Below are positions 1-63,103 of a DNA stretch of 63,103 nt, piece after piece. Numbering within the stretch: the first letter of the stretch is position 1; each line of letters starts with the position of its first letter. Under the pieces are notes generated by a model that was not told the origin of the DNA, searched no databases, and saw only the letters and a program-made list of their open reading frames with translations. A program made the translations under genes and the position numbers. Origin of the DNA: an uncultured Verrucomicrobiota bacterium (GTDB taxonomy: Bacteria; Verrucomicrobiota; Verrucomicrobiia; Limisphaerales; UBA9464). The DNA lies in NCBI GenBank assembly GCA_903907925.1, contig CAIVQB010000008.1, forward strand, positions 1-63,103, in the 5' to 3' direction.

Positions 1-125
1 CCGACTACCTTGCAGAACGAAACCTGAAGCCCACCCGGTACGAGTGGCGTGCCAAAGGGGCCGACATCCTCGCAAAAATCCAACGCGCTCGTCAGAAACA
101 GGAGACCTTGGAGCATGGGACTTAG
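1..125 (+). mobile_element. IS630-family transposase, C-terminal fragment cut by the window edge
   Basis: Reading in the third frame from base 3, an open frame of about 40 codons runs in from the window edge and ends at TAG 123-125. Its product begins DYLAERNLKPTRYEW and continues through AKGADILAKIQRARQ. This matches the usual end of IS630/Tc1-mariner-type DDE transposases, where a short Trp/Lys-rich tail follows the last catalytic Glu. The catalytic part lies outside the window, so whether the element is intact cannot be judged. The stop is only about a dozen bases from a CTAG tetranucleotide, the preferred IS630 target, so this is probably the right end of the element. Confidence 0.75.
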
Positions 126-140
126 CGGTCAGTACACTAG
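126..140. other. Probable right end of the IS630 element with a CTAG target site
   Basis: Bases 137-140 read CTAG. IS630 elements insert at the TA of CTAG and duplicate the TA. The transposase stop lies just to the left, and the APS kinase stop codon (TAG on the minus strand, 137-139) lies inside this tetranucleotide. The terminal inverted repeat cannot be verified because the left end of the element is outside the window. Confidence 0.5.
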
Positions 141-667
141 GTCTGCGAATCGAGCTGCGCAGTGGCCCAAACGATCAGATGCCGGGCCGTCGCCTCGACC
201 GAATCCTGATCGGTCACCAGCCGCAGCATCGGCTCGTCGGGCGCGGGTGCTTCGAAAGGAAACTCCAGCAGTTGGGAGACGGTGCCCGTTCGAGCCCGAT
301 GATAGAGTTGTTTCGGATCGCGCCGGATGCAGGTTTCCAGCGTGGCATCGACGTGAACCCAACGGACGCGCGTTCCCAGAATACTGCCCGCCAACCGCCG
401 ATGCAGCGCCAACGGAGCCATAGACGACACCACAACCGAGGTTTCCTGGTCCGAGATGAAGCGCGCCAGTTCGGCCAACCGACGATGATTCTCGGTCCGG
501 TCGTCCGCCGAAAACCCGAGATCCTTCGAAAGCCCGGCCCGCATCTGATCGCCGTCGAGTTCGACCACCGTTCGTCCCGATCGGCGCAGCTCCGCCGACA
601 GAATCCTGGACAACGTGGTCTTCCCGGCGGCAGAGCGGCCAAACAACCAGAATACAATGGCGGACAT
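137..667 (-). CDS. cysC: Adenylylsulfate (APS) kinase
   Basis: Predicted cytosolic kinase that phosphorylates adenosine 5'-phosphosulfate to PAPS for sulfate activation. The 176-residue product begins with a P-loop, GRSAAGKTT (about residues 10-18). It then has the family segment ELDGDQMRAGLSKDLGFS, close to the canonical DGDNxRxGLxxDLGFS, followed by RTENHRRLAE and a VHVDATLETCIRRDPKQLY region. It is about 20 residues shorter than the roughly 200-residue enterobacterial CysC, mainly at the C-terminus, which coincides with the IS630 insertion point. The TA duplication would preserve the stop, so the enzyme may be essentially complete. No ATP sulfurylase gene is next to it. Confidence 0.85.
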   Translation of the reverse strand: MSAIVFWLFGRSAAGKTTLSRILSAELRRSGRTVVELDGDQMRAGLSKDLGFSADDRTENHRRLAELARFISDQETSVVVSSMAPLALHRRLAGSILGTRVRWVHVDATLETCIRRDPKQLYHRARTGTVSQLLEFPFEAPAPDEPMLRLVTDQDSVEATARHLIVWATAQLDSQT

Positions 668-1239
668 TTCGAAGTAGGAAGCGTGACTTCAGTGATGACT
701 CTGACCAACCAGATCCACAAGGGCATGCAGCCGTGAGAGACTTGGGGCCATGTCCCCAGCGCTGCGGGTGGAACGAGCCCGATTTCCCGGCCGAAATTCC
801 ACCCATTTCCCCGCCCACGGGCGCGCGACTCAGCGATCTGTCGATGATACCAGGGGAATCAACCTCCTGAGTTTGCTGGGGGAAAACGACCCGGCCAAGC
901 CGGAACTGAATCCAGCTTGCGTCGTGCTTCATGCGCACCAGGCATGGGTACTGAGTCCGCATCGCGACCATCGAAGAGCAGGCAGGGGGCCAGTCGCAGC
1001 CGTGGGCTTCGGACCGGTCTCCCGCGAAAAGGGAGCCGATCCGGGAACCGCGTGAACGTGGAACTCCGCGTTGATGCTGTCCCGACCCGGTGCGTCTGCG
1101 GAATGAGACGGAAGGAACTGCGGCTGGTTACGCGTGCGAGGTCGGGAATCACCGGAGAGGAGATGGAATGACAAGATTTTGCGCGGACGGCGCATTTGTG
1201 TAGCGTCGGCCCGTTCTGAAGCCGGAATCCAAAGATCTG
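668..1239. other. Intergenic stretch without a supported gene
   Basis: About 570 bases separate the divergent APS kinase and MMPL exporter genes. Open frames here lack recognisable motifs and overlap one another on both strands. No RNA gene was recognised. Promoters for both flanking genes presumably lie here, but no convincing -35/-10 pair was seen. Confidence 0.5.
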
Positions 1240-3996
1240 TTGCTCGTCCGACTCCTGCGTCGGTTGTCCGATGCCGTGCGGCTCCATCCCGCATGGTTCG
1301 TCTGGCCTCAAATCTTGCTGTTCGGTGTTGCGGTCTGGTTCACCCTGGTCCGGCTGAAGTTCAACATGGATCGGAACGAGCTGGTGGGTTCCGATCAGCC
1401 GTATCATCGGAATTTCCTCGCCCTGAAACGCGAGTTCCCCGGTCAGGACGACATCGTCTGTGTGGTGGAATCGGAGGATCACGAAAAAAACCGGCAGTTC
1501 GTGGAACGCCTTGGTGCCCGGTTGGAGGCGGAATCCGCCGCGGCGAATCCCACCAATCTGTTCGTGGATGTCTTCTACCGCGGGGACCTCAAACTCCTCG
1601 GACGAAAGGCCCTGCTCTTCCTGTCCGAAACCAATCTGGCCGAACTCAAGGGCGCGCTGACAGACTATCGGCCCTTCCTTCAGCAATTCGCGTCGGCATC
1701 CAACCTAGTCTCCTTGTTTGCCCAGGTGAACACCCAGATCCGCACCAGCAGCCGGGAACAAAACGCTCAGACGGATTCGCTGCTCAAGGCATTGCCCGCG
1801 TTGGAACGCATCGTCCGCCGCGCCCACGAAAGCTTGTCGCGACCCGGTGCTTCGCCGTCCCCCGGCGTGGATGCGTTGTTCGGTGCGGGTGAGGAGGCGG
1901 AGCGCGAGAAATACATCACCTTTTCCGAGGGCCGGATTTATCTGGTCACCGCCAAGGCCCGGACCGAGGCGTTGAACGAGGATGCGGTCCTCCGCTTCCG
2001 CGAACTGGTGACCGCGACGCAGGCCGAAGTCCCCGGGGTGAACGCCGGGGTCACCGGCGAATCCGTCCTCGATTTCGATGAAATGCAGCAATCGCAGAAG
2101 GATTCGACCCTGGCGACGATCATCTCCCTGGTGCTCTGCGCGATCATTTTCATTGCGGGTTATCACGAAACCGGCCGGCCGCTGAAGGCCGTGTTGAGCC
2201 TGGTGATCGGCCTGGGGTACACGATGGGGTTTGCTACCCTCACCGTCGGGCATCTGAACATCCTGACCATCACCTTCGTTCCGATGCTGATCGGCATGGC
2301 GATCGATTTTGGCGTTCATCTCATCACCCGCTATGAGGAGGAATTGCGTCATGGCCAGACCGAAGCCGTGGCGATGGAGCGGGCAATGGTCAACACGGGG
2401 CAGGGTATTTTCACCGGCTGTTTCACAACCGCCGGGGCGTTCCTGGCGATGGCGTTGACTCATTTCAAGGGCATCCAGGAAATGGGCATCATCACCGGTG
2501 GCGGCATGCTGGTCTGCCTGATTCCGATGATGACCCTGCTGCCAGTCTTGCTGCTGAAGAAGGGCCGTCAGAACGTGCTGGATGAAGCCGTGGCCACCGA
2601 GGTGTTGCGGGAGGAGGCGCTCGAATCCTTTGAGGCGGGCGGGGAACCGGTCGACACCCGGGCGCGGCTGGAGCGGTTGTGGCTCGACCGCCCGTGGACG
2701 GTGATCGGCATCACCGCCGCGTTGTGCGCCGTCGCCGCCGTCGCCATTCCCCGGGTCCATTTCGATTACAACCTGCTCAACATGCAGAGCGAGGGCCTGA
2801 ATTCGGTGGTCTTCGAACACAAGCTCATCTCGGCCGGGGGAAAATCAGTGATCTTTGGCGTGGTGACGGCCACCAACCTGGACGAGGCGGTCGATCTGGA
2901 ACGGCGTCTGCGGGCCCTGCCCTCGGTGGCCACCAACGATTCGATGGCCCATTTCCTGGCGGAGAATCCCGGCGGAAAACTGGCGTTGATCCGTGAAGTG
3001 CGGGATTCCACCGCGCAGGTGCGGTTTGCCGCCCCGGACGTCCGTCCGGTCCAGTTGACCGACCTCAACCAGACCCTCTGGTCGCTGCAGGGTTACCTGC
3101 GACTCGCCACCAATGAAGTCGCGGCCACTCCCGACGGCCTGTTGTTGACCAATCTGACGTCGTTGATTTCCGCGCTCGGCGACCTGCGGGTGGCGATGTT
3201 CAAGGGCGACGAGACGCAGGAAGCGGAGAACGCTCGGACGCTCGGCGGCTATCAGCGCGCGTTGTTCAATGACATCCGGGATACCTTTGCCGTGCTGCAG
3301 AATCAGGACGCCACCGGTCGTTTGCGGCCGGAGGATCTCCCGGATTCATTGCGCAACCGGTTCATCGGCGTGACGGGCCGCCATCTGATTCAGGTCTATC
3401 CACGGGACGATGTCTGGGAACGCAAGGTGCAGGAAGTTTTCGTCCGCGATCTCCAAAGCGTTTCATCGACCGCCACCGGCACGCCCGTCCAGCTTTACTA
3501 CTACACCGAACTGCTCCGCACCTCCTACATCGAAGCCGCCTGGTGGGCTCTGGGTGCCATTCTGCTGCTGGTGTTCGCGCATTTTCGGCGGGTGGAAACC
3601 GTCGTCCTGGCGATGTTGCCGGTCGGGATTGGCACGCTCTGGGTGGTTGGATTCATGGGCTGGGCCGGCATTCCGTTCAATCCGGCCAACGTCATGATGC
3701 TGCCGCTGGTCATCGGCATCGGTGTGACCAACGGCATCCACATCCTCAACCGGTTCGCCGAGGAACAAAACCCGGGCATCCTGGCCAAGAGCACCGGCAA
3801 GGCGGTGTTGGTATCCGCCCTGACCACCATCGCCGGCTTCGGCAGCCTGGTGGTCGCCGATCATCGTGGCATTCGAAGCCTCGGCTGGGTGATGGCGACC
3901 GGAACGGCCGCGTGCATGATCGCCGGGCTGACCTTTCTTCCGGCGGTGCTGGCGCTGATGGAACGGCGGAAACGGGCGCGAATCGCGGCGATCTGA
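1240..3996 (+). CDS. MMPL/RND-superfamily exporter (HpnN-like)
   Basis: Large inner-membrane protein of 918 residues with the duplicated MMPL layout. There is one N-terminal TM, a large periplasmic loop, then five to six clustered TMs (about residues 285-445). A second TM, loop and TM cluster follows at about 490-910. The hallmark segments are MAIDFGVHLITRYEEE in the first half and VIGIGVTNGIHILNRFAEE in the second. The family moves lipids or other hydrophobic molecules; length and form resemble the hopanoid transporter HpnN, but no hopanoid genes are near. The start is uncertain: TTG at 1240 is used here, the frame continues upstream through CTG codons, and no Shine-Dalgarno is evident. It may be a solo RND pump, since no membrane-fusion partner is adjacent. 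Confidence 0.85.
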   Translation: MLVRLLRRLSDAVRLHPAWFVWPQILLFGVAVWFTLVRLKFNMDRNELVGSDQPYHRNFLALKREFPGQDDIVCVVESEDHEKNRQFVERLGARLEAESAAANPTNLFVDVFYRGDLKLLGRKALLFLSETNLAELKGALTDYRPFLQQFASASNLVSLFAQVNTQIRTSSREQNAQTDSLLKALPALERIVRRAHESLSRPGASPSPGVDALFGAGEEAEREKYITFSEGRIYLVTAKARTEALNEDAVLRFRELVTATQAEVPGVNAGVTGESVLDFDEMQQSQKDSTLATIISLVLCAIIFIAGYHETGRPLKAVLSLVIGLGYTMGFATLTVGHLNILTITFVPMLIGMAIDFGVHLITRYEEELRHGQTEAVAMERAMVNTGQGIFTGCFTTAGAFLAMALTHFKGIQEMGIITGGGMLVCLIPMMTLLPVLLLKKGRQNVLDEAVATEVLREEALESFEAGGEPVDTRARLERLWLDRPWTVIGITAALCAVAAVAIPRVHFDYNLLNMQSEGLNSVVFEHKLISAGGKSVIFGVVTATNLDEAVDLERRLRALPSVATNDSMAHFLAENPGGKLALIREVRDSTAQVRFAAPDVRPVQLTDLNQTLWSLQGYLRLATNEVAATPDGLLLTNLTSLISALGDLRVAMFKGDETQEAENARTLGGYQRALFNDIRDTFAVLQNQDATGRLRPEDLPDSLRNRFIGVTGRHLIQVYPRDDVWERKVQEVFVRDLQSVSSTATGTPVQLYYYTELLRTSYIEAAWWALGAILLLVFAHFRRVETVVLAMLPVGIGTLWVVGFMGWAGIPFNPANVMMLPLVIGIGVTNGIHILNRFAEEQNPGILAKSTGKAVLVSALTTIAGFGSLVVADHRGIRSLGWVMATGTAACMIAGLTFLPAVLALMERRKRARIAAI

Positions 3997-4094
3997 GCGG
4001 GCGGTTCGTCTGACCCGGATCGGAGGAGCAGAAAGGCCGGCACTCGCCCCTCGACAGTCGGCTCTCCACGCGGCTTACTTCGCCGGATTTTTTG

Positions 4095-5885
4095 ATGAAC
4101 GCGGATCTACTCAACAAGGCCAAGTCGCTCGGATTTTCCGACCGGCAGATTGCACATTTGACCGGTACCACCGAGGACGCGGTGCGTGCGGAACGCAAAC
4201 ACCTCGGCATCGTGCCCAGCTACCGGCTGGTGGACACCTGCGCCGCGGAGTTCGAGGCATTCACGCCCTACTACTATTCCTCCTACGACCGCGGTGACGA
4301 CGAGGTGAAGGGAAACACCGCGAAAAAGGTGATGATCCTCGGCGGCGGACCGAACCGGATCGGTCAGGGCATCGAATTCGATTACTGCTGCGTGCATGCC
4401 GCCTTTGCGCTCAAGGAGGATGGTTTTGAGACGCTGATGGTGAATTCCAATCCGGAGACGGTTTCCACCGACTACGACACCTCGGACAAACTGTTTTTCG
4501 AGCCGCTCACCCTTGAAGATGTCCTGCACATCTACGAACGGGAAAACTGCTGGGGAGCGATCGCCCAGTTCGGCGGCCAGACGCCTCTGAACCTGGCGCT
4601 CGGACTTCAGAAGAACGGGGTCAACATCATCGGCACCTCGCCGCAAAGCATCGAGATGGCCGAGGATCGCAAATTGTTCGCCGCGATGTTGAATCGCCTC
4701 GGGATTCCCCAACCGCCCAACGGGCTGGCGGTGAATGCCGAGGAAGCGCTCGAGGCCAGCCGCCGGCTCGGTTATCCGGTGCTCGTCCGGCCGTCCTTTG
4801 TTCTCGGCGGTCGCGCCATGCAGATCGTTTACTCCGATTCGGAGCTGACCCACTACATGAAGTTTGCGGTCGAGGCTTCGCCGGAACGGCCGGTGCTGGT
4901 GGACAAATTCCTCGAGGACGCCACCGAGGTGGACGTTGATTGCATCGCCGATGTCGGCCAGTTCGAGGATCCCACCCAGGGCACCATCGTCATGGGCGGC
5001 ATGCTGGAGCACATCGAGTTTGCCGGAGTCCATTCGGGCGACGCCGCCATGGTGATGCCGCCCCACACACTTTCGAAGGAGATCATCGAAGTCATCCGCG
5101 GCTACACCCACGCCATGGCCCGGGAACTCCGGGTGGTGGGATTGATGAACGTTCAATACGCCGTGAAGGGCGACGTCGTCTACGTGCTCGAGGTCAATCC
5201 GCGCGCTTCGCGGACGGTCCCGTTTGTTTCCAAGGCAATCGGATTCCCCCTGGCCAAGCTGGCGGCGAAGGTGATGGCCGGCAAAACGCTCAAGGAACTC
5301 GGTTTCACTGAGGAAATCTGGACGAGCTATTGGGCGGTCAAGGAATCGGTGTTCCCGTTCAACCGCTTTCCCGGACAGGACATCGTCCTCTCACCGGAAA
5401 TGCGCTCGACCGGCGAGGTGATGGGGTTGGATGCCGATTTGGGAATCGCCTACGCCAAGGCGCAGATGGCCGCCGGATCGCCGCTGCCACTCTCCGGGAC
5501 CGTCTTCTTTTCGGTCGCCGATTCCCACAAGAAGGATGCGGTGGCGGTGGCACAACTGTTCGCTGATCTTGGCTTCGAGTTGGTGGCGACGAATGGGACC
5601 GCGACCCTGCTCGAAAAGGCGGGGATGAAGGTTCGTCGGACACTCAAAGTGCTCGAAGGACGCCCCAACATCGTCGACCTCCTCAAGAATCACGAAATCC
5701 AACTGGTGGTGAACACCCCGAGCGGTGCCGCCCCGCGCGAGGATGAAATCCGGATCCGATCAACGGCAGTCATGACCGGAACACCGATCATGACCACACT
5801 CAGCGGTGCCCGCGCCGCGGCTTTCGGCATCGCCGCCCTGAAACGCTCCGGCTACACGGTGACCACGGTTCAGGAATACCACTGA
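4095..5885 (+). CDS. carB: Carbamoyl phosphate synthase large chain, C-terminal half only
   Basis: The 596-residue product corresponds to roughly the last 55% of E. coli CarB (1073 residues). It contains the end of the oligomerisation domain (VDTCAAEFEAFTPYYYSSY), the complete second ATP-grasp domain (GGGPNRIGQGIEFDYCCVH, NPETVSTDYDTSD, EVNPRASRTVPFVSKA) and the C-terminal MGS-like allosteric domain (about residues 460-596). This half converts carbamate and ATP to carbamoyl phosphate. The ammonia-dependent N-terminal half is absent: only about 95 bases separate this gene from the MMPL exporter. Split CarB proteins are known in some archaea and in Aquifex. ATG 4095 is preferred over the adjacent TTG 4092. 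The reading frame is intact and the conserved motifs are unmutated, which argues for a functional split gene rather than a remnant. Confidence 0.9.
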   Translation: MNADLLNKAKSLGFSDRQIAHLTGTTEDAVRAERKHLGIVPSYRLVDTCAAEFEAFTPYYYSSYDRGDDEVKGNTAKKVMILGGGPNRIGQGIEFDYCCVHAAFALKEDGFETLMVNSNPETVSTDYDTSDKLFFEPLTLEDVLHIYERENCWGAIAQFGGQTPLNLALGLQKNGVNIIGTSPQSIEMAEDRKLFAAMLNRLGIPQPPNGLAVNAEEALEASRRLGYPVLVRPSFVLGGRAMQIVYSDSELTHYMKFAVEASPERPVLVDKFLEDATEVDVDCIADVGQFEDPTQGTIVMGGMLEHIEFAGVHSGDAAMVMPPHTLSKEIIEVIRGYTHAMARELRVVGLMNVQYAVKGDVVYVLEVNPRASRTVPFVSKAIGFPLAKLAAKVMAGKTLKELGFTEEIWTSYWAVKESVFPFNRFPGQDIVLSPEMRSTGEVMGLDADLGIAYAKAQMAAGSPLPLSGTVFFSVADSHKKDAVAVAQLFADLGFELVATNGTATLLEKAGMKVRRTLKVLEGRPNIVDLLKNHEIQLVVNTPSGAAPREDEIRIRSTAVMTGTPIMTTLSGARAAAFGIAALKRSGYTVTTVQEYH

Positions 5886-6281
5886 GCGGGACCGCATCCG
5901 AATCGGGAGCGGAAAACGGGAAAACGGGCCGGTGAAAGCGGTCGCTCGAGGGCGGCACGGCACGATTCTTTCCGATCTCAGGGCCGAAGGCCCGCCCCAT
6001 TCCAGCCTTGGGCATCGCCCAAGGTGGAGGGCCGGTTCCACCCGAGCCCCATATTCGTTTTGGTACGCGGTGGATCGGCCGCCACGGGTCAGACCCATAC
6101 CCGATCTGATTCCGACATCCGGTTCGCGACTGATTTGGGGTGCGGGCGGAACCACGCCCTCCAAGTCGATGGGATGAATTCGAAAGGAAAACGGAAAAAC
6201 GAGTGGGCGGACAGGTGTCAAAAGATTGGATACGCCCCGTTTGCCCTTCCCGTTCCTCCTGTTGTCATTCTGCTCAAATTA
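5886..6281. other. Repeat-bearing intergenic region between convergent genes
   Basis: About 400 bases lie between the convergent carB half and the LysM lipoprotein gene. The left part contains a dispersed palindromic repeat (listed separately). No gene, RNA or convincing terminator was recognised in the rest. Confidence 0.5.
5976..6024. repeat. GC-rich REP-like repeat with two hairpins (copy A)
   Basis: The unit starts TCTCAGGGCCGAAGGCCCG. It contains two adjacent hairpins: GGGCC-GAA-GGCCC (5981-5993) and CCTTGGGC-ATC-GCCCAAGG (6006-6024), the second an 8-bp perfect stem with a 3-base loop. A near copy of the first part occurs at 63075-63103, where the window ends. This looks like a REP-type extragenic element placed between convergent genes. 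Confidence 0.7.
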
Positions 6282-7169
6282 TCACCGCGCGTTTTCGGGC
6301 AGATTCAGGGACTGACCCACTTTCAGATGGCGCGGATCGAGGCCTTTATTGGCGGCCATCAGTTGTTGCACCGTGATTCCGTGCGCACGGGCAATGGCGG
6401 CGGGGATTTCGCCGGTGCGAACGATATGGGTGCGGGGACCATGACTGGAGCTGGATCCGGTGCCCGCCGCGTTCGTTGGGGACGCTGAATTCATGGCCGA
6501 CTTTTTGGGAGCCGGATGCGATGTGGCACCGGTGTCGGCGGGCGGAGCCGTCGGTCCGCGTCCGGCTGCCGCGATATGTCCCGTGGCGCCGGCCAGGGAC
6601 GGGATGTTGGTGGAAACGGGCGTGACCGGCGCGGGACGCCCTGCGGATCCGGCGCCTCCGGAGGCCTGCGTGCTCAACGCGAGTTGCTGGGTCAGGCGCT
6701 GGACGGTGGCTTCCAATTCGGCGTTGCGTCGTTTGAGATCATCGCTGCGCGCCTGGTTTTGTTGCTGACCGATCTGGCTGGAAAACTCGATGGCCAATTG
6801 CAGCAGAGCCTGGCGGATGGCCTCCTCGATGGTGGGATCCTTGGCGTCGCGATCATTCCTGCTCGCGAGGATCTGCTGGCACCGGCGCAGGTGATAGACG
6901 GCGGTGGCGTAATCGTGTTTCTGGTTCCGCAGCAGGAACCCCATTTCACGATGGGCGATCGCGTTGCGCGGATTCGCGTCGAGCGCCCGCTGGTAGCTGC
7001 GGATGGCGTCGTCGTAGAGCCCCTGGAGGGCCTGATTGTATCCGGCCTGGAAATTGGCCTCCCGACGTTCATCGGTTTCACCCCGATGCAACAGATCGCA
7101 ACCCGTCACCAGCAGGAGGGCGAAGCACCATCCACCGGAACGGAACAGGTCGCGAACGCGAAACAACAT
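6282..7169 (-). CDS. Lipoprotein with TPR repeats and a C-terminal LysM domain
   Basis: The chosen ATG at 7169 gives a lipoprotein signal, SGGWCFALLLVTGC, with the lipobox Cys at about residue 23. An upstream start would bury this signal behind 43 polar residues. TPR-like helices follow (about 30-130, including NPRNAIAHREMGFLLRNQ), then a coiled-coil stretch (RNAELEATVQRLTQQLALS), a low-complexity Ala/Pro/Thr linker and a LysM domain ending KVGQSLNLPEN. It is likely anchored in a membrane and binds peptidoglycan through LysM. The exact role is unknown. It lies downstream of the SPFH/ABC operon on the same strand, separated by a dispersed repeat. Confidence 0.8.
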   Translation of the reverse strand: MLFRVRDLFRSGGWCFALLLVTGCDLLHRGETDERREANFQAGYNQALQGLYDDAIRSYQRALDANPRNAIAHREMGFLLRNQKHDYATAVYHLRRCQQILASRNDRDAKDPTIEEAIRQALLQLAIEFSSQIGQQQNQARSDDLKRRNAELEATVQRLTQQLALSTQASGGAGSAGRPAPVTPVSTNIPSLAGATGHIAAAGRGPTAPPADTGATSHPAPKKSAMNSASPTNAAGTGSSSSHGPRTHIVRTGEIPAAIARAHGITVQQLMAANKGLDPRHLKVGQSLNLPENAR

Positions 7170-7222
7170 GGAGCGCAGGCTAGGGTAAGCATCCGAAGCG
7201 TCAACGCCGACTGGGGAACAGG

Positions 7223-7333
7223 ACACGGATTTCAGTGATTTACACGAATTCCTGATCACCGGAATCGATTCGGTCCGATTTATTTCTTCCGGCTTCAATC
7301 CGTGTGAATCCGTGACATACCTGAAATCCGTGT
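7223..7333. repeat. About 110-bp imperfect palindromic repeat (ACACGGATT family), copy 1
   Basis: The left arm begins ACACGGATTTCAGTGATT and the right arm ends CTGAAATCCGTGT, so the outer 13 bases are exactly inverted. Internal ACACGAATTCCTGAT recurs in the copy at 31373-31487. The element lies between the stop of the helical membrane protein gene and the start of the LysM lipoprotein gene, so it sits in the 5' region of the latter. Confidence 0.75.
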
Positions 7334-7363
7334 CGATTCCGATATCTCAACCACGCTGTCGCC

Positions 7364-8821
7364 CTACCGGTCCGGAGTGGCAGCGGGCGCGTTGGTGGGG
7401 CTTCGGCCGAAGTCGGCGGGCAGGTTCAGTTTGGATCGCAGCACGGCCTGAAATTCCGGATTGGTGTTGGTGGACGGCGTGAGCATGTCGCGCAGCACGT
7501 TCTGTTTGATGACGTCGAGTCCGGGGATTTCGACGCGGGTGACGGATGCCGGGTGCGCGGTGCGGATCCGGTAATTCTGATGAATCTTGGCGGCCATCCG
7601 TTCCAGGCCGATCGCCTGATCATCCTCACCGAGGGCCAGGTTGAAATAGGACTGGCTGATGAATCCGAGCAGCAAAGCGGTGACCCGGTCGCGCGAGGTC
7701 TCGTTGATGTCCTCCGTCACCTTGCTCAGAGCGAAATCCTCCATCGTGGAGCCCTCGGCAATGCCGGATTGCGGTCCGAGGCCGTAGAGTTTCACGAAAT
7801 AGCTGAACCATTTCCGGGCATCGGCGGTGCGGTTGTTGGCCCAGAGGAAATAGATGGCGTCCTTGAGGAAATTCCGGTGGCCGGTGCCGATGTGTTCGGC
7901 ATTGGCGGGATCGGCCTTCATCGCGTCCTCGTAGGCGCGGGAGGCGTTGGGAATCATGTCGAGATTGGCCACCACCTCGATCCGGTGGGCGAAGCGGTTG
8001 GTCACGATCCGGCCCCGCTGTAAAGCCGTCAGCATCGGCTGGTAAATCGTCCGGCGCAGCGGGAGCTTGTCCTGGTCGGGTGAATTCTCGATGCCGACCA
8101 TCGCCCAATAAATCGCGTGAGTTTCCGGCAGACGCCATTCCAGCGGACCATAGGTGTCGTCCACCTTCTTCATCATCGCCGGAAGCATCTTGTAGCGATC
8201 GGAAAGGATCGCCACCCGGTTCGAGGCTTCCTGGGTGCGCGGATGCAGCAGATCGTCGTAGTTCGGATGGCCGCCCGGGATGACCGCATCCATCGACTTG
8301 GCCCACTCGGTTTTATAGACCCAATGGGCGTCGTCCAGATTGGCACCCATCTTGTGTTGGAAGAACCAGGCCAGCTCCCGGTACATCAGCGCCTGGTTGG
8401 GATTGTACACCAGGCCCTGGTCGCGCAGCAGTTCGATGCCGCGCTGGACCCACAGCCAGCGGTCGTCGGGATTTGGGAATTTGACCGAGATGTTGTAGGC
8501 CATGTTCCACGCCTGGTTGATCCAGACTTGGGTGAAGTGGGGTTGCAGCTTGCTGATCCAATCGGCGAGCTGGACGGCTTCGAAATACTTGCCGTCCTCC
8601 TGGAGGTCCGAGGTCCGGATCCAGAGCAGATTGGCAATGATGCCCCGGAAACCGCCGAGCGCGACGGTGGTGAAAGCGAGCACGGGCGGGGCGTTGCTGA
8701 TCACCGCGGTCCGGGTCAGGCCGAGCCGTTCGCGATCGTTGTTGAGGCGTCCCTGAACCCAGGAACCCGCGATCAGGGCCACCACGAGAATCAGCGCCAG
8801 GATGGATTTTCGGGCGCTCAT
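7364..8821 (-). CDS. Membrane-anchored helical-repeat protein of unknown function, last gene of the SPFH/ABC operon
   Basis: The 485-residue product starts with a single N-terminal membrane segment (KSILALILVVALIAGSWV). A long soluble helical region follows, rich in Trp/Tyr and alternating helices, reminiscent of TPR proteins (WISKLQPHFTQVWINQAW, AYEDAMKADPANAEH). The family is not named with confidence. The start ATG (8819-8821) overlaps the stop TGA of the ABC permease (8818-8820) as ATGA, implying translational coupling. It may therefore be an accessory subunit of the ABC-2 transporter, facing the periplasm. This role is inference from gene order. Confidence 0.75.
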   Translation of the reverse strand: MSARKSILALILVVALIAGSWVQGRLNNDRERLGLTRTAVISNAPPVLAFTTVALGGFRGIIANLLWIRTSDLQEDGKYFEAVQLADWISKLQPHFTQVWINQAWNMAYNISVKFPNPDDRWLWVQRGIELLRDQGLVYNPNQALMYRELAWFFQHKMGANLDDAHWVYKTEWAKSMDAVIPGGHPNYDDLLHPRTQEASNRVAILSDRYKMLPAMMKKVDDTYGPLEWRLPETHAIYWAMVGIENSPDQDKLPLRRTIYQPMLTALQRGRIVTNRFAHRIEVVANLDMIPNASRAYEDAMKADPANAEHIGTGHRNFLKDAIYFLWANNRTADARKWFSYFVKLYGLGPQSGIAEGSTMEDFALSKVTEDINETSRDRVTALLLGFISQSYFNLALGEDDQAIGLERMAAKIHQNYRIRTAHPASVTRVEIPGLDVIKQNVLRDMLTPSTNTNPEFQAVLRSKLNLPADFGRSPTNAPAATPDR

Positions 8822-10197
8822 TGCGGGGCGGCGAGTTCGCGTCGGTTGAAGATCCAGATGCCCGCCACGGCGAACAGTCCGCCGGTGATGCCGATCACCA
8901 CGCCGACCGCGGTGAACAGTTGGGTCCAGGTGATGCTGCGACCGGAGCTGAGTGAATCGACCGGGGAAAAGCCGGTCACCTGATCGATCACCGCCCGCAA
9001 GGTTCCGTACACGATCACCGATGCGTTGTTGAGGATCGTCTTTTCCACCACGATGCCCTCCTCGCTGCTGACGCCGACGATCCCGCCCTGTTCGACGACC
9101 TGTTTCAGGGTCCCGCTGGAAAGGCCGACCAAGAGGATGCCGAAGGAAACGAAGGCGGCGACGTTGAACTGGAGCTTGGAGGCGGCGAAAAGGCCGACGG
9201 CGCACAACAATCCCAGCCAGCAGAAGAGAATGCCGAGACCGCGGATGAAGTTCAGTCCGAACCCGCCCTCATGGTAGAGCACCTCGAAGCCGTCCTCGAG
9301 CGGGAAGAGCACCGGGCGTTCATTCAGGTTCACGCCGTCGACGGTCAACGTCCCGTCGGGCGCGATGTGGTTCCCCTCGACTTCGAAACTGATGAACGAT
9401 TCGGGGGCGAGATTGTTGGCGAAGCGCTGGCGTCGATGGCCCTCCGGTGGGCCGATTTTCCAGCCGAAATCAAAGGTGGAACTCGAGCCGGCATAATCGG
9501 GCGTGAAGAATTTCACCCGGAGAAACAGGGGGCGATCCTTGAGCCGTTCGGCGGCGTCCGGTCCCAGATTGACCTTCCACCGACGGGCCTGTCCGGGCCG
9601 CAGGTATTGCATCGAGGCCACGACCTGTTCGCGGATCTGCTTTCGGACGAAGGCGCGATCGTTCAAGGCGGCCACCGCCTGCTTTCGGATTCGCTCCTGA
9701 AACAACCGCTCCACGGTGGGTTCGGGATCGGGGAGGACCTCGCGCGCGGACTTGCGCGCGACGAGCACCTCCTCCCGCAGGACTTTCTGTTGTTCCGGTT
9801 TGAGGCTGCCGGCCTTGGATTGAAGGAGGACGTAGACCATGCCGCCGGAGATCGTCAGCAGACCGGCGTTGAGCGTCATGATGCCGAGCCATTTCCCGAG
9901 CCAGATCTGCCAGCGGGCGACGGGCTTGGTGCAGACCAATTGCATCGAGAAATCCTCGACCTCGCGCGCCAACGAACCGCAGGCCAGCCAGAGCGTCGCA
10001 AATCCCAACAGCGTGATGATCGATCCTAGGGTGTAGGTGATGAGGATCTGGGTGAATCCCTGGGCCGATCCGTCGTGCTTGATGATCGACGGGAGAACGA
10101 TCACCGCTCCCATGAGCAGCGCGAGCAACACCACCACCAGTCGGTAGCGGAAGGCAGCCTTGAGAGTGAGCCGGGCGACGGCGAAAAGCGGTTGCAT
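8818..10197 (-). CDS. ABC-2-type transporter permease
   Basis: The 459-residue integral membrane protein has an N-terminal TM, then a cluster of TMs at about 45-130, including FTQILITYTLGSIITLLGF. Next comes the REVEDFSMQLVCTKPVARWQ loop typical of ABC-2 permeases. A large extracytoplasmic domain follows (about 150-320), then further TMs at the C-terminus. It starts 13 bases downstream of the ABC ATPase stop and overlaps the next gene by ATGA. The ATPase-permease pairing suggests an exporter; the substrate cannot be read from sequence. Confidence 0.85.
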   Translation of the reverse strand: MQPLFAVARLTLKAAFRYRLVVVLLALLMGAVIVLPSIIKHDGSAQGFTQILITYTLGSIITLLGFATLWLACGSLAREVEDFSMQLVCTKPVARWQIWLGKWLGIMTLNAGLLTISGGMVYVLLQSKAGSLKPEQQKVLREEVLVARKSAREVLPDPEPTVERLFQERIRKQAVAALNDRAFVRKQIREQVVASMQYLRPGQARRWKVNLGPDAAERLKDRPLFLRVKFFTPDYAGSSSTFDFGWKIGPPEGHRRQRFANNLAPESFISFEVEGNHIAPDGTLTVDGVNLNERPVLFPLEDGFEVLYHEGGFGLNFIRGLGILFCWLGLLCAVGLFAASKLQFNVAAFVSFGILLVGLSSGTLKQVVEQGGIVGVSSEEGIVVEKTILNNASVIVYGTLRAVIDQVTGFSPVDSLSSGRSITWTQLFTAVGVVIGITGGLFAVAGIWIFNRRELAAPQ

Positions 10198-10210
10198 GGC
10201 CGGGGCTTCG

Positions 10211-11425
10211 TCAGGGCTTTTTGCCGCCCAACAGACCGGACAATTTCTCGTTGGCCTGGCTCAAGTCGACCGCCTTCTGCGTCTCGGGGGTCGGGGCTGG
10301 GGCAGTCGCCGGTTCCTCGGATCGGGTCAGGGCCGCCAGTTTGGAGGTATCCACCGTCGGCGCGGCGGTTGCGACCGAATCGGCCGGGGTGGCCGCTGTG
10401 GCCGCTGTGGCCGTCGGTTTGGTCAGGCGATCGAGAACGCCCTGATCCTGGCCGCTGCCCTTTTCGGCCGAGCCGCGGATGAAGGCGGCGACCTGGTTGC
10501 CGCTGGTGGCGCCGCTGGTCTGGGCCTGAGCCCGCGCGCGTTCCACCACGCCGAGGAAATAGTTTTCCAGGTTCTGGGTCGGGTTCTCCAGTCGCACGGT
10601 GTCGCCGACTTCCGCCCGCAGAATAGCGAGCACCCTCTCCGTTGTTTCGCGGCTGAGAACAGGCGCGGTGATTCGAACCTCGTCCGGTGTCGCCAGCAAT
10701 TCCTTGAGCGTGCCCTGCGCCTGGATCCGGCCGCCGTAATAGATCACCACCCGGTCGCAGACATCCTCGACATCGGCGAGCAAATGGGAGCTGAGAATGA
10801 CGGTTTTGCCGCGGCGGGCGAGGGCGCGGATGAGATCCTTTATTTCGCGACAGCCGATCGGATCAAGGCCCGCGGTCGGTTCGTCGAGGATGACCAGGTC
10901 GGGATCGTTGATCAGCGCCTGGGCCAGGCCGATCCGGCGCTGCATGCCCTTGGAAAATTCACCAACCGTGCGGGTCCGGGCCTGGTTCAATCCGACCATT
11001 TCGATCAACTGCTCGATCCGCTGCCGGCGTTCGGCGGCGTCGAGGGAAAACAGGTTGCCGAAGAAATCGAGGGTCTCGCCCGGGGTGAGGTATTTGTAGA
11101 GGTAGCTCTCCTCGGGAAGATAGCCGATGCGGGCCTTCGTTTTGACATCGCGCGGTGAGGCACCGAACACCGAGATCTGGCCCTTGGTGGGATAGAGCAG
11201 CCCGAGCAACATCTTGATCGTCGTCGACTTGCCGGAACCGTTCGGTCCGAGCAGACCAAACACCTCTCCCCGGCGGACCTCGAAATCCACCTGGTCGACC
11301 GCGCGGGCCTTGGGGCGTCCCCAGAAATCCTTGAAGATCTTGGTGAGGCCGGCGGCCTGGATCACCACTTCCGCGGAGGTGGGACGGGAGGCGTTCGACG
11401 TGAGCGGGACGGCGGTGGTGGCCAT
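10211..11425 (-). CDS. ABC transporter ATP-binding protein with a low-complexity C-terminal tail
   Basis: All ABC motifs are present: Walker A GPNGSGKST (residues 60-68), signature FSKGMQRRIGLAQAL, Walker B LVILDEPTAGLDP and H-loop SSHLLADVEDVCDRVV. The NBD resembles the CcmA/NatA group that pairs with ABC-2 permeases. After about residue 300 the 404-residue protein carries an Ala/Thr/Val/Pro-rich extension (TATAATAATPADSVATAAPT), longer than the usual 300-320 residue family size. It lies between the P-type ATPase gene and the permease gene. It probably energises the two ABC-2 permeases encoded in this operon. Confidence 0.9.
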   Translation of the reverse strand: MATTAVPLTSNASRPTSAEVVIQAAGLTKIFKDFWGRPKARAVDQVDFEVRRGEVFGLLGPNGSGKSTTIKMLLGLLYPTKGQISVFGASPRDVKTKARIGYLPEESYLYKYLTPGETLDFFGNLFSLDAAERRQRIEQLIEMVGLNQARTRTVGEFSKGMQRRIGLAQALINDPDLVILDEPTAGLDPIGCREIKDLIRALARRGKTVILSSHLLADVEDVCDRVVIYYGGRIQAQGTLKELLATPDEVRITAPVLSRETTERVLAILRAEVGDTVRLENPTQNLENYFLGVVERARAQAQTSGATSGNQVAAFIRGSAEKGSGQDQGVLDRLTKPTATAATAATPADSVATAAPTVDTSKLAALTRSEEPATAPAPTPETQKAVDLSQANEKLSGLLGGKKP

Positions 11426-11465
11426 GGGGATTCCGTTCGGTGGAGGTCGGTCGCGTCGTCGGAGC

Positions 11466-13478
11466 TCAGGCCAACTGGGCGATCAGCGGAGTGGAGGGCC
11501 CGTCGTTGGATTCACCGGCCGGCGGTGTTGCGGTGGCCTGCAGCAGCATGGGCTCGAGTTCCTCACCCTGACGGACGAGTCGCGCGCTGTTGAAAACCAC
11601 AATCAGGGCCCCGGCATTGTGAAGCAGTGCGGCGACAATTGGATGAACGTAGCCGAGGGCGCCCGCGGACAGGACGACGACGACGAACAGGACGCCGAAG
11701 AGGAAATTCTGGTTGATGACGTCGCGGGCCATGCGTGAGATCCGCACCAGGAAGGGCAGGCGTCGAAGGTCGCTGTTCATCAGCGCGATGGTCGCGGAAT
11801 GAATGGCCACCTCGCTGCCGGCGGCACCCATGGCAATGCTGATGTCACCGGCGGCGAGGGCGGGGGCGTCGTTCACGCCGTCGCCGACGACGGCGACACG
11901 GAAGCCCTTGGCCTTGCAGGCACGGACGAACTCCACCTTGTCCTGCGGGAGACATTCGGCGACGACCTCGGGGATGCCGATTTCCTTCGCCACGCGGTCG
12001 GCGACGGGTTTGCGGTCACCACTGACCATGGTGATGCGGCGGATGCCGGCTTCCTGGAGCCCGGTGATGGCCTCGGCGGCCTCGGGACGGGTTTGATCCT
12101 GGAGACCGACCCAGCCGATACAGTCGGTGTTGCGGGCGATGAACAACAGGCTGAAGCCGGCGGTTTCGTCGAGATCGACCGACTTGAGAAAATCACCGGT
12201 GACACCGTTGTCGCGGAGCCATGCCGCGCGGCCGATGAGAATGCGGGCACCGTCGAGACTGGCGCTGACGCCGCGGCCGGCGGTCTCGCGGAATTCCGTG
12301 ACCGGGGAGAGTGGAACACCCGCTTCACCGGCCAGTTGAACGAGGGCGCGGGCGGTGGGGTGATTGGAGAATTGTTCCGTGCTGGCGCCGAGACGGAGGA
12401 GCTCGGCGGCGGAGGTTTCGCCCAGCGGATTCAACCGGCTGACCACCAGTTTGCCGGTGGTGAGAGTGCCGGTCTTGTCGAAGACGAAGGCGGTGATGCG
12501 GGCGGCGGCTTCGAGATCGGATATGTTTTTTACCAGGATGCCGAGACGGGCGGCGGCGCTGAGCGCGGCGACCATCGCGGTGGGCGTGGCGAGAATGAAG
12601 GCGCAGGGACAGGCGCCGATGAGCACGCTGATGACGCGGTCGAGATCCTTGGTGAAGGCCCAGACCAGGGCGGCGATCACCAGCACCAGCGGCGTGTAAT
12701 AGCCGATGTATTGGTCCACGATCCGCATGAACGGCAGCTTGGTTTTTTCGGCGGCGAGAATCAGTTCGCGGACCCGGCCGAGGGTGGTGTCCTCGCCGGC
12801 GCGGGTGACCTTCACCTCGAGGGCGCCGTTGAGGTTCACCGTTCCGGCGAATACCTGTTCGCCCGGGCCCTTGTCGACTGGAAGCGATTCACCGGTGATG
12901 GTGGCCTGGTTGACCGAACCCTGTCCGCTGAGGATGACGCCGTCGGCGGCGATGTTGTCGCCGGGTCGGATGCGGATGACATCGCCGACCGACAACGCGC
13001 TGGCGGGGACCTCCTCCTCGCGTCCGGCGACGAGGCGGCGGGCGCGGGTGGGGGTGATCTTGATGAGCGATTCGATCGAGGCGCGGGCACCGGCGGCGGT
13101 GCGGGTTTCGATGATTTCACCGAGCAACATGAAGAAGGCGACGATGCCGGCGGTGCGGAAATCGCCCTTGGCCGCGCAGGCGAGAACGCCGAGGGCCACC
13201 AGTTCATTGATGCTGAGCCGGCCGAGCCGCAGGTCCTTGAAGGCGACCAGCAGAATCGGGTAGGCGAGAATGGCGGTGCCGACCAGCGCGCTGAGATCGC
13301 CGATGGTGGACATTCCCGGGGCGAGCCATTCGACCACGAAGGCGTTGAGGACCAGGATGAGTCCGATGAGCGTCTGCCACAGCTTCACGTTGGTGTGGCT
13401 GTGGTCGAGGCCGCCGTGATCGTGATCGCAGCCGCAATCGGCGTCGGACGATTGAGAGAGAAGGGAGGTGACTTGCAT
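11466..13478 (-). CDS. Heavy-metal-translocating P1B-type ATPase
   Basis: A 670-residue pump for soft or transition metal ions in the inner membrane. Visible motifs are TGES (195-198), the metal-binding CPC in TM6 (ACPCAFILATPT, Cys290/Cys292), phosphorylated Asp334 in DKTGTLTTG, and GDGVNDAPAL near the C-terminus. There is no HMA domain; instead the N-terminus has a short Cys/His-rich stretch (CGCDHDHGGLDHSH) that could bind metal. The last TM carries LLHNAGALIVVFNSARL in place of the Asp-Gly pair of classical Zn/Cd pumps. Metal specificity is therefore uncertain. It is co-transcribed with three SPFH genes upstream and ABC genes downstream. Confidence 0.9.
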   Translation of the reverse strand: MQVTSLLSQSSDADCGCDHDHGGLDHSHTNVKLWQTLIGLILVLNAFVVEWLAPGMSTIGDLSALVGTAILAYPILLVAFKDLRLGRLSINELVALGVLACAAKGDFRTAGIVAFFMLLGEIIETRTAAGARASIESLIKITPTRARRLVAGREEEVPASALSVGDVIRIRPGDNIAADGVILSGQGSVNQATITGESLPVDKGPGEQVFAGTVNLNGALEVKVTRAGEDTTLGRVRELILAAEKTKLPFMRIVDQYIGYYTPLVLVIAALVWAFTKDLDRVISVLIGACPCAFILATPTAMVAALSAAARLGILVKNISDLEAAARITAFVFDKTGTLTTGKLVVSRLNPLGETSAAELLRLGASTEQFSNHPTARALVQLAGEAGVPLSPVTEFRETAGRGVSASLDGARILIGRAAWLRDNGVTGDFLKSVDLDETAGFSLLFIARNTDCIGWVGLQDQTRPEAAEAITGLQEAGIRRITMVSGDRKPVADRVAKEIGIPEVVAECLPQDKVEFVRACKAKGFRVAVVGDGVNDAPALAAGDISIAMGAAGSEVAIHSATIALMNSDLRRLPFLVRISRMARDVINQNFLFGVLFVVVVLSAGALGYVHPIVAALLHNAGALIVVFNSARLVRQGEELEPMLLQATATPPAGESNDGPSTPLIAQLA

Positions 13479-13502
13479 GGCGGGCGGAGGTCGGGCGATT
13501 GG

Positions 13503-14609
13503 TCAGCGACCGGAGGGATCCTTGTCCTTCCGGGGCGGCGAGGCCGGTTCGCGGTTGAGATTGATGCGGAGTTCGCGGCGCTGGCCGTCGGCGCGTTCGG
13601 GCAGGAAGAACTTGTCGGGGGCGTTGGTCAGGATGTCGGTGACGGCGGCGATCCGGTTGCGTTCGCGGAAGAGGACCGGATTGCGGTCGTAGGCGGCGAG
13701 CTGGTCGTGGAAGAACTTCGACTCGGCACCGATCGTCTGGACCAGCGAATTGCTCGAGACCAGGCCGGTGTCCACGATGCTCTTGGCCTCGCCGACTGCC
13801 TTGCGGACGGTTTCGTCGTAGTAGCCCTGGGCTTCGCTGATCTTCCGCTGGCGATCCTGCGTCGCCTTGAGGACGTCGTTGAAGGCGTCCTTCACGTAGA
13901 TCGGCGCGGAGACCTCGACGTCGAGGGGTTCGAGGGTGACGCCGATGCTGGTGCGTTCGATGAGTTGCGAGAGGCGGCCGCGGATGGCGTCGGTGAAGGC
14001 GATGCGGTCGTTGTAAAGGGCGGCGTCGGCGGTGAAGCGGGCGCTGGCGTGGTAGATGGAATTGTTGAGGAGATTGGCCAGGATGTTGGTGGCGTCGCGG
14101 AAATTGAAGGCGTAGGCGATCGGATCGGCGATCCGGTACTTCATCGTGGCACGGACATGGAGGATGTTGCCGTCGCTGGTGAGCGTGTGGCCGTCGACGC
14201 CGGGACGGAGCGTGCCAGTGGCGGCGGGGACTGCCCCGGCGGCCTCTTCTTCAGGACTGATGGCGTACCAGGCGACCGAGGAGCGGAGCGTCTTGGATTC
14301 GCCGATGCGGACGCGGACGATCTCGTCGATCGGATAGGGCAGGGCCCAATGGAGACCCTGTTTGAGGAGGGCTTCCGTGCCGGTTCCGCGGGGTTTGCCG
14401 AAACGCAGCACCACCGCGACTTCGTTCGGGTTCACCGTGAACACGCACGAGAAGACAAAGGCGGCCAGGAGCAGCGCCATGCAGAAGCGAACCAGCAGGA
14501 AACTGCTGCCGAGGGCCTCGGTGAGCGCCTGACTGGAGGCGTCGTCCGGGTTGACCCCGGGAGTGGGGGCCAGCCGGATGGAGCCGGGGCGGGAATTCGG
14601 ATCGGCCAT
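13503..14609 (-). CDS. SPFH/Band 7 protein, HflK-like
   Basis: The 368-residue protein has one N-terminal TM (about residues 36-58) after a short cytoplasmic tail. The SPFH entry signature VNPNEVAVVLRFGKP follows, then HWALPYPIDEIVRV and a C-terminal helical region rich in Ala, Gln and Glu (EAQGYYDETVRKAVGEAKS). HflK/HflC proteins form large ring complexes around FtsH; stomatin relatives organise membrane microdomains. This is one of three consecutive SPFH genes; no ftsH is in the window. It lies 24 bases upstream of the P-type ATPase gene, so a scaffold for that pump or for the ABC exporter is plausible. Confidence 0.85.
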   Translation of the reverse strand: MADPNSRPGSIRLAPTPGVNPDDASSQALTEALGSSFLLVRFCMALLLAAFVFSCVFTVNPNEVAVVLRFGKPRGTGTEALLKQGLHWALPYPIDEIVRVRIGESKTLRSSVAWYAISPEEEAAGAVPAATGTLRPGVDGHTLTSDGNILHVRATMKYRIADPIAYAFNFRDATNILANLLNNSIYHASARFTADAALYNDRIAFTDAIRGRLSQLIERTSIGVTLEPLDVEVSAPIYVKDAFNDVLKATQDRQRKISEAQGYYDETVRKAVGEAKSIVDTGLVSSNSLVQTIGAESKFFHDQLAAYDRNPVLFRERNRIAAVTDILTNAPDKFFLPERADGQRRELRINLNREPASPPRKDKDPSGR

Positions 14610-14657
14610 GGAGAAGGGGGTTCGGGAGGCTGCGGTTCGGGGCGCGGCGTCTGCGGA

Positions 14658-15560
14658 TCAGCGGGTGGCCGGGGCTTTCTCCGTGCTGAGCAGGTTCAAA
14701 GGCGGAATCTTCTCGTCGAGAATGAGCGTGGCGCGGTCCTTCAACGACTCGCGGAGCGCCTTCAACTGAAGCAGGAAAATGGCGAGGTCGGGGCGCTGCT
14801 CGAACACCGCGTAGTCTTTGCTCGCGGCGGCGTCGGCCTCGCCGAGGATGCGCAGGGCATCGGCATCGGCGCGCGAGAGGAGTTCGTCGCGGCGGCGGTT
14901 GGCTTCGCTCCGGATTTCCAGGGACTTGGCCTCACCCTCGCCGTTGTATTGCTTCACCAGGCGGTCGCGTTCCGCCTTCATGCGCTCGAAAACTTTTCCG
15001 GTGATCGATTCCGGGAGCCCGAGCTGCTTGATGCCGACGAGTTCGATGCTGATGCCGTAGGCTTCGAGTGCGGGCGCCTTGAGGACCTTGAGGATGTCCT
15101 GTTCGACGGCGTCAAATTTCACCTGCTTGGGATCGGGCGAGACGAGATCGCTGAAATTGTAGCTGCCGATGACCGCGTTCTTGGCGTTGCGGACGAGGTT
15201 TTCGAGATCGCGCTCCGCCTTGAGGGAGTCGCCGTTGAAACGTTCCAGGAAGGTTTTGGGCTCCTGAACCTTCCAGCCGACGAACACCGTGATGATCACG
15301 TTCTTGGCGTCGCGGGTCGTGGTTTCCTCGAACTTGCGCTCGAAATTGGAGATGCGGCTGTCGATGCGGTAGACCTGTTCGATCGGCAGCGGGAGCCGGA
15401 ATTTCAGGCCCGGATCGTTGGCATACGACCGGGAGTAGCGGCCGAACCGGGTGACCACCGCCACCTCGGTCGTGCGCACCTGGAAGCAGAACAACAGGGC
15501 GAGGAACATCAACAACAGCAATGCGCCGACGAGCAGCGTTAGCGGATTCTTTTTCTTCAT
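14658..15560 (-). CDS. SPFH/Band 7 protein, HflC-like
   Basis: The 300-residue protein begins with MKKK, a single hydrophobic helix (LTLLVGALLLLMFLALLF) and the SPFH signature RTTEVAVVTRFGRYS. Later segments match HflC well: IEQVYRIDSRISNFE, LVGIKQLGLPESITGKVFE, RMKAERDRLVKQYNGEGEA and LRILGEADAAA. Length is close to E. coli HflC (334). It is the middle gene of the three SPFH genes, with 20- and 48-base spacers. An HflK-HflC heteromer with either neighbour is likely. Confidence 0.88.
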   Translation of the reverse strand: MKKKNPLTLLVGALLLLMFLALLFCFQVRTTEVAVVTRFGRYSRSYANDPGLKFRLPLPIEQVYRIDSRISNFERKFEETTTRDAKNVIITVFVGWKVQEPKTFLERFNGDSLKAERDLENLVRNAKNAVIGSYNFSDLVSPDPKQVKFDAVEQDILKVLKAPALEAYGISIELVGIKQLGLPESITGKVFERMKAERDRLVKQYNGEGEAKSLEIRSEANRRRDELLSRADADALRILGEADAAASKDYAVFEQRPDLAIFLLQLKALRESLKDRATLILDEKIPPLNLLSTEKAPATR

Positions 15561-15580
15561 GGGACGTCTTGGGAAAGGGG

Positions 15581-17467
15581 TTATTTCTTCTGACCGGGGT
15601 TCTCGATGCCGGCATCGAGGAGCTCCTTGGTCAGTTTGTCCTCGAGATTGAGGATGATGATATCCGAGGTGTTGGTGGGGCCGATCACCAGTTTCCGGGC
15701 GGGACCGACGGCCTTGGCGAAGGTGTCGAGATAGTTGCGCTGCCGGAAGACAGTTGGCGCAGCGTCGTAGGCGGCGAGTTGATGGACGAATTGCGCCGAT
15801 TGTCCGGCGGCCACCGCGGTCTTGCGGGCGGCAGAGGCGTGAGCTTCATTGAGTTTGCGGGCGGAGTTGGCCCCGGCCATCGGCAGTGTTTCAGCACTGT
15901 ACCCTTCCGCAGTCAGGATCTTGGCCTCCTTTTGGGCGACGGCACCGATGACCTCCTCGTAAGCGGCGGCGACCTGGAGTTGCTTGGTGCCGACCGGCGG
16001 ATGGATGTCTTGCAATCCCACAAACACGATCTTCACCCCGAGCCGTGCGTCATCGGCGTGCGCCTGGATCGCTGTCTGAAGATCACGTGACGCTTCGAGC
16101 CGTCCGTAGCTCATCACCTTGTCGATGTCGACACTGGCCATGTAACGGACGACTTCGCGGTTGGCGATCCGCTCGAGCAGTTCGCTGGCGTTGGAGTGGT
16201 TGTAGACCCAGGCGCGGATGTCGGAGACGAGGTATTGGACCGGAATGCTGACGCTGAGCAGGTTGACCGGGACCGTGTTGTCGCCGGTGACGGTGTTCTG
16301 CTGTTGTTCGCGGCTGGCGACGAGCAGGTTGAACTCCTCCTTGTAGTGGGCGCGGGTCCAGAGAAGCGTCCGTTCTTTTTCCGCCTCGGGATCGGCGACG
16401 TAGCCGACATGGAAGGACTGGAGTTCCCGGGTGGGCAGGCGGAGAACGGTGTCGATGGGCCAGGGGAATTTGACGTGCAGGCCGGGTTCCTGAACGCCGT
16501 CGCCGATCGGCCGGCCGAAGCGTTCGAGCAATCCCTGCTCGCCGGGTTCGATCACCACGAAGCAGGAGCAAACGACCAGGATGCCGATCCAGACCAGCAC
16601 CAGGCGGGCGATCGCGCCCTCGAGAAACTTGTAGAACCAGGTTTCGCTGACCTTGAAGCCGAACTGGTAGTCCAGCGCGTGGGCCGCGGTGCTGAACAGT
16701 CCGCCGCTCTGTCCCAGCAGGCCGACGATCCGGCTTTCATAAACGATGCGCTGAACCTTGCCGCGGACGCGGGGGCGATAGCGTTCGAAGATCAGTGTCG
16801 CCAGGGTTTCCAGCGCGATCAGGGCCAGGACACCGATCAAAACCCAGGCGGCGTAGCGATCGTATTTCGGGAAGCCGAACCAATCGGCGGCCGCGATTCC
16901 GGCGGAGATGCCGGCGAGCAGGGCACCGAGCAGCACTGCCGAGGCGCCGGGACGCAGGAGGCGGCAATCTTCGAGCTGGGCGAGGCGTGCGGAGTATTTG
17001 CCGAGGAGGAAAAGCACCAGTCCCACCGTGGCGAAGGCGGCCAGGGCCAGGGTTGGATCCGGCGCGGCCATCGAATCCGGGTTCTGGAGGAGATCCTTGC
17101 GGAAGGCCCAGATTCCGACGCTTTCGAGAACAAACAGGAACCCGGTGAAGGCGGGCACGAGCCAGCGTTCGAACTGTTCGCGAGCCCGGCGCGCCGGAAA
17201 AGTTTCCGCGGCGGATTCGCTGAACAAGGCGGAGTCATTGCGGGACCGCGCCAACGCTTCGACCTCCAGGCGTTCCGCGTCTTCCCGGGCTTCCAGGCGC
17301 ATCTGAAACCAACTCACCAGCGCCACGAGGAAGCCGATGGCAAAGAAGGCGGAGGCGATTTCCGCGGTGGCGGAGTTTTCGTACCGGGCGAGGACGATCA
17401 ACGCGCCGCCGCCGCCGAGCAGGGCCAGGGCGTTGATGAAGGCGTTCTTCGACAAATTGCGTTCCAT
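15581..17467 (-). CDS. HflK-like SPFH protein with an N-terminal polytopic membrane extension
   Basis: At 628 residues this is about 200 residues longer than ordinary HflK (about 420). The extra N-terminal part contains about six predicted TMs, in three pairs. Examples are ALALLGGGGALIVLA, ASAFFAIGFLVALVSWF, TLALAAFATVGLVLFLLG and YAAWVLIGVLALIALETLA. A last TM then leads into the SPFH signature VVIEPGEQGLLERFGRP (about residue 320), PGLHVKFPWPIDTVLR and a typical HflK C-terminal part (DIHPPVGTKQLQVAAAYEEV). The extension resembles that of multi-TM HflK-type proteins known in some bacteria, but I cannot assign a subfamily. It precedes the HflC-like gene by 20 bases. Confidence 0.85.
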   Translation of the reverse strand: MERNLSKNAFINALALLGGGGALIVLARYENSATAEIASAFFAIGFLVALVSWFQMRLEAREDAERLEVEALARSRNDSALFSESAAETFPARRAREQFERWLVPAFTGFLFVLESVGIWAFRKDLLQNPDSMAAPDPTLALAAFATVGLVLFLLGKYSARLAQLEDCRLLRPGASAVLLGALLAGISAGIAAADWFGFPKYDRYAAWVLIGVLALIALETLATLIFERYRPRVRGKVQRIVYESRIVGLLGQSGGLFSTAAHALDYQFGFKVSETWFYKFLEGAIARLVLVWIGILVVCSCFVVIEPGEQGLLERFGRPIGDGVQEPGLHVKFPWPIDTVLRLPTRELQSFHVGYVADPEAEKERTLLWTRAHYKEEFNLLVASREQQQNTVTGDNTVPVNLLSVSIPVQYLVSDIRAWVYNHSNASELLERIANREVVRYMASVDIDKVMSYGRLEASRDLQTAIQAHADDARLGVKIVFVGLQDIHPPVGTKQLQVAAAYEEVIGAVAQKEAKILTAEGYSAETLPMAGANSARKLNEAHASAARKTAVAAGQSAQFVHQLAAYDAAPTVFRQRNYLDTFAKAVGPARKLVIGPTNTSDIIILNLEDKLTKELLDAGIENPGQKK

Positions 17468-17597
17468 CGGTCAGCGGGGGAAAGAGCCTGCGTGGGCCGG
17501 CCGGCAGATCCCGGAGGGGAATTCCGGGCGGCGGACAGTGCGGGTGGATTGAAAGTCGGACATCGGGGCGGGCGTCGTTGGAATCGGTTCAGTTCGA

Positions 17598-18557
17598 CTA
17601 CGACAATTCGCGGTCTTCAAACAACGCCAACGCCAGCGCCAGCGCGGCGCTGACGTAGGTGACCAGATAGGCACTCGCCTTGAGAACATAGCTCCAGGGG
17701 ATCGATTTCTTGTCCTCCAACGCGTCGGCCAGCCAGAATTGTTGCCAGTTGGGGACGACGGCGTAGGCGATCTTGGACACCCAGGAACCACCGTCGGCGG
17801 CTCCCTTGAACAGATAGTCGGTCATGAGGCCGAGCAGAAAAACCGCGGTGCAAACCGCCAGGGTGGGGACCACTTCCAGCCGGGTCGAACAGGCCAGCGC
17901 GAGTCCGGCCAGGATCCACAGTGCGAAGAGGATCAGAACGCCCGCCGGTAGCAGACGCCAATCGACCACCGCCGCTCCCTGGAAGGCCCGATCGACCTGG
18001 GTGAATTGCGCGACCACCCACAGCGCGACCGTCGTCAGCACCACAAAGGCGAACGCGGCCTCGGAGGTAAACGGGCGGCGCAGGAAGAAATTGGAAAACC
18101 CGCCGATTCCGTAGGCCAAAACCACCGAGAACAGGTAGATGGAGAAGCCCAGACTGTCGGCGTTGCCATAGGCGTCGAACGCCATCCGGCTGGCGAGCAG
18201 CGTCGCCACCATGTTGGTGTAGGTGATCAACAGCAGTGTGGCCGCCAATCCCGCGTACTTGGCGAGGATGAAGGTCGTCCGACCCACCGGCTTGGCCAGT
18301 ACCGTCAGAGCTGTTCCGGTCCGGATTTCCTGACCCACCGAGGCTGAAGCGCACAAAACCGAGGTCAGGAGCCCTGACAGCAGCGTCACCGCGAGGGTGC
18401 TGTCCTTCACCAATTTAGGATCGTCGCCAAAGCCGAAATAGGGAACCACCGCCAGAAAGACGCAGAAACACGCCGAAGTGGTCATCAGCAGCAGATAAAT
18501 CGGCTGGCGGACCAACTCCATAAACGCATTCGCGGCGATGGCGTAAAATTGCCTCAT
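17598..18557 (-). CDS. ABC-2-type permease, first gene of the SPFH operon
   Basis: Product of 319 residues from the ATG at 18557, which is preceded on the minus strand by CCCAAGAGA, a plausible ribosome-binding site. An upstream in-frame ATG would add nine residues. Six or so TMs are spread across the protein. The sequence VGQEIRTGTALTVLAKPVGR is the conserved cytoplasmic loop of ABC-2 permeases (compare TKPVARWQ in the downstream permease). This half-size permease could pair with the permease at 8818-10197 or form its own homodimer using the single ABC ATPase in the operon. A 130-base gap separates it from the HflK-like gene, so an internal promoter cannot be excluded. Confidence 0.8.
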   Translation of the reverse strand: MRQFYAIAANAFMELVRQPIYLLLMTTSACFCVFLAVVPYFGFGDDPKLVKDSTLAVTLLSGLLTSVLCASASVGQEIRTGTALTVLAKPVGRTTFILAKYAGLAATLLLITYTNMVATLLASRMAFDAYGNADSLGFSIYLFSVVLAYGIGGFSNFFLRRPFTSEAAFAFVVLTTVALWVVAQFTQVDRAFQGAAVVDWRLLPAGVLILFALWILAGLALACSTRLEVVPTLAVCTAVFLLGLMTDYLFKGAADGGSWVSKIAYAVVPNWQQFWLADALEDKKSIPWSYVLKASAYLVTYVSAALALALALFEDRELS

Positions 18558-18844
18558 TCTCTTGGGATTGACTGTGTGGCTCAAATCATACGGCTCAAGC
18601 GACTGAGGTCAATGGGGATCGACAGTGACGCGCAAAACGCTGGCCGGAAGTGGAGACATGGGCGGGGAGTTCAAGCGAAATACGGCCGAAGGGCAAGCCT
18701 TGGCGGAGGACGACACAAACCGACCGAGTGTGGTGGAATAGTACCGGTGGGCTGCGTTGGTAAAAAGATGAAGGGTTGAAAAGTTGAAGCGGCTCGCCGG
18801 TTTTCCTGTTTAACGCTTCCTCGATTTAACCGTCCCAACCCCGT

Positions 18845-18884
18845 CACAGCGGTGCAGCGCTCCGCTTCCCGCGGCACTCCAAAA
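18845..18884 (-). repeat. Dispersed GC-rich repeat unit 1
   Basis: The stretch starting ACAGCGGTGCAGCGCT and ending GCGGCACTCCA matches the unit at 19110-19146 with about five differences in 36 bases. It lies in the same orientation as that unit. It is non-coding, although its translation gives an ORF-like peptide. Confidence 0.65.
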
Positions 18885-18984
18885 CAGATTCAACATGTCT
18901 CCGTCTCTTCGTGCCTTTGTTGTTTTCTCCTCCTGTGACAGGTGTGGCACCGGCAGGCCCCACTCGGATTGAGCGGGCCACCTA

Positions 18985-19028
18985 TGGACTGCGCCGGCAG
19001 AGCGCAGCGTCGACGGCGCTTTGGACAC
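18985..19028 (+). repeat. Dispersed GC-rich repeat unit 2, inverted
   Basis: TGGACTGCGCCGGCAGAGCG and the following bases through CGGCGCTTTGGA resemble the reverse complement of the neighbouring units. The three units thus form a mixed-orientation cluster within 310 bases. Confidence 0.5.
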
Positions 19029-19109
19029 CGGGTTTCGCAGCGCGACGCTGGTATAACGCACGCCCGATGCTCCGGGGAAACATCGACCCTGGATCCGCAC
19101 CACCGGTTA

Positions 19110-19149
19110 CACAGCGGCGTGGCGCTTCGCTTCCCGCCGCACTCCATAG
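19110..19149 (-). repeat. Dispersed GC-rich repeat unit 3
   Basis: ACAGCGGCGTGGCGCTTCGC and the following bases through CCGCACTCCA form the same unit as 18845-18884. On the minus strand it reads as MECGGKRSATPLC, a peptide I recognise as a recurrent spurious translation in Verrucomicrobia genomes. It abuts the 3' end of the glycosylase pseudogene. Confidence 0.65.
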
Positions 19150-19175
19150 TTTTCGCCCAGATGTCTTCTTGGCAC

Positions 19176-19782
19176 TCACTCCATGATTTTCGCACGCCGG
19201 GAAACAAAATCGCTTCCCTCCAGATAGAATCTCAGCGGCAAGTCTGCGGCTTTCGTGATTCCGATGCGCGTGGTGCTCAGGGCTGGTCCTCGTTTACGGC
19301 GGAATATTTTCCAATCGGGGTTCTCCGCAATGAACAACGGACCCTTCGTGTCGCACAGATCGGCTCCGTCGAGTTCGCGCGTGATGTTCATGGCCTGGCA
19401 CAATTTCCCCGGGCCATTGGTGAGCTTCGGCGATGCGCCCCCGCCCGGGCGCTGGGTTCGCATCCAACTCTCGCCGAGCGCCGGTTCGATCGCGCGAATC
19501 AACAACGCCTCCGCCACACCCGCCGGACGGCAAACCGCGTTCACGCAATAGTGAAGTCCGTAGATCAGGTAAACGTAAGCCCGTCCCGGTTCGCCGAACA
19601 TGACCCGGTTGCGCGGCGTGACAGGCTGGATCGTTCTCCAGATAGGCTTCGGTCTCGACGATGGGTCCGCCGCAAATTCCTTCCGGAGTTCGGCGGACCA
19701 GCCAATGACCGAGTAAACGGGCCGCGACAGCTTTTGCGGAAGGTTCGTAGAATGACCGGGGCAGTGGTGAGAAACGATTCAT
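19176..19782 (-). pseudogene. Broken 3-methyladenine DNA glycosylase (AAG/MPG family)
   Basis: The N-terminal part (from ATG 19782) reads [20 protein letters not shown], continues through GHWLVRRT and contains [15 protein letters not shown], with the catalytic Glu of the AAG family. The rest is in another frame: [20 protein letters not shown], then HYCVNAVC and [13 protein letters not shown], through to the normal C-terminus. Relative to the family pattern (SH-xxRG-x-TP-RN), about six residues are missing at the junction near 19615-19622. A 17- or 20-base deletion with frameshift best explains this. A sequencing or assembly error is the alternative. Intact AAG proteins excise alkylated purines; this copy would not, unless frameshifted translation occurs. 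Confidence 0.8.
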
Positions 19783-20003
19783 CCCGCAACGCCAATTTAG
19801 GTCGCTTCATGGCCAAAGTCGACTGCACGGTGAATTCCACAGCGCGTACCCACGCCGATCAAGCGGTCCCGTTTTCAAGTCTTCCCGTCCTCGTTCCCCC
19901 TCCTGCTTTCATGCTTTCCAGATTCGCTTCCGCTGGGGGGAGGGAGCGCCATCGCTTGCCACATCTCGGCAGCCGCCTACGCTCGGGACGGGCATCCCCC
20001 ACC

Positions 20004-21212
20004 ATGAAACCCGGGTCGAAAACCAGCTTTCTCGACAAGGTCCTCGGCCGTATTGGCCGGTTGGACGCGCAAGGATTGCAGACTGTGGTCGAACGGTTGG
20101 CGCGGGAACGGTCGTTCCTCGAAATGCTGTTCAACACCATCGAGGACGGAGTGTTGGTGGTCGATGAATCGGGCAATATCCTCTACCTGAACCAATCGGT
20201 GAGCCGTTTGCTCGGGGTCCGGGCGGAGGATGCGGAGGGTCTGCCGGTGACCCGGATCATGCCCCAGCTCGACTGGGCGAAGATTTCCGCGCTCGACCGC
20301 AAAGGCGGCCCCGGCGTGGTCCGCCACGAATTCGAGGTCACCTATCCGCGCCCGCGCCTGTTGCGGCTGTATGCGGCGCCGCTCGACGGCGAGGGCGTGG
20401 GCAGCAGTGGTGTGGCGCTGATTCTCCACGACGCCACCGAGGCCCGGCAGCGGACGACCGAGGCGGTGGAGACCGAGCGCGTCCATGCCTTGACCCTGCT
20501 GGCCGCCAGCGTGGCGCATGAATTGGGGAATCCGCTGAACGCCCTCCACATCCACCTCCAGTTGATGGACCGGGAGCTCAAACGGTTGAGGCAGGCGTCC
20601 GAGGATGATCCGGCAGCGGTTCCGGCCCGGGCGGACAAATTGGCGGAATACCTCGGGGTCGCGCGCGGGGAAATCACCCGGTTGGACTACATCATCACCG
20701 AATTTCTTTCCGCCATGCGTCCGACGCCGCCGCGGTTCCGGCCGGGTTCGTTGAACGATGTGGTGGCCGACACTCTGGCGCTGCTGCAGCCGGAATTGGA
20801 CAATCGGAAACTGGTGGTCCGCCAGAAACTGGCCCGCAGTCTGCCGGTCGTGCGGCTCGATCCCGGACAGATGAAGCAGGTGTTGGTCAATCTGGTGAAG
20901 AACGCCATGCAGGCGATGACCAAGGGTGGAACGCTTACCCTGGCGACCGGGGCCACTCCGGACGAAGAGTGGTTGAGCGTGGCGGACACCGGCTGCGGCA
21001 TTCCCAGCGAGCAGCTCAATCGGATTTTTGAACCGTTCTACACCACCAAGCAGAAGGGGACCGGCCTCGGATTGATGATCGTCCAGCGGATCCTGCGGGA
21101 TCACGGTGGCCGGGTGGAACTGGAGAGCCGGGTGGATCGTGGCACCACCTTCCGTCTCTGGCTGCCCTTGCGCGACAAGGGCCCGCGGCTGTTGGATGCT
21201 CCCAAGCAGTGA
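20004..21212 (+). CDS. Soluble PAS-domain sensor histidine kinase (NtrB-like)
   Basis: The 402-residue kinase has no membrane segment, so it senses a cytosolic signal. It has an N-terminal helix, a PAS domain (about 45-165, with EDGVLVVDESGNILYLNQSV), an HisKA dimerisation helix with ASVAHELGNPLNALHIHL, and an HATPase domain. The latter has N-box NLVKNAMQAM, G1 DTGCGIPS, F-box FEPFYTTK and G2 GTGLGLMIV. ATG 20004 is the first start that removes long low-quality upstream sequence. The response-regulator gene begins two bases after its stop, so the two form an NtrB/NtrC-like pair. What it senses is unknown. Confidence 0.88.
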   Translation: MKPGSKTSFLDKVLGRIGRLDAQGLQTVVERLARERSFLEMLFNTIEDGVLVVDESGNILYLNQSVSRLLGVRAEDAEGLPVTRIMPQLDWAKISALDRKGGPGVVRHEFEVTYPRPRLLRLYAAPLDGEGVGSSGVALILHDATEARQRTTEAVETERVHALTLLAASVAHELGNPLNALHIHLQLMDRELKRLRQASEDDPAAVPARADKLAEYLGVARGEITRLDYIITEFLSAMRPTPPRFRPGSLNDVVADTLALLQPELDNRKLVVRQKLARSLPVVRLDPGQMKQVLVNLVKNAMQAMTKGGTLTLATGATPDEEWLSVADTGCGIPSEQLNRIFEPFYTTKQKGTGLGLMIVQRILRDHGGRVELESRVDRGTTFRLWLPLRDKGPRLLDAPKQ

Positions 21213-21213
21213 C

Positions 21214-22590
21214 ATGAATCCGACCCCGACCTTATTGATCGTTGATGACGAGAAGCCGACCCGGGATGGACTGCGGGCCGCGCTGGAGGACAAGTTCGAC
21301 GTGTATGTCGCCGAGGATGCCGCCACCGCCTGGCAATTACTCGAACGCGAGTCCTTCGACGTGTTGCTCACCGATCTGCGGATGGCCGGTGAAGACGGGT
21401 TGAAGCTCATTCATCGCGCCAAATCCCTGTCCAAGCCGCCGGTCTGCATCCTGATGACGGCCTACGGCTCCGAGGAACTGGCCGTCGAGGCGATGAAACA
21501 GGGGGCGGACGACTACATCGCCAAGGGCAAGCTCCAGATCGACGAGCTGGAACTGCGAATCCAGCGCGCGTTGAAACGCCATTCGCTGGAGGTCGAGAAC
21601 ACCCAGCTCCACGAGCGGCTCGATCATAAATTCGGCGTCCGGAGCATCCTCGGCGAGGCGCCGGCGATGAAGGAGGTCTTCGAAACCATCCAGGCGGTCG
21701 CCCCGACCAAGGCCACCGTCCTGATCACCGGCGAGAGCGGCACCGGCAAGGAACTGGTCGCCAAGGCTATTCACCAGAACAGTCCGCGCGCCCGCGGCCC
21801 GATGATCACCGTCAACTGCGCGGCCCTACCCGCCACGTTGCTGGAGGCGGAACTGTTCGGCCACGAAAAGGGTGCCTTCACCGGCGCGCATGAACGTCGG
21901 ATCGGCCGCATCGAACAGGCGCAGGGCGGCAGTCTGTTTCTCGATGAAATCGGCGAAATCGACGCAACGACGCAGGTGAAACTCCTGCGCTTCCTCGGCG
22001 AACGCACCTTCGAACGGGTCGGGTCCAGCAAGACCATGACCGCCGACGTTCGGCTGATCACCGCGACCAACAAGGATCTGTCCGCGCTGGTCAAGGCCGG
22101 CCGGTTTCGTGAGGACCTGTACTACCGGTTGGCGGTGGTGCCGATCCACCTGCCGCCGTTGCGGGAACGCATCGTCGACGTACCGGCGCTTTCCCATGCC
22201 TTCCTCGCGGAATTCGCCGCCGAGAACGGCAAATCGGTAAAGAGTTTCAGCACCGAGGCGTTGGAACTGATGCTGGCTTATCGCTGGCCGGGCAATGTCC
22301 GTGAACTGCGCGCGGCGGTGGAACACGCTGTGGTGCTGTGTCGCGGCGATCAGGTTCTGGCCCGTGATTTGCCGGCCACGGTTCGGACTCCTGCGGCGGC
22401 GGTTTCAGGCGAGGAGACGCGGCAAATGATTTCCACCGGGCATGTCTCGGTCAAAGAAGCCGAAAGACAACTGCTCATCCACGCATTGCAGGAGTGCAAG
22501 GGCAACCGGACCGAAGCCGCGAAACGACTTGGCATGAGCCGGCGAACCCTTCACCGGCGGCTCCACGAATTCCATCTCGACGGATTCTGA
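21214..22590 (+). CDS. Sigma-54-dependent response regulator (NtrC family)
   Basis: The 458-residue activator has a receiver domain (IVDDEKPTRDG, phospho-acceptor Asp in LLTDLRMAGEDG). A central AAA+ domain follows with Walker A GESGTGKELVAKAIH, the sigma-54 contact loop GAFTGA, and Walker B SLFLDEIGEID. A C-terminal Fis-type helix-turn-helix ends the protein (NRTEAAKRLGMSRRTLHRRL). When phosphorylated by the upstream kinase it should drive transcription from -24/-12 promoters. I found no clear -24/-12 site in the window. It is convergent with the cyanophycin-degradation pair, so a regulatory link to those genes is not implied by position alone. Confidence 0.92.
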   Translation: MNPTPTLLIVDDEKPTRDGLRAALEDKFDVYVAEDAATAWQLLERESFDVLLTDLRMAGEDGLKLIHRAKSLSKPPVCILMTAYGSEELAVEAMKQGADDYIAKGKLQIDELELRIQRALKRHSLEVENTQLHERLDHKFGVRSILGEAPAMKEVFETIQAVAPTKATVLITGESGTGKELVAKAIHQNSPRARGPMITVNCAALPATLLEAELFGHEKGAFTGAHERRIGRIEQAQGGSLFLDEIGEIDATTQVKLLRFLGERTFERVGSSKTMTADVRLITATNKDLSALVKAGRFREDLYYRLAVVPIHLPPLRERIVDVPALSHAFLAEFAAENGKSVKSFSTEALELMLAYRWPGNVRELRAAVEHAVVLCRGDQVLARDLPATVRTPAAAVSGEETRQMISTGHVSVKEAERQLLIHALQECKGNRTEAAKRLGMSRRTLHRRLHEFHLDGF

Positions 22591-22620
22591 GCGGGTAGGT
22601 TTTTGCCAGATTTTAAGCGG

Positions 22621-22729
22621 ACACGGATTGCACAGATTTACACGGATTGAGGAGAATGATCCGGATTCCTGTACTGCTGATCAGATTCCGTTCATTCGGT
22701 CCATTCTGTCCAAATCTGTGAATCCGTGT
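22621..22729. repeat. About 110-bp imperfect palindromic repeat (ACACGGATT family), copy 2
   Basis: Left arm ACACGGATTGCACAGATTTA; right arm CCAAATCTGTGAATCCGTGT. The arms are near-perfect inverted repeats of 19-20 bases. The copy sits between the convergent ends of the NtrC-type gene and the cyanophycinase gene, so it could also act as a bidirectional transcription end. Confidence 0.8.
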
Positions 22730-22762
22730 CTCCCTGCGGCTTCTGCTGAATCGTTCCGAAGC

Positions 22763-23641
22763 TCAGGGCCGTGTCGACAGGGGGCGTGCGGTTCGCAGAT
22801 CGAAGCGGTCTCCGTTCACCAGGATGTGAACCTTCAGGTCGGTGGCTCCGAGATGTTTCCGGGGATCCTCATGAACTTTGCCCGCCTGGCGGGCGTCGAT
22901 GATCAGGACGGTCTGATTGCCGACCACTTCGAAGGTTTGGTCCGGGCCGACCACCACGGCCGTCGATTCATCAATGCCGATGCCCAGCAGAGCCGTGTTT
23001 TCCAGAATGACGCTGAACAATCGGTTCTCCCGCCGGCGCGCGATGAAATGCTGGTCCACGATCGCGTTGGTGATGAATCCGAATCCGGGAACCAGCTCCA
23101 CGTGACCCCGTTGAATGGAGCGGAACCGGTTTTCTTCCGGGGGATTCCCCACTTCTTCACCGGTGATCATGCGGGCGCTCATCACCGCCGCGCCGGCGCT
23201 CGTCCCGGCAATCACACCACCCCGGCGCCACGCATTCCGGACCGCTTCCAAGGCAGGCGTGCCGGCCATGGCGGTCACCAACCGTTTCTGATCGCCGCCG
23301 GTGAGGTAAACTCCGGTCGCTTGCTGGAGGCTGCGGACCGCGGGCTCACCGGTTTCCTGGAGAACCTCGACCGCTGAAATGCCCAACGCCTTGAATTCGT
23401 CGGCGGCGGACCGGCCGCTTCCCGCGGGATTGTCGCTGGCAAAGGGGATGATCACCAGTCGCGCACCGTTCGTGCCTCCGGCGAGTTGAATGAATCGTTC
23501 GGTGATGCTGGGCGGCCGCGCGCCACCGCCGATGATCACGAGCGAACCCGGATTCCCCTCCGCAACCGCGGGCGGATGGACGCCGAGGATTCCAAGAACG
23601 ATCGAGACCACAAGCAACCCAATGCGTCGGGGGTGATTCAT
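22763..23641 (-). CDS. cphB: Cyanophycinase-like serine peptidase (S51), secreted
   Basis: The 292-residue protein from ATG 23641 has an N-terminal signal-like helix (IGLLVVSIVLGILGVHPPA) and then the S51 fold: GSLVIIGGGARP, VYLTGGDQKRLV, and the nucleophile serine in IAGTSAGAAVMS. Then follow PGFGFITNAIVDQHFIARRR and LGIGIDESTAVVV, all hallmark cyanophycinase segments. The enzyme releases beta-Asp-Arg dipeptides from cyanophycin. The signal peptide implies an extracytoplasmic substrate, as in known extracellular CphE enzymes. It starts four bases after the isoaspartyl peptidase stop, so the two form a catabolic operon. Confidence 0.85.
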   Translation of the reverse strand: MNHPRRIGLLVVSIVLGILGVHPPAVAEGNPGSLVIIGGGARPPSITERFIQLAGGTNGARLVIIPFASDNPAGSGRSAADEFKALGISAVEVLQETGEPAVRSLQQATGVYLTGGDQKRLVTAMAGTPALEAVRNAWRRGGVIAGTSAGAAVMSARMITGEEVGNPPEENRFRSIQRGHVELVPGFGFITNAIVDQHFIARRRENRLFSVILENTALLGIGIDESTAVVVGPDQTFEVVGNQTVLIIDARQAGKVHEDPRKHLGATDLKVHILVNGDRFDLRTARPLSTRP

Positions 23642-23645
23642 GGGC

Positions 23646-24740
23646 TTACTTTTCGTAAATGGCGGTGGAGCGTTCACCGTTTTCCCGGACCATTCCGCGG
23701 TGCATTCCGTCCCCGTTGTAGGGCATGGCCACGTTTCCCTTGCGGTCCACGGCAATGACCCCGCCTTCACCACCGAAGTCGACCAACTTGCGCCGGACGA
23801 CGAGTTCCGCGGCGGATTCGAGCGACAAACCGCGGTACGCCATCAGGGCTGCGATGTCGTGGGCGACCATGGCGCGGATGAAAAATTCACCGTGGCCTGT
23901 CGCCGAAACCGCGCAGGTATCGTTGTCCGCGTAGGTTCCCGCTCCGATCAAGGGCGAATCTCCGACCCGGCCTGGACGTTTGCCACCGAGTCCACCGGTC
24001 GAAGTGCCGGCCGCGAGGTTTCCGTGACGATCCAATGCCACTGCACCCACCGTTCCCAGGCGGTTTCGACTGCGATTGTGGAGGCCTTCCGGGCCGGCAT
24101 CGGAACGTAGACCCTTTTCTCGCCGCCACTGTTCCCACTCCCGCCGCCGGGGCTCCGTGATGAAGTAGTTCGGCGGTTCAACCCGGAGCTTCTGTTCCGC
24201 GACGAAGGCATCGGCTCCCGATCCGACCAGGAGCACGTGCGGTGTGTGTTCCATGACCGCGCGCGCCGCCTCGATCGGATTCCGCGCGGTGTGGATGCCC
24301 GCGACCGCTCCGGCCCGGCGTCCGGCTCCCTCCATGAGCGCGGCATCCATCTCGACCACTCCGTCCCGATTCAACACCGCACCGCGTCCGGCATTGAACA
24401 GCGGCGAGTCTTCCAAAACAGTGATGGCCGCCACCACCGCGGCGCTGCTGGTGCCGTTCGTTCGCAAGATCCGTTCGCCCGCCTGCAACGCGAGGTTCAG
24501 GGCAGCCCTCAGTTCGGCATCGTGTTCGGGTGTCAGGGTCCCCCGGTCCGGGACACCGGATCCGCCATGAATCACCAGCACGAAGCCTAGTGTCGGTGTG
24601 GATTTGGAACCCGTCCCGCGCGTCGTGCATCCGAGAAGGCCTGCCAATAGTACCAGTCCGGCGACGCAAAGGAGGGCCTGATTCCAGTGGGACCGGCCGG
24701 AAACAGGGATAGCGTTCGAATGCCGGGATGGGGTCAGCAT
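23646..24740 (-). CDS. iaaA: Isoaspartyl peptidase/L-asparaginase (Ntn-hydrolase), lipoprotein
   Basis: The 364-residue precursor has a lipobox (LAGLLGC, Cys near residue 38). Then come VIHGGSGVPDRG, NAGRGAVLNRDGVVEMDA and the autocleavage region GTVGAVALD, whose Thr becomes the N-terminal nucleophile of the beta subunit. TSTGGLGGKRPGRVGDSPL, which lines the active site, follows. This family hydrolyses beta-aspartyl dipeptides and asparagine. Together with the downstream cyanophycinase it would degrade cyanophycin to Asp and Arg. The lipid anchor puts it on the periplasmic side of a membrane, consistent with the exported partner. Confidence 0.88.
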   Translation of the reverse strand: MLTPSRHSNAIPVSGRSHWNQALLCVAGLVLLAGLLGCTTRGTGSKSTPTLGFVLVIHGGSGVPDRGTLTPEHDAELRAALNLALQAGERILRTNGTSSAAVVAAITVLEDSPLFNAGRGAVLNRDGVVEMDAALMEGAGRRAGAVAGIHTARNPIEAARAVMEHTPHVLLVGSGADAFVAEQKLRVEPPNYFITEPRRREWEQWRREKGLRSDAGPEGLHNRSRNRLGTVGAVALDRHGNLAAGTSTGGLGGKRPGRVGDSPLIGAGTYADNDTCAVSATGHGEFFIRAMVAHDIAALMAYRGLSLESAAELVVRRKLVDFGGEGGVIAVDRKGNVAMPYNGDGMHRGMVRENGERSTAIYEK

Positions 24741-24921
24741 GGGGTGAGACTAAGGCAAGGGGAACGCGGTGAGGCGAGCGGGAGTGATGCTGTGCCGCAC
24801 GATCGTACGGCGGATTCGACCGGCGGGGCACCTGGACCTTCTGGAGCCGGGTCCGGTCGGTCTTTGTAAAACGGCGGCTTCCCCTCCACCGGATGCTCGG
24901 GCATTTTCGACGGACGCAATC

Positions 24922-26802
24922 ATGACCAGCGAGACACCGAAGGGCATTCAGACGTGGATTCATTTCCTTGAAGAAGGGGCGGGACAACTCTGGCTGGAGC
25001 GGTTCCTTCTGGCGGTGGTGGCCGGCATGGTGGTCGTGGTGTTCCACTTCATCGAAGCCCGCAATTTCGCCACGCCCGAGGCCATGGATCAGGCCCAGGT
25101 CGCGCGCAATCTCGCGGACGGCCGTGGATTCACCACCTGGAACATCCGGCCGTTGAGCATTCATTTGATGCGGCAGACGGCGAAGACCCATCACCAGACT
25201 GGAACGGTCCTGCCGCCGGGTGGGCATCCGGATCTTGAAAACGGTCCGGTTTTTCCCGTCGTGGTGGCGGCGCTGTTCAAGGTCCTGCCGGCCGGCCTTC
25301 GCTATGCCCCGGCCGCCGCCCCAGCTCCCATTCACCGCATCCCGGGCGAAATGGCGATCAGTTGGTTCAACATCGTTCTGCTCTTTGTCGTGTCCTTCCA
25401 AGTCTATCGACTCGGTTGCCGCCTGTTCGATCCGATCGTCGGATTCCTCGCCGCCGCGGTGATGTTTGGGACCGACTTGATGTGGCGATTCGCCTACTCG
25501 GGGCTGTCGACCCTGCTGCTGATGGCGATGGTGCTCGCTCTCGCCCGGGTCTTGGTCTCGCTGGAGGCGCGGGCGCGTCCTGATGCCCTGCCGGCGCGGG
25601 TGGGCCCGGTCCTTCTCTCCATTGTTTCGGGTGCCTTGGTGGGCCTGCTCTGCCTGACCCGCTATTCCATGGGCTGGCTGGTGATTCCGCTGGTGGTATT
25701 CGTCGCCCTCTTTGGCGGCACCCGGCGATGGCTTTCGGCCGGCCTCGCACTCGCGGTGTTTTTCCTGGTGATCAGTCCGTGGGTGGCCCGGAACTGGCGC
25801 CTGTCGGGTCTCCCGTTTGGAACGGCCACCTGTGTTCTGTTTTCCGGCACGGAATCGTACCCCGATGACCGGTTGGTCCGCTCACTGAACCCCAACATGG
25901 CGGGCGTCGCCTGGGGTGAAATCGTCCAGAAAATCATCAACCATTCGATCGATCAGTTGCAGGAGGACCTTCCGCGCTTCGGCGGCGGCTGGCTCTCGGG
26001 ATTCTTTCTGGTCAGCCTGTTGTTGCCGTTTCGCAATCCGGCCCTCAGCCGCCTGCGCTGGTTTGCCGTTGGCGGATTGGTGATCCTCTTCTTCATTCAG
26101 GCGGCCGGCAGGACCTACCTCTCGACCCTGAATCCGGTGGTGAATTCCGAGAACCTGCTGGTGGTTTTCGCGCCGCTCGCGTTCCTGTTCGGAGCGGGTT
26201 TGCTCCACACGCTCTTTGACGCTCTGGAATTCCCATTCCCGCTGATGAAATCACTGGCGCAGGGTGCGGCAGTGGTGGTCCTGAGCCTGCCGCTGCTCTT
26301 CGCGCTGATTTCGGCCGGGCTGTCGATCGGTGGCACCATCGCCCGGCGTCATCTGCCGATGATTGATCCGCCCTATCGCCCGGACATCGTGCACGATTTG
26401 ATGGGCACCTCGCCGCCGGGATCGCTGATCATGAGCGACATTCCCTGGGCGGTGGCCTGGTACGGAGACCGGGAATGCGTGGGCCTGCCATTACGCGTGA
26501 AGAACGATTACAAGGAGGATTTCTTCGCGATCCATGACGGGGAACGACGGGTCGCGGCCGTCTATCTTTCTCCTCTGCTCGCCAATTCCCCGATGCAGCG
26601 GAGTTATTTTCAGAAGGGATTGCTGGGGCAGTTCGATGACAAACAAGCGGGCGATCCGTGGTTTGATTTTTATCTCAACGCCGCACTGCGGGGGAAGGTC
26701 TATGCGCTGCCCCTGATCCACATTTACGGGCCGGGCTACGCCGAGGAAGGCCACCTGTTTTGTGCCCAACTGAACTGGTGGAAACTTCGGCCCGTGCGTT
26801 GA
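24922..26802 (+). CDS. Polytopic membrane protein, GT-C-type glycosyltransferase-like
   Basis: The 626-residue protein has about 10-12 TMs. The first extracytoplasmic loop contains the ArnT/PMT-like pattern NFATPEAMDQAQVARNLADG, with an acidic MDQAQ segment and GGHPDLENGPVFPVVVAALF. Many GT-C enzymes there carry a DE(A/G)xYxxxA motif and a second acidic site. A soluble domain occupies the last 150 residues. This overall plan fits dolichyl- or undecaprenyl-phosphate sugar transferases acting in the periplasm, but I cannot name the family firmly. ATG 24922 follows a short leader region. It is divergent from the isoaspartyl peptidase gene. Confidence 0.7.
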   Translation: MTSETPKGIQTWIHFLEEGAGQLWLERFLLAVVAGMVVVVFHFIEARNFATPEAMDQAQVARNLADGRGFTTWNIRPLSIHLMRQTAKTHHQTGTVLPPGGHPDLENGPVFPVVVAALFKVLPAGLRYAPAAAPAPIHRIPGEMAISWFNIVLLFVVSFQVYRLGCRLFDPIVGFLAAAVMFGTDLMWRFAYSGLSTLLLMAMVLALARVLVSLEARARPDALPARVGPVLLSIVSGALVGLLCLTRYSMGWLVIPLVVFVALFGGTRRWLSAGLALAVFFLVISPWVARNWRLSGLPFGTATCVLFSGTESYPDDRLVRSLNPNMAGVAWGEIVQKIINHSIDQLQEDLPRFGGGWLSGFFLVSLLLPFRNPALSRLRWFAVGGLVILFFIQAAGRTYLSTLNPVVNSENLLVVFAPLAFLFGAGLLHTLFDALEFPFPLMKSLAQGAAVVVLSLPLLFALISAGLSIGGTIARRHLPMIDPPYRPDIVHDLMGTSPPGSLIMSDIPWAVAWYGDRECVGLPLRVKNDYKEDFFAIHDGERRVAAVYLSPLLANSPMQRSYFQKGLLGQFDDKQAGDPWFDFYLNAALRGKVYALPLIHIYGPGYAEEGHLFCAQLNWWKLRPVR

Positions 26803-26847
26803 ACGGGATCCGGTTGGAGCGCGTTGTCGCAAAAGCCCGCTGCTCGA

Positions 26848-28416
26848 TCACGACAGCCGGAGCACCGAGCGCGCTTCCGCGACGCCGGCGGCGGGGCGGC
26901 CATACTCGCTCGCGGTGACCCGGGCCAGCGCGATCAGATGACGCCAGCGGTAGGCCGGCCGGGTGGAGGCGAATTCATCGGACGCGGTGCGGAAGAATTT
27001 CTCCGCATGCAGTGAACCATCCTCGCTGATCGCATAGCGCAGCATGATGTCGAACATCGGACGCGGCGCGAACCCGAGTTCGCCGTAGCGATGAACCAGC
27101 GCGCTGGCCCGCACCTGCAGATTCCCGCGGATGGCTTCGTCGGTCTCCCGCAGGAGGATTTCGGCATCGGTCATTTTGTTGGCCTGGTCGAGTTGCCAGC
27201 CGAAGGGCAGCGGTTGCCAGTTGAGAAAATCTCCACCGCGCGCGGACCGATCGAGGGCGACCTGGTAGGCGCCGAGGATCAGGCTGGCGAAGCAGTTTCG
27301 GGCGTTGGCGACGCGCGACAGATTGCGCCAGGCGTTTGAGGAATCGCAGGCATGAACGCCGATGGAATCGCCATGGACACTGCCCAGCGGTTTGCCGGCG
27401 ACTTCACTTTGCGCCGTCCGGCCCTGGTCGCGCAGGATGAGTTGATTGGTGGCCAGCGTGATGGCTTCGCCGACGGCGGCGGGTGACATCCCTTCGGCCA
27501 ATGCGGCTGCCGCCGCGGCTGCGGCCTGCACGGGGGACGCCTTGAAGATTGTCAGGCTGAGTTGTTCCACCCAGGCGTCCTCGGCCTGCCGTTCGCCGGG
27601 CGCGCGGCCCATCAGGTGATGTTCCTCGAGCAGTTTCGGCAACAGCGTGCGGGGTTCATCAATCCTGGCATTCGCCGACCAGGACTCGGCCTTCACGCAA
27701 TAGCGCACCGACTGCCGGAGGAGGGTATGCGCCTGCTCCTTGCCGATGATGCTCATCAGATCCCAGGCGCGATAGGGCATCACGACGCGGTGAACCTCCG
27801 TGCTGTCCTGCACGGCCAGGAGCACTTCGTTGAAGGCGTCATCGGTCGAACCCTGCGTGAGGCTCGCCAGGGTCTGTTCGGCGGCATCCACATCCTTGTG
27901 CCGGACCGCCTCGCGCAACTGTTCCGCATGGACCGCTCCACCCGTGGTCGGGCCCGGTTTGACGGCGTGAAGGACTTCACCGGTGCGTCCTCCGTGCTCC
28001 TGAATGCGGTTGGTGTTCCGATACAGCACCTTGAAAATCGGCAGCGGTTGCGATGCCGTGGGAAGCTCCTGCGACATGTGAAATGCCGGGGCGATCGCCA
28101 TCATCGTGTGGAAGCCCACGTAATCTTCACCGCCGAATGTTCGCGCGTTGGCGAGTGCGCCGGCCGCGACGAGCTGCCGCAGCGACGTGCCCGCGCGCAC
28201 CTGGTCGGCCAGCACGGTCATGAGACGCTGAATCGGCGTCTCCTGCATGAGGGTGACCAGCGGTTCCAGCGGGCCGAACGAAAGCGTGTCACTGGCCTCG
28301 CCGGCCAATGCCGGTGAGAGTCCGAGTCCGGTGGCGACTTCATAACCGACGGTGGTGACCATCATGCCACGGCCGACGTCAGCCAGAAATTCCCGACGGG
28401 TGCGCGGTGTGCTCAT
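26848..28416 (-). CDS. Tat-exported protein of unknown function
   Basis: The 522-residue product from ATG 28416 has a twin-arginine signal, TPRTRREFLADVGRGMMV, followed by a cleavage-like region ending ALAGEASD. The mature part is rich in Ala/Glu/Arg helices (AAAAAAALAEGMSPAAVGEA) with conserved-looking segments such as VGFHTMMAIAPAFHMSQ and YRAWDLMSIIGKEQAHT. No named domain was recognised. The His-rich segments may bind metal or heme, but this is guesswork. Tat export suggests the protein folds or loads a cofactor in the cytoplasm. Confidence 0.75.
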   Translation of the reverse strand: MSTPRTRREFLADVGRGMMVTTVGYEVATGLGLSPALAGEASDTLSFGPLEPLVTLMQETPIQRLMTVLADQVRAGTSLRQLVAAGALANARTFGGEDYVGFHTMMAIAPAFHMSQELPTASQPLPIFKVLYRNTNRIQEHGGRTGEVLHAVKPGPTTGGAVHAEQLREAVRHKDVDAAEQTLASLTQGSTDDAFNEVLLAVQDSTEVHRVVMPYRAWDLMSIIGKEQAHTLLRQSVRYCVKAESWSANARIDEPRTLLPKLLEEHHLMGRAPGERQAEDAWVEQLSLTIFKASPVQAAAAAAAALAEGMSPAAVGEAITLATNQLILRDQGRTAQSEVAGKPLGSVHGDSIGVHACDSSNAWRNLSRVANARNCFASLILGAYQVALDRSARGGDFLNWQPLPFGWQLDQANKMTDAEILLRETDEAIRGNLQVRASALVHRYGELGFAPRPMFDIMLRYAISEDGSLHAEKFFRTASDEFASTRPAYRWRHLIALARVTASEYGRPAAGVAEARSVLRLS

Positions 28417-28679
28417 AGGAGGTTCGAAGTTCGAATGGAAATGGATCGGGTGGGACATTGCAGCGATACGCCGCCGCCGGGCTGGGTCAAGGGGTTTATC
28501 GGGCCGTCTTTGGAACGAGGCCTGCCTGCAGGGCGCAGGTGCCGGAGTTCCGACAGAGGCGGCCTGGTGTTCTCGGACGGAATTTGAAGCCCGGTACGCC
28601 GGCCTTCTCCAGGTGATTTCGGGGGCAAAAACGGGATTGCCTTCCCGGGAAGGTTTCCTCATTAACGCCGGCTCTCAGT

Positions 28680-29477
28680 ATGAAAACACACACACGCACA
28701 CTGTCATCGGTCGTCCTCGTGGCGGCCGCCACCACCATCGCCGTCGCGGAGGATGCCCCGAAGAATTCGTGGGAAACCTCGGCCAACGCGAACCTCGGAC
28801 TCAGCTCGGGTAATTCCAAAAACTTCATCGTCAACACCGGCATCCTGTCGGTGAAGAAGTGGGACAAGAACGAATTGTCCGCCAGCGCCGACGTGAATTA
28901 CGGAGAGACGACCACCATCGGCCCGAACGCTGCCCACACGGCGCTGATTGAAACCAAGACCACCACCGCCCAAAGCTACGGTGCCGGTCTCCAATACAAC
29001 CGCCTCGTCTGGGAGGACCGCGGCTATATCCTCGGCAAGGCTGACGCCCGGCAGGACAAGGTCGCTGGTGTCGATCATCGGTTCACCCTCGCACCCGGTC
29101 TCGGCTATTACATCGTCCGGGAAAAGGATCTCGAGCTCAGCGGTGAAGTCGGGCCGGGGTTCGTCTTTGAAAAACTCAAGGGCCTTCCCGAGAGAAATTA
29201 CATCACCGCGCGCATTGCCGAGAAGTTCAAGTGGAACATCAGCGAACACGCCCGCCTGTTCCAGGACCTGGAATACCTCCCGGAGGTCGATCGTTTCGGC
29301 AACTACGTCGCCAACGCCTCGGTCAAGCTGGAGGCAGACATCAACAAGTCGCTCGCGTTGAACATCACCCTGCGCGACACCTACCGCAGCAAGCCGGCTC
29401 CGTATGACGTGTTGCCGGTCGTCTTCCGCAAGAAGAACGATCTGACTCTGACCGCGGGTGTTACCTACAAGTTCTGA
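28680..29477 (+). CDS. DUF481-family outer-membrane beta-barrel protein
   Basis: The 265-residue precursor has a signal peptide ending near AVAED. The mature part shows alternating amphipathic beta strands (NANLGLSSGNSKNFIVNTG, YGAGLQYNRLVWEDRGYIL) and ends in Phe (LTAGVTYKF), a BAM recognition signature. The pattern is that of the YdiY/DUF481 family of about 250 residues. Function is unknown; members are salt- or acid-induced in enterobacteria. It ends 39 bases before a strong terminator, so it is probably a monocistronic gene. Confidence 0.85.
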   Translation: MKTHTRTLSSVVLVAAATTIAVAEDAPKNSWETSANANLGLSSGNSKNFIVNTGILSVKKWDKNELSASADVNYGETTTIGPNAAHTALIETKTTTAQSYGAGLQYNRLVWEDRGYILGKADARQDKVAGVDHRFTLAPGLGYYIVREKDLELSGEVGPGFVFEKLKGLPERNYITARIAEKFKWNISEHARLFQDLEYLPEVDRFGNYVANASVKLEADINKSLALNITLRDTYRSKPAPYDVLPVVFRKKNDLTLTAGVTYKF

Positions 29478-29516
29478 ACCGGGTTGGAATCGAACCCATC
29501 CCGTCGTTTTGACCGA

Positions 29517-29551
29517 CGCCGTCCGCTTCCCGCGGGCGGCGTTTTTGTTTT
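29517..29551 (+). terminator. Rho-independent terminator after the DUF481 gene
   Basis: Stem CGCCGTCCGC (29517-29526), loop TTCCC, and GCGGGCGGCG (29532-29541) with one G-T pair, followed by TTTTTGTTTT. Confidence 0.85.
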
Positions 29552-29583
29552 CCGCGCCAACCCCGACCGCGGCAGCATGAGTC

Positions 29584-30894
29584 ATGATTGGAACGCGCTC
29601 AGGGAGGCGGTGGATCGTCTTGGTCATTGGCGGCGCGGTTCTGGTCGGACTCTTTCTCCTCGTGGCTTTGAACGGCCGCTCCGGCGGCCTGGAGAATCGA
29701 CTCACCGCCTACCGTGCCGCGGGGATTCCCGTCACCTTCGATGAATTGGAGCGTGGTTGCCTCGAGATTCCAGACTCCGAGAACGAAGCCCTCAAAGTAG
29801 AGGAGGCGGTGGGCGGATGGTTGCACCTGGGAACCATCAACCTGTTGGATGGAACGTTTCCTGACAGCCTCGTCCGGGACGATGCCAGCTGGGTGAATGT
29901 TGAACTTTCCCGGAATGCCGGGAGCCTCGAACGGATTCATTCTGTAACTGAGTCCGCACGCGGCCGGTTTCGGATTGTTCGAACCGCGGGCGATGAGCGT
30001 GTAAACCGGATGCACACATGCTGGCATTGGATTCAGGGCGGGGTCGGGATGATGAAGGTGGAAGCTCGGGTGGAGTGCCTCCGTGGGAACCCGGCCAGGG
30101 CTTCCCGCGCCCTGGTTTCCGGACTCCGGGTTCTGCGGATGGGGGAAGGTATTCCAATGGCGGGTCGGGTTTGGGAACTGGCCCAACTCCGGGACGACCT
30201 CCTGGCAGAGTTGGAAAAGGTTTTCTCAGGTCCCCCGGTTGAACCGCCCGCATTGGAAGCGATGGCTCGGGAGATGGCGCTCCAGGAGGCGGGCCTCGGA
30301 TCGACCTTGGCTCTCCGGGACCTGCGCTGCGAAATCCTGGAGAGCTTCCGGCGAAACTGGGAAGATTCAGGGGCTATAAATGGGGCCGCACCCGGCCTGC
30401 TTGAGCGCTCCGTCTTCTCCCTGTACAAGGGGGCCGGAATTCCGGGACGTGATTTGGGGCGGGTCCTGGCAGCATTGGATGAATTCGAGGCCCGGGTGGA
30501 GGGACCGCCAGAACGGTTTTTCGCGATCGAACCGCGACGGCTCGAGGAGAGCGGTGTCCCCGGTGCGCTGAATCACCTGTTTTCAAACCAGGAGACCCGG
30601 TACCGACAACTCATGTACGCCCTCTGGGAACAGCAGGCGCGATCGGTTGCCGGAATCCGGTGTGCGGTGACGGCGCTCGCGATCGAACGTTGGCGGCTCC
30701 GGCATGGAGGGACCCTGCCGGAACGCCTGGAACAATTGGTTCCCGGCCTTCTGCCGTCGATCCCGGTTCGGCCGATCGACGGAGGCGCGCTGAGGTATTT
30801 GCCGACGAGATCGGGGTACGGACTGGAATGCAGCACTCACGATCACGATGTTCGCGGTCCGGTGCGGTTTATCGTGAAGTTCCAGCCCCGCTAA
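29584..30894 (+). CDS. PVC-type hypothetical protein with one membrane anchor
   Basis: The 436-residue protein has an N-terminal TM (WIVLVIGGAVLVGLFLLVAL) and a large extracytoplasmic helical region. The C-terminal segment ALAIERWRLRHGGTLPERLE, with LVPGLLPSIPVRPIDGG after it, is a signature of a large family of uncharacterised Planctomycete/Verrucomicrobia membrane proteins. Its end overlaps the convergent thioesterase stop by four bases. No function can be assigned. Confidence 0.7.
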   Translation: MIGTRSGRRWIVLVIGGAVLVGLFLLVALNGRSGGLENRLTAYRAAGIPVTFDELERGCLEIPDSENEALKVEEAVGGWLHLGTINLLDGTFPDSLVRDDASWVNVELSRNAGSLERIHSVTESARGRFRIVRTAGDERVNRMHTCWHWIQGGVGMMKVEARVECLRGNPARASRALVSGLRVLRMGEGIPMAGRVWELAQLRDDLLAELEKVFSGPPVEPPALEAMAREMALQEAGLGSTLALRDLRCEILESFRRNWEDSGAINGAAPGLLERSVFSLYKGAGIPGRDLGRVLAALDEFEARVEGPPERFFAIEPRRLEESGVPGALNHLFSNQETRYRQLMYALWEQQARSVAGIRCAVTALAIERWRLRHGGTLPERLEQLVPGLLPSIPVRPIDGGALRYLPTRSGYGLECSTHDHDVRGPVRFIVKFQPR

Positions 30895-31385
30895 TCCGGT
30901 TTCTGCTGTTTCTGGAAAAACGGGGGTATCCCGTCGGCGAAATCCTCGAGGACGGCGTCGGTGACGGCGTCGGGCACGGGCAGGTATTTTCCGGTGGCTT
31001 CGGCCAGCAATTCGCCGGCCGCATTGCGAAGTTCACCCCGCGCCAGGAACAGGCGATTGCGCTTGTTCTCGGTGACTTCCCCGCGGGCAACGACTTCGAT
31101 CCGGGTGGCGGTGGGACGCAGGAACCGCACCGTCAACTCCGCACAATAAACGAACCGGTTCGCGGCGATGCCGATCGCCCAGACCATCACCTCGTCGAGC
31201 ACCGTCGCGATCACCCCACCATGGACGGTGTCGCGGAATCCGGAGAATTCCGGTCGAAAACTGAACCGCGTCTCCGCCGCCGTCCCCGCAATCTGGAAGC
31301 CGAGGTTCAATCCGAGCGGATTCGCGCTGCCGCAAGCGTAGCACGAGCGCGTGGTGGGAAGGATTTCCGGCGACACGGAGTTCAC
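30891..31385 (-). CDS. PaaI-type hotdog thioesterase
   Basis: The 164-residue cytosolic protein has the 4HBT/PaaI signature HGGVIATVLDEVMVWA, where the acidic residue is the catalytic one. Before it lies a Cys-containing CYACGSANPLGLNLGF segment often seen in this family. The core is about 130 residues, as expected. It probably hydrolyses acyl- or aryl-CoA thioesters; substrate unknown. The start is GTG at 31385 inside a dispersed repeat (31373-31487), with an alternative GTG three codons downstream. The N-terminal residues may therefore derive from the repeat. Confidence 0.85.
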   Translation of the reverse strand: MNSVSPEILPTTRSCYACGSANPLGLNLGFQIAGTAAETRFSFRPEFSGFRDTVHGGVIATVLDEVMVWAIGIAANRFVYCAELTVRFLRPTATRIEVVARGEVTENKRNRLFLARGELRNAAGELLAEATGKYLPVPDAVTDAVLEDFADGIPPFFQKQQKPD

Positions 31386-31487
31386 GAATTTACACGGATT
31401 CCTGATGAGTTGAACTCATGCTGCAAACCATGGAGAGCACGTCAGTTTGTCTATAATTTGCTCCGTGAAAATCCGTGCAATCCGTGT
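31373..31487. repeat. About 115-bp imperfect palindromic repeat (ACACGGATT family), copy 3
   Basis: The left arm begins ACACGGAGTTCACGAATTTA, followed by ACACGGATTCCTGATG. The right arm ends CTCCGTGAAAATCCGTGCAA TCCGTGT (break added). The length matches copies 1 and 2. The left arm overlaps the first codons of the thioesterase gene, and the right arm ends a few bases from the stop of the dual-ThuA gene. Confidence 0.75.
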
Positions 31488-31493
31488 CGTTCC

Positions 31494-34400
31494 TCACTTG
31501 CCGGCGCCGGTGATCCAGTCCTCGTGGTGCGAGGACCAGTAGATCGAGTTGCGCAGGATTTGTTGATACGCCTCCAGACTGTGGGCGATGCCATCGTGAC
31601 CGAGGGTGATACCGGCGATGCGCGTGGCCGGATGTTTCACGATGAAGACCTGGGGGAAGGTCTTGTTCTTCGATTCCGAATGCGCGGTGGCGAGGACTTC
31701 AATCGGCGTTCCCTGGGGATCGGCTTCGAAGTAGTAGAGTTCGTCGCTGATGGCGAACTTCTCGGGCACGCCCTTGAGGATCGGATGTTGGACACCGGTC
31801 AACGTCACGTCGAAGGGGCCATAGCGGTCGTGTCCCCTGGCGCCGCCGCCGGCGAGGTCCTTGTTGTACGCGGCCCAATTGGCCCAGTTGTACCACAGAC
31901 CCGGATGGAGCAGGACCAGACCCTTGCCCGCGGCGGCATGGGCGGTGATGGCGTCGCGGACGGCCGGATCGGGGAAGGCCTTGTTGGCGCTGATCACCAG
32001 CACGTCGGCCGCTTGAACGGAGGCCACCGAAACCTCCTGGGGTTCCAGATAGTTCGCGCTCATGTGGCCGGATTTATTGAGCAGTTCGACGTCCGCGAGG
32101 TTGAACCAGCGATTGTAATCGTGTGAGGCACCGCCGCCGATGAGGAGCACCTTGAGCCCGGCGTTCCATTTCAGGACCGGGGTGACGGGGGCTGCGGGTG
32201 CGGCCTCGGCGCGCGGGGAACCGCCGATTTCCGCGGTGATGGCGAAGAGCGTCGGGGCCACGCCGTTGTCGTAACTTTCCAGGGTCAGCTTCTCGACGAC
32301 GCCGTTCGGCTTGAGTTCCTTGGTGAACCAGCGGACCTGGCCGCGGCCGCGGGTGAATTGGGCGAGCGCCTTGGATCCAGGGACATCCTGCTGTCCGTTG
32401 TAGTCGGCGATTTCCTGGCCGTTGCGCAGGATGATCTCCTGGGTGGCACCGCCGGCGAAGGTTGCGGTGACTTTCAACACCGGCAACTTGTCATCACCCA
32501 CGGCGGGAAAGCCCCAGCCGCCGACGCCGCCGAGGAAATGGAGTCGGCTGGCCGCGACGCCGACCTTGACCTCGACCTTTTGCGGCAGGGTTTTGCGCGA
32601 CCAGGAATCGGGGGCGCCACCCTTGAGAACAATCACGTTGGCGACGGCCTTCTGCGGGCTGACCACGTCGAAGGGAACATCGTCCACCTTCTTCAGGCCA
32701 TAGCTGCGGAAGGAAACCGTCTCGTCGACATTGTCCGGTGAGTTGTAGAGCCCGCGGCTGTTGTTGGCGGTGAAGGCACCGGTGAGGTCCACCATCCGGA
32801 ACCGGTTTTCGTCGGCGCAAATGAAGGTGAGAAGATCCCGGAGACCGTCGGCTCCGAGCTGTTCAAATCCCTCAGGCATCAGCGACCGGCCGGAGCTGGA
32901 CCGCGTCTTGATGTTCGAGGTGGGAATCGTGAAATCGCCAGTAGCATTGCGAAGAATAACTTCCTTGGCGTTTTCGCGGTCGATGATGCCGTCGTAGGAC
33001 TGGTCATCCTTGGTCTCGATGGTGGTGGAGACGAAGTTGGGTTCGACCTGCCGGTTGGGATCGACGATGTGGACGAGGAGATCGGCGGCACCGTGGGCAC
33101 CCATGCCGGTGAGGTTCGGCGCGAGGTTCCGGCCCTCGGTCTTGAACTGGTGACAACCGGCGCAATTGGCGGTGAACACCTTGTGGCCATTCTCGACATT
33201 GCCGGGTTTGACCACTTCGACGGACAGGCGGGCGATGAGGGCGTCCTTTTCCTTGGCCTCGGGCCCTTTCAATTCGTCGATGACGGTGTTGGCGCGTTTG
33301 GCGACGGCGGCATCGGGATGAGTGCGGAGCCGGTGCTGACGGGCGGGTCCCAGCTTGAGCAGGTCGATGTTCTTGGCGGCGACGGCGTCGAGGAAGGCGA
33401 GGGCCGCCTCGGTGCGTTTGACGATCTGGCCAAAGGCGGGTTCGACCACCTCGGGGGGCAGGTTGGGGAAGGCGGCGACGATGGCGACTGCAGAGTCCGG
33501 GGCCAGTCCGAGGGCTTCAACGATGCGCTGCTGGAGGACCGGGCTGGAGCCGGGTCCGAGCAGGGCGGCGACCGCGGGGATGATGGTGGCGTCCATCTTC
33601 CGGACGCCGATGAGGTTGGCGGCGATCTGTCCGCGGACGGCGTCGCTCAACGTCGTGTCCTTGAGCTGGGCTTCAGCGCTGGCGACGGCGGGCCGGACCG
33701 CGTTGGCGAGTTTGCCCTCGGTGTCCCAACGGGCCACAAGCGGCAGGACCGATCCGGCGGTGCGGGGATTGGCGAGCAGGGTCGCGAGCGGGGCCGACAG
33801 TTGGGGCGTCCAAGCCTGATTCTGAGTCGACTTGAGAGCGGGCGTATAGGCGTCGAGGGCCGCCTGTTTCAGCCCGTCCGCCGCCGCGGGGGCTTCCGCG
33901 AGGACTCGGAGGAAATTCCGCGGCGCCTGGCGGGGCGGGTTGGCGGCAATCAGTCGGGCCAGGTGCGGAACATAGGCTGCCCCGAAAGCCGGATCGGGGG
34001 CCGTCAACACGCGGTCGAGGACCAGGATTGGATTGGCGTTGGCGGCGCCGACGGCGGCGGATTCGAGCCATTGATTCTTGAGCCGGGGCCAGACCTCGGC
34101 GAGTGCCTTGGCGTTGCCTTCGGTGGACGATTCGCTGCTCATGGCCATGAGGGCCTGGATCTGGACCCGGGCGTTGCGATCGAACACGAGCTGACGGATC
34201 CGGTCCTCAATGCGGATGTTGGGGAGGGTGCGGCGTTCCGCGACCAAGCGGACGGCATTCTTGCGCACGGCAGGGTCGGTGTCCGACATGCCTTCGAGGA
34301 CGACGTCGGCGTTCAGTTGGTGAAGGTTGTCGAAGGTGTAAAGCGCCTGGATTCGAGCGTAGCGATTGGTGCTCGACTTGAGGAGCGTGGCGAGTTGGTT

Positions 34401-36599
34401 GGTGAGGCCCTGGGGTTGGGATTCATTGAGCAGGCGGTTGGCCGTGCCCCGGACCCAGCCGTTCGGATGTTCGAGGGCGGCGACCAAGCCGGCCGGATCA
34501 TTCGCGTCGAGTTTCCAGGCGGGAAGCGTGGTGGCTTCCTTGTGCTGGATGCGCCAAAGCCGGGTGAAGTGATGGTCGCGGTCCGGGCGGGTCGCCGCAT
34601 TGCGCGCGCCGTGGGCGGGACCGCGGGTGTCGTTGTGAACGGCGATCTGGTTGTAGAAGTCGACCACGTACAGCGCGCCATCAGGACCGACGCGGCTGTG
34701 GATGGGCCGGAACCAGTAGTCGGTGCTGCTGAAGAATTCCGTCTCCTTGCGGCCGGTTTCCTTGCGGCCCTGGTAGGTCACGCCTTTCGGGTCGAGGAAT
34801 TCGTGATGGAATAGATGCGTGGTGGCCTCGCTCATGAAGAATGAGTAGCGGTCGTCCGGCGCCCATTTGGCCGGCCATGCGCCACCGTCATAGATTGTGG
34901 CACCGGCGGCGGCAGTCCACGCGCCGACCCAGTCGATCTGGACATAGGGCTGCCGGGTCTCCTGGAACGGCGGGTAGATTTTGTTTTCCTCGATGATGTT
35001 GAGATAGGCGCGGTGGCCCCCGATGCTGCCGCGGGCGAGGAATTTCTCCGGCAGGACGACGTGGCAGATCGGTTCGCCGCAGGTGGCGGTGGTGAAGATG
35101 ATCTCGCCATCGGGCGCCACCTCGCAGCCCCAGGTGTTGCAACTCCCGGCCGCGACCTGCTCCAGCAGTGAACCGTCGGGACGAAACCGGTACACGCCGG
35201 CCGCGATGTCTCCAAAATCCTTCGTTCCGTCGCCGGATTTCACGTGGCCGCGGGTGTAGCCGACGGTGCCGTACACAAATCCGTCGGGACCCCAGCGCAG
35301 GTTGTTGATCACCGCGTGGGTGTCAAACGTTCCCCATCCGGTGTACAAGGTCTCGATCTTGTCCGCCTTGCCGTCGCCGTCGGTGTCGCGGATCCAGAGA
35401 ATGTCAGGGGCCTGCGAGACGATGACGCCGTCCTTGTAGAACACCAGCGACGTGGGCAGCTCGAGTCCGTCGGCGAACACTTCCTTGTGATCCATGATCC
35501 CGTCGCCATTGGTGTCGGTAAGAATGGAAATCCGGTCCTTGGGTTTCCGGGCTTCCTTGCTGCCGACCGGGAATTTCTCGGGATTCTGGGCGCGGTTCCA
35601 ATAGGCCTTGAAGTCGTTCTTGTTCACGTCGCGTCCGCCCGGGTATTCGGGGGTTTCAACGACCCACAACCGGCCCTTGGGATCCCAATCCAGCGACATG
35701 ATCTTCTCGGCGATGTGTTCGTCGGCGGCGAGCGAGACATTGAATTCGGGGTGCAGGTTGAAGCGTGCCACGGCCTTTTCCGCGGGGACCGGCCCGCCCT
35801 CGGGATAGGTCAGCGACGCCAGTTCCGCCGGCGAGCAGAATTCGTCTGCGTTCTCGCGATGGCCCGCCCAGGCGATGCCGCGAAGGAGGATCGCCCGGTA
35901 ATGGGGCGTCTGGAACGAGGTGTATTCATGGCCGGGAATGCTGACAAAGGCGCGGTACGGCTGGGTGCCGCCTTCCCAAGTCTTTTCGTAGGTCCACAAC
36001 TGCGGCCAGATGTTGAACACGTCAATGAAGCTGGTGGCGAGGACATGCACGTCCGGGGACATGTCGAGCTGGTTGTAGACCTCGTCCTTCCAGTCGAAGT
36101 TGGAAATGCCGCGGGTGATCGGGTGGTCGTTGTCCACGAAGTAAACGCCGACCTCGCCCTCGTGCCACTGGGTCTTTTTTTCACCGTCCCAACGCCAGGA
36201 ACCGCCCTGGACCTTCTTGGCCCAGGCGTGTTCCTCGCCGGCGACAACGGCGTCGTGGATGACCACCAGGCCGCCACCGCGCCGCAGGAAGGCTTCGAAA
36301 CGGGTGCGCTCCTCACCCACGATCTTCATGCCGTCCGCGGCGTAGATCACCAGGACGTCAGTGGCCTCAAGTTGCGCGACGGTTGGGAATTGCATCGCGC
36401 CGTCCACGGTCATTCCACGTTCGCCGAGCAACTTGGTGTAGTCGCCGAGGAATCGGGGATGATCGTGTTGATTGGGTCCGTGGGTCTTCACCCCGGCACG
36501 GATGAACACCCGCAACGGAGCGGCCCAACCGGTGAGGGGAATGGCGAGAAAAAGCGTGGTCAGACACGCCACGAGGAGACGACGAAAGCGATGACTCAT
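31494..36599 (-). CDS. PVC-type dehydrogenase-HEAT-cytochrome c protein flanked by two ThuA-like domains
   Basis: Secreted 1701-residue multidomain protein. The order is a signal peptide (to about residue 27), a ThuA-like domain (about 28-250, VLVIYAADGMKIVGEERTRF), and a PVC-type membrane-bound dehydrogenase beta-propeller (about 290-690, LWVVETPEYPGGRD, FVYGTVGYTRGHVKS). Then come HEAT-like helical repeats (about 700-1130), a cytochrome c module (NCAGCHQFKTEGRNLAPNL near 1145, ending SSSGRSLMPEGFEQLGADG) and a beta-sandwich part. A second ThuA-like domain ends the protein (about 1480-1701, VLLIGGGASHDYNRWF). ThuA is a glutamine-amidotransferase-like fold linked to sugar catabolism. The protein likely oxidises sugars or related carbohydrates outside the cytoplasm. 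The doubled ThuA arrangement is unusual. Confidence 0.88.
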   Translation of the reverse strand: MSHRFRRLLVACLTTLFLAIPLTGWAAPLRVFIRAGVKTHGPNQHDHPRFLGDYTKLLGERGMTVDGAMQFPTVAQLEATDVLVIYAADGMKIVGEERTRFEAFLRRGGGLVVIHDAVVAGEEHAWAKKVQGGSWRWDGEKKTQWHEGEVGVYFVDNDHPITRGISNFDWKDEVYNQLDMSPDVHVLATSFIDVFNIWPQLWTYEKTWEGGTQPYRAFVSIPGHEYTSFQTPHYRAILLRGIAWAGHRENADEFCSPAELASLTYPEGGPVPAEKAVARFNLHPEFNVSLAADEHIAEKIMSLDWDPKGRLWVVETPEYPGGRDVNKNDFKAYWNRAQNPEKFPVGSKEARKPKDRISILTDTNGDGIMDHKEVFADGLELPTSLVFYKDGVIVSQAPDILWIRDTDGDGKADKIETLYTGWGTFDTHAVINNLRWGPDGFVYGTVGYTRGHVKSGDGTKDFGDIAAGVYRFRPDGSLLEQVAAGSCNTWGCEVAPDGEIIFTTATCGEPICHVVLPEKFLARGSIGGHRAYLNIIEENKIYPPFQETRQPYVQIDWVGAWTAAAGATIYDGGAWPAKWAPDDRYSFFMSEATTHLFHHEFLDPKGVTYQGRKETGRKETEFFSSTDYWFRPIHSRVGPDGALYVVDFYNQIAVHNDTRGPAHGARNAATRPDRDHHFTRLWRIQHKEATTLPAWKLDANDPAGLVAALEHPNGWVRGTANRLLNESQPQGLTNQLATLLKSSTNRYARIQALYTFDNLHQLNADVVLEGMSDTDPAVRKNAVRLVAERRTLPNIRIEDRIRQLVFDRNARVQIQALMAMSSESSTEGNAKALAEVWPRLKNQWLESAAVGAANANPILVLDRVLTAPDPAFGAAYVPHLARLIAANPPRQAPRNFLRVLAEAPAAADGLKQAALDAYTPALKSTQNQAWTPQLSAPLATLLANPRTAGSVLPLVARWDTEGKLANAVRPAVASAEAQLKDTTLSDAVRGQIAANLIGVRKMDATIIPAVAALLGPGSSPVLQQRIVEALGLAPDSAVAIVAAFPNLPPEVVEPAFGQIVKRTEAALAFLDAVAAKNIDLLKLGPARQHRLRTHPDAAVAKRANTVIDELKGPEAKEKDALIARLSVEVVKPGNVENGHKVFTANCAGCHQFKTEGRNLAPNLTGMGAHGAADLLVHIVDPNRQVEPNFVSTTIETKDDQSYDGIIDRENAKEVILRNATGDFTIPTSNIKTRSSSGRSLMPEGFEQLGADGLRDLLTFICADENRFRMVDLTGAFTANNSRGLYNSPDNVDETVSFRSYGLKKVDDVPFDVVSPQKAVANVIVLKGGAPDSWSRKTLPQKVEVKVGVAASRLHFLGGVGGWGFPAVGDDKLPVLKVTATFAGGATQEIILRNGQEIADYNGQQDVPGSKALAQFTRGRGQVRWFTKELKPNGVVEKLTLESYDNGVAPTLFAITAEIGGSPRAEAAPAAPVTPVLKWNAGLKVLLIGGGASHDYNRWFNLADVELLNKSGHMSANYLEPQEVSVASVQAADVLVISANKAFPDPAVRDAITAHAAAGKGLVLLHPGLWYNWANWAAYNKDLAGGGARGHDRYGPFDVTLTGVQHPILKGVPEKFAISDELYYFEADPQGTPIEVLATAHSESKNKTFPQVFIVKHPATRIAGITLGHDGIAHSLEAYQQILRNSIYWSSHHEDWITGAGK

Positions 36600-36730
36600 A
36601 GAGATGGCAGGTGGGCCTATTTTAGCCCGGACCGTTCCGGCGTCCATGAGTTTGAGGGCCTGTCTTGGAATTCGGATGGACCCGGTGTCGGAGGATTGCC
36701 GCCACCGGTGGACCGATTCACACTCACCGC

Positions 36731-37987
36731 ATGTCCCGCCTTTGGAACCGTTGGAGCCTTCTGCTGGTGCTCGGACTCCTGCTGGCGGTCTCCTGCCGCA
36801 CCGTCCCCAGCGGAACCGACCGGGTCCACGGTGTCCGGCAGGTCGCGCCGTGGAATGCCGTCCGTCTGCAGGAACTCGACGACGCCATCACCACAGCGGT
36901 TTCCAGCAATCGGACTCCGGGTGCCGTCCTGTGGCTCGAACATCGTGGTGCCCGTCATGTCGCCGTGTTCGGCAACCGCTCGGTCGATCCGGTTCGTGAA
37001 TCAATGACCGAGGACACGATCTTTGACGCGGCGTCCCTCACCAAGGTCCTCGCGACCACGCCGGCGGTGATGAAGCTCGTCGAACTCGGCCGGGTGGATC
37101 CTGCGCGAACCGTGGCCACCTATCTGCCCGAGTTTACCGGCGGCGGACGTGAAGCGATCACTGTCGGCCAGCTTCTCACGCATACTTCCGGACTGCCCCC
37201 GGGATTGTCGCGCGCCGAGGCTTGGTTGGGTCCGACCGAAGCTCTCCGACGGGCGTGTGTCGAACCGTTGATGGATCCCCCGGGCTCGCGGTTCCGGTAC
37301 AGCGATATCAACTTCATCCTGCTGGGCGAACTGGTTCACCGGGTCAGCGGACGGACTCTGGATCGCTTTTGCGCTGTGGAATTCTACCGGCCGTTGAAGA
37401 TGCGGGACACCGGGTTTCGCCCGATGCCACCGGGATCTTTGACGCCCGTTGCTCGTGCCGATGTCACCCGCATGGCACCGACCGAGCGGATTGGCCCGAC
37501 GGTCTTGCGGGGTGTGGTGCATGACCCGACATCACGGCGCATGGGCGGGGTGGCTGGGCATGCCGGCCTGTTCACGACCGCGGGTGACCTGGCCCGGTTT
37601 TGCCGGATGATGTTGAACGGTGGTGTTCTGGACGGGCACCGGGTGTTTCGGCCGGAGACGGTCCGGGCGATGACGTCGGTTCAATCGCCACCGGGTTTGC
37701 CGCGTCGCGGTTGGGGGTGGGATATTGATTCGCCGTATGCCGGCCCGCGTGGGTCGGTGTTTCCGATCGGCAGCTACGGGCATAGCGGATGGACCGGGAC
37801 CAGCCTGTGGATCGATCCGTTCTCCGACACGTTCGTCATTCTGCTCACCAATCGGAATCATCCCTCCGAGTCGGGCAACGTCATTGGCCTGCGGCGTCAG
37901 GTGGGAACGCTGGCGGCGCAGTCGATCACCGACTTCGACTTCAGCAACGTTCCGGGCGCGCTTCCATCGGAGCCGTTGGTCCGGTGA
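36731..37987 (+). CDS. Serine hydrolase, class C beta-lactamase family, lipoprotein
   Basis: The 418-residue precursor has a lipobox (LAVSC, Cys near residue 22). The beta-lactamase/PBP fold shows the SxxK motif SLTK (nucleophile Ser), the YxN motif YSDIN and the third motif HSGW (in place of KTG), as in class C-like esterases. Its likely role is cell-wall peptidase or esterase at the outer face. It is divergent from the dual-ThuA gene, with 131 bases between the starts. Confidence 0.88.
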   Translation: MSRLWNRWSLLLVLGLLLAVSCRTVPSGTDRVHGVRQVAPWNAVRLQELDDAITTAVSSNRTPGAVLWLEHRGARHVAVFGNRSVDPVRESMTEDTIFDAASLTKVLATTPAVMKLVELGRVDPARTVATYLPEFTGGGREAITVGQLLTHTSGLPPGLSRAEAWLGPTEALRRACVEPLMDPPGSRFRYSDINFILLGELVHRVSGRTLDRFCAVEFYRPLKMRDTGFRPMPPGSLTPVARADVTRMAPTERIGPTVLRGVVHDPTSRRMGGVAGHAGLFTTAGDLARFCRMMLNGGVLDGHRVFRPETVRAMTSVQSPPGLPRRGWGWDIDSPYAGPRGSVFPIGSYGHSGWTGTSLWIDPFSDTFVILLTNRNHPSESGNVIGLRRQVGTLAAQSITDFDFSNVPGALPSEPLVR

Positions 37988-38005
37988 ACCGCGAGATTCA
38001 CGGGT

Positions 38006-38965
38006 TCAGCGGGGGCCACCGGGTTTCGATTCCGTCCAAGCCTGCCAGCCTTCGCCGCGGTAGCGCGCCGGCGAAAAACTCTCCGGATGCAGGATTTCGG
38101 CGAGGATTTCCAGGGAATCTACCAATCGCGGGCCGGGCCGGTTGAAATAGGCGCTGGCGTCGGTCACGAACAATTGGCCGGATCGAACGGCGCGGAGACG
38201 TTCCCATCCTGGTTGTCGGGCGAGGATCGAGACCTCCTGGCGAACGCGGTCCAAATCGAATCCACAGGGAAGGGCGACGATGACTTCGGGATCTTGAAGC
38301 AGGAGGTTTTCCCAGGTCATCCAGTCGGAATGTTTCCCGGCCTCGCCGAAGAGCGGTCGGCCGCCGGCGAGTTCCACCAGTTCCGGGATCCAGTTTCCGG
38401 CACCCATGAGTGGATCGAGCCATTCCAGGCACGCGACCGTGGGACGCCATCGGAGGAGCGCGACGCGTTCGATCACCGCAACCACCCGCGCCTTCAACGG
38501 GCCGATTACCGAGCGACCCTCATCGGCGAGGCTGAGGGCAGACGCCACCTGCCGGAAGTCGGTCCAGAGATCGGCGAGCCGGCTGGGCGACAGGCGGATG
38601 ACCTGCGGCCGCGGGCCGGGCCAATCGGCAAGTGCCGCCTCCAGATCGGCCGGGGAAACGGCGCAGACAGCGCACTGATCCTGGGTGAGGATCAGGTCGG
38701 GTCGAAGCGCCCGGAGCCGGTCACGATCAATTTCGAAGAGTGATTTCCCGGTCTGCGCTGAAGTGGTGACCGCCTGGTGCAGTTCCGTCGACGAGGCCTT
38801 CGGTGAAACGGTGGCCCGGGTGACGGCCGGAGTCGGCAGGGCAGCCCAGGGATGATCGCAGGCGTGGCTGCGGCCGACCAGCCGTTCGCCGCAACCCAGC
38901 GCAAAGACCATTTCGGTGGCGGCCGGGAGCAGGGAAACAATCCGTTCAGGAACCTTGGATGTCAT
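38006..38965 (-). CDS. Periplasmic-binding-protein-like cobalamin-binding protein (BtuF-like)
   Basis: The 319-residue protein from ATG 38965 begins PERIVSLLPAATEMVFALGC, the classical N-terminus of BtuF/FepB-type class III binding proteins. It continues with LRPDLILTQDQCAVCAVS and ends with an ALPCGFDLDRVRQE and FVTDASAYFNRPGPRLVDS region typical of B12-binding members. No signal peptide is visible from this start. The upstream extension adds none either, so a cytosolic location is possible. No TonB-dependent receptor or BtuCD permease gene is close. Confidence 0.82.
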   Translation of the reverse strand: MTSKVPERIVSLLPAATEMVFALGCGERLVGRSHACDHPWAALPTPAVTRATVSPKASSTELHQAVTTSAQTGKSLFEIDRDRLRALRPDLILTQDQCAVCAVSPADLEAALADWPGPRPQVIRLSPSRLADLWTDFRQVASALSLADEGRSVIGPLKARVVAVIERVALLRWRPTVACLEWLDPLMGAGNWIPELVELAGGRPLFGEAGKHSDWMTWENLLLQDPEVIVALPCGFDLDRVRQEVSILARQPGWERLRAVRSGQLFVTDASAYFNRPGPRLVDSLEILAEILHPESFSPARYRGEGWQAWTESKPGGPR

Positions 38966-39129
38966 ACGCAAACGGGCCAACGGTGAGCAGACCCATCGGG
39001 TGCGAAACGTTGCACGAAACCGGTGGACGGTCACCCCGTTTTCGATCCAAGGAAAACGGATCGGTGCGTCGCCGACTTGCGCGCGGGCGCGGACACCCGC
39101 TATCGTCGCCGCTTACAAATTTGATCGAA

Positions 39130-39588
39130 ATGAAATCCCTCGTCCTGATTGCCGGAGCCTTGGCCCTAGCCCTGTCTGTTTCCACCGTGACCGCCCAAAC
39201 CGCCGCTCCCGATCCGAAACCGGCCAAAGCCAAGAAGGCCGACAAACCGGAGAAGAAGGCGGGCGCGAAAAAGGCGAAAGGTGCCCGGCTGAATCATGTG
39301 GTCGCCTTCAAGTTCAAGGACGACGCCAAGAAAGAGGACGTTCGCAAGGTGGAGGAGGCGTTCCGCGCCTTGAAGACCAAGATTCCGCAGGTCCAGCGCC
39401 TGGTCTGGGGCCTGAACAACAGTCCGGAAGGCTTGAACAAGGGTTGCACCCACGTTTGGATTCTGACTTTCAACTCCGAGGAAGATCGCAACGTTTACAT
39501 CACTCATCCGGATCACGAGGAGTTCAAGAAGCTCGCCAAGCCGCTGATCGCTGACGTCTTCGTCGCCGACTTCTGGGCCAAGGATTGA
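39130..39588 (+). CDS. Secreted Dabb (stress-responsive A/B barrel) domain protein
   Basis: The 152-residue product has a signal peptide (SLVLIAGALALALSVSTVTA), a Lys/Ala-rich linker (KPAKAKKADKPEKK) and a Dabb domain (about 52-150). The domain starts RLNHVVAFKFKDDAKKEDV and includes NKGCTHVWILTFNSEEDRN. Dabb proteins are usually cytosolic or plant stress proteins of about 100 residues, and export is common only in PVC bacteria, where function is unknown. It is divergent from the BtuF-like gene and convergent with the Nudix gene. Confidence 0.85.
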   Translation: MKSLVLIAGALALALSVSTVTAQTAAPDPKPAKAKKADKPEKKAGAKKAKGARLNHVVAFKFKDDAKKEDVRKVEEAFRALKTKIPQVQRLVWGLNNSPEGLNKGCTHVWILTFNSEEDRNVYITHPDHEEFKKLAKPLIADVFVADFWAKD

Positions 39589-39611
39589 TTCACCGAACCG
39601 GGTAAGCGCGG

Positions 39612-39654
39612 AACTCCAACTGGCGGAGTCCCGCCTTCAGGCGGCTCGGGGTTT
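39612..39654. repeat. GC-rich hairpin between convergent genes
   Basis: CCGCC-TTCA-GGCGG (39631-39644) lies within a segment starting GAACTCCAACTGGCGGAGTC. It lies between the Dabb and Nudix gene ends, followed by GGGGTTTTC, so it could terminate rightward transcription. The sequence resembles extragenic repeats I associate with Verrucomicrobia, but no second copy was found in the window. Confidence 0.4.
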
Positions 39655-40161
39655 TCAGTCCACCTTCGACTGCAGAGCCGACGTGAGTCGGTCGAGCAGC
39701 GGTTGCTGGGCCACTTTCATTCGTTCGCGGGCCAGGCCGAGCGAAAAGAAGGAAGCCGATTCGATTTCCGGCCAGGGAGAGATCACCCCGGATCCGGGCG
39801 GCCATTCGATCCGGATCATGTTGCTCCGGATCGGTTGCCCGTCCCATTCGCCGGCGAAGGCCCAAGCGTGGACGGTCTTCCCGCCTTTTTGACGGATCGA
39901 TCCGAGTTCGAGGTAGGGGCCAGACGGAACAATGCCCACCTCCTCTTGAAATTCACGGACGGCGGCATCGAGCAGCGATTCGCCCGATTCGACCTCGCCC
40001 TTGGGAATGGTCCAGAAGTCGTGGTCGCGGTTGGGGAACCACGGACCGCCGGGGCGGGCGATGAACACCTCCAACGTGCCGTCCCGGACCCGATACATCA
40101 GCAGACCGGCGCTAACCCGCGATCGGCGGGGCGTCACGGACCTGGAGGGTGGAACGGTCAT
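39655..40161 (-). CDS. Nudix hydrolase
   Basis: The 168-residue protein carries a complete Nudix box, GEVESGESLLDAAVREFQEE followed by VG, matching GX5EX7REUXEEXGU. The flanking segments DFWTIPKG and GKTVHAWAFAGEWDG fit the family of diadenosine polyphosphate or nucleotide hydrolases that act on house-cleaning substrates. ATG 40161 is preferred over an upstream start that would add about 68 non-conserved residues. Confidence 0.88.
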   Translation of the reverse strand: MTVPPSRSVTPRRSRVSAGLLMYRVRDGTLEVFIARPGGPWFPNRDHDFWTIPKGEVESGESLLDAAVREFQEEVGIVPSGPYLELGSIRQKGGKTVHAWAFAGEWDGQPIRSNMIRIEWPPGSGVISPWPEIESASFFSLGLARERMKVAQQPLLDRLTSALQSKVD

Positions 40162-40275
40162 CCCGGGTGCCGGTGAGCGGTCAAGAGGACCACATTGAAA
40201 ACCGCATCCGGCAGGGTTGTGGATAAGGAATTCGGAGAAAAATGGCAACGAAAGTCTGCCGCGGGAATGTCCGCA

Positions 40276-40317
40276 GACGGGCGTTAAGATACCACGCCGG
40301 ATCGCCGAACGCCCGTC
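40276..40317. repeat. 10-bp inverted repeat at the end of the aldolase-like gene
   Basis: GACGGGCGTT (40276-40285) and AACGCCCGTC (40308-40317) are exact inverted repeats with a 22-base loop. They overlap the stop of the aldolase-like gene. No T-run follows on the minus strand, so terminator function is unclear. Confidence 0.45.
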
Positions 40318-41071
40318 ATTGCTTGAGAAAACGTGGCCGTGGTGCCTGTCCGCTGGGTTGTTCAATCCGCTGAACCTGGCCCGGTTTTAGGACGGCCGGC
40401 CCTCCCAGGGCGGCGGTGCCGACAAACACCTGCGCCGATTTTTCGGCGGCCAAAAGGGTGGTCAGGACCGCTTGGGGCGTCGCGCCGATGGCAATGATTC
40501 CGCGGTTCTGCAGGAGGATCAAACGCGGCAACGGAGCATTCCCGCGGCGCATGAACAGGGCCACGCGGCCCTGGATCTCGCGGGCCAGCGGGCTGCCGGG
40601 ATCGGCATACGGGACATAGACCGATATGGCACCGCAGTCGGACACCTGTTCCGGGTAGATCCGCTGTTCGGCGAAGGCCTCGCCCATGCGTGAACAAAGG
40701 ATCTGCAGGCAGGCCGTCGGGGCGCAATGGGCGACGAACTGGATGCCCTCGAGCTGGAGCAGGAGCGAATGAAAGGCCGATTCCGAGCTGGGGGCCTTCG
40801 CGTGTGGGTTCACGCGGGCTTCGAGGAGCGCCCGGTCGAGTTCGGACACATCCATCAGCGGCGTCTCCAGCAGCGACAGGATGCGGCCGGTATGGCACTC
40901 GATCACTTCATCGGGCGTCAGGGTGCCCAAAACACTCCCCGCGGCTTTGACCACAAAACGGTCGGCGTCGATCCGCGCGGAAACATTGCCCTCGGCCAGT
41001 TGCACGAGGCCCAGGGATTCGCGACCGACTTGATGAGCCAGCCAGAGGAGTTGTGAGACGGGACTTTTCAC
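40316..41071 (-). CDS. Class II aldolase/adducin-like protein lacking metal ligands
   Basis: About 251 residues from GTG 41071; a TTG at 41113 with an upstream GGAGG overlapping gatB is an alternative start. The fold is recognisable: LAEGNVSARIDADRFVVKA, SSESAFHSLLLQ (the conserved Glu), VAHCAPTACLQILCSRMG, PYADPGSPLAREI and LLQNRGIIAIGATPQA. Active class II aldolases bind zinc through an HxH pair and a later His in a (N/H)HG motif. Here the second His of HxH is Ala (HCA) and the later motif is NRG. The first His and the Glu remain. It may bind ligands without classic aldolase chemistry. It lies just downstream of gatB on the same strand. Confidence 0.75.
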   Translation of the reverse strand: MKSPVSQLLWLAHQVGRESLGLVQLAEGNVSARIDADRFVVKAAGSVLGTLTPDEVIECHTGRILSLLETPLMDVSELDRALLEARVNPHAKAPSSESAFHSLLLQLEGIQFVAHCAPTACLQILCSRMGEAFAEQRIYPEQVSDCGAISVYVPYADPGSPLAREIQGRVALFMRRGNAPLPRLILLQNRGIIAIGATPQAVLTTLLAAEKSAQVFVGTAALGGPAVLKPGQVQRIEQPSGQAPRPRFLKQ

Positions 41072-41090
41072 GGGAGGAGGCGGCCGCGGA

Positions 41091-42524
41091 TCAGGCGCGC
41101 AATTTGCGTTCAAGGACCTCCCCAGCGACGGCGGGATTGGCCTGGCCCTTGGACAGTTTCATCAACTGACCCTTGAGGAAATTCAGCGCGGCAACTTTGC
41201 CGGCGCGGAAATCGGCGGCGGGTCCGGGATGGGCGGCAATCACCTGGTCCGCGAGAGTCTCGATGGTGCCTGTGTCGCTGACCTGCGCCAGTCCGCGGGA
41301 CTCCACCACTGACGTCGGGGAAACTCCCTGGTCGAAGACGGCGATGAACACCTCTTGGGCAATCTTGCCGCTGATCCGACCTGAATCCACCAACTCCACC
41401 AGCTCGCGCACGGCGGCGGGCGTGATGCGGGCGGCTGCGATTTCGGTGTGGGTCTCCGCAAGGCGGGCGGCCAGGGCGTTGATCACCCAGTTGGCAATCG
41501 CCTTGGGATTCTTGTATCCGGTGGCGGCCGCCTCAAAGAAACGGCCCAATTCCAGGTGATCGGTCAGAACCTGCGCGTCACCGGCGGGCAGGTTGAAGTC
41601 GCGCATGAGCCGCAGCTTGCGTTGCAACGGCAGTTCCGGAACCCGGGTTCGAACCTCGCCGATCCATGCCGCCGTGGGTTCGAACGGCATGAGGTCCGGC
41701 TCCGGGAAGTAGCGGTAATCGTGGGCGTCCTCCTTGGACCGCATCGGCTCGGTGATGCCGGTCTCGTCGTCCCAGCGACGGGTTTCCTGACGCAGCTTCT
41801 CCCCACGCCGGACCGCCTCGATCTGTCGCGGAATCTCGTAATCCAGGGCGCGTCGGACCCCGGAGAATGAGTTCATGTTCTTGATCTCGATCTTCGCGCC
41901 CAAGGGAGTGGTTCCGACCGGCCGGACGGAGACATTGACGTCGCAGCGGACCATTCCCTTTTCCATGTCGCAATCCGACACCCCGGCGCGCATCAGCACG
42001 TCCTTCAGCGCATTCAGATAGTCATAGGCCATGCCGGAACTGGTCAGGTCCGGCTCGGAAACGATTTCCAGCAGGGGCACGCCGGCACGATTGAAATCAA
42101 CGCCGCTGTGCCGGTCGAAATGAGTGCTCTTGCCGACGTCCTCCTCGAGATGAGCGCGGGTGATCCGGACCCGGGTGAGGCCGTCGGGGGCACCGCCGAA
42201 TTCGAAATCCAGCCAGCCGTTTTGCGTGCTCGGACGGTCGTACTGGGTGACCTGATAATTCTTGGCGGAATCGGGGTAGAAATAGTTCTTCCGGTCGAAC
42301 TTGGCGTAGGCGGGGATCTCGCAGTTCAGGAGCAGTCCGGTCAGCACGGTCAGTCGCATCGCCTCTTCGTTGGCGACGGGCAGGACTCCGGGCAGCCCGA
42401 GGCAGACCGGGCAGACGTTGGTGTTGGGATCGGAGCCGAAGACATTGGGGCAGCCGCACCACATCTTCGAGAGCGTCTTCAACTGCACGTGCGTTTCGAG
42501 ACCAATGACCGCTTCGTAATCCAT
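41091..42524 (-). CDS. gatB: Aspartyl/glutamyl-tRNA amidotransferase subunit B
   Basis: Subunit of GatCAB, which converts Glu-tRNA(Gln) and/or Asp-tRNA(Asn) to the amidated forms. The 477-residue length is standard. Visible are YEAVIGLETHVQLKTLSKMW, the zinc-site cysteines CGCPNVFG and CPVC, NFDRKNYFYPDSAKNYQ-like KFDRKNYFYPDSAKNYQV, and the C-terminal tRNA-binding YqeY-like tail. gatA and gatC are not in the window. Confidence 0.96.
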   Translation of the reverse strand: MDYEAVIGLETHVQLKTLSKMWCGCPNVFGSDPNTNVCPVCLGLPGVLPVANEEAMRLTVLTGLLLNCEIPAYAKFDRKNYFYPDSAKNYQVTQYDRPSTQNGWLDFEFGGAPDGLTRVRITRAHLEEDVGKSTHFDRHSGVDFNRAGVPLLEIVSEPDLTSSGMAYDYLNALKDVLMRAGVSDCDMEKGMVRCDVNVSVRPVGTTPLGAKIEIKNMNSFSGVRRALDYEIPRQIEAVRRGEKLRQETRRWDDETGITEPMRSKEDAHDYRYFPEPDLMPFEPTAAWIGEVRTRVPELPLQRKLRLMRDFNLPAGDAQVLTDHLELGRFFEAAATGYKNPKAIANWVINALAARLAETHTEIAAARITPAAVRELVELVDSGRISGKIAQEVFIAVFDQGVSPTSVVESRGLAQVSDTGTIETLADQVIAAHPGPAADFRAGKVAALNFLKGQLMKLSKGQANPAVAGEVLERKLRA

Positions 42525-42597
42525 GTCGGGCGCGGAGTGTGCCAGTGGGCGGGAAAAGGCGGAACTAGAAAGGCGGACGGGACGGTGGGAAAACAGA

Positions 42598-42632
42598 CCG
42601 GGGCGCGGAATCGTTCCGCGCCCCGGTTTTTA
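42598..42632. terminator. Strong bidirectional terminator hairpin
   Basis: CCGGGGCGCGGAA (42598-42610), loop TCG, TTCCGCGCCCCGG (42614-42626): a perfect 13-bp stem followed by TTTTTAT on the plus strand and TCTGTTTT on the minus strand. It lies between the start of gatB and the end of the small membrane protein gene, so it most likely ends transcription of the latter. Confidence 0.85.
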
Positions 42633-42706
42633 TCGCCGATCCTTGCGGATATTGCGCTACGGGTGAGCCACCGCCAGCGACTGACGGTGGATTGGAAGCT
42701 ACGGGC

Positions 42707-43063
42707 TCATGGCGGATGGCTCGAACCAATAGCCCGGTGGGTGGCACCGGCGTTTTCACTCAAACTTAGTAGAACGATTCCAACACAACAGAGGACACAA
42801 GCCGCTATGCTCACGTGGCGAACGACAGTCCACTGCTTTTGAATGGAATCGAGTCTCGTAAAATAGGCTTCTGTAGAAACAGCCCTCCCGGCGGTCTGCG
42901 CCTGCATCGCGATGAAAAACCGGGAGATATCGTCACTCCACTGCTTCACGTTGTAGACGGCAACATAGGACTTCTTTGCCATGAACCCCGACAGGAGGAG
43001 AAGTGTGATAAGGATGATGCGTGCCGCACCTCGGTGGCTCAATCGTGATCGGGCTTGTGACAT
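42707..43063 (-). CDS. Small two-TM membrane protein of unknown function
   Basis: The 118-residue product has two hydrophobic segments, ARIILITLLLLSGFMA (about 14-30) and VSIAACVLCCVGIVLLSLS (about 83-101), separated by a polar loop. Codon use is less GC-biased than in the neighbours, hinting at recent acquisition. A terminator follows. No family was recognised. Confidence 0.6.
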   Translation of the reverse strand: MSQARSRLSHRGAARIILITLLLLSGFMAKKSYVAVYNVKQWSDDISRFFIAMQAQTAGRAVSTEAYFTRLDSIQKQWTVVRHVSIAACVLCCVGIVLLSLSENAGATHRAIGSSHPP

Positions 43064-43107
43064 GACGACGGTGCGGCACCTAACAGACAGACAGGCTCTC
43101 AGGTGAA

Positions 43108-44271
43108 TCAGGCGTCGAGCCGGGTCCAGGCCGCGTTGGCCTTGGACGATTTCACCACCGCCTCGATGAAGGCCATTCCGCGCACGCCATCCTCGATCTT
43201 GGGGTAGTCATTCGCCGGTTCGTCCTTGGTCAATTTGCGGCCGTCGATGCGGGCGCGGATCGCAAAGGCGAAGTTCTTGTAGATGTTGGCAAAGGCTTCC
43301 AGGTAGCCCTCGGGATGGGCCGGCGGCGTGCGGCCGGCGGCCTTGGCGGCGGCACCGAGGTAGCCGTTGGCGGTGCGATACACCTGCATCGGCTGGTCGA
43401 GCCATTTCAAGAGCATCGTGTTCGGTTCGTTCTGGTGCCATTCGAGGCCACCGAGTTCGCCATAGACCCGGATGTTGAGGTTGTTTTCCTCGCCGACCGA
43501 GATTTGGGAACTGTGAAGGACACCCTTGGCACCGCCTTTGAATCGCAGCAACACATTGCCGTCGTCGTCCAGCTTCCGGCCCTTGACGAAGGAGGTGAGG
43601 TCGGCCGCGAGTTCGCTGATCTTCAGGCCGGTGATGTATTCGGCGAGATTCTCCGCGTGGGTGCCGATGTCGCCGATGCAGCCGGCGGCACCAGAACGCT
43701 TGGGATCGGTGCGCCAGGCGGCCTGTTTCTGACCCGAGGCTTCCAACCGCGTCGCAAGCCAGCCTTGGGGATATTCCACGACAACTTTGCGGATCTTGCC
43801 GAGCCGACCGGTGTGGACCAGTTCGCGGGCTTCTTTCACCAGCGGATAGCCGGTGTAGTTGTGAGTAAGGCCGTACAGCAGGCCGGTCTTTTTGACGAGC
43901 GTCTGCAGGGCCCGGGCCTCGGCCAGGTCGAAGGTGGCCGGCTTGTCGCTGAGCACGTGGAATCCGGCCTCCAGCGCGGCCTTCGCCGCCGGGAAGTGGA
44001 CGTGATTCGGCGTCACGATCGAGACAAAATCGATGCGTTGATCGGCGGGCAGGGCGGCCTCTTTCTGCACCAGTTCATCGAAGCTGGCGTACACGCGGGA
44101 GGGATTGAGGAAAAAGTCGGCCCCGGAGGCCTTGGATTTTTCGGCGTCGGAGGAAAACGCGCCGGCGACCAGTTCGATCTGGCCGTCGATGTTGGCGGCG
44201 ATCCGGTGAACGGCGCCTATGAAGGCGCCCCGGCCGCCCCCGACCATTCCGTAACGAATTTTTCGGCTCAT
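43108..44271 (-). CDS. Gfo/Idh/MocA-family oxidoreductase
   Basis: The 387-residue NAD(P)-dependent enzyme has the N-terminal Rossmann motif [18 protein letters not shown]. Then come [36 protein letters not shown] (conserved catalytic Lys) and [20 protein letters not shown] (with the catalytic His). Sugars or inositol-like polyols are typical substrates. Enzymes of this class are abundant in Verrucomicrobia. It is divergent from panD. Confidence 0.92.
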
Positions 44272-44417
44272 AGAAACAGGGGATTTGAAACGTTGTGTTG
44301 TGTGCGGAAGCGCGAGGCTTATAGTCCGCGCCGTTTTTGGGGTCAACGAACGACTGGGCGCGCGCGGGTTTTCGACCGCACTGGTACGGGTACCGCGCCC
44401 TGTGATCCGCTCCTCGC

Positions 44418-44780
44418 ATGAAGGTCCATATTTTAAAGTCAAAAATCCACCGTGCCGCGGTCACTGGCGCCAGCCTCGACTACGAGGGAAGCCTGACCAT
44501 TGCCGCGGATCTCATCGAACTCGCCGGCCTCCACGTTCACGAACGCATCCTCTGCAGCAATCTCGCCAATGGAGCCCGCTGGGAGACGTACGTGATCGCC
44601 GGTCCCAGTGGATCCGGGGCGATCGAAATGAACGGCGCTGTCGCCCATCTCGGCAAGGTGGGTGACCGATTGACGATCATGGCCTTCAGCGAGATCGAAT
44701 CCCATCAGGCGCCCCTCTGGCGGCCCCGGGTCATCGTTTTGGGCGAAGGCAACCGCGTGATCAGCGAACACGGACTCTGA
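44418..44780 (+). CDS. panD: Aspartate 1-decarboxylase
   Basis: The 120-residue proenzyme is close to the E. coli length (126). Landmarks are SKIHRAAVTGASLDYEGSLT with the Gly-Ser autocleavage site in YEGS, which yields the pyruvoyl group. The ANGARWETYVI segment and WRPRVIVLGEGNRVI follow. It supplies beta-alanine for pantothenate. It is followed after two bases by lpxD. Confidence 0.93.
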   Translation: MKVHILKSKIHRAAVTGASLDYEGSLTIAADLIELAGLHVHERILCSNLANGARWETYVIAGPSGSGAIEMNGAVAHLGKVGDRLTIMAFSEIESHQAPLWRPRVIVLGEGNRVISEHGL

Positions 44781-44782
44781 CC

Positions 44783-45814
44783 ATGCCCGCCTTTTCTGCC
44801 GCCGAACTCGCCGAACGCCTGGGTGGCCGCGTGGTGGGGGATTCTGGATTGACCCTCACCGGATTTGCCCCCGCCGACTCCGCCAAGACCGGCGATCTGA
44901 CCTTTGCGGAAAACGAGTCGTATTTCGCACGGGCGGACCAAAGTGCGGCGTCATCGGTTCTGGTGGCCGGTGAGTTTACTTCGACCACCGGCAAGACGCT
45001 CCTGCATGTCCCGAATGCCCGGATTGCGTACGCCCAGGTGCTTCCCCTGTTTTTCCCGGAGCCCATTCACGCCCCGGGTATCGATCCAACCGCGGTGGTG
45101 TCGGCGACCGCCCAGGTGGATCCGACCGCCCACATTGGTCCGCTGTGTATAGTGGGCGAACGCGCCCGGATTGGCCCGGGATGTGTCCTCGTGGGCCAGG
45201 ATTACGTGGGAGACGACTGCGTTCTCGGCGAAGGTTGCCGCCTGTTTCCCAACGTCACCCTCTACGCCCGGACCAGTCTTGGGCGCCGGGTTCGGATTCA
45301 CTCCGGCACGGTGGTCGGCGCGGATGGCTTCGGATATGTGTTCGACGCGGGTGCACATCGAAAGGTGCCTCAGGTCGGACACGTGATCCTGCATGACGAT
45401 GTGGAATTGGGCGCCAACGTGAGCATCGACCGGGCGGCGCTCGGTGCGACGGTCATCGGGCGCGGGACCAAGGTCGATAATCTCGTCCAGATCGCGCATA
45501 ACGTCAGCATCGGGGAGCATTGCATCGTGGTCGCCCAGGTCGGCATCGCCGGCAGCACCAAGATCGGCAACTACGTGACCATCGCCGGCCAGGTGGGCAT
45601 CGCGGGCCATCTTCGGATTGCCGACAAGGTCACCATCGCCGCCCAGTCTGGCGTGATGAATCACATTCCCGAGGGCCAGAAGTGGATGGGCTCGCCGGCC
45701 CAGCCGGACCGCGTCAACAAACGCCAGCTCCTCGCCATCGAACGCCTGCCGGAATTGCTCCGACGCGTCCACGAGCTGGAACGCCGACTCGGACCGGGCG
45801 GGGATCTGGCATAG
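44783..45814 (+). CDS. lpxD: UDP-3-O-acylglucosamine N-acyltransferase
   Basis: Lipid A biosynthesis enzyme that adds the second acyl chain to UDP-3-O-acyl-GlcN. The 343-residue length is normal. It has an N-terminal uridine-binding domain (GFAPADSAKTGDLTFAENE), a left-handed hexapeptide beta-helix (VDPTAHIGPLC, IGRGTKVDNLVQIAHNVSIG) with the catalytic His-containing IAHNV, and the C-terminal helix. The gene starts two bases after the panD stop. Its presence shows a lipopolysaccharide-bearing outer membrane. Confidence 0.95.
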   Translation: MPAFSAAELAERLGGRVVGDSGLTLTGFAPADSAKTGDLTFAENESYFARADQSAASSVLVAGEFTSTTGKTLLHVPNARIAYAQVLPLFFPEPIHAPGIDPTAVVSATAQVDPTAHIGPLCIVGERARIGPGCVLVGQDYVGDDCVLGEGCRLFPNVTLYARTSLGRRVRIHSGTVVGADGFGYVFDAGAHRKVPQVGHVILHDDVELGANVSIDRAALGATVIGRGTKVDNLVQIAHNVSIGEHCIVVAQVGIAGSTKIGNYVTIAGQVGIAGHLRIADKVTIAAQSGVMNHIPEGQKWMGSPAQPDRVNKRQLLAIERLPELLRRVHELERRLGPGGDLA

Positions 45815-45873
45815 AAGCGGCTGGCTTTTGCCGGCGGCGCGCATTGCTGAATGGGTGTTTCCGCCGGGCGATC

Positions 45874-47004
45874 ATGTTTCAACATCTCTTCTCTCGAACC
45901 CGCTTGGGACTCGTTGGGTTGAGCGTCGCGCTGATGCTCTCTTTTCCGGTGCGCGCGGGCGGGCTGGCCGGGGTGAAGACGGTGTTCATCCTCATGTTTG
46001 AGAACCACGACTGGAGTTCGATCCGCGAGACGAATTTCTGTCCGTACCTCAACACCGTGGTCCTGCCGCAGGCGGCTTGGGCGGAGCGGTACTACAATCC
46101 GACCAACATCCACCCGAGCGAACCCAACTACCTCTGGTTGGTCGCCGGCACGAATTTCGGCGTTAAAACGGATCAACCCCCGTCGGTCAACGGCCAGACG
46201 ACGACGCAGCATCTCGCCTTTCTCCTCGATCGCGCTGGCCTCTCCTGGAAGACCTACCAGGAGGACATCCCGGGCGACACACTGCCGCTGGTCAACAACG
46301 GGGAATACGCCGTCCGCCACAATCCCTTCCTGTTTTTCAGTTCGGTGACCCATGACCCGGCCTACGCCCTGCGTCATGTCCGGCCGTTCCCGGAATTGTT
46401 CAACGATCTCACCAACGGATCGCTGCCCCGCTTCAATTTCCTGGTACCGAACCTGACCAACGACATGCACAACCTGACGCCGGGCTCGGCCAGCACGCGG
46501 TTGCAGGGTGACCACTGGCTTTCCCACGTCCTCCCGGCCATTCAGGCGTCGCCCGCGTATCAGGACGGTGGGGCCGTTTTTATCACCTGGGACGAGGGTG
46601 TCGGGGAATCCTCGGACGGCCCGATCGGCCTGATCCTGCTGTCCCCGGGTGGTCGGGGCGGCGGATATCACAACACGATCCATTACACCCACAGTTCGAC
46701 TCTCCGGACGGTGCAGGAGATCTTCGGTGTGGAACCGTTGCTGGGTGATGCGGCGAATGCCACCAGCCTGTCCGATCTTTTTAGCGATCCGCGCCTCGCC
46801 GTCTCGGGTTCCGTCGGCGGTCCTTCGTTCCAACTGGTCGGGTCCCGGCTCACTTCAGGACGCATCCATGATCTCCAAGCCTCGACCGATCTTCGCACCT
46901 GGTCGTCGCTCGGGACAAGGACTGCCGTGGACGGCGCTGCGAATTGGACGGTGCCAGCCGTTTCGGGTGCCGCGCGTTTCTTCCGGCTGCAGGAATTGCG
47001 CTGA
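45874..47004 (+). CDS. Secreted phosphoesterase (phospholipase C/acid phosphatase family)
   Basis: The 376-residue precursor has a signal peptide ending near VRAGG. The mature protein matches PF04185 phosphoesterases: VFILMFENHDWSSIRE with the metal-binding ENHD segment, PSEPNYLWLVAGTNFG, and GAVFITWDEGVGESS with the second metal-site Asp/Glu. The C-terminal 90 residues (about 285-376) look like a beta-rich appended domain ending AARFFRLQELR, a pattern common in secreted PVC enzymes. It probably hydrolyses phosphate esters or phospholipids outside the cell. Confidence 0.85.
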   Translation: MFQHLFSRTRLGLVGLSVALMLSFPVRAGGLAGVKTVFILMFENHDWSSIRETNFCPYLNTVVLPQAAWAERYYNPTNIHPSEPNYLWLVAGTNFGVKTDQPPSVNGQTTTQHLAFLLDRAGLSWKTYQEDIPGDTLPLVNNGEYAVRHNPFLFFSSVTHDPAYALRHVRPFPELFNDLTNGSLPRFNFLVPNLTNDMHNLTPGSASTRLQGDHWLSHVLPAIQASPAYQDGGAVFITWDEGVGESSDGPIGLILLSPGGRGGGYHNTIHYTHSSTLRTVQEIFGVEPLLGDAANATSLSDLFSDPRLAVSGSVGGPSFQLVGSRLTSGRIHDLQASTDLRTWSSLGTRTAVDGAANWTVPAVSGAARFFRLQELR

Positions 47005-47075
47005 TCGCTTCGGCGACCGTTCAATCGGCGAACGGCGGTCTCGCGCTCGCCTTTCTTCCGGTGTTGGATGAACGC

Positions 47076-50000
47076 ATGTTGATCCGCCGGATCCTCAATT
47101 GTATTTCCATGGGCCTTTTGGTCCTTGGTTTCGCGTTCTGCCGTCAGACCCAGGCTGAACTCGTGGTGTCCGCGGAACAAATGCCCCGGGTGGCACCCAG
47201 CGAGCCCTCAGTCGCGCTGCGGACCTTCCATTTCCGACCGGGGTTCCGCGCGGAACTGGTCGCTGCCGAACCCCTCGTGGCAAGCCCGGTCGCGGTGGCG
47301 GTCGACGAAGGCGGGGCGGCATTTGTGGTGGAAATGCGGGACTATTCCGAGCGGCGTCCCGAACGGCTCGGACGGGTGCGACGGTTGACCGACACCACCG
47401 GCGAGGGAAGGTACGATCACGCCGACGTGTTCCTGGCCGATCTTCCGTGGCCCACCGCCATCGCCTGCTGGGACGGTGGCGTGTTCATCGGGGCGACACC
47501 CGACATCATTTACGCCAAGGATACCAATGGCGACGGCATCGCCGACATTCACGAGGTGGTCTTCACTGGATTTGCCTCGGATTACGCGCCGTTTGAGACC
47601 AATCGGCTCAATGTCCAGGCGCTGTTCAACAGCTTTCAATGGGGGCTGGATCACCGGATCCATGGCTCGGCCAGCGTCAGCGGAGGCAAGGTTCGGATGG
47701 TGGACAGCGCCTTCACCCGAAATTGGCGCAGCCGGTTTTCGGCGGCAGGTGCGGTTCCCACCGAGGCGATTGATCTGCGCGGTCGCGACTTTTCCTTCGA
47801 TCCACGCACTCTGTCATTCCGTGCGGAAACCGGCGGCGGTCAGCACGGGATGTCGCTGGATGATGTCGGGCGGAAGTACGTGTGTTCGAACTCCGATCAC
47901 TTGCAGCAAGTGCTGTTCGATGAAGTCGCGGCTCCGGCGAATCGTTGGCATGACCTGCCGACCGCGCGGGTCAGCATCGCGGTGGATGGGCCGGCGGCAG
48001 AGGTCTTCCGGTTGAGTCCGGACGAACCGTGGCGCGTCCTGCGAACCCGTTGGCGGGTGGCTGGCCTGGTGCCGGGTCCGGTCGAGGGCGGTGGACGTCC
48101 GAGCGGTTATTTCACCGGTGCGACCGGCGCGACAATTTATCGCGGGGACGCCTGGCCGTCCGAGTACCGCGGCGACGCCTTCATCGCCGATTGCGGAAGT
48201 AATTTGGTGCACCGGAAAAAGCTTAGATCGGTCGCTGGCGGCATCCGGATGGAAGCGGCGCGTGCGGACGACGAGCGCACCTCGGAATTCATGGCCAGCA
48301 CCGACAACTGGTTCCGGCCGGTTCAATTCTACAATGCCCCGGACGGCTGTCTTTGGGTGATCGACATGTACCGCGAGACCATCGAGCACCCGTGGTCATT
48401 GCCCGCCGGTTTGAAACAGCATCTCGATCTGGACTCGGGACGGGAACGAGGCCGGCTCTGGCGGCTGCGACCTGAATTGGGAGGACCCGTGCGGCGACCG
48501 CAGGATCTCCGGCGAATGTCGCCCGCGGAATGGGTCGGGCTCCTGTCCCACCCGAACGGTTGGCATCGTGATACGGCATCGCGCCTCTTGTACGAGCACG
48601 GCGGCCGCGCCGGCGTGGCGGAGCTTCGCAGTGCGCTGCGCGCGTCGACCAATGCCCTCACCCGGCTGCACGCGCTGGGGGCGCTGGATGGATTCGGCGT
48701 GGTGGACGACGGCATTCTTGTGGGCGCCCTGGCGGATCGGGCACCCGACGTTCGGCGGAACGCGGCACGACTGGTGCGCGAATCGGAGCTGGAACTGTCG
48801 CCGAAGCTGCGTCCGGCTTTGATCCTCGCGGCGGAGCAGGAAACCGATGAAGGAGCCCGAGTGGAACTCGCTTTCGCGCTCGCGCGGTTGCCGGCCTTGC
48901 TCCGGACTGAACCGCTCGCCGCATTGATCCGACGAAAGGAAGACTTGGGCCAGAGCGCGGCGATCCATGCGGCTGCGGCTGATCTTCCCGATCTGTTTCG
49001 GGAACTCACCGGATCGAATGTGCCACCGGCGTATCGGGTTGAATTCCCGGGTTCGACGGCGGTGATGTCGGATTTGGTTTCCACGCTGGGACGGAGGGCG
49101 GCCCCTGCGACTCTGGCCGTGGTTGGAGTACGTCTTCCCCAGTTCGTCGATCATCCGCTGGCCATTGCGCTGGCAGCGGCGGTTTCGGAAGGAGCGAACG
49201 GCGCGCCGGCGGTTGAACGTGCGGCATTGGCCACGGCGCTTTCACCGGTCGTGGGCTGGGCGTTGGAAACGGTCTCGGCCGGAACGGCAGGCTCCGGGCT
49301 CGATGCCGCGGCGCGGTTGTTGTCGCGCCAACCGTGGGCCTCGGTGCGCGATCCCCTGCGGGCGTTGCTCGATTCCAAACGGCCGGTGGCGGTCCAGGAG
49401 GCGGGGGTTGCCGCGATGGCCCGGTTTCAGGAAGCCGAAGCGGTTTCGATCCTGACCCAAGCTCTGCCGGCGTTGGCACCGGATGCCCGGCATCAGGCAT
49501 TGGAGGCCTTGTTGCGGCGACCCGAGGGAGCGTTGGCGGCATTGGAAGCGACGGGTCGCGGGTCGTTGCCAGCCCGTGAATGGACGGTCGACCAGATGGA
49601 CAAACTGCGCCGGCATCGGGTGGAGGCAGTCCGAACCCGGGCTGCCCGCGAATTCGGGGCGGTGCCGGCGGATCGCCAGACGGTGGTGGAAACCTTTCTT
49701 CCCGCACTGCGGCTCAAGGGCGATGCGGCCCTCGGTGCCGTCTTGTTCCGGGAACGTTGCGCCACCTGTCATCGATTCAAGGAGGAGGGAACCGTGCTCG
49801 GTCCGGACCTGGCGTCGGTGGTGGCCAACGGGCCCGAGAAATTGCTCGTTTCGATCCTCGATCCGAACCGCGAGGTGGCACCGAACTTCGTCGCCTGGAC
49901 CGTGGAATCGACCGACGGCGAATCGGTCACCGGCCTATGGGCGGGCGAGAACGATTCCGGCGTCACTCTGAAGTTGGCGGGTGGCCAGGAAACCCGGATT

Positions 50001-50129
50001 CCGCGGGCGAAGGTGGCCCGGATGAAACCCGAGGGTCGATCGCTTATGCCCGAGGGGTTGGAGTCTGGCTGGGGAAGCCAGCAAATGGCCGATCTCCTGT
50101 CCCACCTGCTCGGGAACAACGCGCGCTGA
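47076..50129 (+). CDS. PVC-type membrane-bound dehydrogenase with HEAT repeats and C-terminal cytochrome c
   Basis: The 1017-residue secreted protein has a signal peptide (to about residue 27), then the PVC-type dehydrogenase beta-propeller (about 50-480; VDEGGAAFVVEMRDYSERR, NSFQWGLDHRIHGSAS). HEAT-like repeats follow (about 500-860), then the cytochrome c domain with CATCHR at about residue 894 and the signature VRSLMPEG-like GRSLMPEGLESG. It is a shorter relative of the dual-ThuA protein, lacking ThuA domains. It probably oxidises sugars in the periplasm and passes electrons to its c-type heme. A Met in the first 15 residues gives alternative starts. Confidence 0.88.
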   Translation: MLIRRILNCISMGLLVLGFAFCRQTQAELVVSAEQMPRVAPSEPSVALRTFHFRPGFRAELVAAEPLVASPVAVAVDEGGAAFVVEMRDYSERRPERLGRVRRLTDTTGEGRYDHADVFLADLPWPTAIACWDGGVFIGATPDIIYAKDTNGDGIADIHEVVFTGFASDYAPFETNRLNVQALFNSFQWGLDHRIHGSASVSGGKVRMVDSAFTRNWRSRFSAAGAVPTEAIDLRGRDFSFDPRTLSFRAETGGGQHGMSLDDVGRKYVCSNSDHLQQVLFDEVAAPANRWHDLPTARVSIAVDGPAAEVFRLSPDEPWRVLRTRWRVAGLVPGPVEGGGRPSGYFTGATGATIYRGDAWPSEYRGDAFIADCGSNLVHRKKLRSVAGGIRMEAARADDERTSEFMASTDNWFRPVQFYNAPDGCLWVIDMYRETIEHPWSLPAGLKQHLDLDSGRERGRLWRLRPELGGPVRRPQDLRRMSPAEWVGLLSHPNGWHRDTASRLLYEHGGRAGVAELRSALRASTNALTRLHALGALDGFGVVDDGILVGALADRAPDVRRNAARLVRESELELSPKLRPALILAAEQETDEGARVELAFALARLPALLRTEPLAALIRRKEDLGQSAAIHAAAADLPDLFRELTGSNVPPAYRVEFPGSTAVMSDLVSTLGRRAAPATLAVVGVRLPQFVDHPLAIALAAAVSEGANGAPAVERAALATALSPVVGWALETVSAGTAGSGLDAAARLLSRQPWASVRDPLRALLDSKRPVAVQEAGVAAMARFQEAEAVSILTQALPALAPDARHQALEALLRRPEGALAALEATGRGSLPAREWTVDQMDKLRRHRVEAVRTRAAREFGAVPADRQTVVETFLPALRLKGDAALGAVLFRERCATCHRFKEEGTVLGPDLASVVANGPEKLLVSILDPNREVAPNFVAWTVESTDGESVTGLWAGENDSGVTLKLAGGQETRIPRAKVARMKPEGRSLMPEGLESGWGSQQMADLLSHLLGNNAR

Positions 50130-50210
50130 GCGTTACCCGCGACGCTGGGATTCGATTCTTCCGAAATCGGCTTCCCGGAGTGCTCCGGCGTTTCTAGGTT
50201 CATCCCGTCG

Positions 50211-51470
50211 ATGGAACAACAAACCGGTCGGGTGATGGTGCTGGGCGTCGGGGCCTTCACCCAGCTGATGATGCGGCGACTCCGGCCGTTCGCGGCGGTC
50301 TCCGCCTATCTCACCCGCGACTACGCGCACTACGGTCCGCTGCAGGAGGGACCGTGTGTCACCGCGGCGCTCGAGCCTGATCCCTGCGAACGGGTGAAGC
50401 GGGAACAACCGGACCTCCTCATTCCGATGTCCATCGAATGGGCGTTGAAACCGTGGACGGCCGACTTCCTGGCCCTGAAACCGCCGTTGCTTTGCCCCAC
50501 GGGTGAAGGGTTGCGGCTCGAACGCGAACGGGATTTCGCCCGTGATTTGTGTCGGCGCGCCGGCATTCCGTTTCCCCGATCGTTCTTCGCGAACAACCGG
50601 GCCGAAGCCGAGGCGTGGGTTCGCAGCGAAAACCGGCCGTTCGTCATCAAGAACCCGCTCTGTTCACCGACGAGCCCGATCCACACCATCGTCTGTGAAT
50701 CCGTGGCCGACACCCTGGCTTGGCTGCCGCGGCTCGATGACAGTGAGGGGATTTTTCTTCAGGAATACTTGGGTCGACGCGAGGCCGGGCATATCGCCCT
50801 GGTGAGCGGGGGTGAGATCTATCCGTTGGTCACCAACCAGGAATACAAGCGGGCGTTCGACGGCAATCTCGGCGTGGTGGCCGGGGCGCCCCTCGGCGGA
50901 TTGATTGAGCGGGATCCGGGGGATCGCTACGGATTGGTCCGCGAACTGTTGCAGCCGCTTCTGCCGTGGTTTCGCGAGGTCGATTATCGCGGACCGGTCC
51001 AGGTCACCGCCATCCGTCACGAAGGACGCTGGCACGTCATCGAGTACAACGTGCGGTTGGGCGTCACCAGCGGCCCCATGATCGTGCAAATGCTGGAGAA
51101 TCCGTTCGAAACTTTCTGCGCCTGTGTGGCTGGCAAGCCGCTGGCACCCCGGTGGCGGCCGAACCTGGACTACGGTTGCAACCTAACCCTGGCCGGATAC
51201 GGCTATCCGTTCACCCAACTGACCGGTCCGCGTGTTCCGGTGCGGTTGGACGGGATTCCCGACTGCGACATCGGATGGCAGGAGGTGGCCCTGGCCTCGG
51301 ACGGAACACTGGAGGCGACCGGCCACCGGATCTGCGATGTCGCAGCGCTCGGCGCGACCTTGCCGGAAGCGATTCGGAAGGCCTATTCGAACATCCGCCG
51401 CATCCGTTCGCTGGGAAGTTATTTCCGAACCGACGTTGGCGAATCATTGTGGCCGCCCGGCGAGGAATGA
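50211..51470 (+). CDS. ATP-grasp ligase, PurD-like
   Basis: The 419-residue cytosolic protein contains an ATP-grasp domain resembling phosphoribosylamine-glycine ligase (PurD). Visible are a central substrate/ATP segment VTNQEYKRAFDGNLGVVAGA (PurD has DHKRAYDGDRGPNTGGMG) and the catalytic loop EYNVRLGVTSGPMIV, matching FNVRFGDPE. The N-terminal NAD-like domain (RVMVLGVGAFTQLMMRRL) and a C-terminal beta domain complete it. The PurD-specific GGMGAY segment is replaced by GAPLGGL, so it is probably not PurD itself. ATP-grasp enzymes activate carboxylates as acyl phosphates for ligation to amines. It opens a cluster with an alanine racemase and an aminoacyl transferase. Confidence 0.8.
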   Translation: MEQQTGRVMVLGVGAFTQLMMRRLRPFAAVSAYLTRDYAHYGPLQEGPCVTAALEPDPCERVKREQPDLLIPMSIEWALKPWTADFLALKPPLLCPTGEGLRLERERDFARDLCRRAGIPFPRSFFANNRAEAEAWVRSENRPFVIKNPLCSPTSPIHTIVCESVADTLAWLPRLDDSEGIFLQEYLGRREAGHIALVSGGEIYPLVTNQEYKRAFDGNLGVVAGAPLGGLIERDPGDRYGLVRELLQPLLPWFREVDYRGPVQVTAIRHEGRWHVIEYNVRLGVTSGPMIVQMLENPFETFCACVAGKPLAPRWRPNLDYGCNLTLAGYGYPFTQLTGPRVPVRLDGIPDCDIGWQEVALASDGTLEATGHRICDVAALGATLPEAIRKAYSNIRRIRSLGSYFRTDVGESLWPPGEE

Positions 51471-51537
51471 ATCCCGTCGCGCCTTTCGCGTCCGTTCCCA
51501 ATCTCCGCTCGTTGTGAGCCCACCTTTTGCCGCTGGA

Positions 51538-52749
51538 ATGAGTCTTTCTGAAGCCAGCCCGCGCCCGTCGCGGGAAACCCATGTCGCACCCGCGGCCGCG
51601 AACGAGCCCGTGGCGTGCGTGGCGCGTCCCGCCTGGGTGGAGGTCGATCTCGGGCAGTTGGCGGCCAATATTCGGCGCATTCGTGCGGATCTGCAGGCGG
51701 CGGTCCGGTTGTTGTACGTGGTGAAGGACGAAGCCTACGGACTCGGCGCGGTGCCGGCGGCGCGGGTCGCGTTGGCGAACGGCGTCAGCCAGCTCGCGGT
51801 TTACACCATCGAGGAAGGTGCGGTCCTGAGGGCGGCCGGCATCACGGCCCCCATCCTGATTCTGGGAGAACGCGTGCCGGATGAAGTTTCCGGTGTCCTG
51901 TCGACCGGGCTCGTTCCCTGTGTTGGGACCCTGGAGATGGCGCGATTCTTTGATGCGGCGGGAACGGCCCGTGGTCGGCGCGTCCCGATCCAGGTGAAGA
52001 TCAACTCCGGCATGAATCGCTACGGATTCCACTGGCGCCAGGCGGCGGAATGGACGGCCGGGCTGGCGGCGCTGCGCGGAATTGAAGTGGTGGGAATGCT
52101 CAGCCATTTCGCGCAGAGCGATGAAGAGGATAAAACGTTCGCACGCCAACAACTCGGCCGGTTCCGCGAGTGCCTGGCGATCTGGACCGCAGCCGGCCTT
52201 TCGACCGGATGCGTCCACATGTGCAATTCCGGCGGCTTTTTGGATTTGCCCGAGGCGCACTTCGACATGGTGCGGGTCGGGCTGCTGGCTGGGGGCGTCT
52301 ATCCGTCATCGGTCTGCCGGCGAATCGAGGGGCTGGGTCCCGTGCTGTCGGTGCGGACCCGGATCGTGGCCGAGCAACAACTCGAACCCGGCGACACCGT
52401 TGGCTATGGAATGCGCTGGAGTGCGGAGCGTCCGGCACGGGTCGGCGTTCTTCCGATTGGCTATGGCGATGGCTTCCCGCGGGTGCGCAATCAGGGAGCG
52501 GCATTGATCCGCGGCCACCGGGTGCCGATCGTTGGCGGGGTGGCGATGGATGCCTTGACCGTGGATTTAACCGACCTCCCGGAAGCGGTGTTGGGCGATG
52601 AAGCCGTCTTGATGGGGCGGCAGGGAAACGAAGAAATCACCGCCCAGGAAGTGGCCCGGCTCAAGCAAAGCGTGACCTACGACGTGCTGGTGGGCTGGCG
52701 CCGGCGGCTGCCCCGGGTCTTTCGCAACGAAACCGGATCCGCGTCATGA
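51538..52749 (+). CDS. alr: Alanine racemase (PLP-dependent)
   Basis: The 403-residue protein matches fold-type III alanine racemases: PLP-lysine segment LLYVVKDEAYGLGAVPAA (the family has VVKADAYGHG), QVKINSGMNRYGF, and the second-subunit tyrosine region DTVGYGMRW. GVLPIGYGDGFPRVRNQ follows. An approximately 30-residue N-terminal leader precedes the usual first strand. The stop overlaps the start of the next gene as ATGA. It may supply D-Ala for peptidoglycan. Its placement between two ligase/transferase genes suggests a specialised copy, and other racemase substrates are possible. Confidence 0.88.
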   Translation: MSLSEASPRPSRETHVAPAAANEPVACVARPAWVEVDLGQLAANIRRIRADLQAAVRLLYVVKDEAYGLGAVPAARVALANGVSQLAVYTIEEGAVLRAAGITAPILILGERVPDEVSGVLSTGLVPCVGTLEMARFFDAAGTARGRRVPIQVKINSGMNRYGFHWRQAAEWTAGLAALRGIEVVGMLSHFAQSDEEDKTFARQQLGRFRECLAIWTAAGLSTGCVHMCNSGGFLDLPEAHFDMVRVGLLAGGVYPSSVCRRIEGLGPVLSVRTRIVAEQQLEPGDTVGYGMRWSAERPARVGVLPIGYGDGFPRVRNQGAALIRGHRVPIVGGVAMDALTVDLTDLPEAVLGDEAVLMGRQGNEEITAQEVARLKQSVTYDVLVGWRRRLPRVFRNETGSAS

Positions 52750-53537
52750 GGCTCCTGTTTTCGGAGGCGCCGCCGGATGCTGCGCATTATCTGTATCCGT
52801 ACGCCGTCTGGGGATTTCTGGAGCCGGGCGAAACTCCGGCCGATGCGTTTGCCGCGGGATTCCTTCCCGGCACGGCGGCGGTCGACCGGTTTTATCTGGT
52901 CCGGCAACTCCGCGTTCCGCTGAAGGAATGGAAGGCTACCTCGGAGAATCGGCGGGTTCTACGGAAGGGTTCATCGCTGACGTGCGCGTTGATCCCGCGG
53001 GCTGAGTTTGAGTTTTCAGCACAACGCCGTGCGGCATGGCTGGCCTATTCCGCCGAACGATTTGGACCCGGGGTCATGTCTGGGGAGCGATTGGACCGGC
53101 TGATGGCAGGACGTGTCATCAGCCATGTCCTGCAGTTCACCGACGGTGCGACGGGCGCGGAAGCCGGGACGGTGTTGCTTTATCTTCAGGCGCCGCGGAT
53201 CGCCTTCTACTATTTCGCGTTCTACCCCTTCTCCCCGGAGACCCGGCATGTCGGTATGGCCATGATGACCCGTGCGGTCGAATGGTTCGCCGCCGCCGGA
53301 TATGATCATCTCCATTTGGGCACCTGCTATACCGAGCGCGCCCTGTACAAGACCCAGTTCGAGCCGGTGGAGTTTTTCAACGGCTTCCGCTGGTCGCGTA
53401 ACCGTGAGGAACTGAAGCGGCTTCTCGCTCCGGCTCCCGACGGACGGCATCGCCTGGAAGAACCGGAGTTTCTGGCGCTGCAGCCCGAGCCGTTGGCGGG
53501 ATTGGCCGCTGGCAGTCCCTTTCGACGGCCGCTTTAA
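52746..53537 (+). CDS. Ate/Bpt-like aminoacyl-tRNA-dependent transferase homologue
   Basis: The 263-residue protein resembles arginyl/leucyl-tRNA-protein transferases (Ate1, Bpt) with a GNAT-type C-terminal half. Matches include VPLKEWKATSENRRVLRKGS (Bpt: SRSQRRVLRRN), RVISHVLQFTDGATG, IAFYYFAFYPFSPETRHVGM and the C-terminal HLGTCYTERALYKTQFEPVE (family: GYWIxGSxKMAYKxRFxPLE). The N-terminal Cys pair of Ate (CxxC) is absent. This may mean a non-protein acceptor. It overlaps alr by ATGA, so its expression is tied to the racemase. Function as a transferase of an amino acid from aminoacyl-tRNA is inferred. Confidence 0.75.
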   Translation: MRLLFSEAPPDAAHYLYPYAVWGFLEPGETPADAFAAGFLPGTAAVDRFYLVRQLRVPLKEWKATSENRRVLRKGSSLTCALIPRAEFEFSAQRRAAWLAYSAERFGPGVMSGERLDRLMAGRVISHVLQFTDGATGAEAGTVLLYLQAPRIAFYYFAFYPFSPETRHVGMAMMTRAVEWFAAAGYDHLHLGTCYTERALYKTQFEPVEFFNGFRWSRNREELKRLLAPAPDGRHRLEEPEFLALQPEPLAGLAAGSPFRRPL

Positions 53538-53679
53538 ATGGAGTCCCGCGCTCACGCGGTTCGGGGAACCACGTCCCGTTGAACCGTCGCGAACTTCGCC
53601 CCACCGGTCGAACGCCCAAATTCCGCCGCACCGACCGGGAAGTCTTTCCATTTTCGCCGGGGCCTTTTATGCATGGCTC

Positions 53680-54720
53680 ATGCGCTCCCACCTCCTTCTG
53701 CTGATCGCATCGGCGACAGCGCTGCATGCCGGAACTGCCGATGGCCGGCTGGATCTGTATTGGATCGATTCGGAAGGGGGCGGCTCGACGTTGATCGTGA
53801 CTCCGGCCGGGGAGAGCGTGCTGGTGGATTCGGGGAATCCGGGTGGACGCGATTCGGGTCGGATCTTTGACGTGGCCACCCGGGTGGCGGGTTTGCACCG
53901 CATTGATCATTACATCACGACCCATTTTCACGTCGACCACTTCGGAGGGGCCGCAGAACTGGCCGCCCGCCTGCCCATCGTCAACGTGTGGGACAATGGA
54001 ATCCCCGACGCCGATCCCGATGGCAACAAGACCTCCACCTGGCCGCTGACCAGCAAGGCCTACCGCACCATGCCGGTCGTCGAGCGCCATGTGGTGCAAC
54101 CGGGTCTGCGCCTGCCGTTGAAAGCCGGCGACACCCCGTTGACCTTCCAGTGCATCATGGCCCGCCAGACGCCGTGGACGCCGAGTGGATCGTTCGGCGC
54201 GTGGGATCATGAGCCCGAGCCGAAGCCGGCTCCGGTGGACACTTCGGACAACGCCAACAGCTCGGCCTGGATCCTTTCGTTTGGGCCGTTTCGGTTCTAT
54301 GACGGCGGCGACGTCACCTGGAATTCCGAGGCAAAGCTGGCGTGGCCGGCGCCGCGGGTGCCGACGGTCGAGGTGTATCAGGTCACCCATCATGGTCTGG
54401 ACGTCAGCAATCATCCCCTGCTGATCAAAGCGTTGAATCCCGCGGTGAGCGTGATGAACAATGGTCCGACGAAGGGTACCGCCGGCGCGGTGGTGGCCAC
54501 GCTACGGGCCCAGTCGTCGATTCGCGCCCAGTATCAGCTTCACAAGAATGTCCGACCCGATGGCGCGACCAACAATGCGCCCGAGGAAGGCATCGCCAAC
54601 CTGGAGGCGCGATGCGAGGGGCGTTTCATTCATTGTCGCGTCGATCCGGACGGGAAGAACTACACCTTCGAGATTCCTGGCACCGGCCATGTGAAATCCT
54701 ATGTCACGCGGATGCCGTAA
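53680..54720 (+). CDS. Secreted metallo-beta-lactamase-fold protein
   Basis: The 346-residue precursor has a signal peptide (to about residue 18). The metal site is THFHVDHFGG (HxHxDH), with further ligands in YDGGDVTWNS and YQVTHHGLDVS. The beta-lactamase fold with the THHGLD motif resembles the ComEC-type C-terminal hydrolase domain. It is likely an extracytoplasmic hydrolase of unknown substrate. The next gene starts 20 bases before its stop. Confidence 0.85.
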   Translation: MRSHLLLLIASATALHAGTADGRLDLYWIDSEGGGSTLIVTPAGESVLVDSGNPGGRDSGRIFDVATRVAGLHRIDHYITTHFHVDHFGGAAELAARLPIVNVWDNGIPDADPDGNKTSTWPLTSKAYRTMPVVERHVVQPGLRLPLKAGDTPLTFQCIMARQTPWTPSGSFGAWDHEPEPKPAPVDTSDNANSSAWILSFGPFRFYDGGDVTWNSEAKLAWPAPRVPTVEVYQVTHHGLDVSNHPLLIKALNPAVSVMNNGPTKGTAGAVVATLRAQSSIRAQYQLHKNVRPDGATNNAPEEGIANLEARCEGRFIHCRVDPDGKNYTFEIPGTGHVKSYVTRMP

Positions 54721-57022
54721 TGCCGGTGTTGAACGGTGGGTGCAACGGGTGCTGACGGCCGCGGCGCTCGTCAGTCTGTCCGCATGGGCTTCTGCCGCCG
54801 CGACGCCGGAACCGGTTTCGTTTCGACGCGAAGTGATGGCCGTCCTCTCCAAGAACGGATGCGCGAGCGGGCCGTGTCATGGCAATCGCAACGGGAAGGG
54901 CGGGTTCAAGCTGTCGTTGCGCGGCGAAGATCCCGACGCTGACTACGCGGTGCTGGTGCAGGGATTGGCCGGGCGCCGATTGAATTTTGACGAGCCCGAC
55001 CAAAGCCTGCTGCTCCTGAAGCCCGCCACCGATGTGGCCCACGAGGGCGGCGCGCGGCTGGTGAAAGGCGGCCCGGACTACACCCTTCTGCGTCGCTGGA
55101 TCGCCGCCCGCGCTCCCGACGATGCGAAGAGCCCGCGGCTGGTTCGGATCGAAGCCACACCCCGCGAGCGGTTCCTCCTCGATCCGGAGGACCGGCAACA
55201 GCTTCATGTGGATGCCGTTTTCGCCGACGGGCGGCACCGCGATGTCACGGCGCTGGCGTCATATGAAGTGGCGCAGGTGGGGGTCGCAGAGCTGACTGGC
55301 AACGGCGGCGTGAAGCGCCGCAACACCGGCGAGACCACCGTGCTGGTCCGGTATCTGGATCAACAGGCCGGCGTGCGCCTGGCGTTTGTGGCGCGGAATC
55401 CCGCGTATCGGCCCGGCGCGTTTCCGGCACCGGCGAACGCGGTCGACACCGCGGTGTTCGCGAAACTGCGGCAGCTTCGGCTGAATCCCGCCGCTTTGTG
55501 CAGCGACCCGGTTTTTCTACGCCGCGCGTTTCTCGACCTGCTGGGGATACTCCCGACCGAGGCCGAGGCCCGCGCGTTCGTGGCGGATTCGGATCCGGCG
55601 AAGCGGTCGAAGTGGATTGATGTCCTGTTGGAACGACCGGAGTTCTCGGAATTCTGGGCGTTGAAATGGGCCGACCTGTTGCGACTCGATGAACGTACCC
55701 TCGATCGGAAGGGTGCCCGGTTGTTTTACGACTGGCTGAGGGAATCGATCGCCGCGCACAAACCGCTCGACCAATTCGCGCGGGAGTTGGTCACCGCCCG
55801 CGGCAGCACTTACGCGCAACCCGCCGCCAATTATTATCGCAACCTCCGGACGCCGGTGGAACGGGCCGAAGCGGCCGCGCAGGTCTGGCTGGGGACCCGC
55901 CTTCAGTGCGCCCAATGCCACAACCATCCCTATGAGCGCTGGACCCAGGACGATTACCACGACTGGACGGCGGTGTTTGAGCGGGTGGACTTCCAGGTGA
56001 TTGAGAATCGCCGGACCGACAGCAACGACAGCCACGAGTTCAAGGGCGAGCAGGTCGTGTTCGTGAAGAACTCGGGCGAGCATCAGAATCCGAGGTCGCA
56101 TCGGACCTCTGTACCGCGGTTTCTAGGTGCCGCCCAGCCGATCGGGCCGGGTCTGGCGGGCGGGATCTTGCCGGCCGCGCTTCCCGCCGGTCTTTCGTGG
56201 CCGACCAATGCGGTATCCGGCACCACCGAACTGGACGCCCTCGGACGCTGGCTGACCTCAACCAACCATCCGCTCTTCGCGCGGACCCAGGCGAACCGCG
56301 TCTGGTATCATTTGATGGGGCGCGGCCTTGTAGATCCGCTCGATGATTTTCGTTCCACCAATCCCGCCTCGCATCCCGTGCTGCTCGATGCCCTCGCGGC
56401 TGACCTGGTCGCTTCAGGCTTCGATCTGCGGCATCTCATCCGAACCGTGATGCGGTCGCGGACCTATCAACTGGATTCCACGCCGACGCCGGGTTCGGAA
56501 GCCGATGTCGCCAATTATTCCCACACGGTGGTGCGCCGGCTGACCGCGGAACAATTGCTCGATGCGCAAAGCCAGGTGACCGGTGTTCCACTGGCGTTCC
56601 CGGGATTCCCGGTGGGACTGCGCGCGGGACAAATGCCGCAGGTTGCCACCAGTCGCGGCGGCCGGAACGGTGAGTTGGACGGATTTCTCCGGGCTTTCGG
56701 AAAACCTCCCCGCCAAACCCCGAGCGAATGCGAACGGGCGGGTGAGCCGGCGATGAGCCAGGTCTTCGCGCTGATCAATGGCACCACGCTGCAACGATTT
56801 TTGGCCGCCCGGGACAATCGGCTGGATGCCTTGATCCGTGCGGATGGATCGCCGGCGGAACAGATAGACTCGTTGTACTGGACCGCGCTGACCCGTCCGC
56901 CATCGACGGACGAGCGCGAGCGGTTGACGGCGATGGTGACCGCGGCGGGCGCTCGTCGCGCCGCGCTCGAAGACGTGCTGTGGGGACTCTTGAATGCCAA
57001 GGAATTCGTCCTGCGCAAATGA
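54701..57022 (+). CDS. PVC cytochrome-type protein with DUF1549 and DUF1553 domains
   Basis: The 773-residue exported protein starts with a signal peptide and the PSCyt1-like segment KNGCASGPCHGNRNGKGGF, containing the atypical Cys pair before CH. It then has DUF1549 (about 230-430, with the CxxCH-like LQCAQCHNHPYERWTQDDYH) and DUF1553 at the end (QANRVWYHLMGRGLVDPLDD). These proteins always occur with a DUF1501 gene and are thought to act in polysaccharide or sulfated-polysaccharide metabolism. The exact chemistry is unknown. It overlaps the upstream gene by 20 bases. Confidence 0.9.
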   Translation: MSRGCRNAGVERWVQRVLTAAALVSLSAWASAAATPEPVSFRREVMAVLSKNGCASGPCHGNRNGKGGFKLSLRGEDPDADYAVLVQGLAGRRLNFDEPDQSLLLLKPATDVAHEGGARLVKGGPDYTLLRRWIAARAPDDAKSPRLVRIEATPRERFLLDPEDRQQLHVDAVFADGRHRDVTALASYEVAQVGVAELTGNGGVKRRNTGETTVLVRYLDQQAGVRLAFVARNPAYRPGAFPAPANAVDTAVFAKLRQLRLNPAALCSDPVFLRRAFLDLLGILPTEAEARAFVADSDPAKRSKWIDVLLERPEFSEFWALKWADLLRLDERTLDRKGARLFYDWLRESIAAHKPLDQFARELVTARGSTYAQPAANYYRNLRTPVERAEAAAQVWLGTRLQCAQCHNHPYERWTQDDYHDWTAVFERVDFQVIENRRTDSNDSHEFKGEQVVFVKNSGEHQNPRSHRTSVPRFLGAAQPIGPGLAGGILPAALPAGLSWPTNAVSGTTELDALGRWLTSTNHPLFARTQANRVWYHLMGRGLVDPLDDFRSTNPASHPVLLDALAADLVASGFDLRHLIRTVMRSRTYQLDSTPTPGSEADVANYSHTVVRRLTAEQLLDAQSQVTGVPLAFPGFPVGLRAGQMPQVATSRGGRNGELDGFLRAFGKPPRQTPSECERAGEPAMSQVFALINGTTLQRFLAARDNRLDALIRADGSPAEQIDSLYWTALTRPPSTDERERLTAMVTAAGARRAALEDVLWGLLNAKEFVLRK

Positions 57023-57070
57023 AGCCGAACCCCGTCACCACCGTCGGAACACCAAACCGGATGCCCTGAC

Positions 57071-58486
57071 ATGAATTCGCCCCACGCCTGCTCCGGTTTC
57101 TTTGCCGAACGCTATTCCCGCCGCCGCCTGTTGCAGGTGGGCGGCCTGGGGATGCTGGGTCTGACCCTGCCCAAATTCGTCCTCGGCGAAACCCGCGCGC
57201 CGGCTCCGGGCTCCATCGTTTCCCAGCCCAAGGCCCGCGCCAAGTCGGTCATTTTTCTCTATCAATTCGGCGGCCCGTCGCATCTCGACATGTTCGACAT
57301 GAAGCCCGACGCGCCGGAGAAGATCCGCAGTCCGCATCGGGCCATCCGTTCGAGCGCCGATGGCATCCAGGTGAGCGAACGCCTTCCCGACGTCGCGCGG
57401 ATCATGGACAAGGTCACCCTGGTTCGGTCGGTTCATCACACGATGAACAACCACAATTCCGCCAGTTACTACGCGTTGACCGGCCACGCGCCGCCGGTGG
57501 ACGACATCCGGCTACGGGATACACTGGATCTCGCACCGGCCTATGGTTCGGTGGTGGACGCCCTCGCGCCGGTGTCCGGGGAGCTTCCTTCGTTCGTCGC
57601 CTATCCGCATGTGTGCCGCGACGGAGCCATCACGCCGGGACAGCACGCGAGTTTTCTCGGACAGGAGCATGATCCGCTGCTGGTGTTGAAGGATCCCAAC
57701 GCGGCGGATTTCGCGCTGCCCGAATTGAGTCTGCCGGCCGGGATGAGCTTCGAGCGGCTGGCCGCCCGGCGGGAGATCCAAAAGATGATCGACCGACAAT
57801 CGCACCTGCTGGACCACGCGGCGGCCGCCCGGGGAATGGATGCCTACTACGAACGGGCGCTGGCCATGCTGCACAGCGACCGGTTGCGCAGCGCGTTCGA
57901 TCTGTCCAAGGAACCGGAGAAGGTTCGGGACCGGTTCGGCCGGACCACATATGGCCAGGGGTGCCTGCTGGCGCGGCGCCTGGTGGAGGCCGGGGTGAAG
58001 TTTGTCACCGTCTATTTTTCCGACAACATCGGCGGCCAGAGCACCGACGGCGGCGGATGGGACACCCACGGATTCAACAACACCCGGATGTATCCCATCG
58101 TGGAGAAATTTCACCTGCCCCTCACCAACGTCACGCTACCGGCGTTGCTGAACGATCTCGACGAGCGCGGTTTGCTCGATACTACGCTGGTGGTGTGGAT
58201 GGGGGAATTCGGTCGCACCCCGGAGATCAACAAGAACATCAGCCGCGACCACTGGCCGCATTGCTACACCGCGCTGCTGGCGGGGGGTGGCGTGAAGCGG
58301 GGATATGTCCATGGTGCCAGCGATCGCCGGGGCATGTATCCGGCCGACAAACCGGTCCGGCCCGACGATCTGGCGGCGACTGTCTTTCATCTGCTGGGCA
58401 TTTCTCCACGCACCGAAGTGTTGAACCACCAGCAGCGGCCCCTCCCAATTTCAGAGGGCGACGTCATCGAAGGGATCCTGGCGTAG
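57071..58486 (+). CDS. DUF1501 (sulfatase-like) protein with Tat signal
   Basis: The 471-residue protein has an N-terminal Tat motif, SRRRLLQVGGLGMLGLTLP. The mature part contains FLYQFGGPSHLDMFDMKPD, LVRSVHHTMNNHNSASYYA, TDGGGWDTHGFNN and LVVWMGEFGRTPEINKN, the standard landmarks of DUF1501 proteins, related to arylsulfatases/alkaline phosphatases. The catalytic Cys/Ser of true sulfatases is not evident, so the fold may be used differently. It follows the DUF1549/1553 gene after 48 bases, as expected for this pair. Confidence 0.92.
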   Translation: MNSPHACSGFFAERYSRRRLLQVGGLGMLGLTLPKFVLGETRAPAPGSIVSQPKARAKSVIFLYQFGGPSHLDMFDMKPDAPEKIRSPHRAIRSSADGIQVSERLPDVARIMDKVTLVRSVHHTMNNHNSASYYALTGHAPPVDDIRLRDTLDLAPAYGSVVDALAPVSGELPSFVAYPHVCRDGAITPGQHASFLGQEHDPLLVLKDPNAADFALPELSLPAGMSFERLAARREIQKMIDRQSHLLDHAAAARGMDAYYERALAMLHSDRLRSAFDLSKEPEKVRDRFGRTTYGQGCLLARRLVEAGVKFVTVYFSDNIGGQSTDGGGWDTHGFNNTRMYPIVEKFHLPLTNVTLPALLNDLDERGLLDTTLVVWMGEFGRTPEINKNISRDHWPHCYTALLAGGGVKRGYVHGASDRRGMYPADKPVRPDDLAATVFHLLGISPRTEVLNHQQRPLPISEGDVIEGILA

Positions 58487-58553
58487 CCGTCGGGCTGAAG
58501 ATCGGCCCATCGCGGGATTGTGGGGCGGGAGCTGACCGCCGACACTGCGCGGC

Positions 58554-59747
58554 ATGACACGTGACGTTCCGGGGTTGTTTCACGCCCGATTGGGCGAGGC
58601 ATTGAAGGCGGGCTCGCTGGTCCGTCTTGTCCTCGCCGGGCCGCGTCCCGGTGTCGCCGCCCGTCAGATGGTGATCCGACCAGTCGTTCTCAAGGCTGGA
58701 CCCTGTTTTTCCGTGGTGTGGCGCGAGGAACGTCGCGATGTGACCAAGAACCATTCCGGCGACGAGGTGGTCGAATTGTGCCGCGAACGCATCGGGCCTG
58801 AATACACCGGGGCGCATCTATACACCACGACGGCCACCTTCCAATTGGACTGTCGTGATCCCGCCCGGCCGCACTTAAGCACCGCCCCCGGGGTTGCCGC
58901 GGTCGCCCCTGAAGCCCTCCAGCACGACCGGGTGCGCCAGCGGTCGGTTTCTGCCAAGGCCCCATGGTTGCACCTGCTCGGTGTGACAAATGCCGATGGG
59001 CGGGTGGCCAAGGGTATGGAAGCCAAGTTTCGCCAAATCCACCGTTTTGTGGAATTGCTCGATCCGCTATTGCGCGAGGCGTCGTTTCCGATCGAAGGCG
59101 TCCGAACGCTGGTCGACATGGGCTGCGGCAAGGGCTACCTGACCTTCGCCGCGTGTGAACACGTACAGCGGGCCGGGGGTGCACCTTGGAAGGTTCGTGG
59201 CATTGAAGTGCGGGAGGAATTGGTCCGCTTGTGCGAGTCCGCGGTGACGACCACCGGGATCACAGGATTGGAATTCGTTCAGGGCGCGATTGAGGACACG
59301 GTTGTGGAACGGGCCGATGTCCTGGTGGCCTTGCATGCCTGCGATACCGCCACCGATGCGGCCCTGGCTCGGGGGATCCGACTGCGGTCGTCGCTGATCC
59401 TGGTGGCCCCCTGCTGCCAGAAGGAGGTGCGGCCCCAACTGGTTCCGTCGCCGGTTTTGGCGCGCCCGCTCCGTCATGGGATCTTCCGGGAACGCCACGC
59501 GGAGTTTGCGACCGACGCGATTCGCGCGGAATTGCTGGAGTGGGCGGGCTACGATACCCGGGTCTTTGAATTCATTTCCCCGGAGCACACCGGAAAAAAC
59601 CTGATGATCGCCGCCGTTCGCAGGGAAAGTGGGACCGGACTGGACCCGGCCGTCGCGGCGGAGGCGGTTCGGATGCTGGCCGCGTTTTATGGGATCCGGC
59701 ATCAGCGGCTGGCGGAGCTGATCGGATTTGACCTTGCCGCGCCATGA
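58554..59747 (+). CDS. Class I SAM-dependent methyltransferase (Methyltransf_32 family)
   Basis: The 397-residue cytosolic enzyme has a Rossmann-type SAM site RTLVDMGCGKGYLTFA and an acidic strand-end segment VRGIEVREELVRL. The family-specific VALHACDTATDAALARG and LVAPCCQKEV motifs (ALHACGxxTD and PCC) define Methyltransf_32. The first 140 residues form an extra N-terminal domain. Members are RNA- or protein-modifying enzymes of mostly unknown target. Its stop overlaps the start of the Rsm22-like gene (ATGA), so both are probably co-translated. Confidence 0.85.
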   Translation: MTRDVPGLFHARLGEALKAGSLVRLVLAGPRPGVAARQMVIRPVVLKAGPCFSVVWREERRDVTKNHSGDEVVELCRERIGPEYTGAHLYTTTATFQLDCRDPARPHLSTAPGVAAVAPEALQHDRVRQRSVSAKAPWLHLLGVTNADGRVAKGMEAKFRQIHRFVELLDPLLREASFPIEGVRTLVDMGCGKGYLTFAACEHVQRAGGAPWKVRGIEVREELVRLCESAVTTTGITGLEFVQGAIEDTVVERADVLVALHACDTATDAALARGIRLRSSLILVAPCCQKEVRPQLVPSPVLARPLRHGIFRERHAEFATDAIRAELLEWAGYDTRVFEFISPEHTGKNLMIAAVRRESGTGLDPAVAAEAVRMLAAFYGIRHQRLAELIGFDLAAP

Positions 59748-60796
59748 ATGTGGATCAACTCGACTGGAACGCCCTGGAGCGATTGAGGGGTGCCTTTCTT
59801 TCCGGAACCGCGGGGCGCGCGGTGTATTGGAAATCGATGACCGATCTGGCCAGCTACGACGCGTCCTTTGGGGAACGCATTGGATGGAAATGGGATGCCG
59901 TTCTGGCGGAGTTGCGGCGGAGGGGGTGGCAGCCTCCCGCGGGATCGGTCTACGATTTTGGCTGCGGCAGCGGGATTGCGGGACGCCGTATGATCCGTGA
60001 ATGGGGTGTGAAACATCTGCCGGTGCTGCGGGTGCAGGACCGGTCGTCGATCGCTGAGCAGTTTGCTCTGGAACGGGCGAAATCCGAATTCCCGGAGCTC
60101 GCCGTGGAACGTTTCACTGCCGACGAACCGCTGACGCCCCAATCTGGACCGGCGACGCTCGTCGTCAGTCACGTCATCAGCGAACTGGCACCTGCCGATC
60201 GCCAGCGATTGATGGAGTGGCTGCCACGGTTCGACGCCGTGATCTGGGTGGAGCCCGGGACCCATGCGGACAGCCACGCTCTGGTGGAGGTTCGGGAGGC
60301 CGTGCGAACCCAGATGCGGGTCGTGGCGCCGTGCACCCATGAAAAAACCTGTGGTTTGACCGCTCCGGAGAACGGGCGCCATTGGTGCCATTCGTTCGGA
60401 AAGCCTCCCGGCGGAGTGTTTGCGGATGGGGACTGGGTGCGGTTCGCACAGAGGATGGGAATAGACCTGCGGAGCCTTCCGTACAGCTTTCTGGTGCTGG
60501 ACCGTCGGGTGGGCGTCGCGTGCGGTGGGGACGAAGCGGGGGAAATGTCGCGGGTTTTGGGCCATCCCCGGGTGTACAAGGGTTACGCGAAGCTCTTCAA
60601 CTGCTGCGCCCGCGGCGTAGAAGAGATTACCTTGCAGCGGAGGACCGATCCCGGGTTGTTCAAGCGGTTGGATCGGGGAACTCATTGCGGTCTGTTTCGG
60701 TGGGTCTTGGACGGCGGCACCGTTCGGGAGGCTGCGGAAGTGGGTGGAAATCCGGAGGAAACCATCCTCGGGGAGGCGGAGGACCCGATTCCTTGA
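59744..60796 (+). CDS. Rsm22-family (METTL17-like) methyltransferase, ribosomal small subunit-associated
   Basis: The 350-residue protein has a SAM site VYDFGCGSGIAGRRM, the segment SHVISELAPADRQRLMEW and the Rsm22 hallmarks VIWVEPGTHADSHALVEVRE, VVAPCTHEKTCGL, HWCHSFGKPPGG and YSFLVLDRR. Cys residues in CTHEKTCGL, WCH and the FNCCARG segment are positioned like the iron-sulfur ligands of Rsm22/METTL17. The family methylates or assists assembly of small-subunit rRNA. It is coupled by ATGA to the upstream methyltransferase gene. The target is unknown. Confidence 0.82.
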   Translation: MNVDQLDWNALERLRGAFLSGTAGRAVYWKSMTDLASYDASFGERIGWKWDAVLAELRRRGWQPPAGSVYDFGCGSGIAGRRMIREWGVKHLPVLRVQDRSSIAEQFALERAKSEFPELAVERFTADEPLTPQSGPATLVVSHVISELAPADRQRLMEWLPRFDAVIWVEPGTHADSHALVEVREAVRTQMRVVAPCTHEKTCGLTAPENGRHWCHSFGKPPGGVFADGDWVRFAQRMGIDLRSLPYSFLVLDRRVGVACGGDEAGEMSRVLGHPRVYKGYAKLFNCCARGVEEITLQRRTDPGLFKRLDRGTHCGLFRWVLDGGTVREAAEVGGNPEETILGEAEDPIP

Positions 60797-60869
60797 AAAA
60801 AGCTATTGACGCGACTCCCTGTCTGCGGACAAGCTCCACCCACACACGGAATAACTCTAAACCATAACA

Positions 60870-61487
60870 ATGAAGACAAAATCTCTTCTGCTTCTCGCTG
60901 TTGCGGCTTCGATCGGAGCCACCTCGGCGTTCGGGGCTGTCAGTTCCAATATCGTTGGCTACACGAAGTTGACCTTGAAAAAGGGTTTCAACCTCGTTGG
61001 CAACACGCTCGACAACAAGGCCGGTAACATGGCCACTGTTGTTCTCGCTGATACCCCGGACAACACCGCGGTGTTTAGCTGGAATGGCAAGGGTTTCAAT
61101 GAGCTCGACAACCTCGGTGGCGGTCTCTGGATCGGCACGGATTTCGCGCTGACCCCCGGAATCTCCCTGTTTGTTCAAGTTCCTGCCGATGCCTCCATCA
61201 CCCTCGTTGGTGAAGTGCTCACCGGCCAGCAGGACATCACCCTGTCCAAGGGTAACAACTTTGTCGCCTCCAAGATTCCCCAGGCTGGCAAGATTGATTC
61301 CGACCTCGGCTACTCCCCGGCTGACAATGACGCCGTGTTCCAGTGGAGCGGAAAGTCCTATGTTGAATCCGACTTCCTCCTCGGTGTGGGTTTCATTCCC
61401 AGCTCGCCGAGCCTCGCGGTCGGTGAAGGCGTTGTGATCCAGACTGCTGCTGCCGGTAAGTGGTCCCGGAATTTCACTGTGAACTGA
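60870..61487 (+). CDS. Secreted PVC-type protein with SSNIVGY motif
   Basis: The 205-residue precursor has a signal peptide (SLLLLAVAASIGATSAFG) followed by AVSSNIVGYTKLTLKKGFNL. This last motif opens a family of secreted Verrucomicrobia/Planctomycete proteins of unknown function. The mature region has two similar-sounding beta-rich halves (GFNLVGNTLDN; NNFVASKIPQ) suggesting an internal duplication. Codon choice (many GTT, CTC, AAG) resembles highly expressed genes. The PEP-CTERM gene lies 36 bases downstream. Confidence 0.75.
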   Translation: MKTKSLLLLAVAASIGATSAFGAVSSNIVGYTKLTLKKGFNLVGNTLDNKAGNMATVVLADTPDNTAVFSWNGKGFNELDNLGGGLWIGTDFALTPGISLFVQVPADASITLVGEVLTGQQDITLSKGNNFVASKIPQAGKIDSDLGYSPADNDAVFQWSGKSYVESDFLLGVGFIPSSPSLAVGEGVVIQTAAAGKWSRNFTVN

Positions 61488-61523
61488 ACAGTTTAATTGA
61501 TCCAAGCAATCGAACCTAGAACT

Positions 61524-62030
61524 ATGAAAAAGTACCTCCTCACACTGGGTGCCACTGCGTTGACCGTCACTGGTTTCGCTCAGGGCACTTTCAGCGGAAA
61601 AAACACCTCGGGCGGATTCATCCTCGCTGAAAACGGCGTGAGTCTCCTGTCGAAGACTGTTGGCAAAGTCGAGCTGCTCGACGGAAACACTGTTCTCGCC
61701 TCCGGCAACATCATCTTGGACGGAAAGTTCGCCCTCGGCGTCGTGACTGATCCTGCCAGCACTGGCACGGTCAGCATCACGGTCCGCGCTTGGGACTCCT
61801 CCTTGGGTTCCACGTTCGCCGCTGCCCAGGCCACTGGTCACGGTTACGGATCCGCTGTTGTGAGCGTTGCGCTGGCCACCGGCACGACTCCTCCCTCGGA
61901 TTTGACTGCCTCCGGCTTCACCGGCTTCTCGCTGACCAAGGCCGCTGTCACCAATATCCCTGAACCCACCACCGTTGCTCTCGCCGCTCTCGGCCTCGGT
62001 GGCTTGATGTTCATCAGCCGCCGCAAGTAA
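61524..62030 (+). CDS. PEP-CTERM protein
   Basis: The 168-residue secreted protein has a signal peptide (KKYLLTLGATALTVTGFA), a mature domain rich in Gly/Thr/Ser, and a C-terminal PEP-CTERM sorting tail. The tail has the motif PEPTT, then the hydrophobic helix VALAALGLGGLMFI and basic SRRK. Exosortase would cleave it at the envelope, often linked to exopolysaccharide production. No exosortase gene is in the window. A terminator follows. Confidence 0.9.
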   Translation: MKKYLLTLGATALTVTGFAQGTFSGKNTSGGFILAENGVSLLSKTVGKVELLDGNTVLASGNIILDGKFALGVVTDPASTGTVSITVRAWDSSLGSTFAAAQATGHGYGSAVVSVALATGTTPPSDLTASGFTGFSLTKAAVTNIPEPTTVALAALGLGGLMFISRRK

Positions 62031-62048
62031 TCTTGCGCTGCTTCAAAG

Positions 62049-62078
62049 GCCGTTCTCAGCAATGAGGGCGGCTTTTTT
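62049..62078 (+). terminator. Rho-independent terminator after the PEP-CTERM gene
   Basis: Stem GCCGTTCTC (62049-62057), loop AGCAAT, GAGGGCGGC (62064-62072) with two G-T pairs, followed by six T. It would end a transcript covering the two secreted-protein genes. Confidence 0.8.
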
Positions 62079-62150
62079 GTCTTTATTTCTGGAGAAACCG
62101 CACACCTTTGTCTTGTCAGAGCGGTGATACTCCGCAGAATTACCTCGGCT

Positions 62151-62225
62151 GGCGTGTTCGTCTATCGGCTAGGACACGGCCCTCTCAAGGCTGAAAGACG
62201 GGTTCGACTCCCGTACGCGCTACCA
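62151..62225 (+). tRNA. tRNA-Glu (anticodon CTC)
   Basis: The cloverleaf can be drawn by hand. Acceptor GGCGTGT pairs with ACGCGCT (G1 to T72 is a wobble). D arm GTCT-ATCGGCTA-GGAC, then A26, anticodon stem CGGCC with GGCTG, loop CTCTCAA with anticodon CTC at 34-36. A four-base variable loop and T arm ACGGG-TTCGACT-CCCGT follow. CCA is encoded (62223-62225). It reads GAG codons. The sequence TCGTCTA...GGACA around the D arm is characteristic of tRNA-Glu. Confidence 0.9.
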
Positions 62226-62308
62226 TTTTATAGCTAGTGACTTGCGTATAAATTTGAGTCACTTGGCCGGGTGTGGAACCCGAAATTCACCCGGTTGAGC
62301 CCCGAACT

Positions 62309-62761
62309 TCAAGGCTTTACTTTTAATTTTTCGGCGGCGGCCAGCATTCGCTGGTTGGCATCGAACGTAAGGAATTCCTTCGCCTTCTAGTGTAACGCGG
62401 TCGCGGCGTGGAGAACGTCGAGACTTCGATGCCCGCCTGTCAGGGTGCGGCGCTGGGACAGGCTTTCTGCCAAACGGAGAACGTCCGACCAGTCTGTGCC
62501 AACCACGACGATGGCACCGGTGTCCAAATCAGTTTTCAGATCGGCCAGTGTACGGTCGCAGTCGACCTGCCCATAGCTTCGGGATTTGTCCCGCGCATGA
62601 AGCCAGACTTGAAAGCGGACGTTCTGGCGAAATTCATAAAGCAGCAGACCGGAAACGAACAAGGGTTCCCGCATCGCCTTGAAATAGGCTGCCGCCGCCG
62701 GAGAATTGTCCTGCCGCCGGTGGAATGCGCAGAGGAACGACGTGCCGGGAAAAGCGATCAT
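62309..62761 (-). pseudogene. PIN-domain toxin, inactivated
   Basis: The frame starts MIAFPGTSFLCAFHRRQDNS, where the first PIN Asp (usually D in LDTSFL) is Gly. The later acidic residues remain (LLLYEFRQ; GHRSLDVLHAATALH). An in-frame TAG at 62387-62389 interrupts it after ALH. The same frame continues past the stop as KAKEFLTFDANQRMLAAAEK and ends at TGA 62309-62311. A TTG to TAG change would explain this, giving ALHLKAKEFLTFD. Two independent defects make loss of RNase activity likely. The start overlaps the antitoxin stop as ATGA, typical of toxin-antitoxin operons. Confidence 0.78.
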
Positions 62762-62925
62762 CCTTCCTCGCCATCGAGTTCAGCCGCACGCATCGCCGCG
62801 ACCTCCTTGGCGGAAAAAATGCGGTCGCCCCAGGTTTCTTTTAGTCGCGCCATGATGTCGGGCTTGACGAGTCCGGAGCCATTGACCGCGTCGGGTGGCA
62901 CAAGCCGGGCAAATGGCTTTCTCAG
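62758..62925 (-). pseudogene. Phd/YefM-type antitoxin, 5'-truncated
   Basis: The C-terminal half is clear: KPFARLVPPD, then KPDIMARLKETWGDRIFSAKE, given here in two parts (KPDIMARLKETW and GDRIFSAKEVAAM), and RAAELDGEEG. This matches the Phd-family end that neutralises PIN toxins. The DNA-binding N-terminus is missing; the frame upstream reads VLRLTEPRSGLRRTL, from a GC-rich repeat-like stretch, and its only start is a TTG at 62979. The module is therefore probably dead, together with the mutated PIN gene. Confidence 0.75.
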
Positions 62926-63103
62926 CGTGCGCCGAAGCCCGGAGCGCGGCTCCGTGAGCCGCAGCACGTGAGCCCACAAGACGGCCTTAACTCATTCCAC
63001 TCGCCGCTCGACGGCAACATTGCTGCGAGTCACAGACCCGCGCTCCAGGGCGGGGAAGGCAAGCCTTCCGCTGTTCTCAGGGCCAAAGGCCCGGCCCCAT
63101 ACC
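62926..63103. other. Repeat-like GC-rich DNA upstream of the decayed antitoxin
   Basis: The segment holds GGAGCGCGGCTCCGTGAGCC, a palindrome-like GC-rich unit, and a copy of the REP-like element. No gene is supported. It probably replaced the 5' end of the antitoxin gene by insertion or recombination. Confidence 0.5.
63075..63103. repeat. GC-rich REP-like repeat (copy B), cut by the window end
   Basis: TCTCAGGGCCAAAGGCCCGG followed by CCCCATACC matches 5976-6004 with about three differences in 29 bases. The first hairpin, GGGCC-AAA-GGCCC, is conserved. The second hairpin of copy A would lie beyond the window. Confidence 0.7.

Follow-up and report, generated by a model that had tools for sequence, protein, structure and literature searches.

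The window, by which we mean the whole stretch of 63,103 nucleotides analysed here, belongs to a genome of 4.6 Mb in 148 contigs that gave a single match to Rsm22 and a single match to Methyltransf_32. These two matches are neighbouring genes, with the following features:

58554..59747, plus strand: MT32, a class I SAM-dependent methyltransferase of the Methyltransf_32 family (PF13679), 397 aa, with the ATG at 58554 and the stop codon TGA at 59745-59747
59744..60796, plus strand: Rsm22/METTL17-like protein (PF09243), 350 aa, a Rossmann and a C-terminal beta domain, with the ATG at 59744 and the stop codon at 60794-60796
59744..59747, plus strand: ATGA, read from the sequence, in which the start codon of the Rsm22-like gene lies over the MT32 stop codon
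59954..59974, plus strand: SAM-binding motif I of the Rsm22-like protein, D71-x-G73-x-G75-x-G77, assigned by conservation in 127 rows
60329..60352, plus strand: P196-C197-T-H199 ... C203, candidate ligand positions 1 and 2 with second-shell Pro and His, assigned by alignment and conservation
60386..60391, plus strand: C215-H216, candidate ligand position 3, assigned by alignment and conservation
60602..60604, plus strand: C287, candidate ligand position 4 in the C-terminal domain, assigned by alignment and conservation, the domain being matched structurally

Both reading frames and the overlap of stop and start codon were found where the sequence-only reading had placed them, and its family assignments agreed with Pfam, MT32 scoring 108.7 bits against PF13679 (cut-off 27) and the Rsm22-like protein 57.8 bits against PF09243 (cut-off 23). 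In our reading of the sequence, no good Shine-Dalgarno sequence stands directly 5' of the Rsm22-like ATG, and a start with such a weak signal would for this reason fit translational reinitiation. Promoter and terminator scans of positions 58400-60950 gave no signal above that of shuffled sequences. The pair is preceded in the window by a DUF1549/DUF1553 gene and a DUF1501 gene (54701-58486), and followed by two small proteins that we read as secreted-type (60870-62030), the second carrying at its end a tail that we take to be PEP-CTERM-like. The same two kinds of small protein also follow the pair at the related loci L069, L070, L074, L076 and L143, and the second of them is multicopy in L074 and L076.

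Searches with the single sequence of the Rsm22-like protein matched no solved relative of METTL17. A profile of 42 bacterial sequences, taken from 59 Rsm22-like frames after removal of repeated copies of a gene and of some close relatives, matched human METTL17 (8csp) at 9.4e-27, trypanosome mt-SAF1 at 8.4e-16 and yeast Rsm22 at 4.4e-12, and ranked METTL17/Rsm22 structures above other methyltransferases. The predicted model of the window protein (pLDDT 89.9) had METTL17 as its best match in Foldseek, and VIA-align 2 aligned it with 8csu and 8csp at a Z of 24.7 over 298 residues (model residues 1-322, rmsd 3.9-4.0); eleven METTL17/Rsm22 entries were among the matches listed, at Z 20.9-24.7, followed by the next protein at Z 13.8. 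Since the alignment spans model residues 1-322, the structural match includes the C-terminal domain, which PMC11046306 calls a unique fold in Rsm22/METTL17. The Rsm22-like protein is a true member of the Rsm22/METTL17 family with the two-domain fold, and shares this fold and PF09243 with human METTL17, yeast Rsm22 and Trypanosoma mt-SAF1, which are mitochondrial small-subunit assembly factors. It differs from METTL17/Rsm22 in being bacterial, shorter and encoded next to MT32 (with RimO close by in some relatives).

Cysteines placed like iron-sulfur ligands had been pointed out in the Rsm22-like protein from the sequence alone. According to PMC11046306, the [4Fe-4S] ligands of human METTL17 are C333, C339, C347 and C404, equivalent to C373, C379, C400 and C513 of yeast Rsm22, in which Pro372 and His375 also lie near the cluster. 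In the profile alignments, P196, C197, H199 and C203 of the window protein align with the Pro, the first two Cys and the His of METTL17/Rsm22, and the regions of human C347 and C404 align on C215 and C287 (yeast C400 falls outside the aligned stretches), so that all four cysteines occupy METTL17 ligand positions, and the four positions as well as the neighbouring Pro and His are common to both. Conservation was scored in 127 Rsm22 rows, comprising the window and others at 18-62% identity to its protein, from which 11 loci repeating the gene of another locus and L001, which equals the window, had been dropped. C197, C203, C215 and P196 are kept in 127/127 rows, and H199 and C287 in 126/127 each, the row without C287 being L042, where the gene is cut by the contig end; relatives thus do not lose the cysteines, and the earlier claim stands. 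The four cysteines are not new in bacterial members, because an alignment of six METTL17 orthologues 'spanning bacteria, fungi, and humans', described in PMC11046306, already took in bacteria and noted four conserved cysteines. The gene pair appears to be unreported: among the open-licence literature matches listed, judged by title, none deals with a bacterial Rsm22 or with MT32 and Rsm22 as a pair.

Two alternative readings bear on these residues and on the SAM site. That the cysteines hold zinc or are purely structural, with no iron-sulfur cluster, is very improbable. Zinc was first modelled at the equivalent site of the trypanosome structure (as reported in PMC11046306), but this density was later re-read (according to PMC9892005), and iron analysis and spectroscopy of human METTL17 together with cryo-EM of yeast Rsm22 place Fe4S4 at the equivalent cysteines (PMC11046306); the second-shell Pro and His, moreover, are kept in the bacterial rows as well. 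The putative SAM site is preserved too: D71, G73 and G75 are found in 127/127 bacterial rows and G77 in 125/127, and position 99 is acidic in all 127 (D in 125, E in 2). As the motif is intact here, unlike that of yeast Rsm22, which PMC11046306 describes as broken and free of SAM density, SAM binding is favoured for the bacterial form, and the residues suggest that this form is still able to bind SAM; this agrees with the proposal, made from Dictyostelium in that source, that the cluster and the SAM motif together represent the older state. Less probable, yet of some weight, is that the Rsm22-like protein acts as a structural assembly factor only and lacks methyltransferase activity, as has been argued for yeast Rsm22. 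The yeast precedent speaks for this, as does the conservation of the ligand cysteines, which is at least as high as that of the SAM motif; near-invariance of the motif and of the acidic residue would be odd had SAM binding been lost. A purely structural role is compatible with the explanation that we prefer, in which methylation is optional, and the two likelihoods overlap rather than exclude one another.

MT32 consists of an N-terminal domain (about residues 1-115) and a Rossmann domain (about 130-360), with motif I reading DMGCGKGY and the motif after strand 4 reading APCCQKE. The PCC motif, which the sequence-only reading had named for this methyltransferase, is kept in 67/67 aligned MT32 rows. 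A second, degenerate MT32 copy with PCA in place of PCC lies between the intact MT32 and Rsm22 at L044:3817-5025 (genome G088) and is outside these 67 rows; in a separate MT32 alignment of 26/30 frames, it is this copy and not the main one that represents L044. The predicted model shows an ordinary class I methyltransferase fold with the extra N-terminal domain. The 50 matches listed in the fold search, all at Z 13.0-14.4, are ordinary class I methyltransferases that include rRNA and tRNA enzymes, and the first match in Foldseek was RumA with a TM-score of 0.34; neither search of the model names a substrate. Among the open-licence literature matches listed, which covered METTL25 and RRNAD1 as well, no function or substrate was found for the PCC-motif Methyltransf_32 family. 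Homologues of MT32 at 26-38% identity occur on 13 plasmid-collection records from Acinetobacter, Lysinibacillus, Stenotrophomonas, Fusobacterium and others, where these PF13679 members carry the annotation SAM-dependent methyltransferase; single-sequence tblastn gave no Rsm22 match in the 13 records, several of which are not whole genomes.

Occurrence of the two genes was assessed in a phylum sample of 288 genomes. Rsm22 was found in 67/288 and a strong match to MT32 in 76/288; at E up to 1e-6 the latter count is 80, and four genomes with weak Methyltransf_32 matches (E 3.5e-7 to 7.8e-7) were excluded. Both genes are present in 34 genomes against 17.7 expected (Fisher p 1e-6, with kinship ignored and 28/34 falling in families f5 and f24), and each also occurs by itself, MT32 without Rsm22 in 42/76 carriers and Rsm22 without MT32 in 33/67. 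In 16 of the 34 genomes, namely the window's and 15 genomes of family f5, MT32 precedes Rsm22 on the same strand within 1 kb; in G088, one of these 16, it is the degenerate MT32 copy that lies so close, and the distance to the intact copy is 2.2 kb. The two genes are 3.8 kb apart in one further f5 genome, and within family f5 MT32 is present in 21/22 Rsm22 carriers.

A scan of named genomes returned 454 related stretches, of which the best 80 were analysed as loci. In 52 of the best 80 of 454, which is more than chance, MT32 precedes Rsm22 in the same orientation (3 of the 52 have over-long frames, and their positions were assigned separately from the script label); the gap between the genes is below 500 bases in 40 of these 80, and the 4-base overlap of the window recurs identically in 14 of the 52. 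The remaining 28 of the best 80 have no MT32 in the fetched flank, which is short upstream in some (81 bases in L100, 786 in L136), and for 23 of the 28 an MT32 was found elsewhere in the genome; with 52 adjacent and 23 elsewhere, 75 of the best 80 of 454 carry both genes. No fusion of MT32 and Rsm22 was seen among the frames of 97 loci. In a rapidly built tree with 104 Rsm22 proteins, from which L048 and L049 were left out as repeats of L128 and L146, adjacency of the genes needs at least 16 changes as compared to 33 with shuffled labels, and is spread over an Opitutales-like branch and other branches; L069 and L070, in each of which MT32 adjoins Rsm22, group with the window at a support of 99. 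Details of the tree are unsure because of long branches and open forks, and the simplest reading of these sequences would be an old pair that was broken several times. The pairing is conserved beyond the window, and the earlier claim is not refuted on this point.

The records of the best 80 of 454 loci are titled Verrucomicrobiota or groups within it, except for L078 and L086 (Proteobacteria), L089 (Klebsiella) and L121 ('PVC group'), and the Rsm22 genes of these four are interspersed with the rest in the tree. L077, L078, L080, L086, L089 and L124 bear the titles Akkermansia muciniphila, Proteobacteria or Klebsiella pneumoniae, and in the tree their Rsm22 genes branch with those from other Verrucomicrobia; these six metagenome bins are probably mistitled.

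Across loci the pair is constant while the flanking genes change. The DUF1549/DUF1553 and DUF1501 genes precede it in the window; at other loci this place is taken by an NMT1-type transport gene, or by a MacB-type gene together with a TPR protein. On the downstream side the window has a small secreted-type protein, and other loci have RimO, an ABC ATPase or a D-Ala-D-Ala carboxypeptidase (flank families were assigned by scanning one member of each kind). RimO, an iron-sulfur enzyme, is the methylthiotransferase of the small-subunit ribosomal protein S12. It follows downstream on the same strand in 21/97 loci, corresponding to 20 distinct loci of 95, at 188-425 bases from Rsm22 in 14/20 and at 0.7-2.2 kb in 6/20, and all of the 3/3 RimO neighbours tested exceed the RimO equivalog cut-off. 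Three examples of the 20, each on the same strand as Rsm22, are:

L144:5206-6618, same strand as Rsm22: RimO
L041:801-2213, same strand as Rsm22: RimO
L139:5752-7164, same strand as Rsm22: RimO

The association is confined to the Opitutales-like branch, and no RimO adjoins the pair in the window. RimO is not homologous to either gene of the pair and, like the proposed Rsm22 role, concerns the small subunit; as S12 belongs to the small subunit, this neighbourhood supports a small-subunit role, within the Opitutales-like branch. A LarC-type nickel insertion gene is found downstream on the opposite strand at 11 loci (L071, L073, L075, L077-L080, L082, L086, L089 and L092), in a branch that has Rsm22 without an adjacent MT32; the family was checked in L092 only. 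Among 20 regions around distant Rsm22 genes, 16 of them with a recognised Rsm22, a pseudouridine synthase occurs in 3 (checked against Pfam in 2) and RNase Y in 2 (one of them checked), as in L179:4140-4868, L191:2817-3545 and L174:3325-4875 from other families; these recurrences are too few to lean on.

For MT32 away from Rsm22, no neighbouring family recurs in more than 2/20 regions (MT32 being recognised by script in 18), and three pairs of regions share neighbours. One of these pairs, L165 and L169, has in common an ATPase gene of the ABC type, which we presume to be ABC-F, near the lone MT32 and in L165 directly downstream of it.

The explanation that we consider rather likely as a whole is that of an iron-sulfur Rsm22-like 30S assembly factor, possibly a methyltransferase, with MT32 as a partner in the same pathway. 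A [4Fe-4S] cluster of the Rsm22-like protein would tie its methyltransferase domain to its C-terminal domain. By analogy to METTL17, the protein would most likely dock on the immature 30S subunit at its head, there holding the 16S rRNA close to the decoding centre until assembly is further along, and it may methylate nearby rRNA. For the mitochondrial protein, PMC9892005 describes that h31 is held back by METTL17/Rsm22, which also obstructs the mRNA channel and keeps out METTL15, a factor that acts later; yeast Rsm22 is also treated in PMC12375894. MT32 would be co-expressed with the Rsm22-like protein via the overlapping stop and start codons, and would serve that pathway too, its most likely target being rRNA or a ribosomal protein.

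The joint rRNA or ribosome task that the sequence-only reading had proposed for the pair holds in part. For the Rsm22-like protein such a task is plausible, being well founded on homology to the mitochondrial factors, to which RimO in 20 loci adds; it does not extend with the same weight to MT32 acting on rRNA or the ribosome, or to the two working jointly, and a joint task is not obligatory given the 42/76 and 33/67 genomes with one gene only. It is thus conceivable, though in our estimate rather unlikely, that only the Rsm22-like protein is an assembly factor and that MT32 is independent of it, modifying for example tRNA, another protein or a small molecule, the shared transcript being due to a gene order inherited in one lineage. 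Besides the separate occurrences in the phylum sample, the records of Acinetobacter, Lysinibacillus, Stenotrophomonas and others that carry a homologue but gave no Rsm22 match would agree with an independent MT32, as would the variable surroundings of lone MT32 genes. Such independence is harder to reconcile with a pair that persists while both its upstream and downstream genes change, with the 4-base overlap recurring among the best 80 of 454 loci and with the near-constant presence of MT32 in Rsm22 carriers of family f5.

This pair bears on the question of an enzymatic origin of METTL17/Rsm22 and of its former methylation target. A bacterial member with both the cluster ligands and the SAM site intact, encoded in a conserved two-gene unit, would be a simple system in which cluster, methylation and assembly are separable, and the pair would offer a first functional lead for the PCC-motif Methyltransf_32 family, which is found in many bacteria. 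A further-reaching idea, which we regard as speculative and unlikely, is that the iron-sulfur checkpoint of METTL17 is older than mitochondria, and that a bacterial Fe4S4 Rsm22, acting as an rRNA methyltransferase, together with MT32 (and RimO in some lineages) ties the maturation of 30S subunits to the supply of iron-sulfur and SAM.

As METTL17 sits at helix 31, we also examined whether Rsm22 replaces one of the 16S methyltransferases RsmB and RsmD. Replacement of RsmB is ruled out in the window's genome, where RsmB scores 306.7 bits (cut-off 269). Across the phylum sample, an RsmB-type match is present in 262/288 genomes (62 over the cut-off; related methyltransferases match too) and in 56/67 Rsm22 carriers. 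Rsm22 occurs in 11/26 genomes without an RsmB match as compared to 56/262 with one (Fisher p 0.026, kinship ignored), counts that speak partly against rejecting the replacement in general, and RsmB may have been replaced by Rsm22 in families f4, f24 and f31, to which the 11 carriers without an RsmB match belong (G054, G072, G152, G044, G219, G068, G090, G095, G225, G233 and G264). RsmD-type matches were found in 40/40 chosen genomes (22 Rsm22 carriers and 18 non-carriers), exceeding the cut-off in 5/22 carriers versus 11/18 non-carriers, a difference that kinship may explain; in the window's genome the RsmD match reaches 109.3, under the cut-off of 117.5, and an exchange between Rsm22 and RsmD may have taken place in some families.
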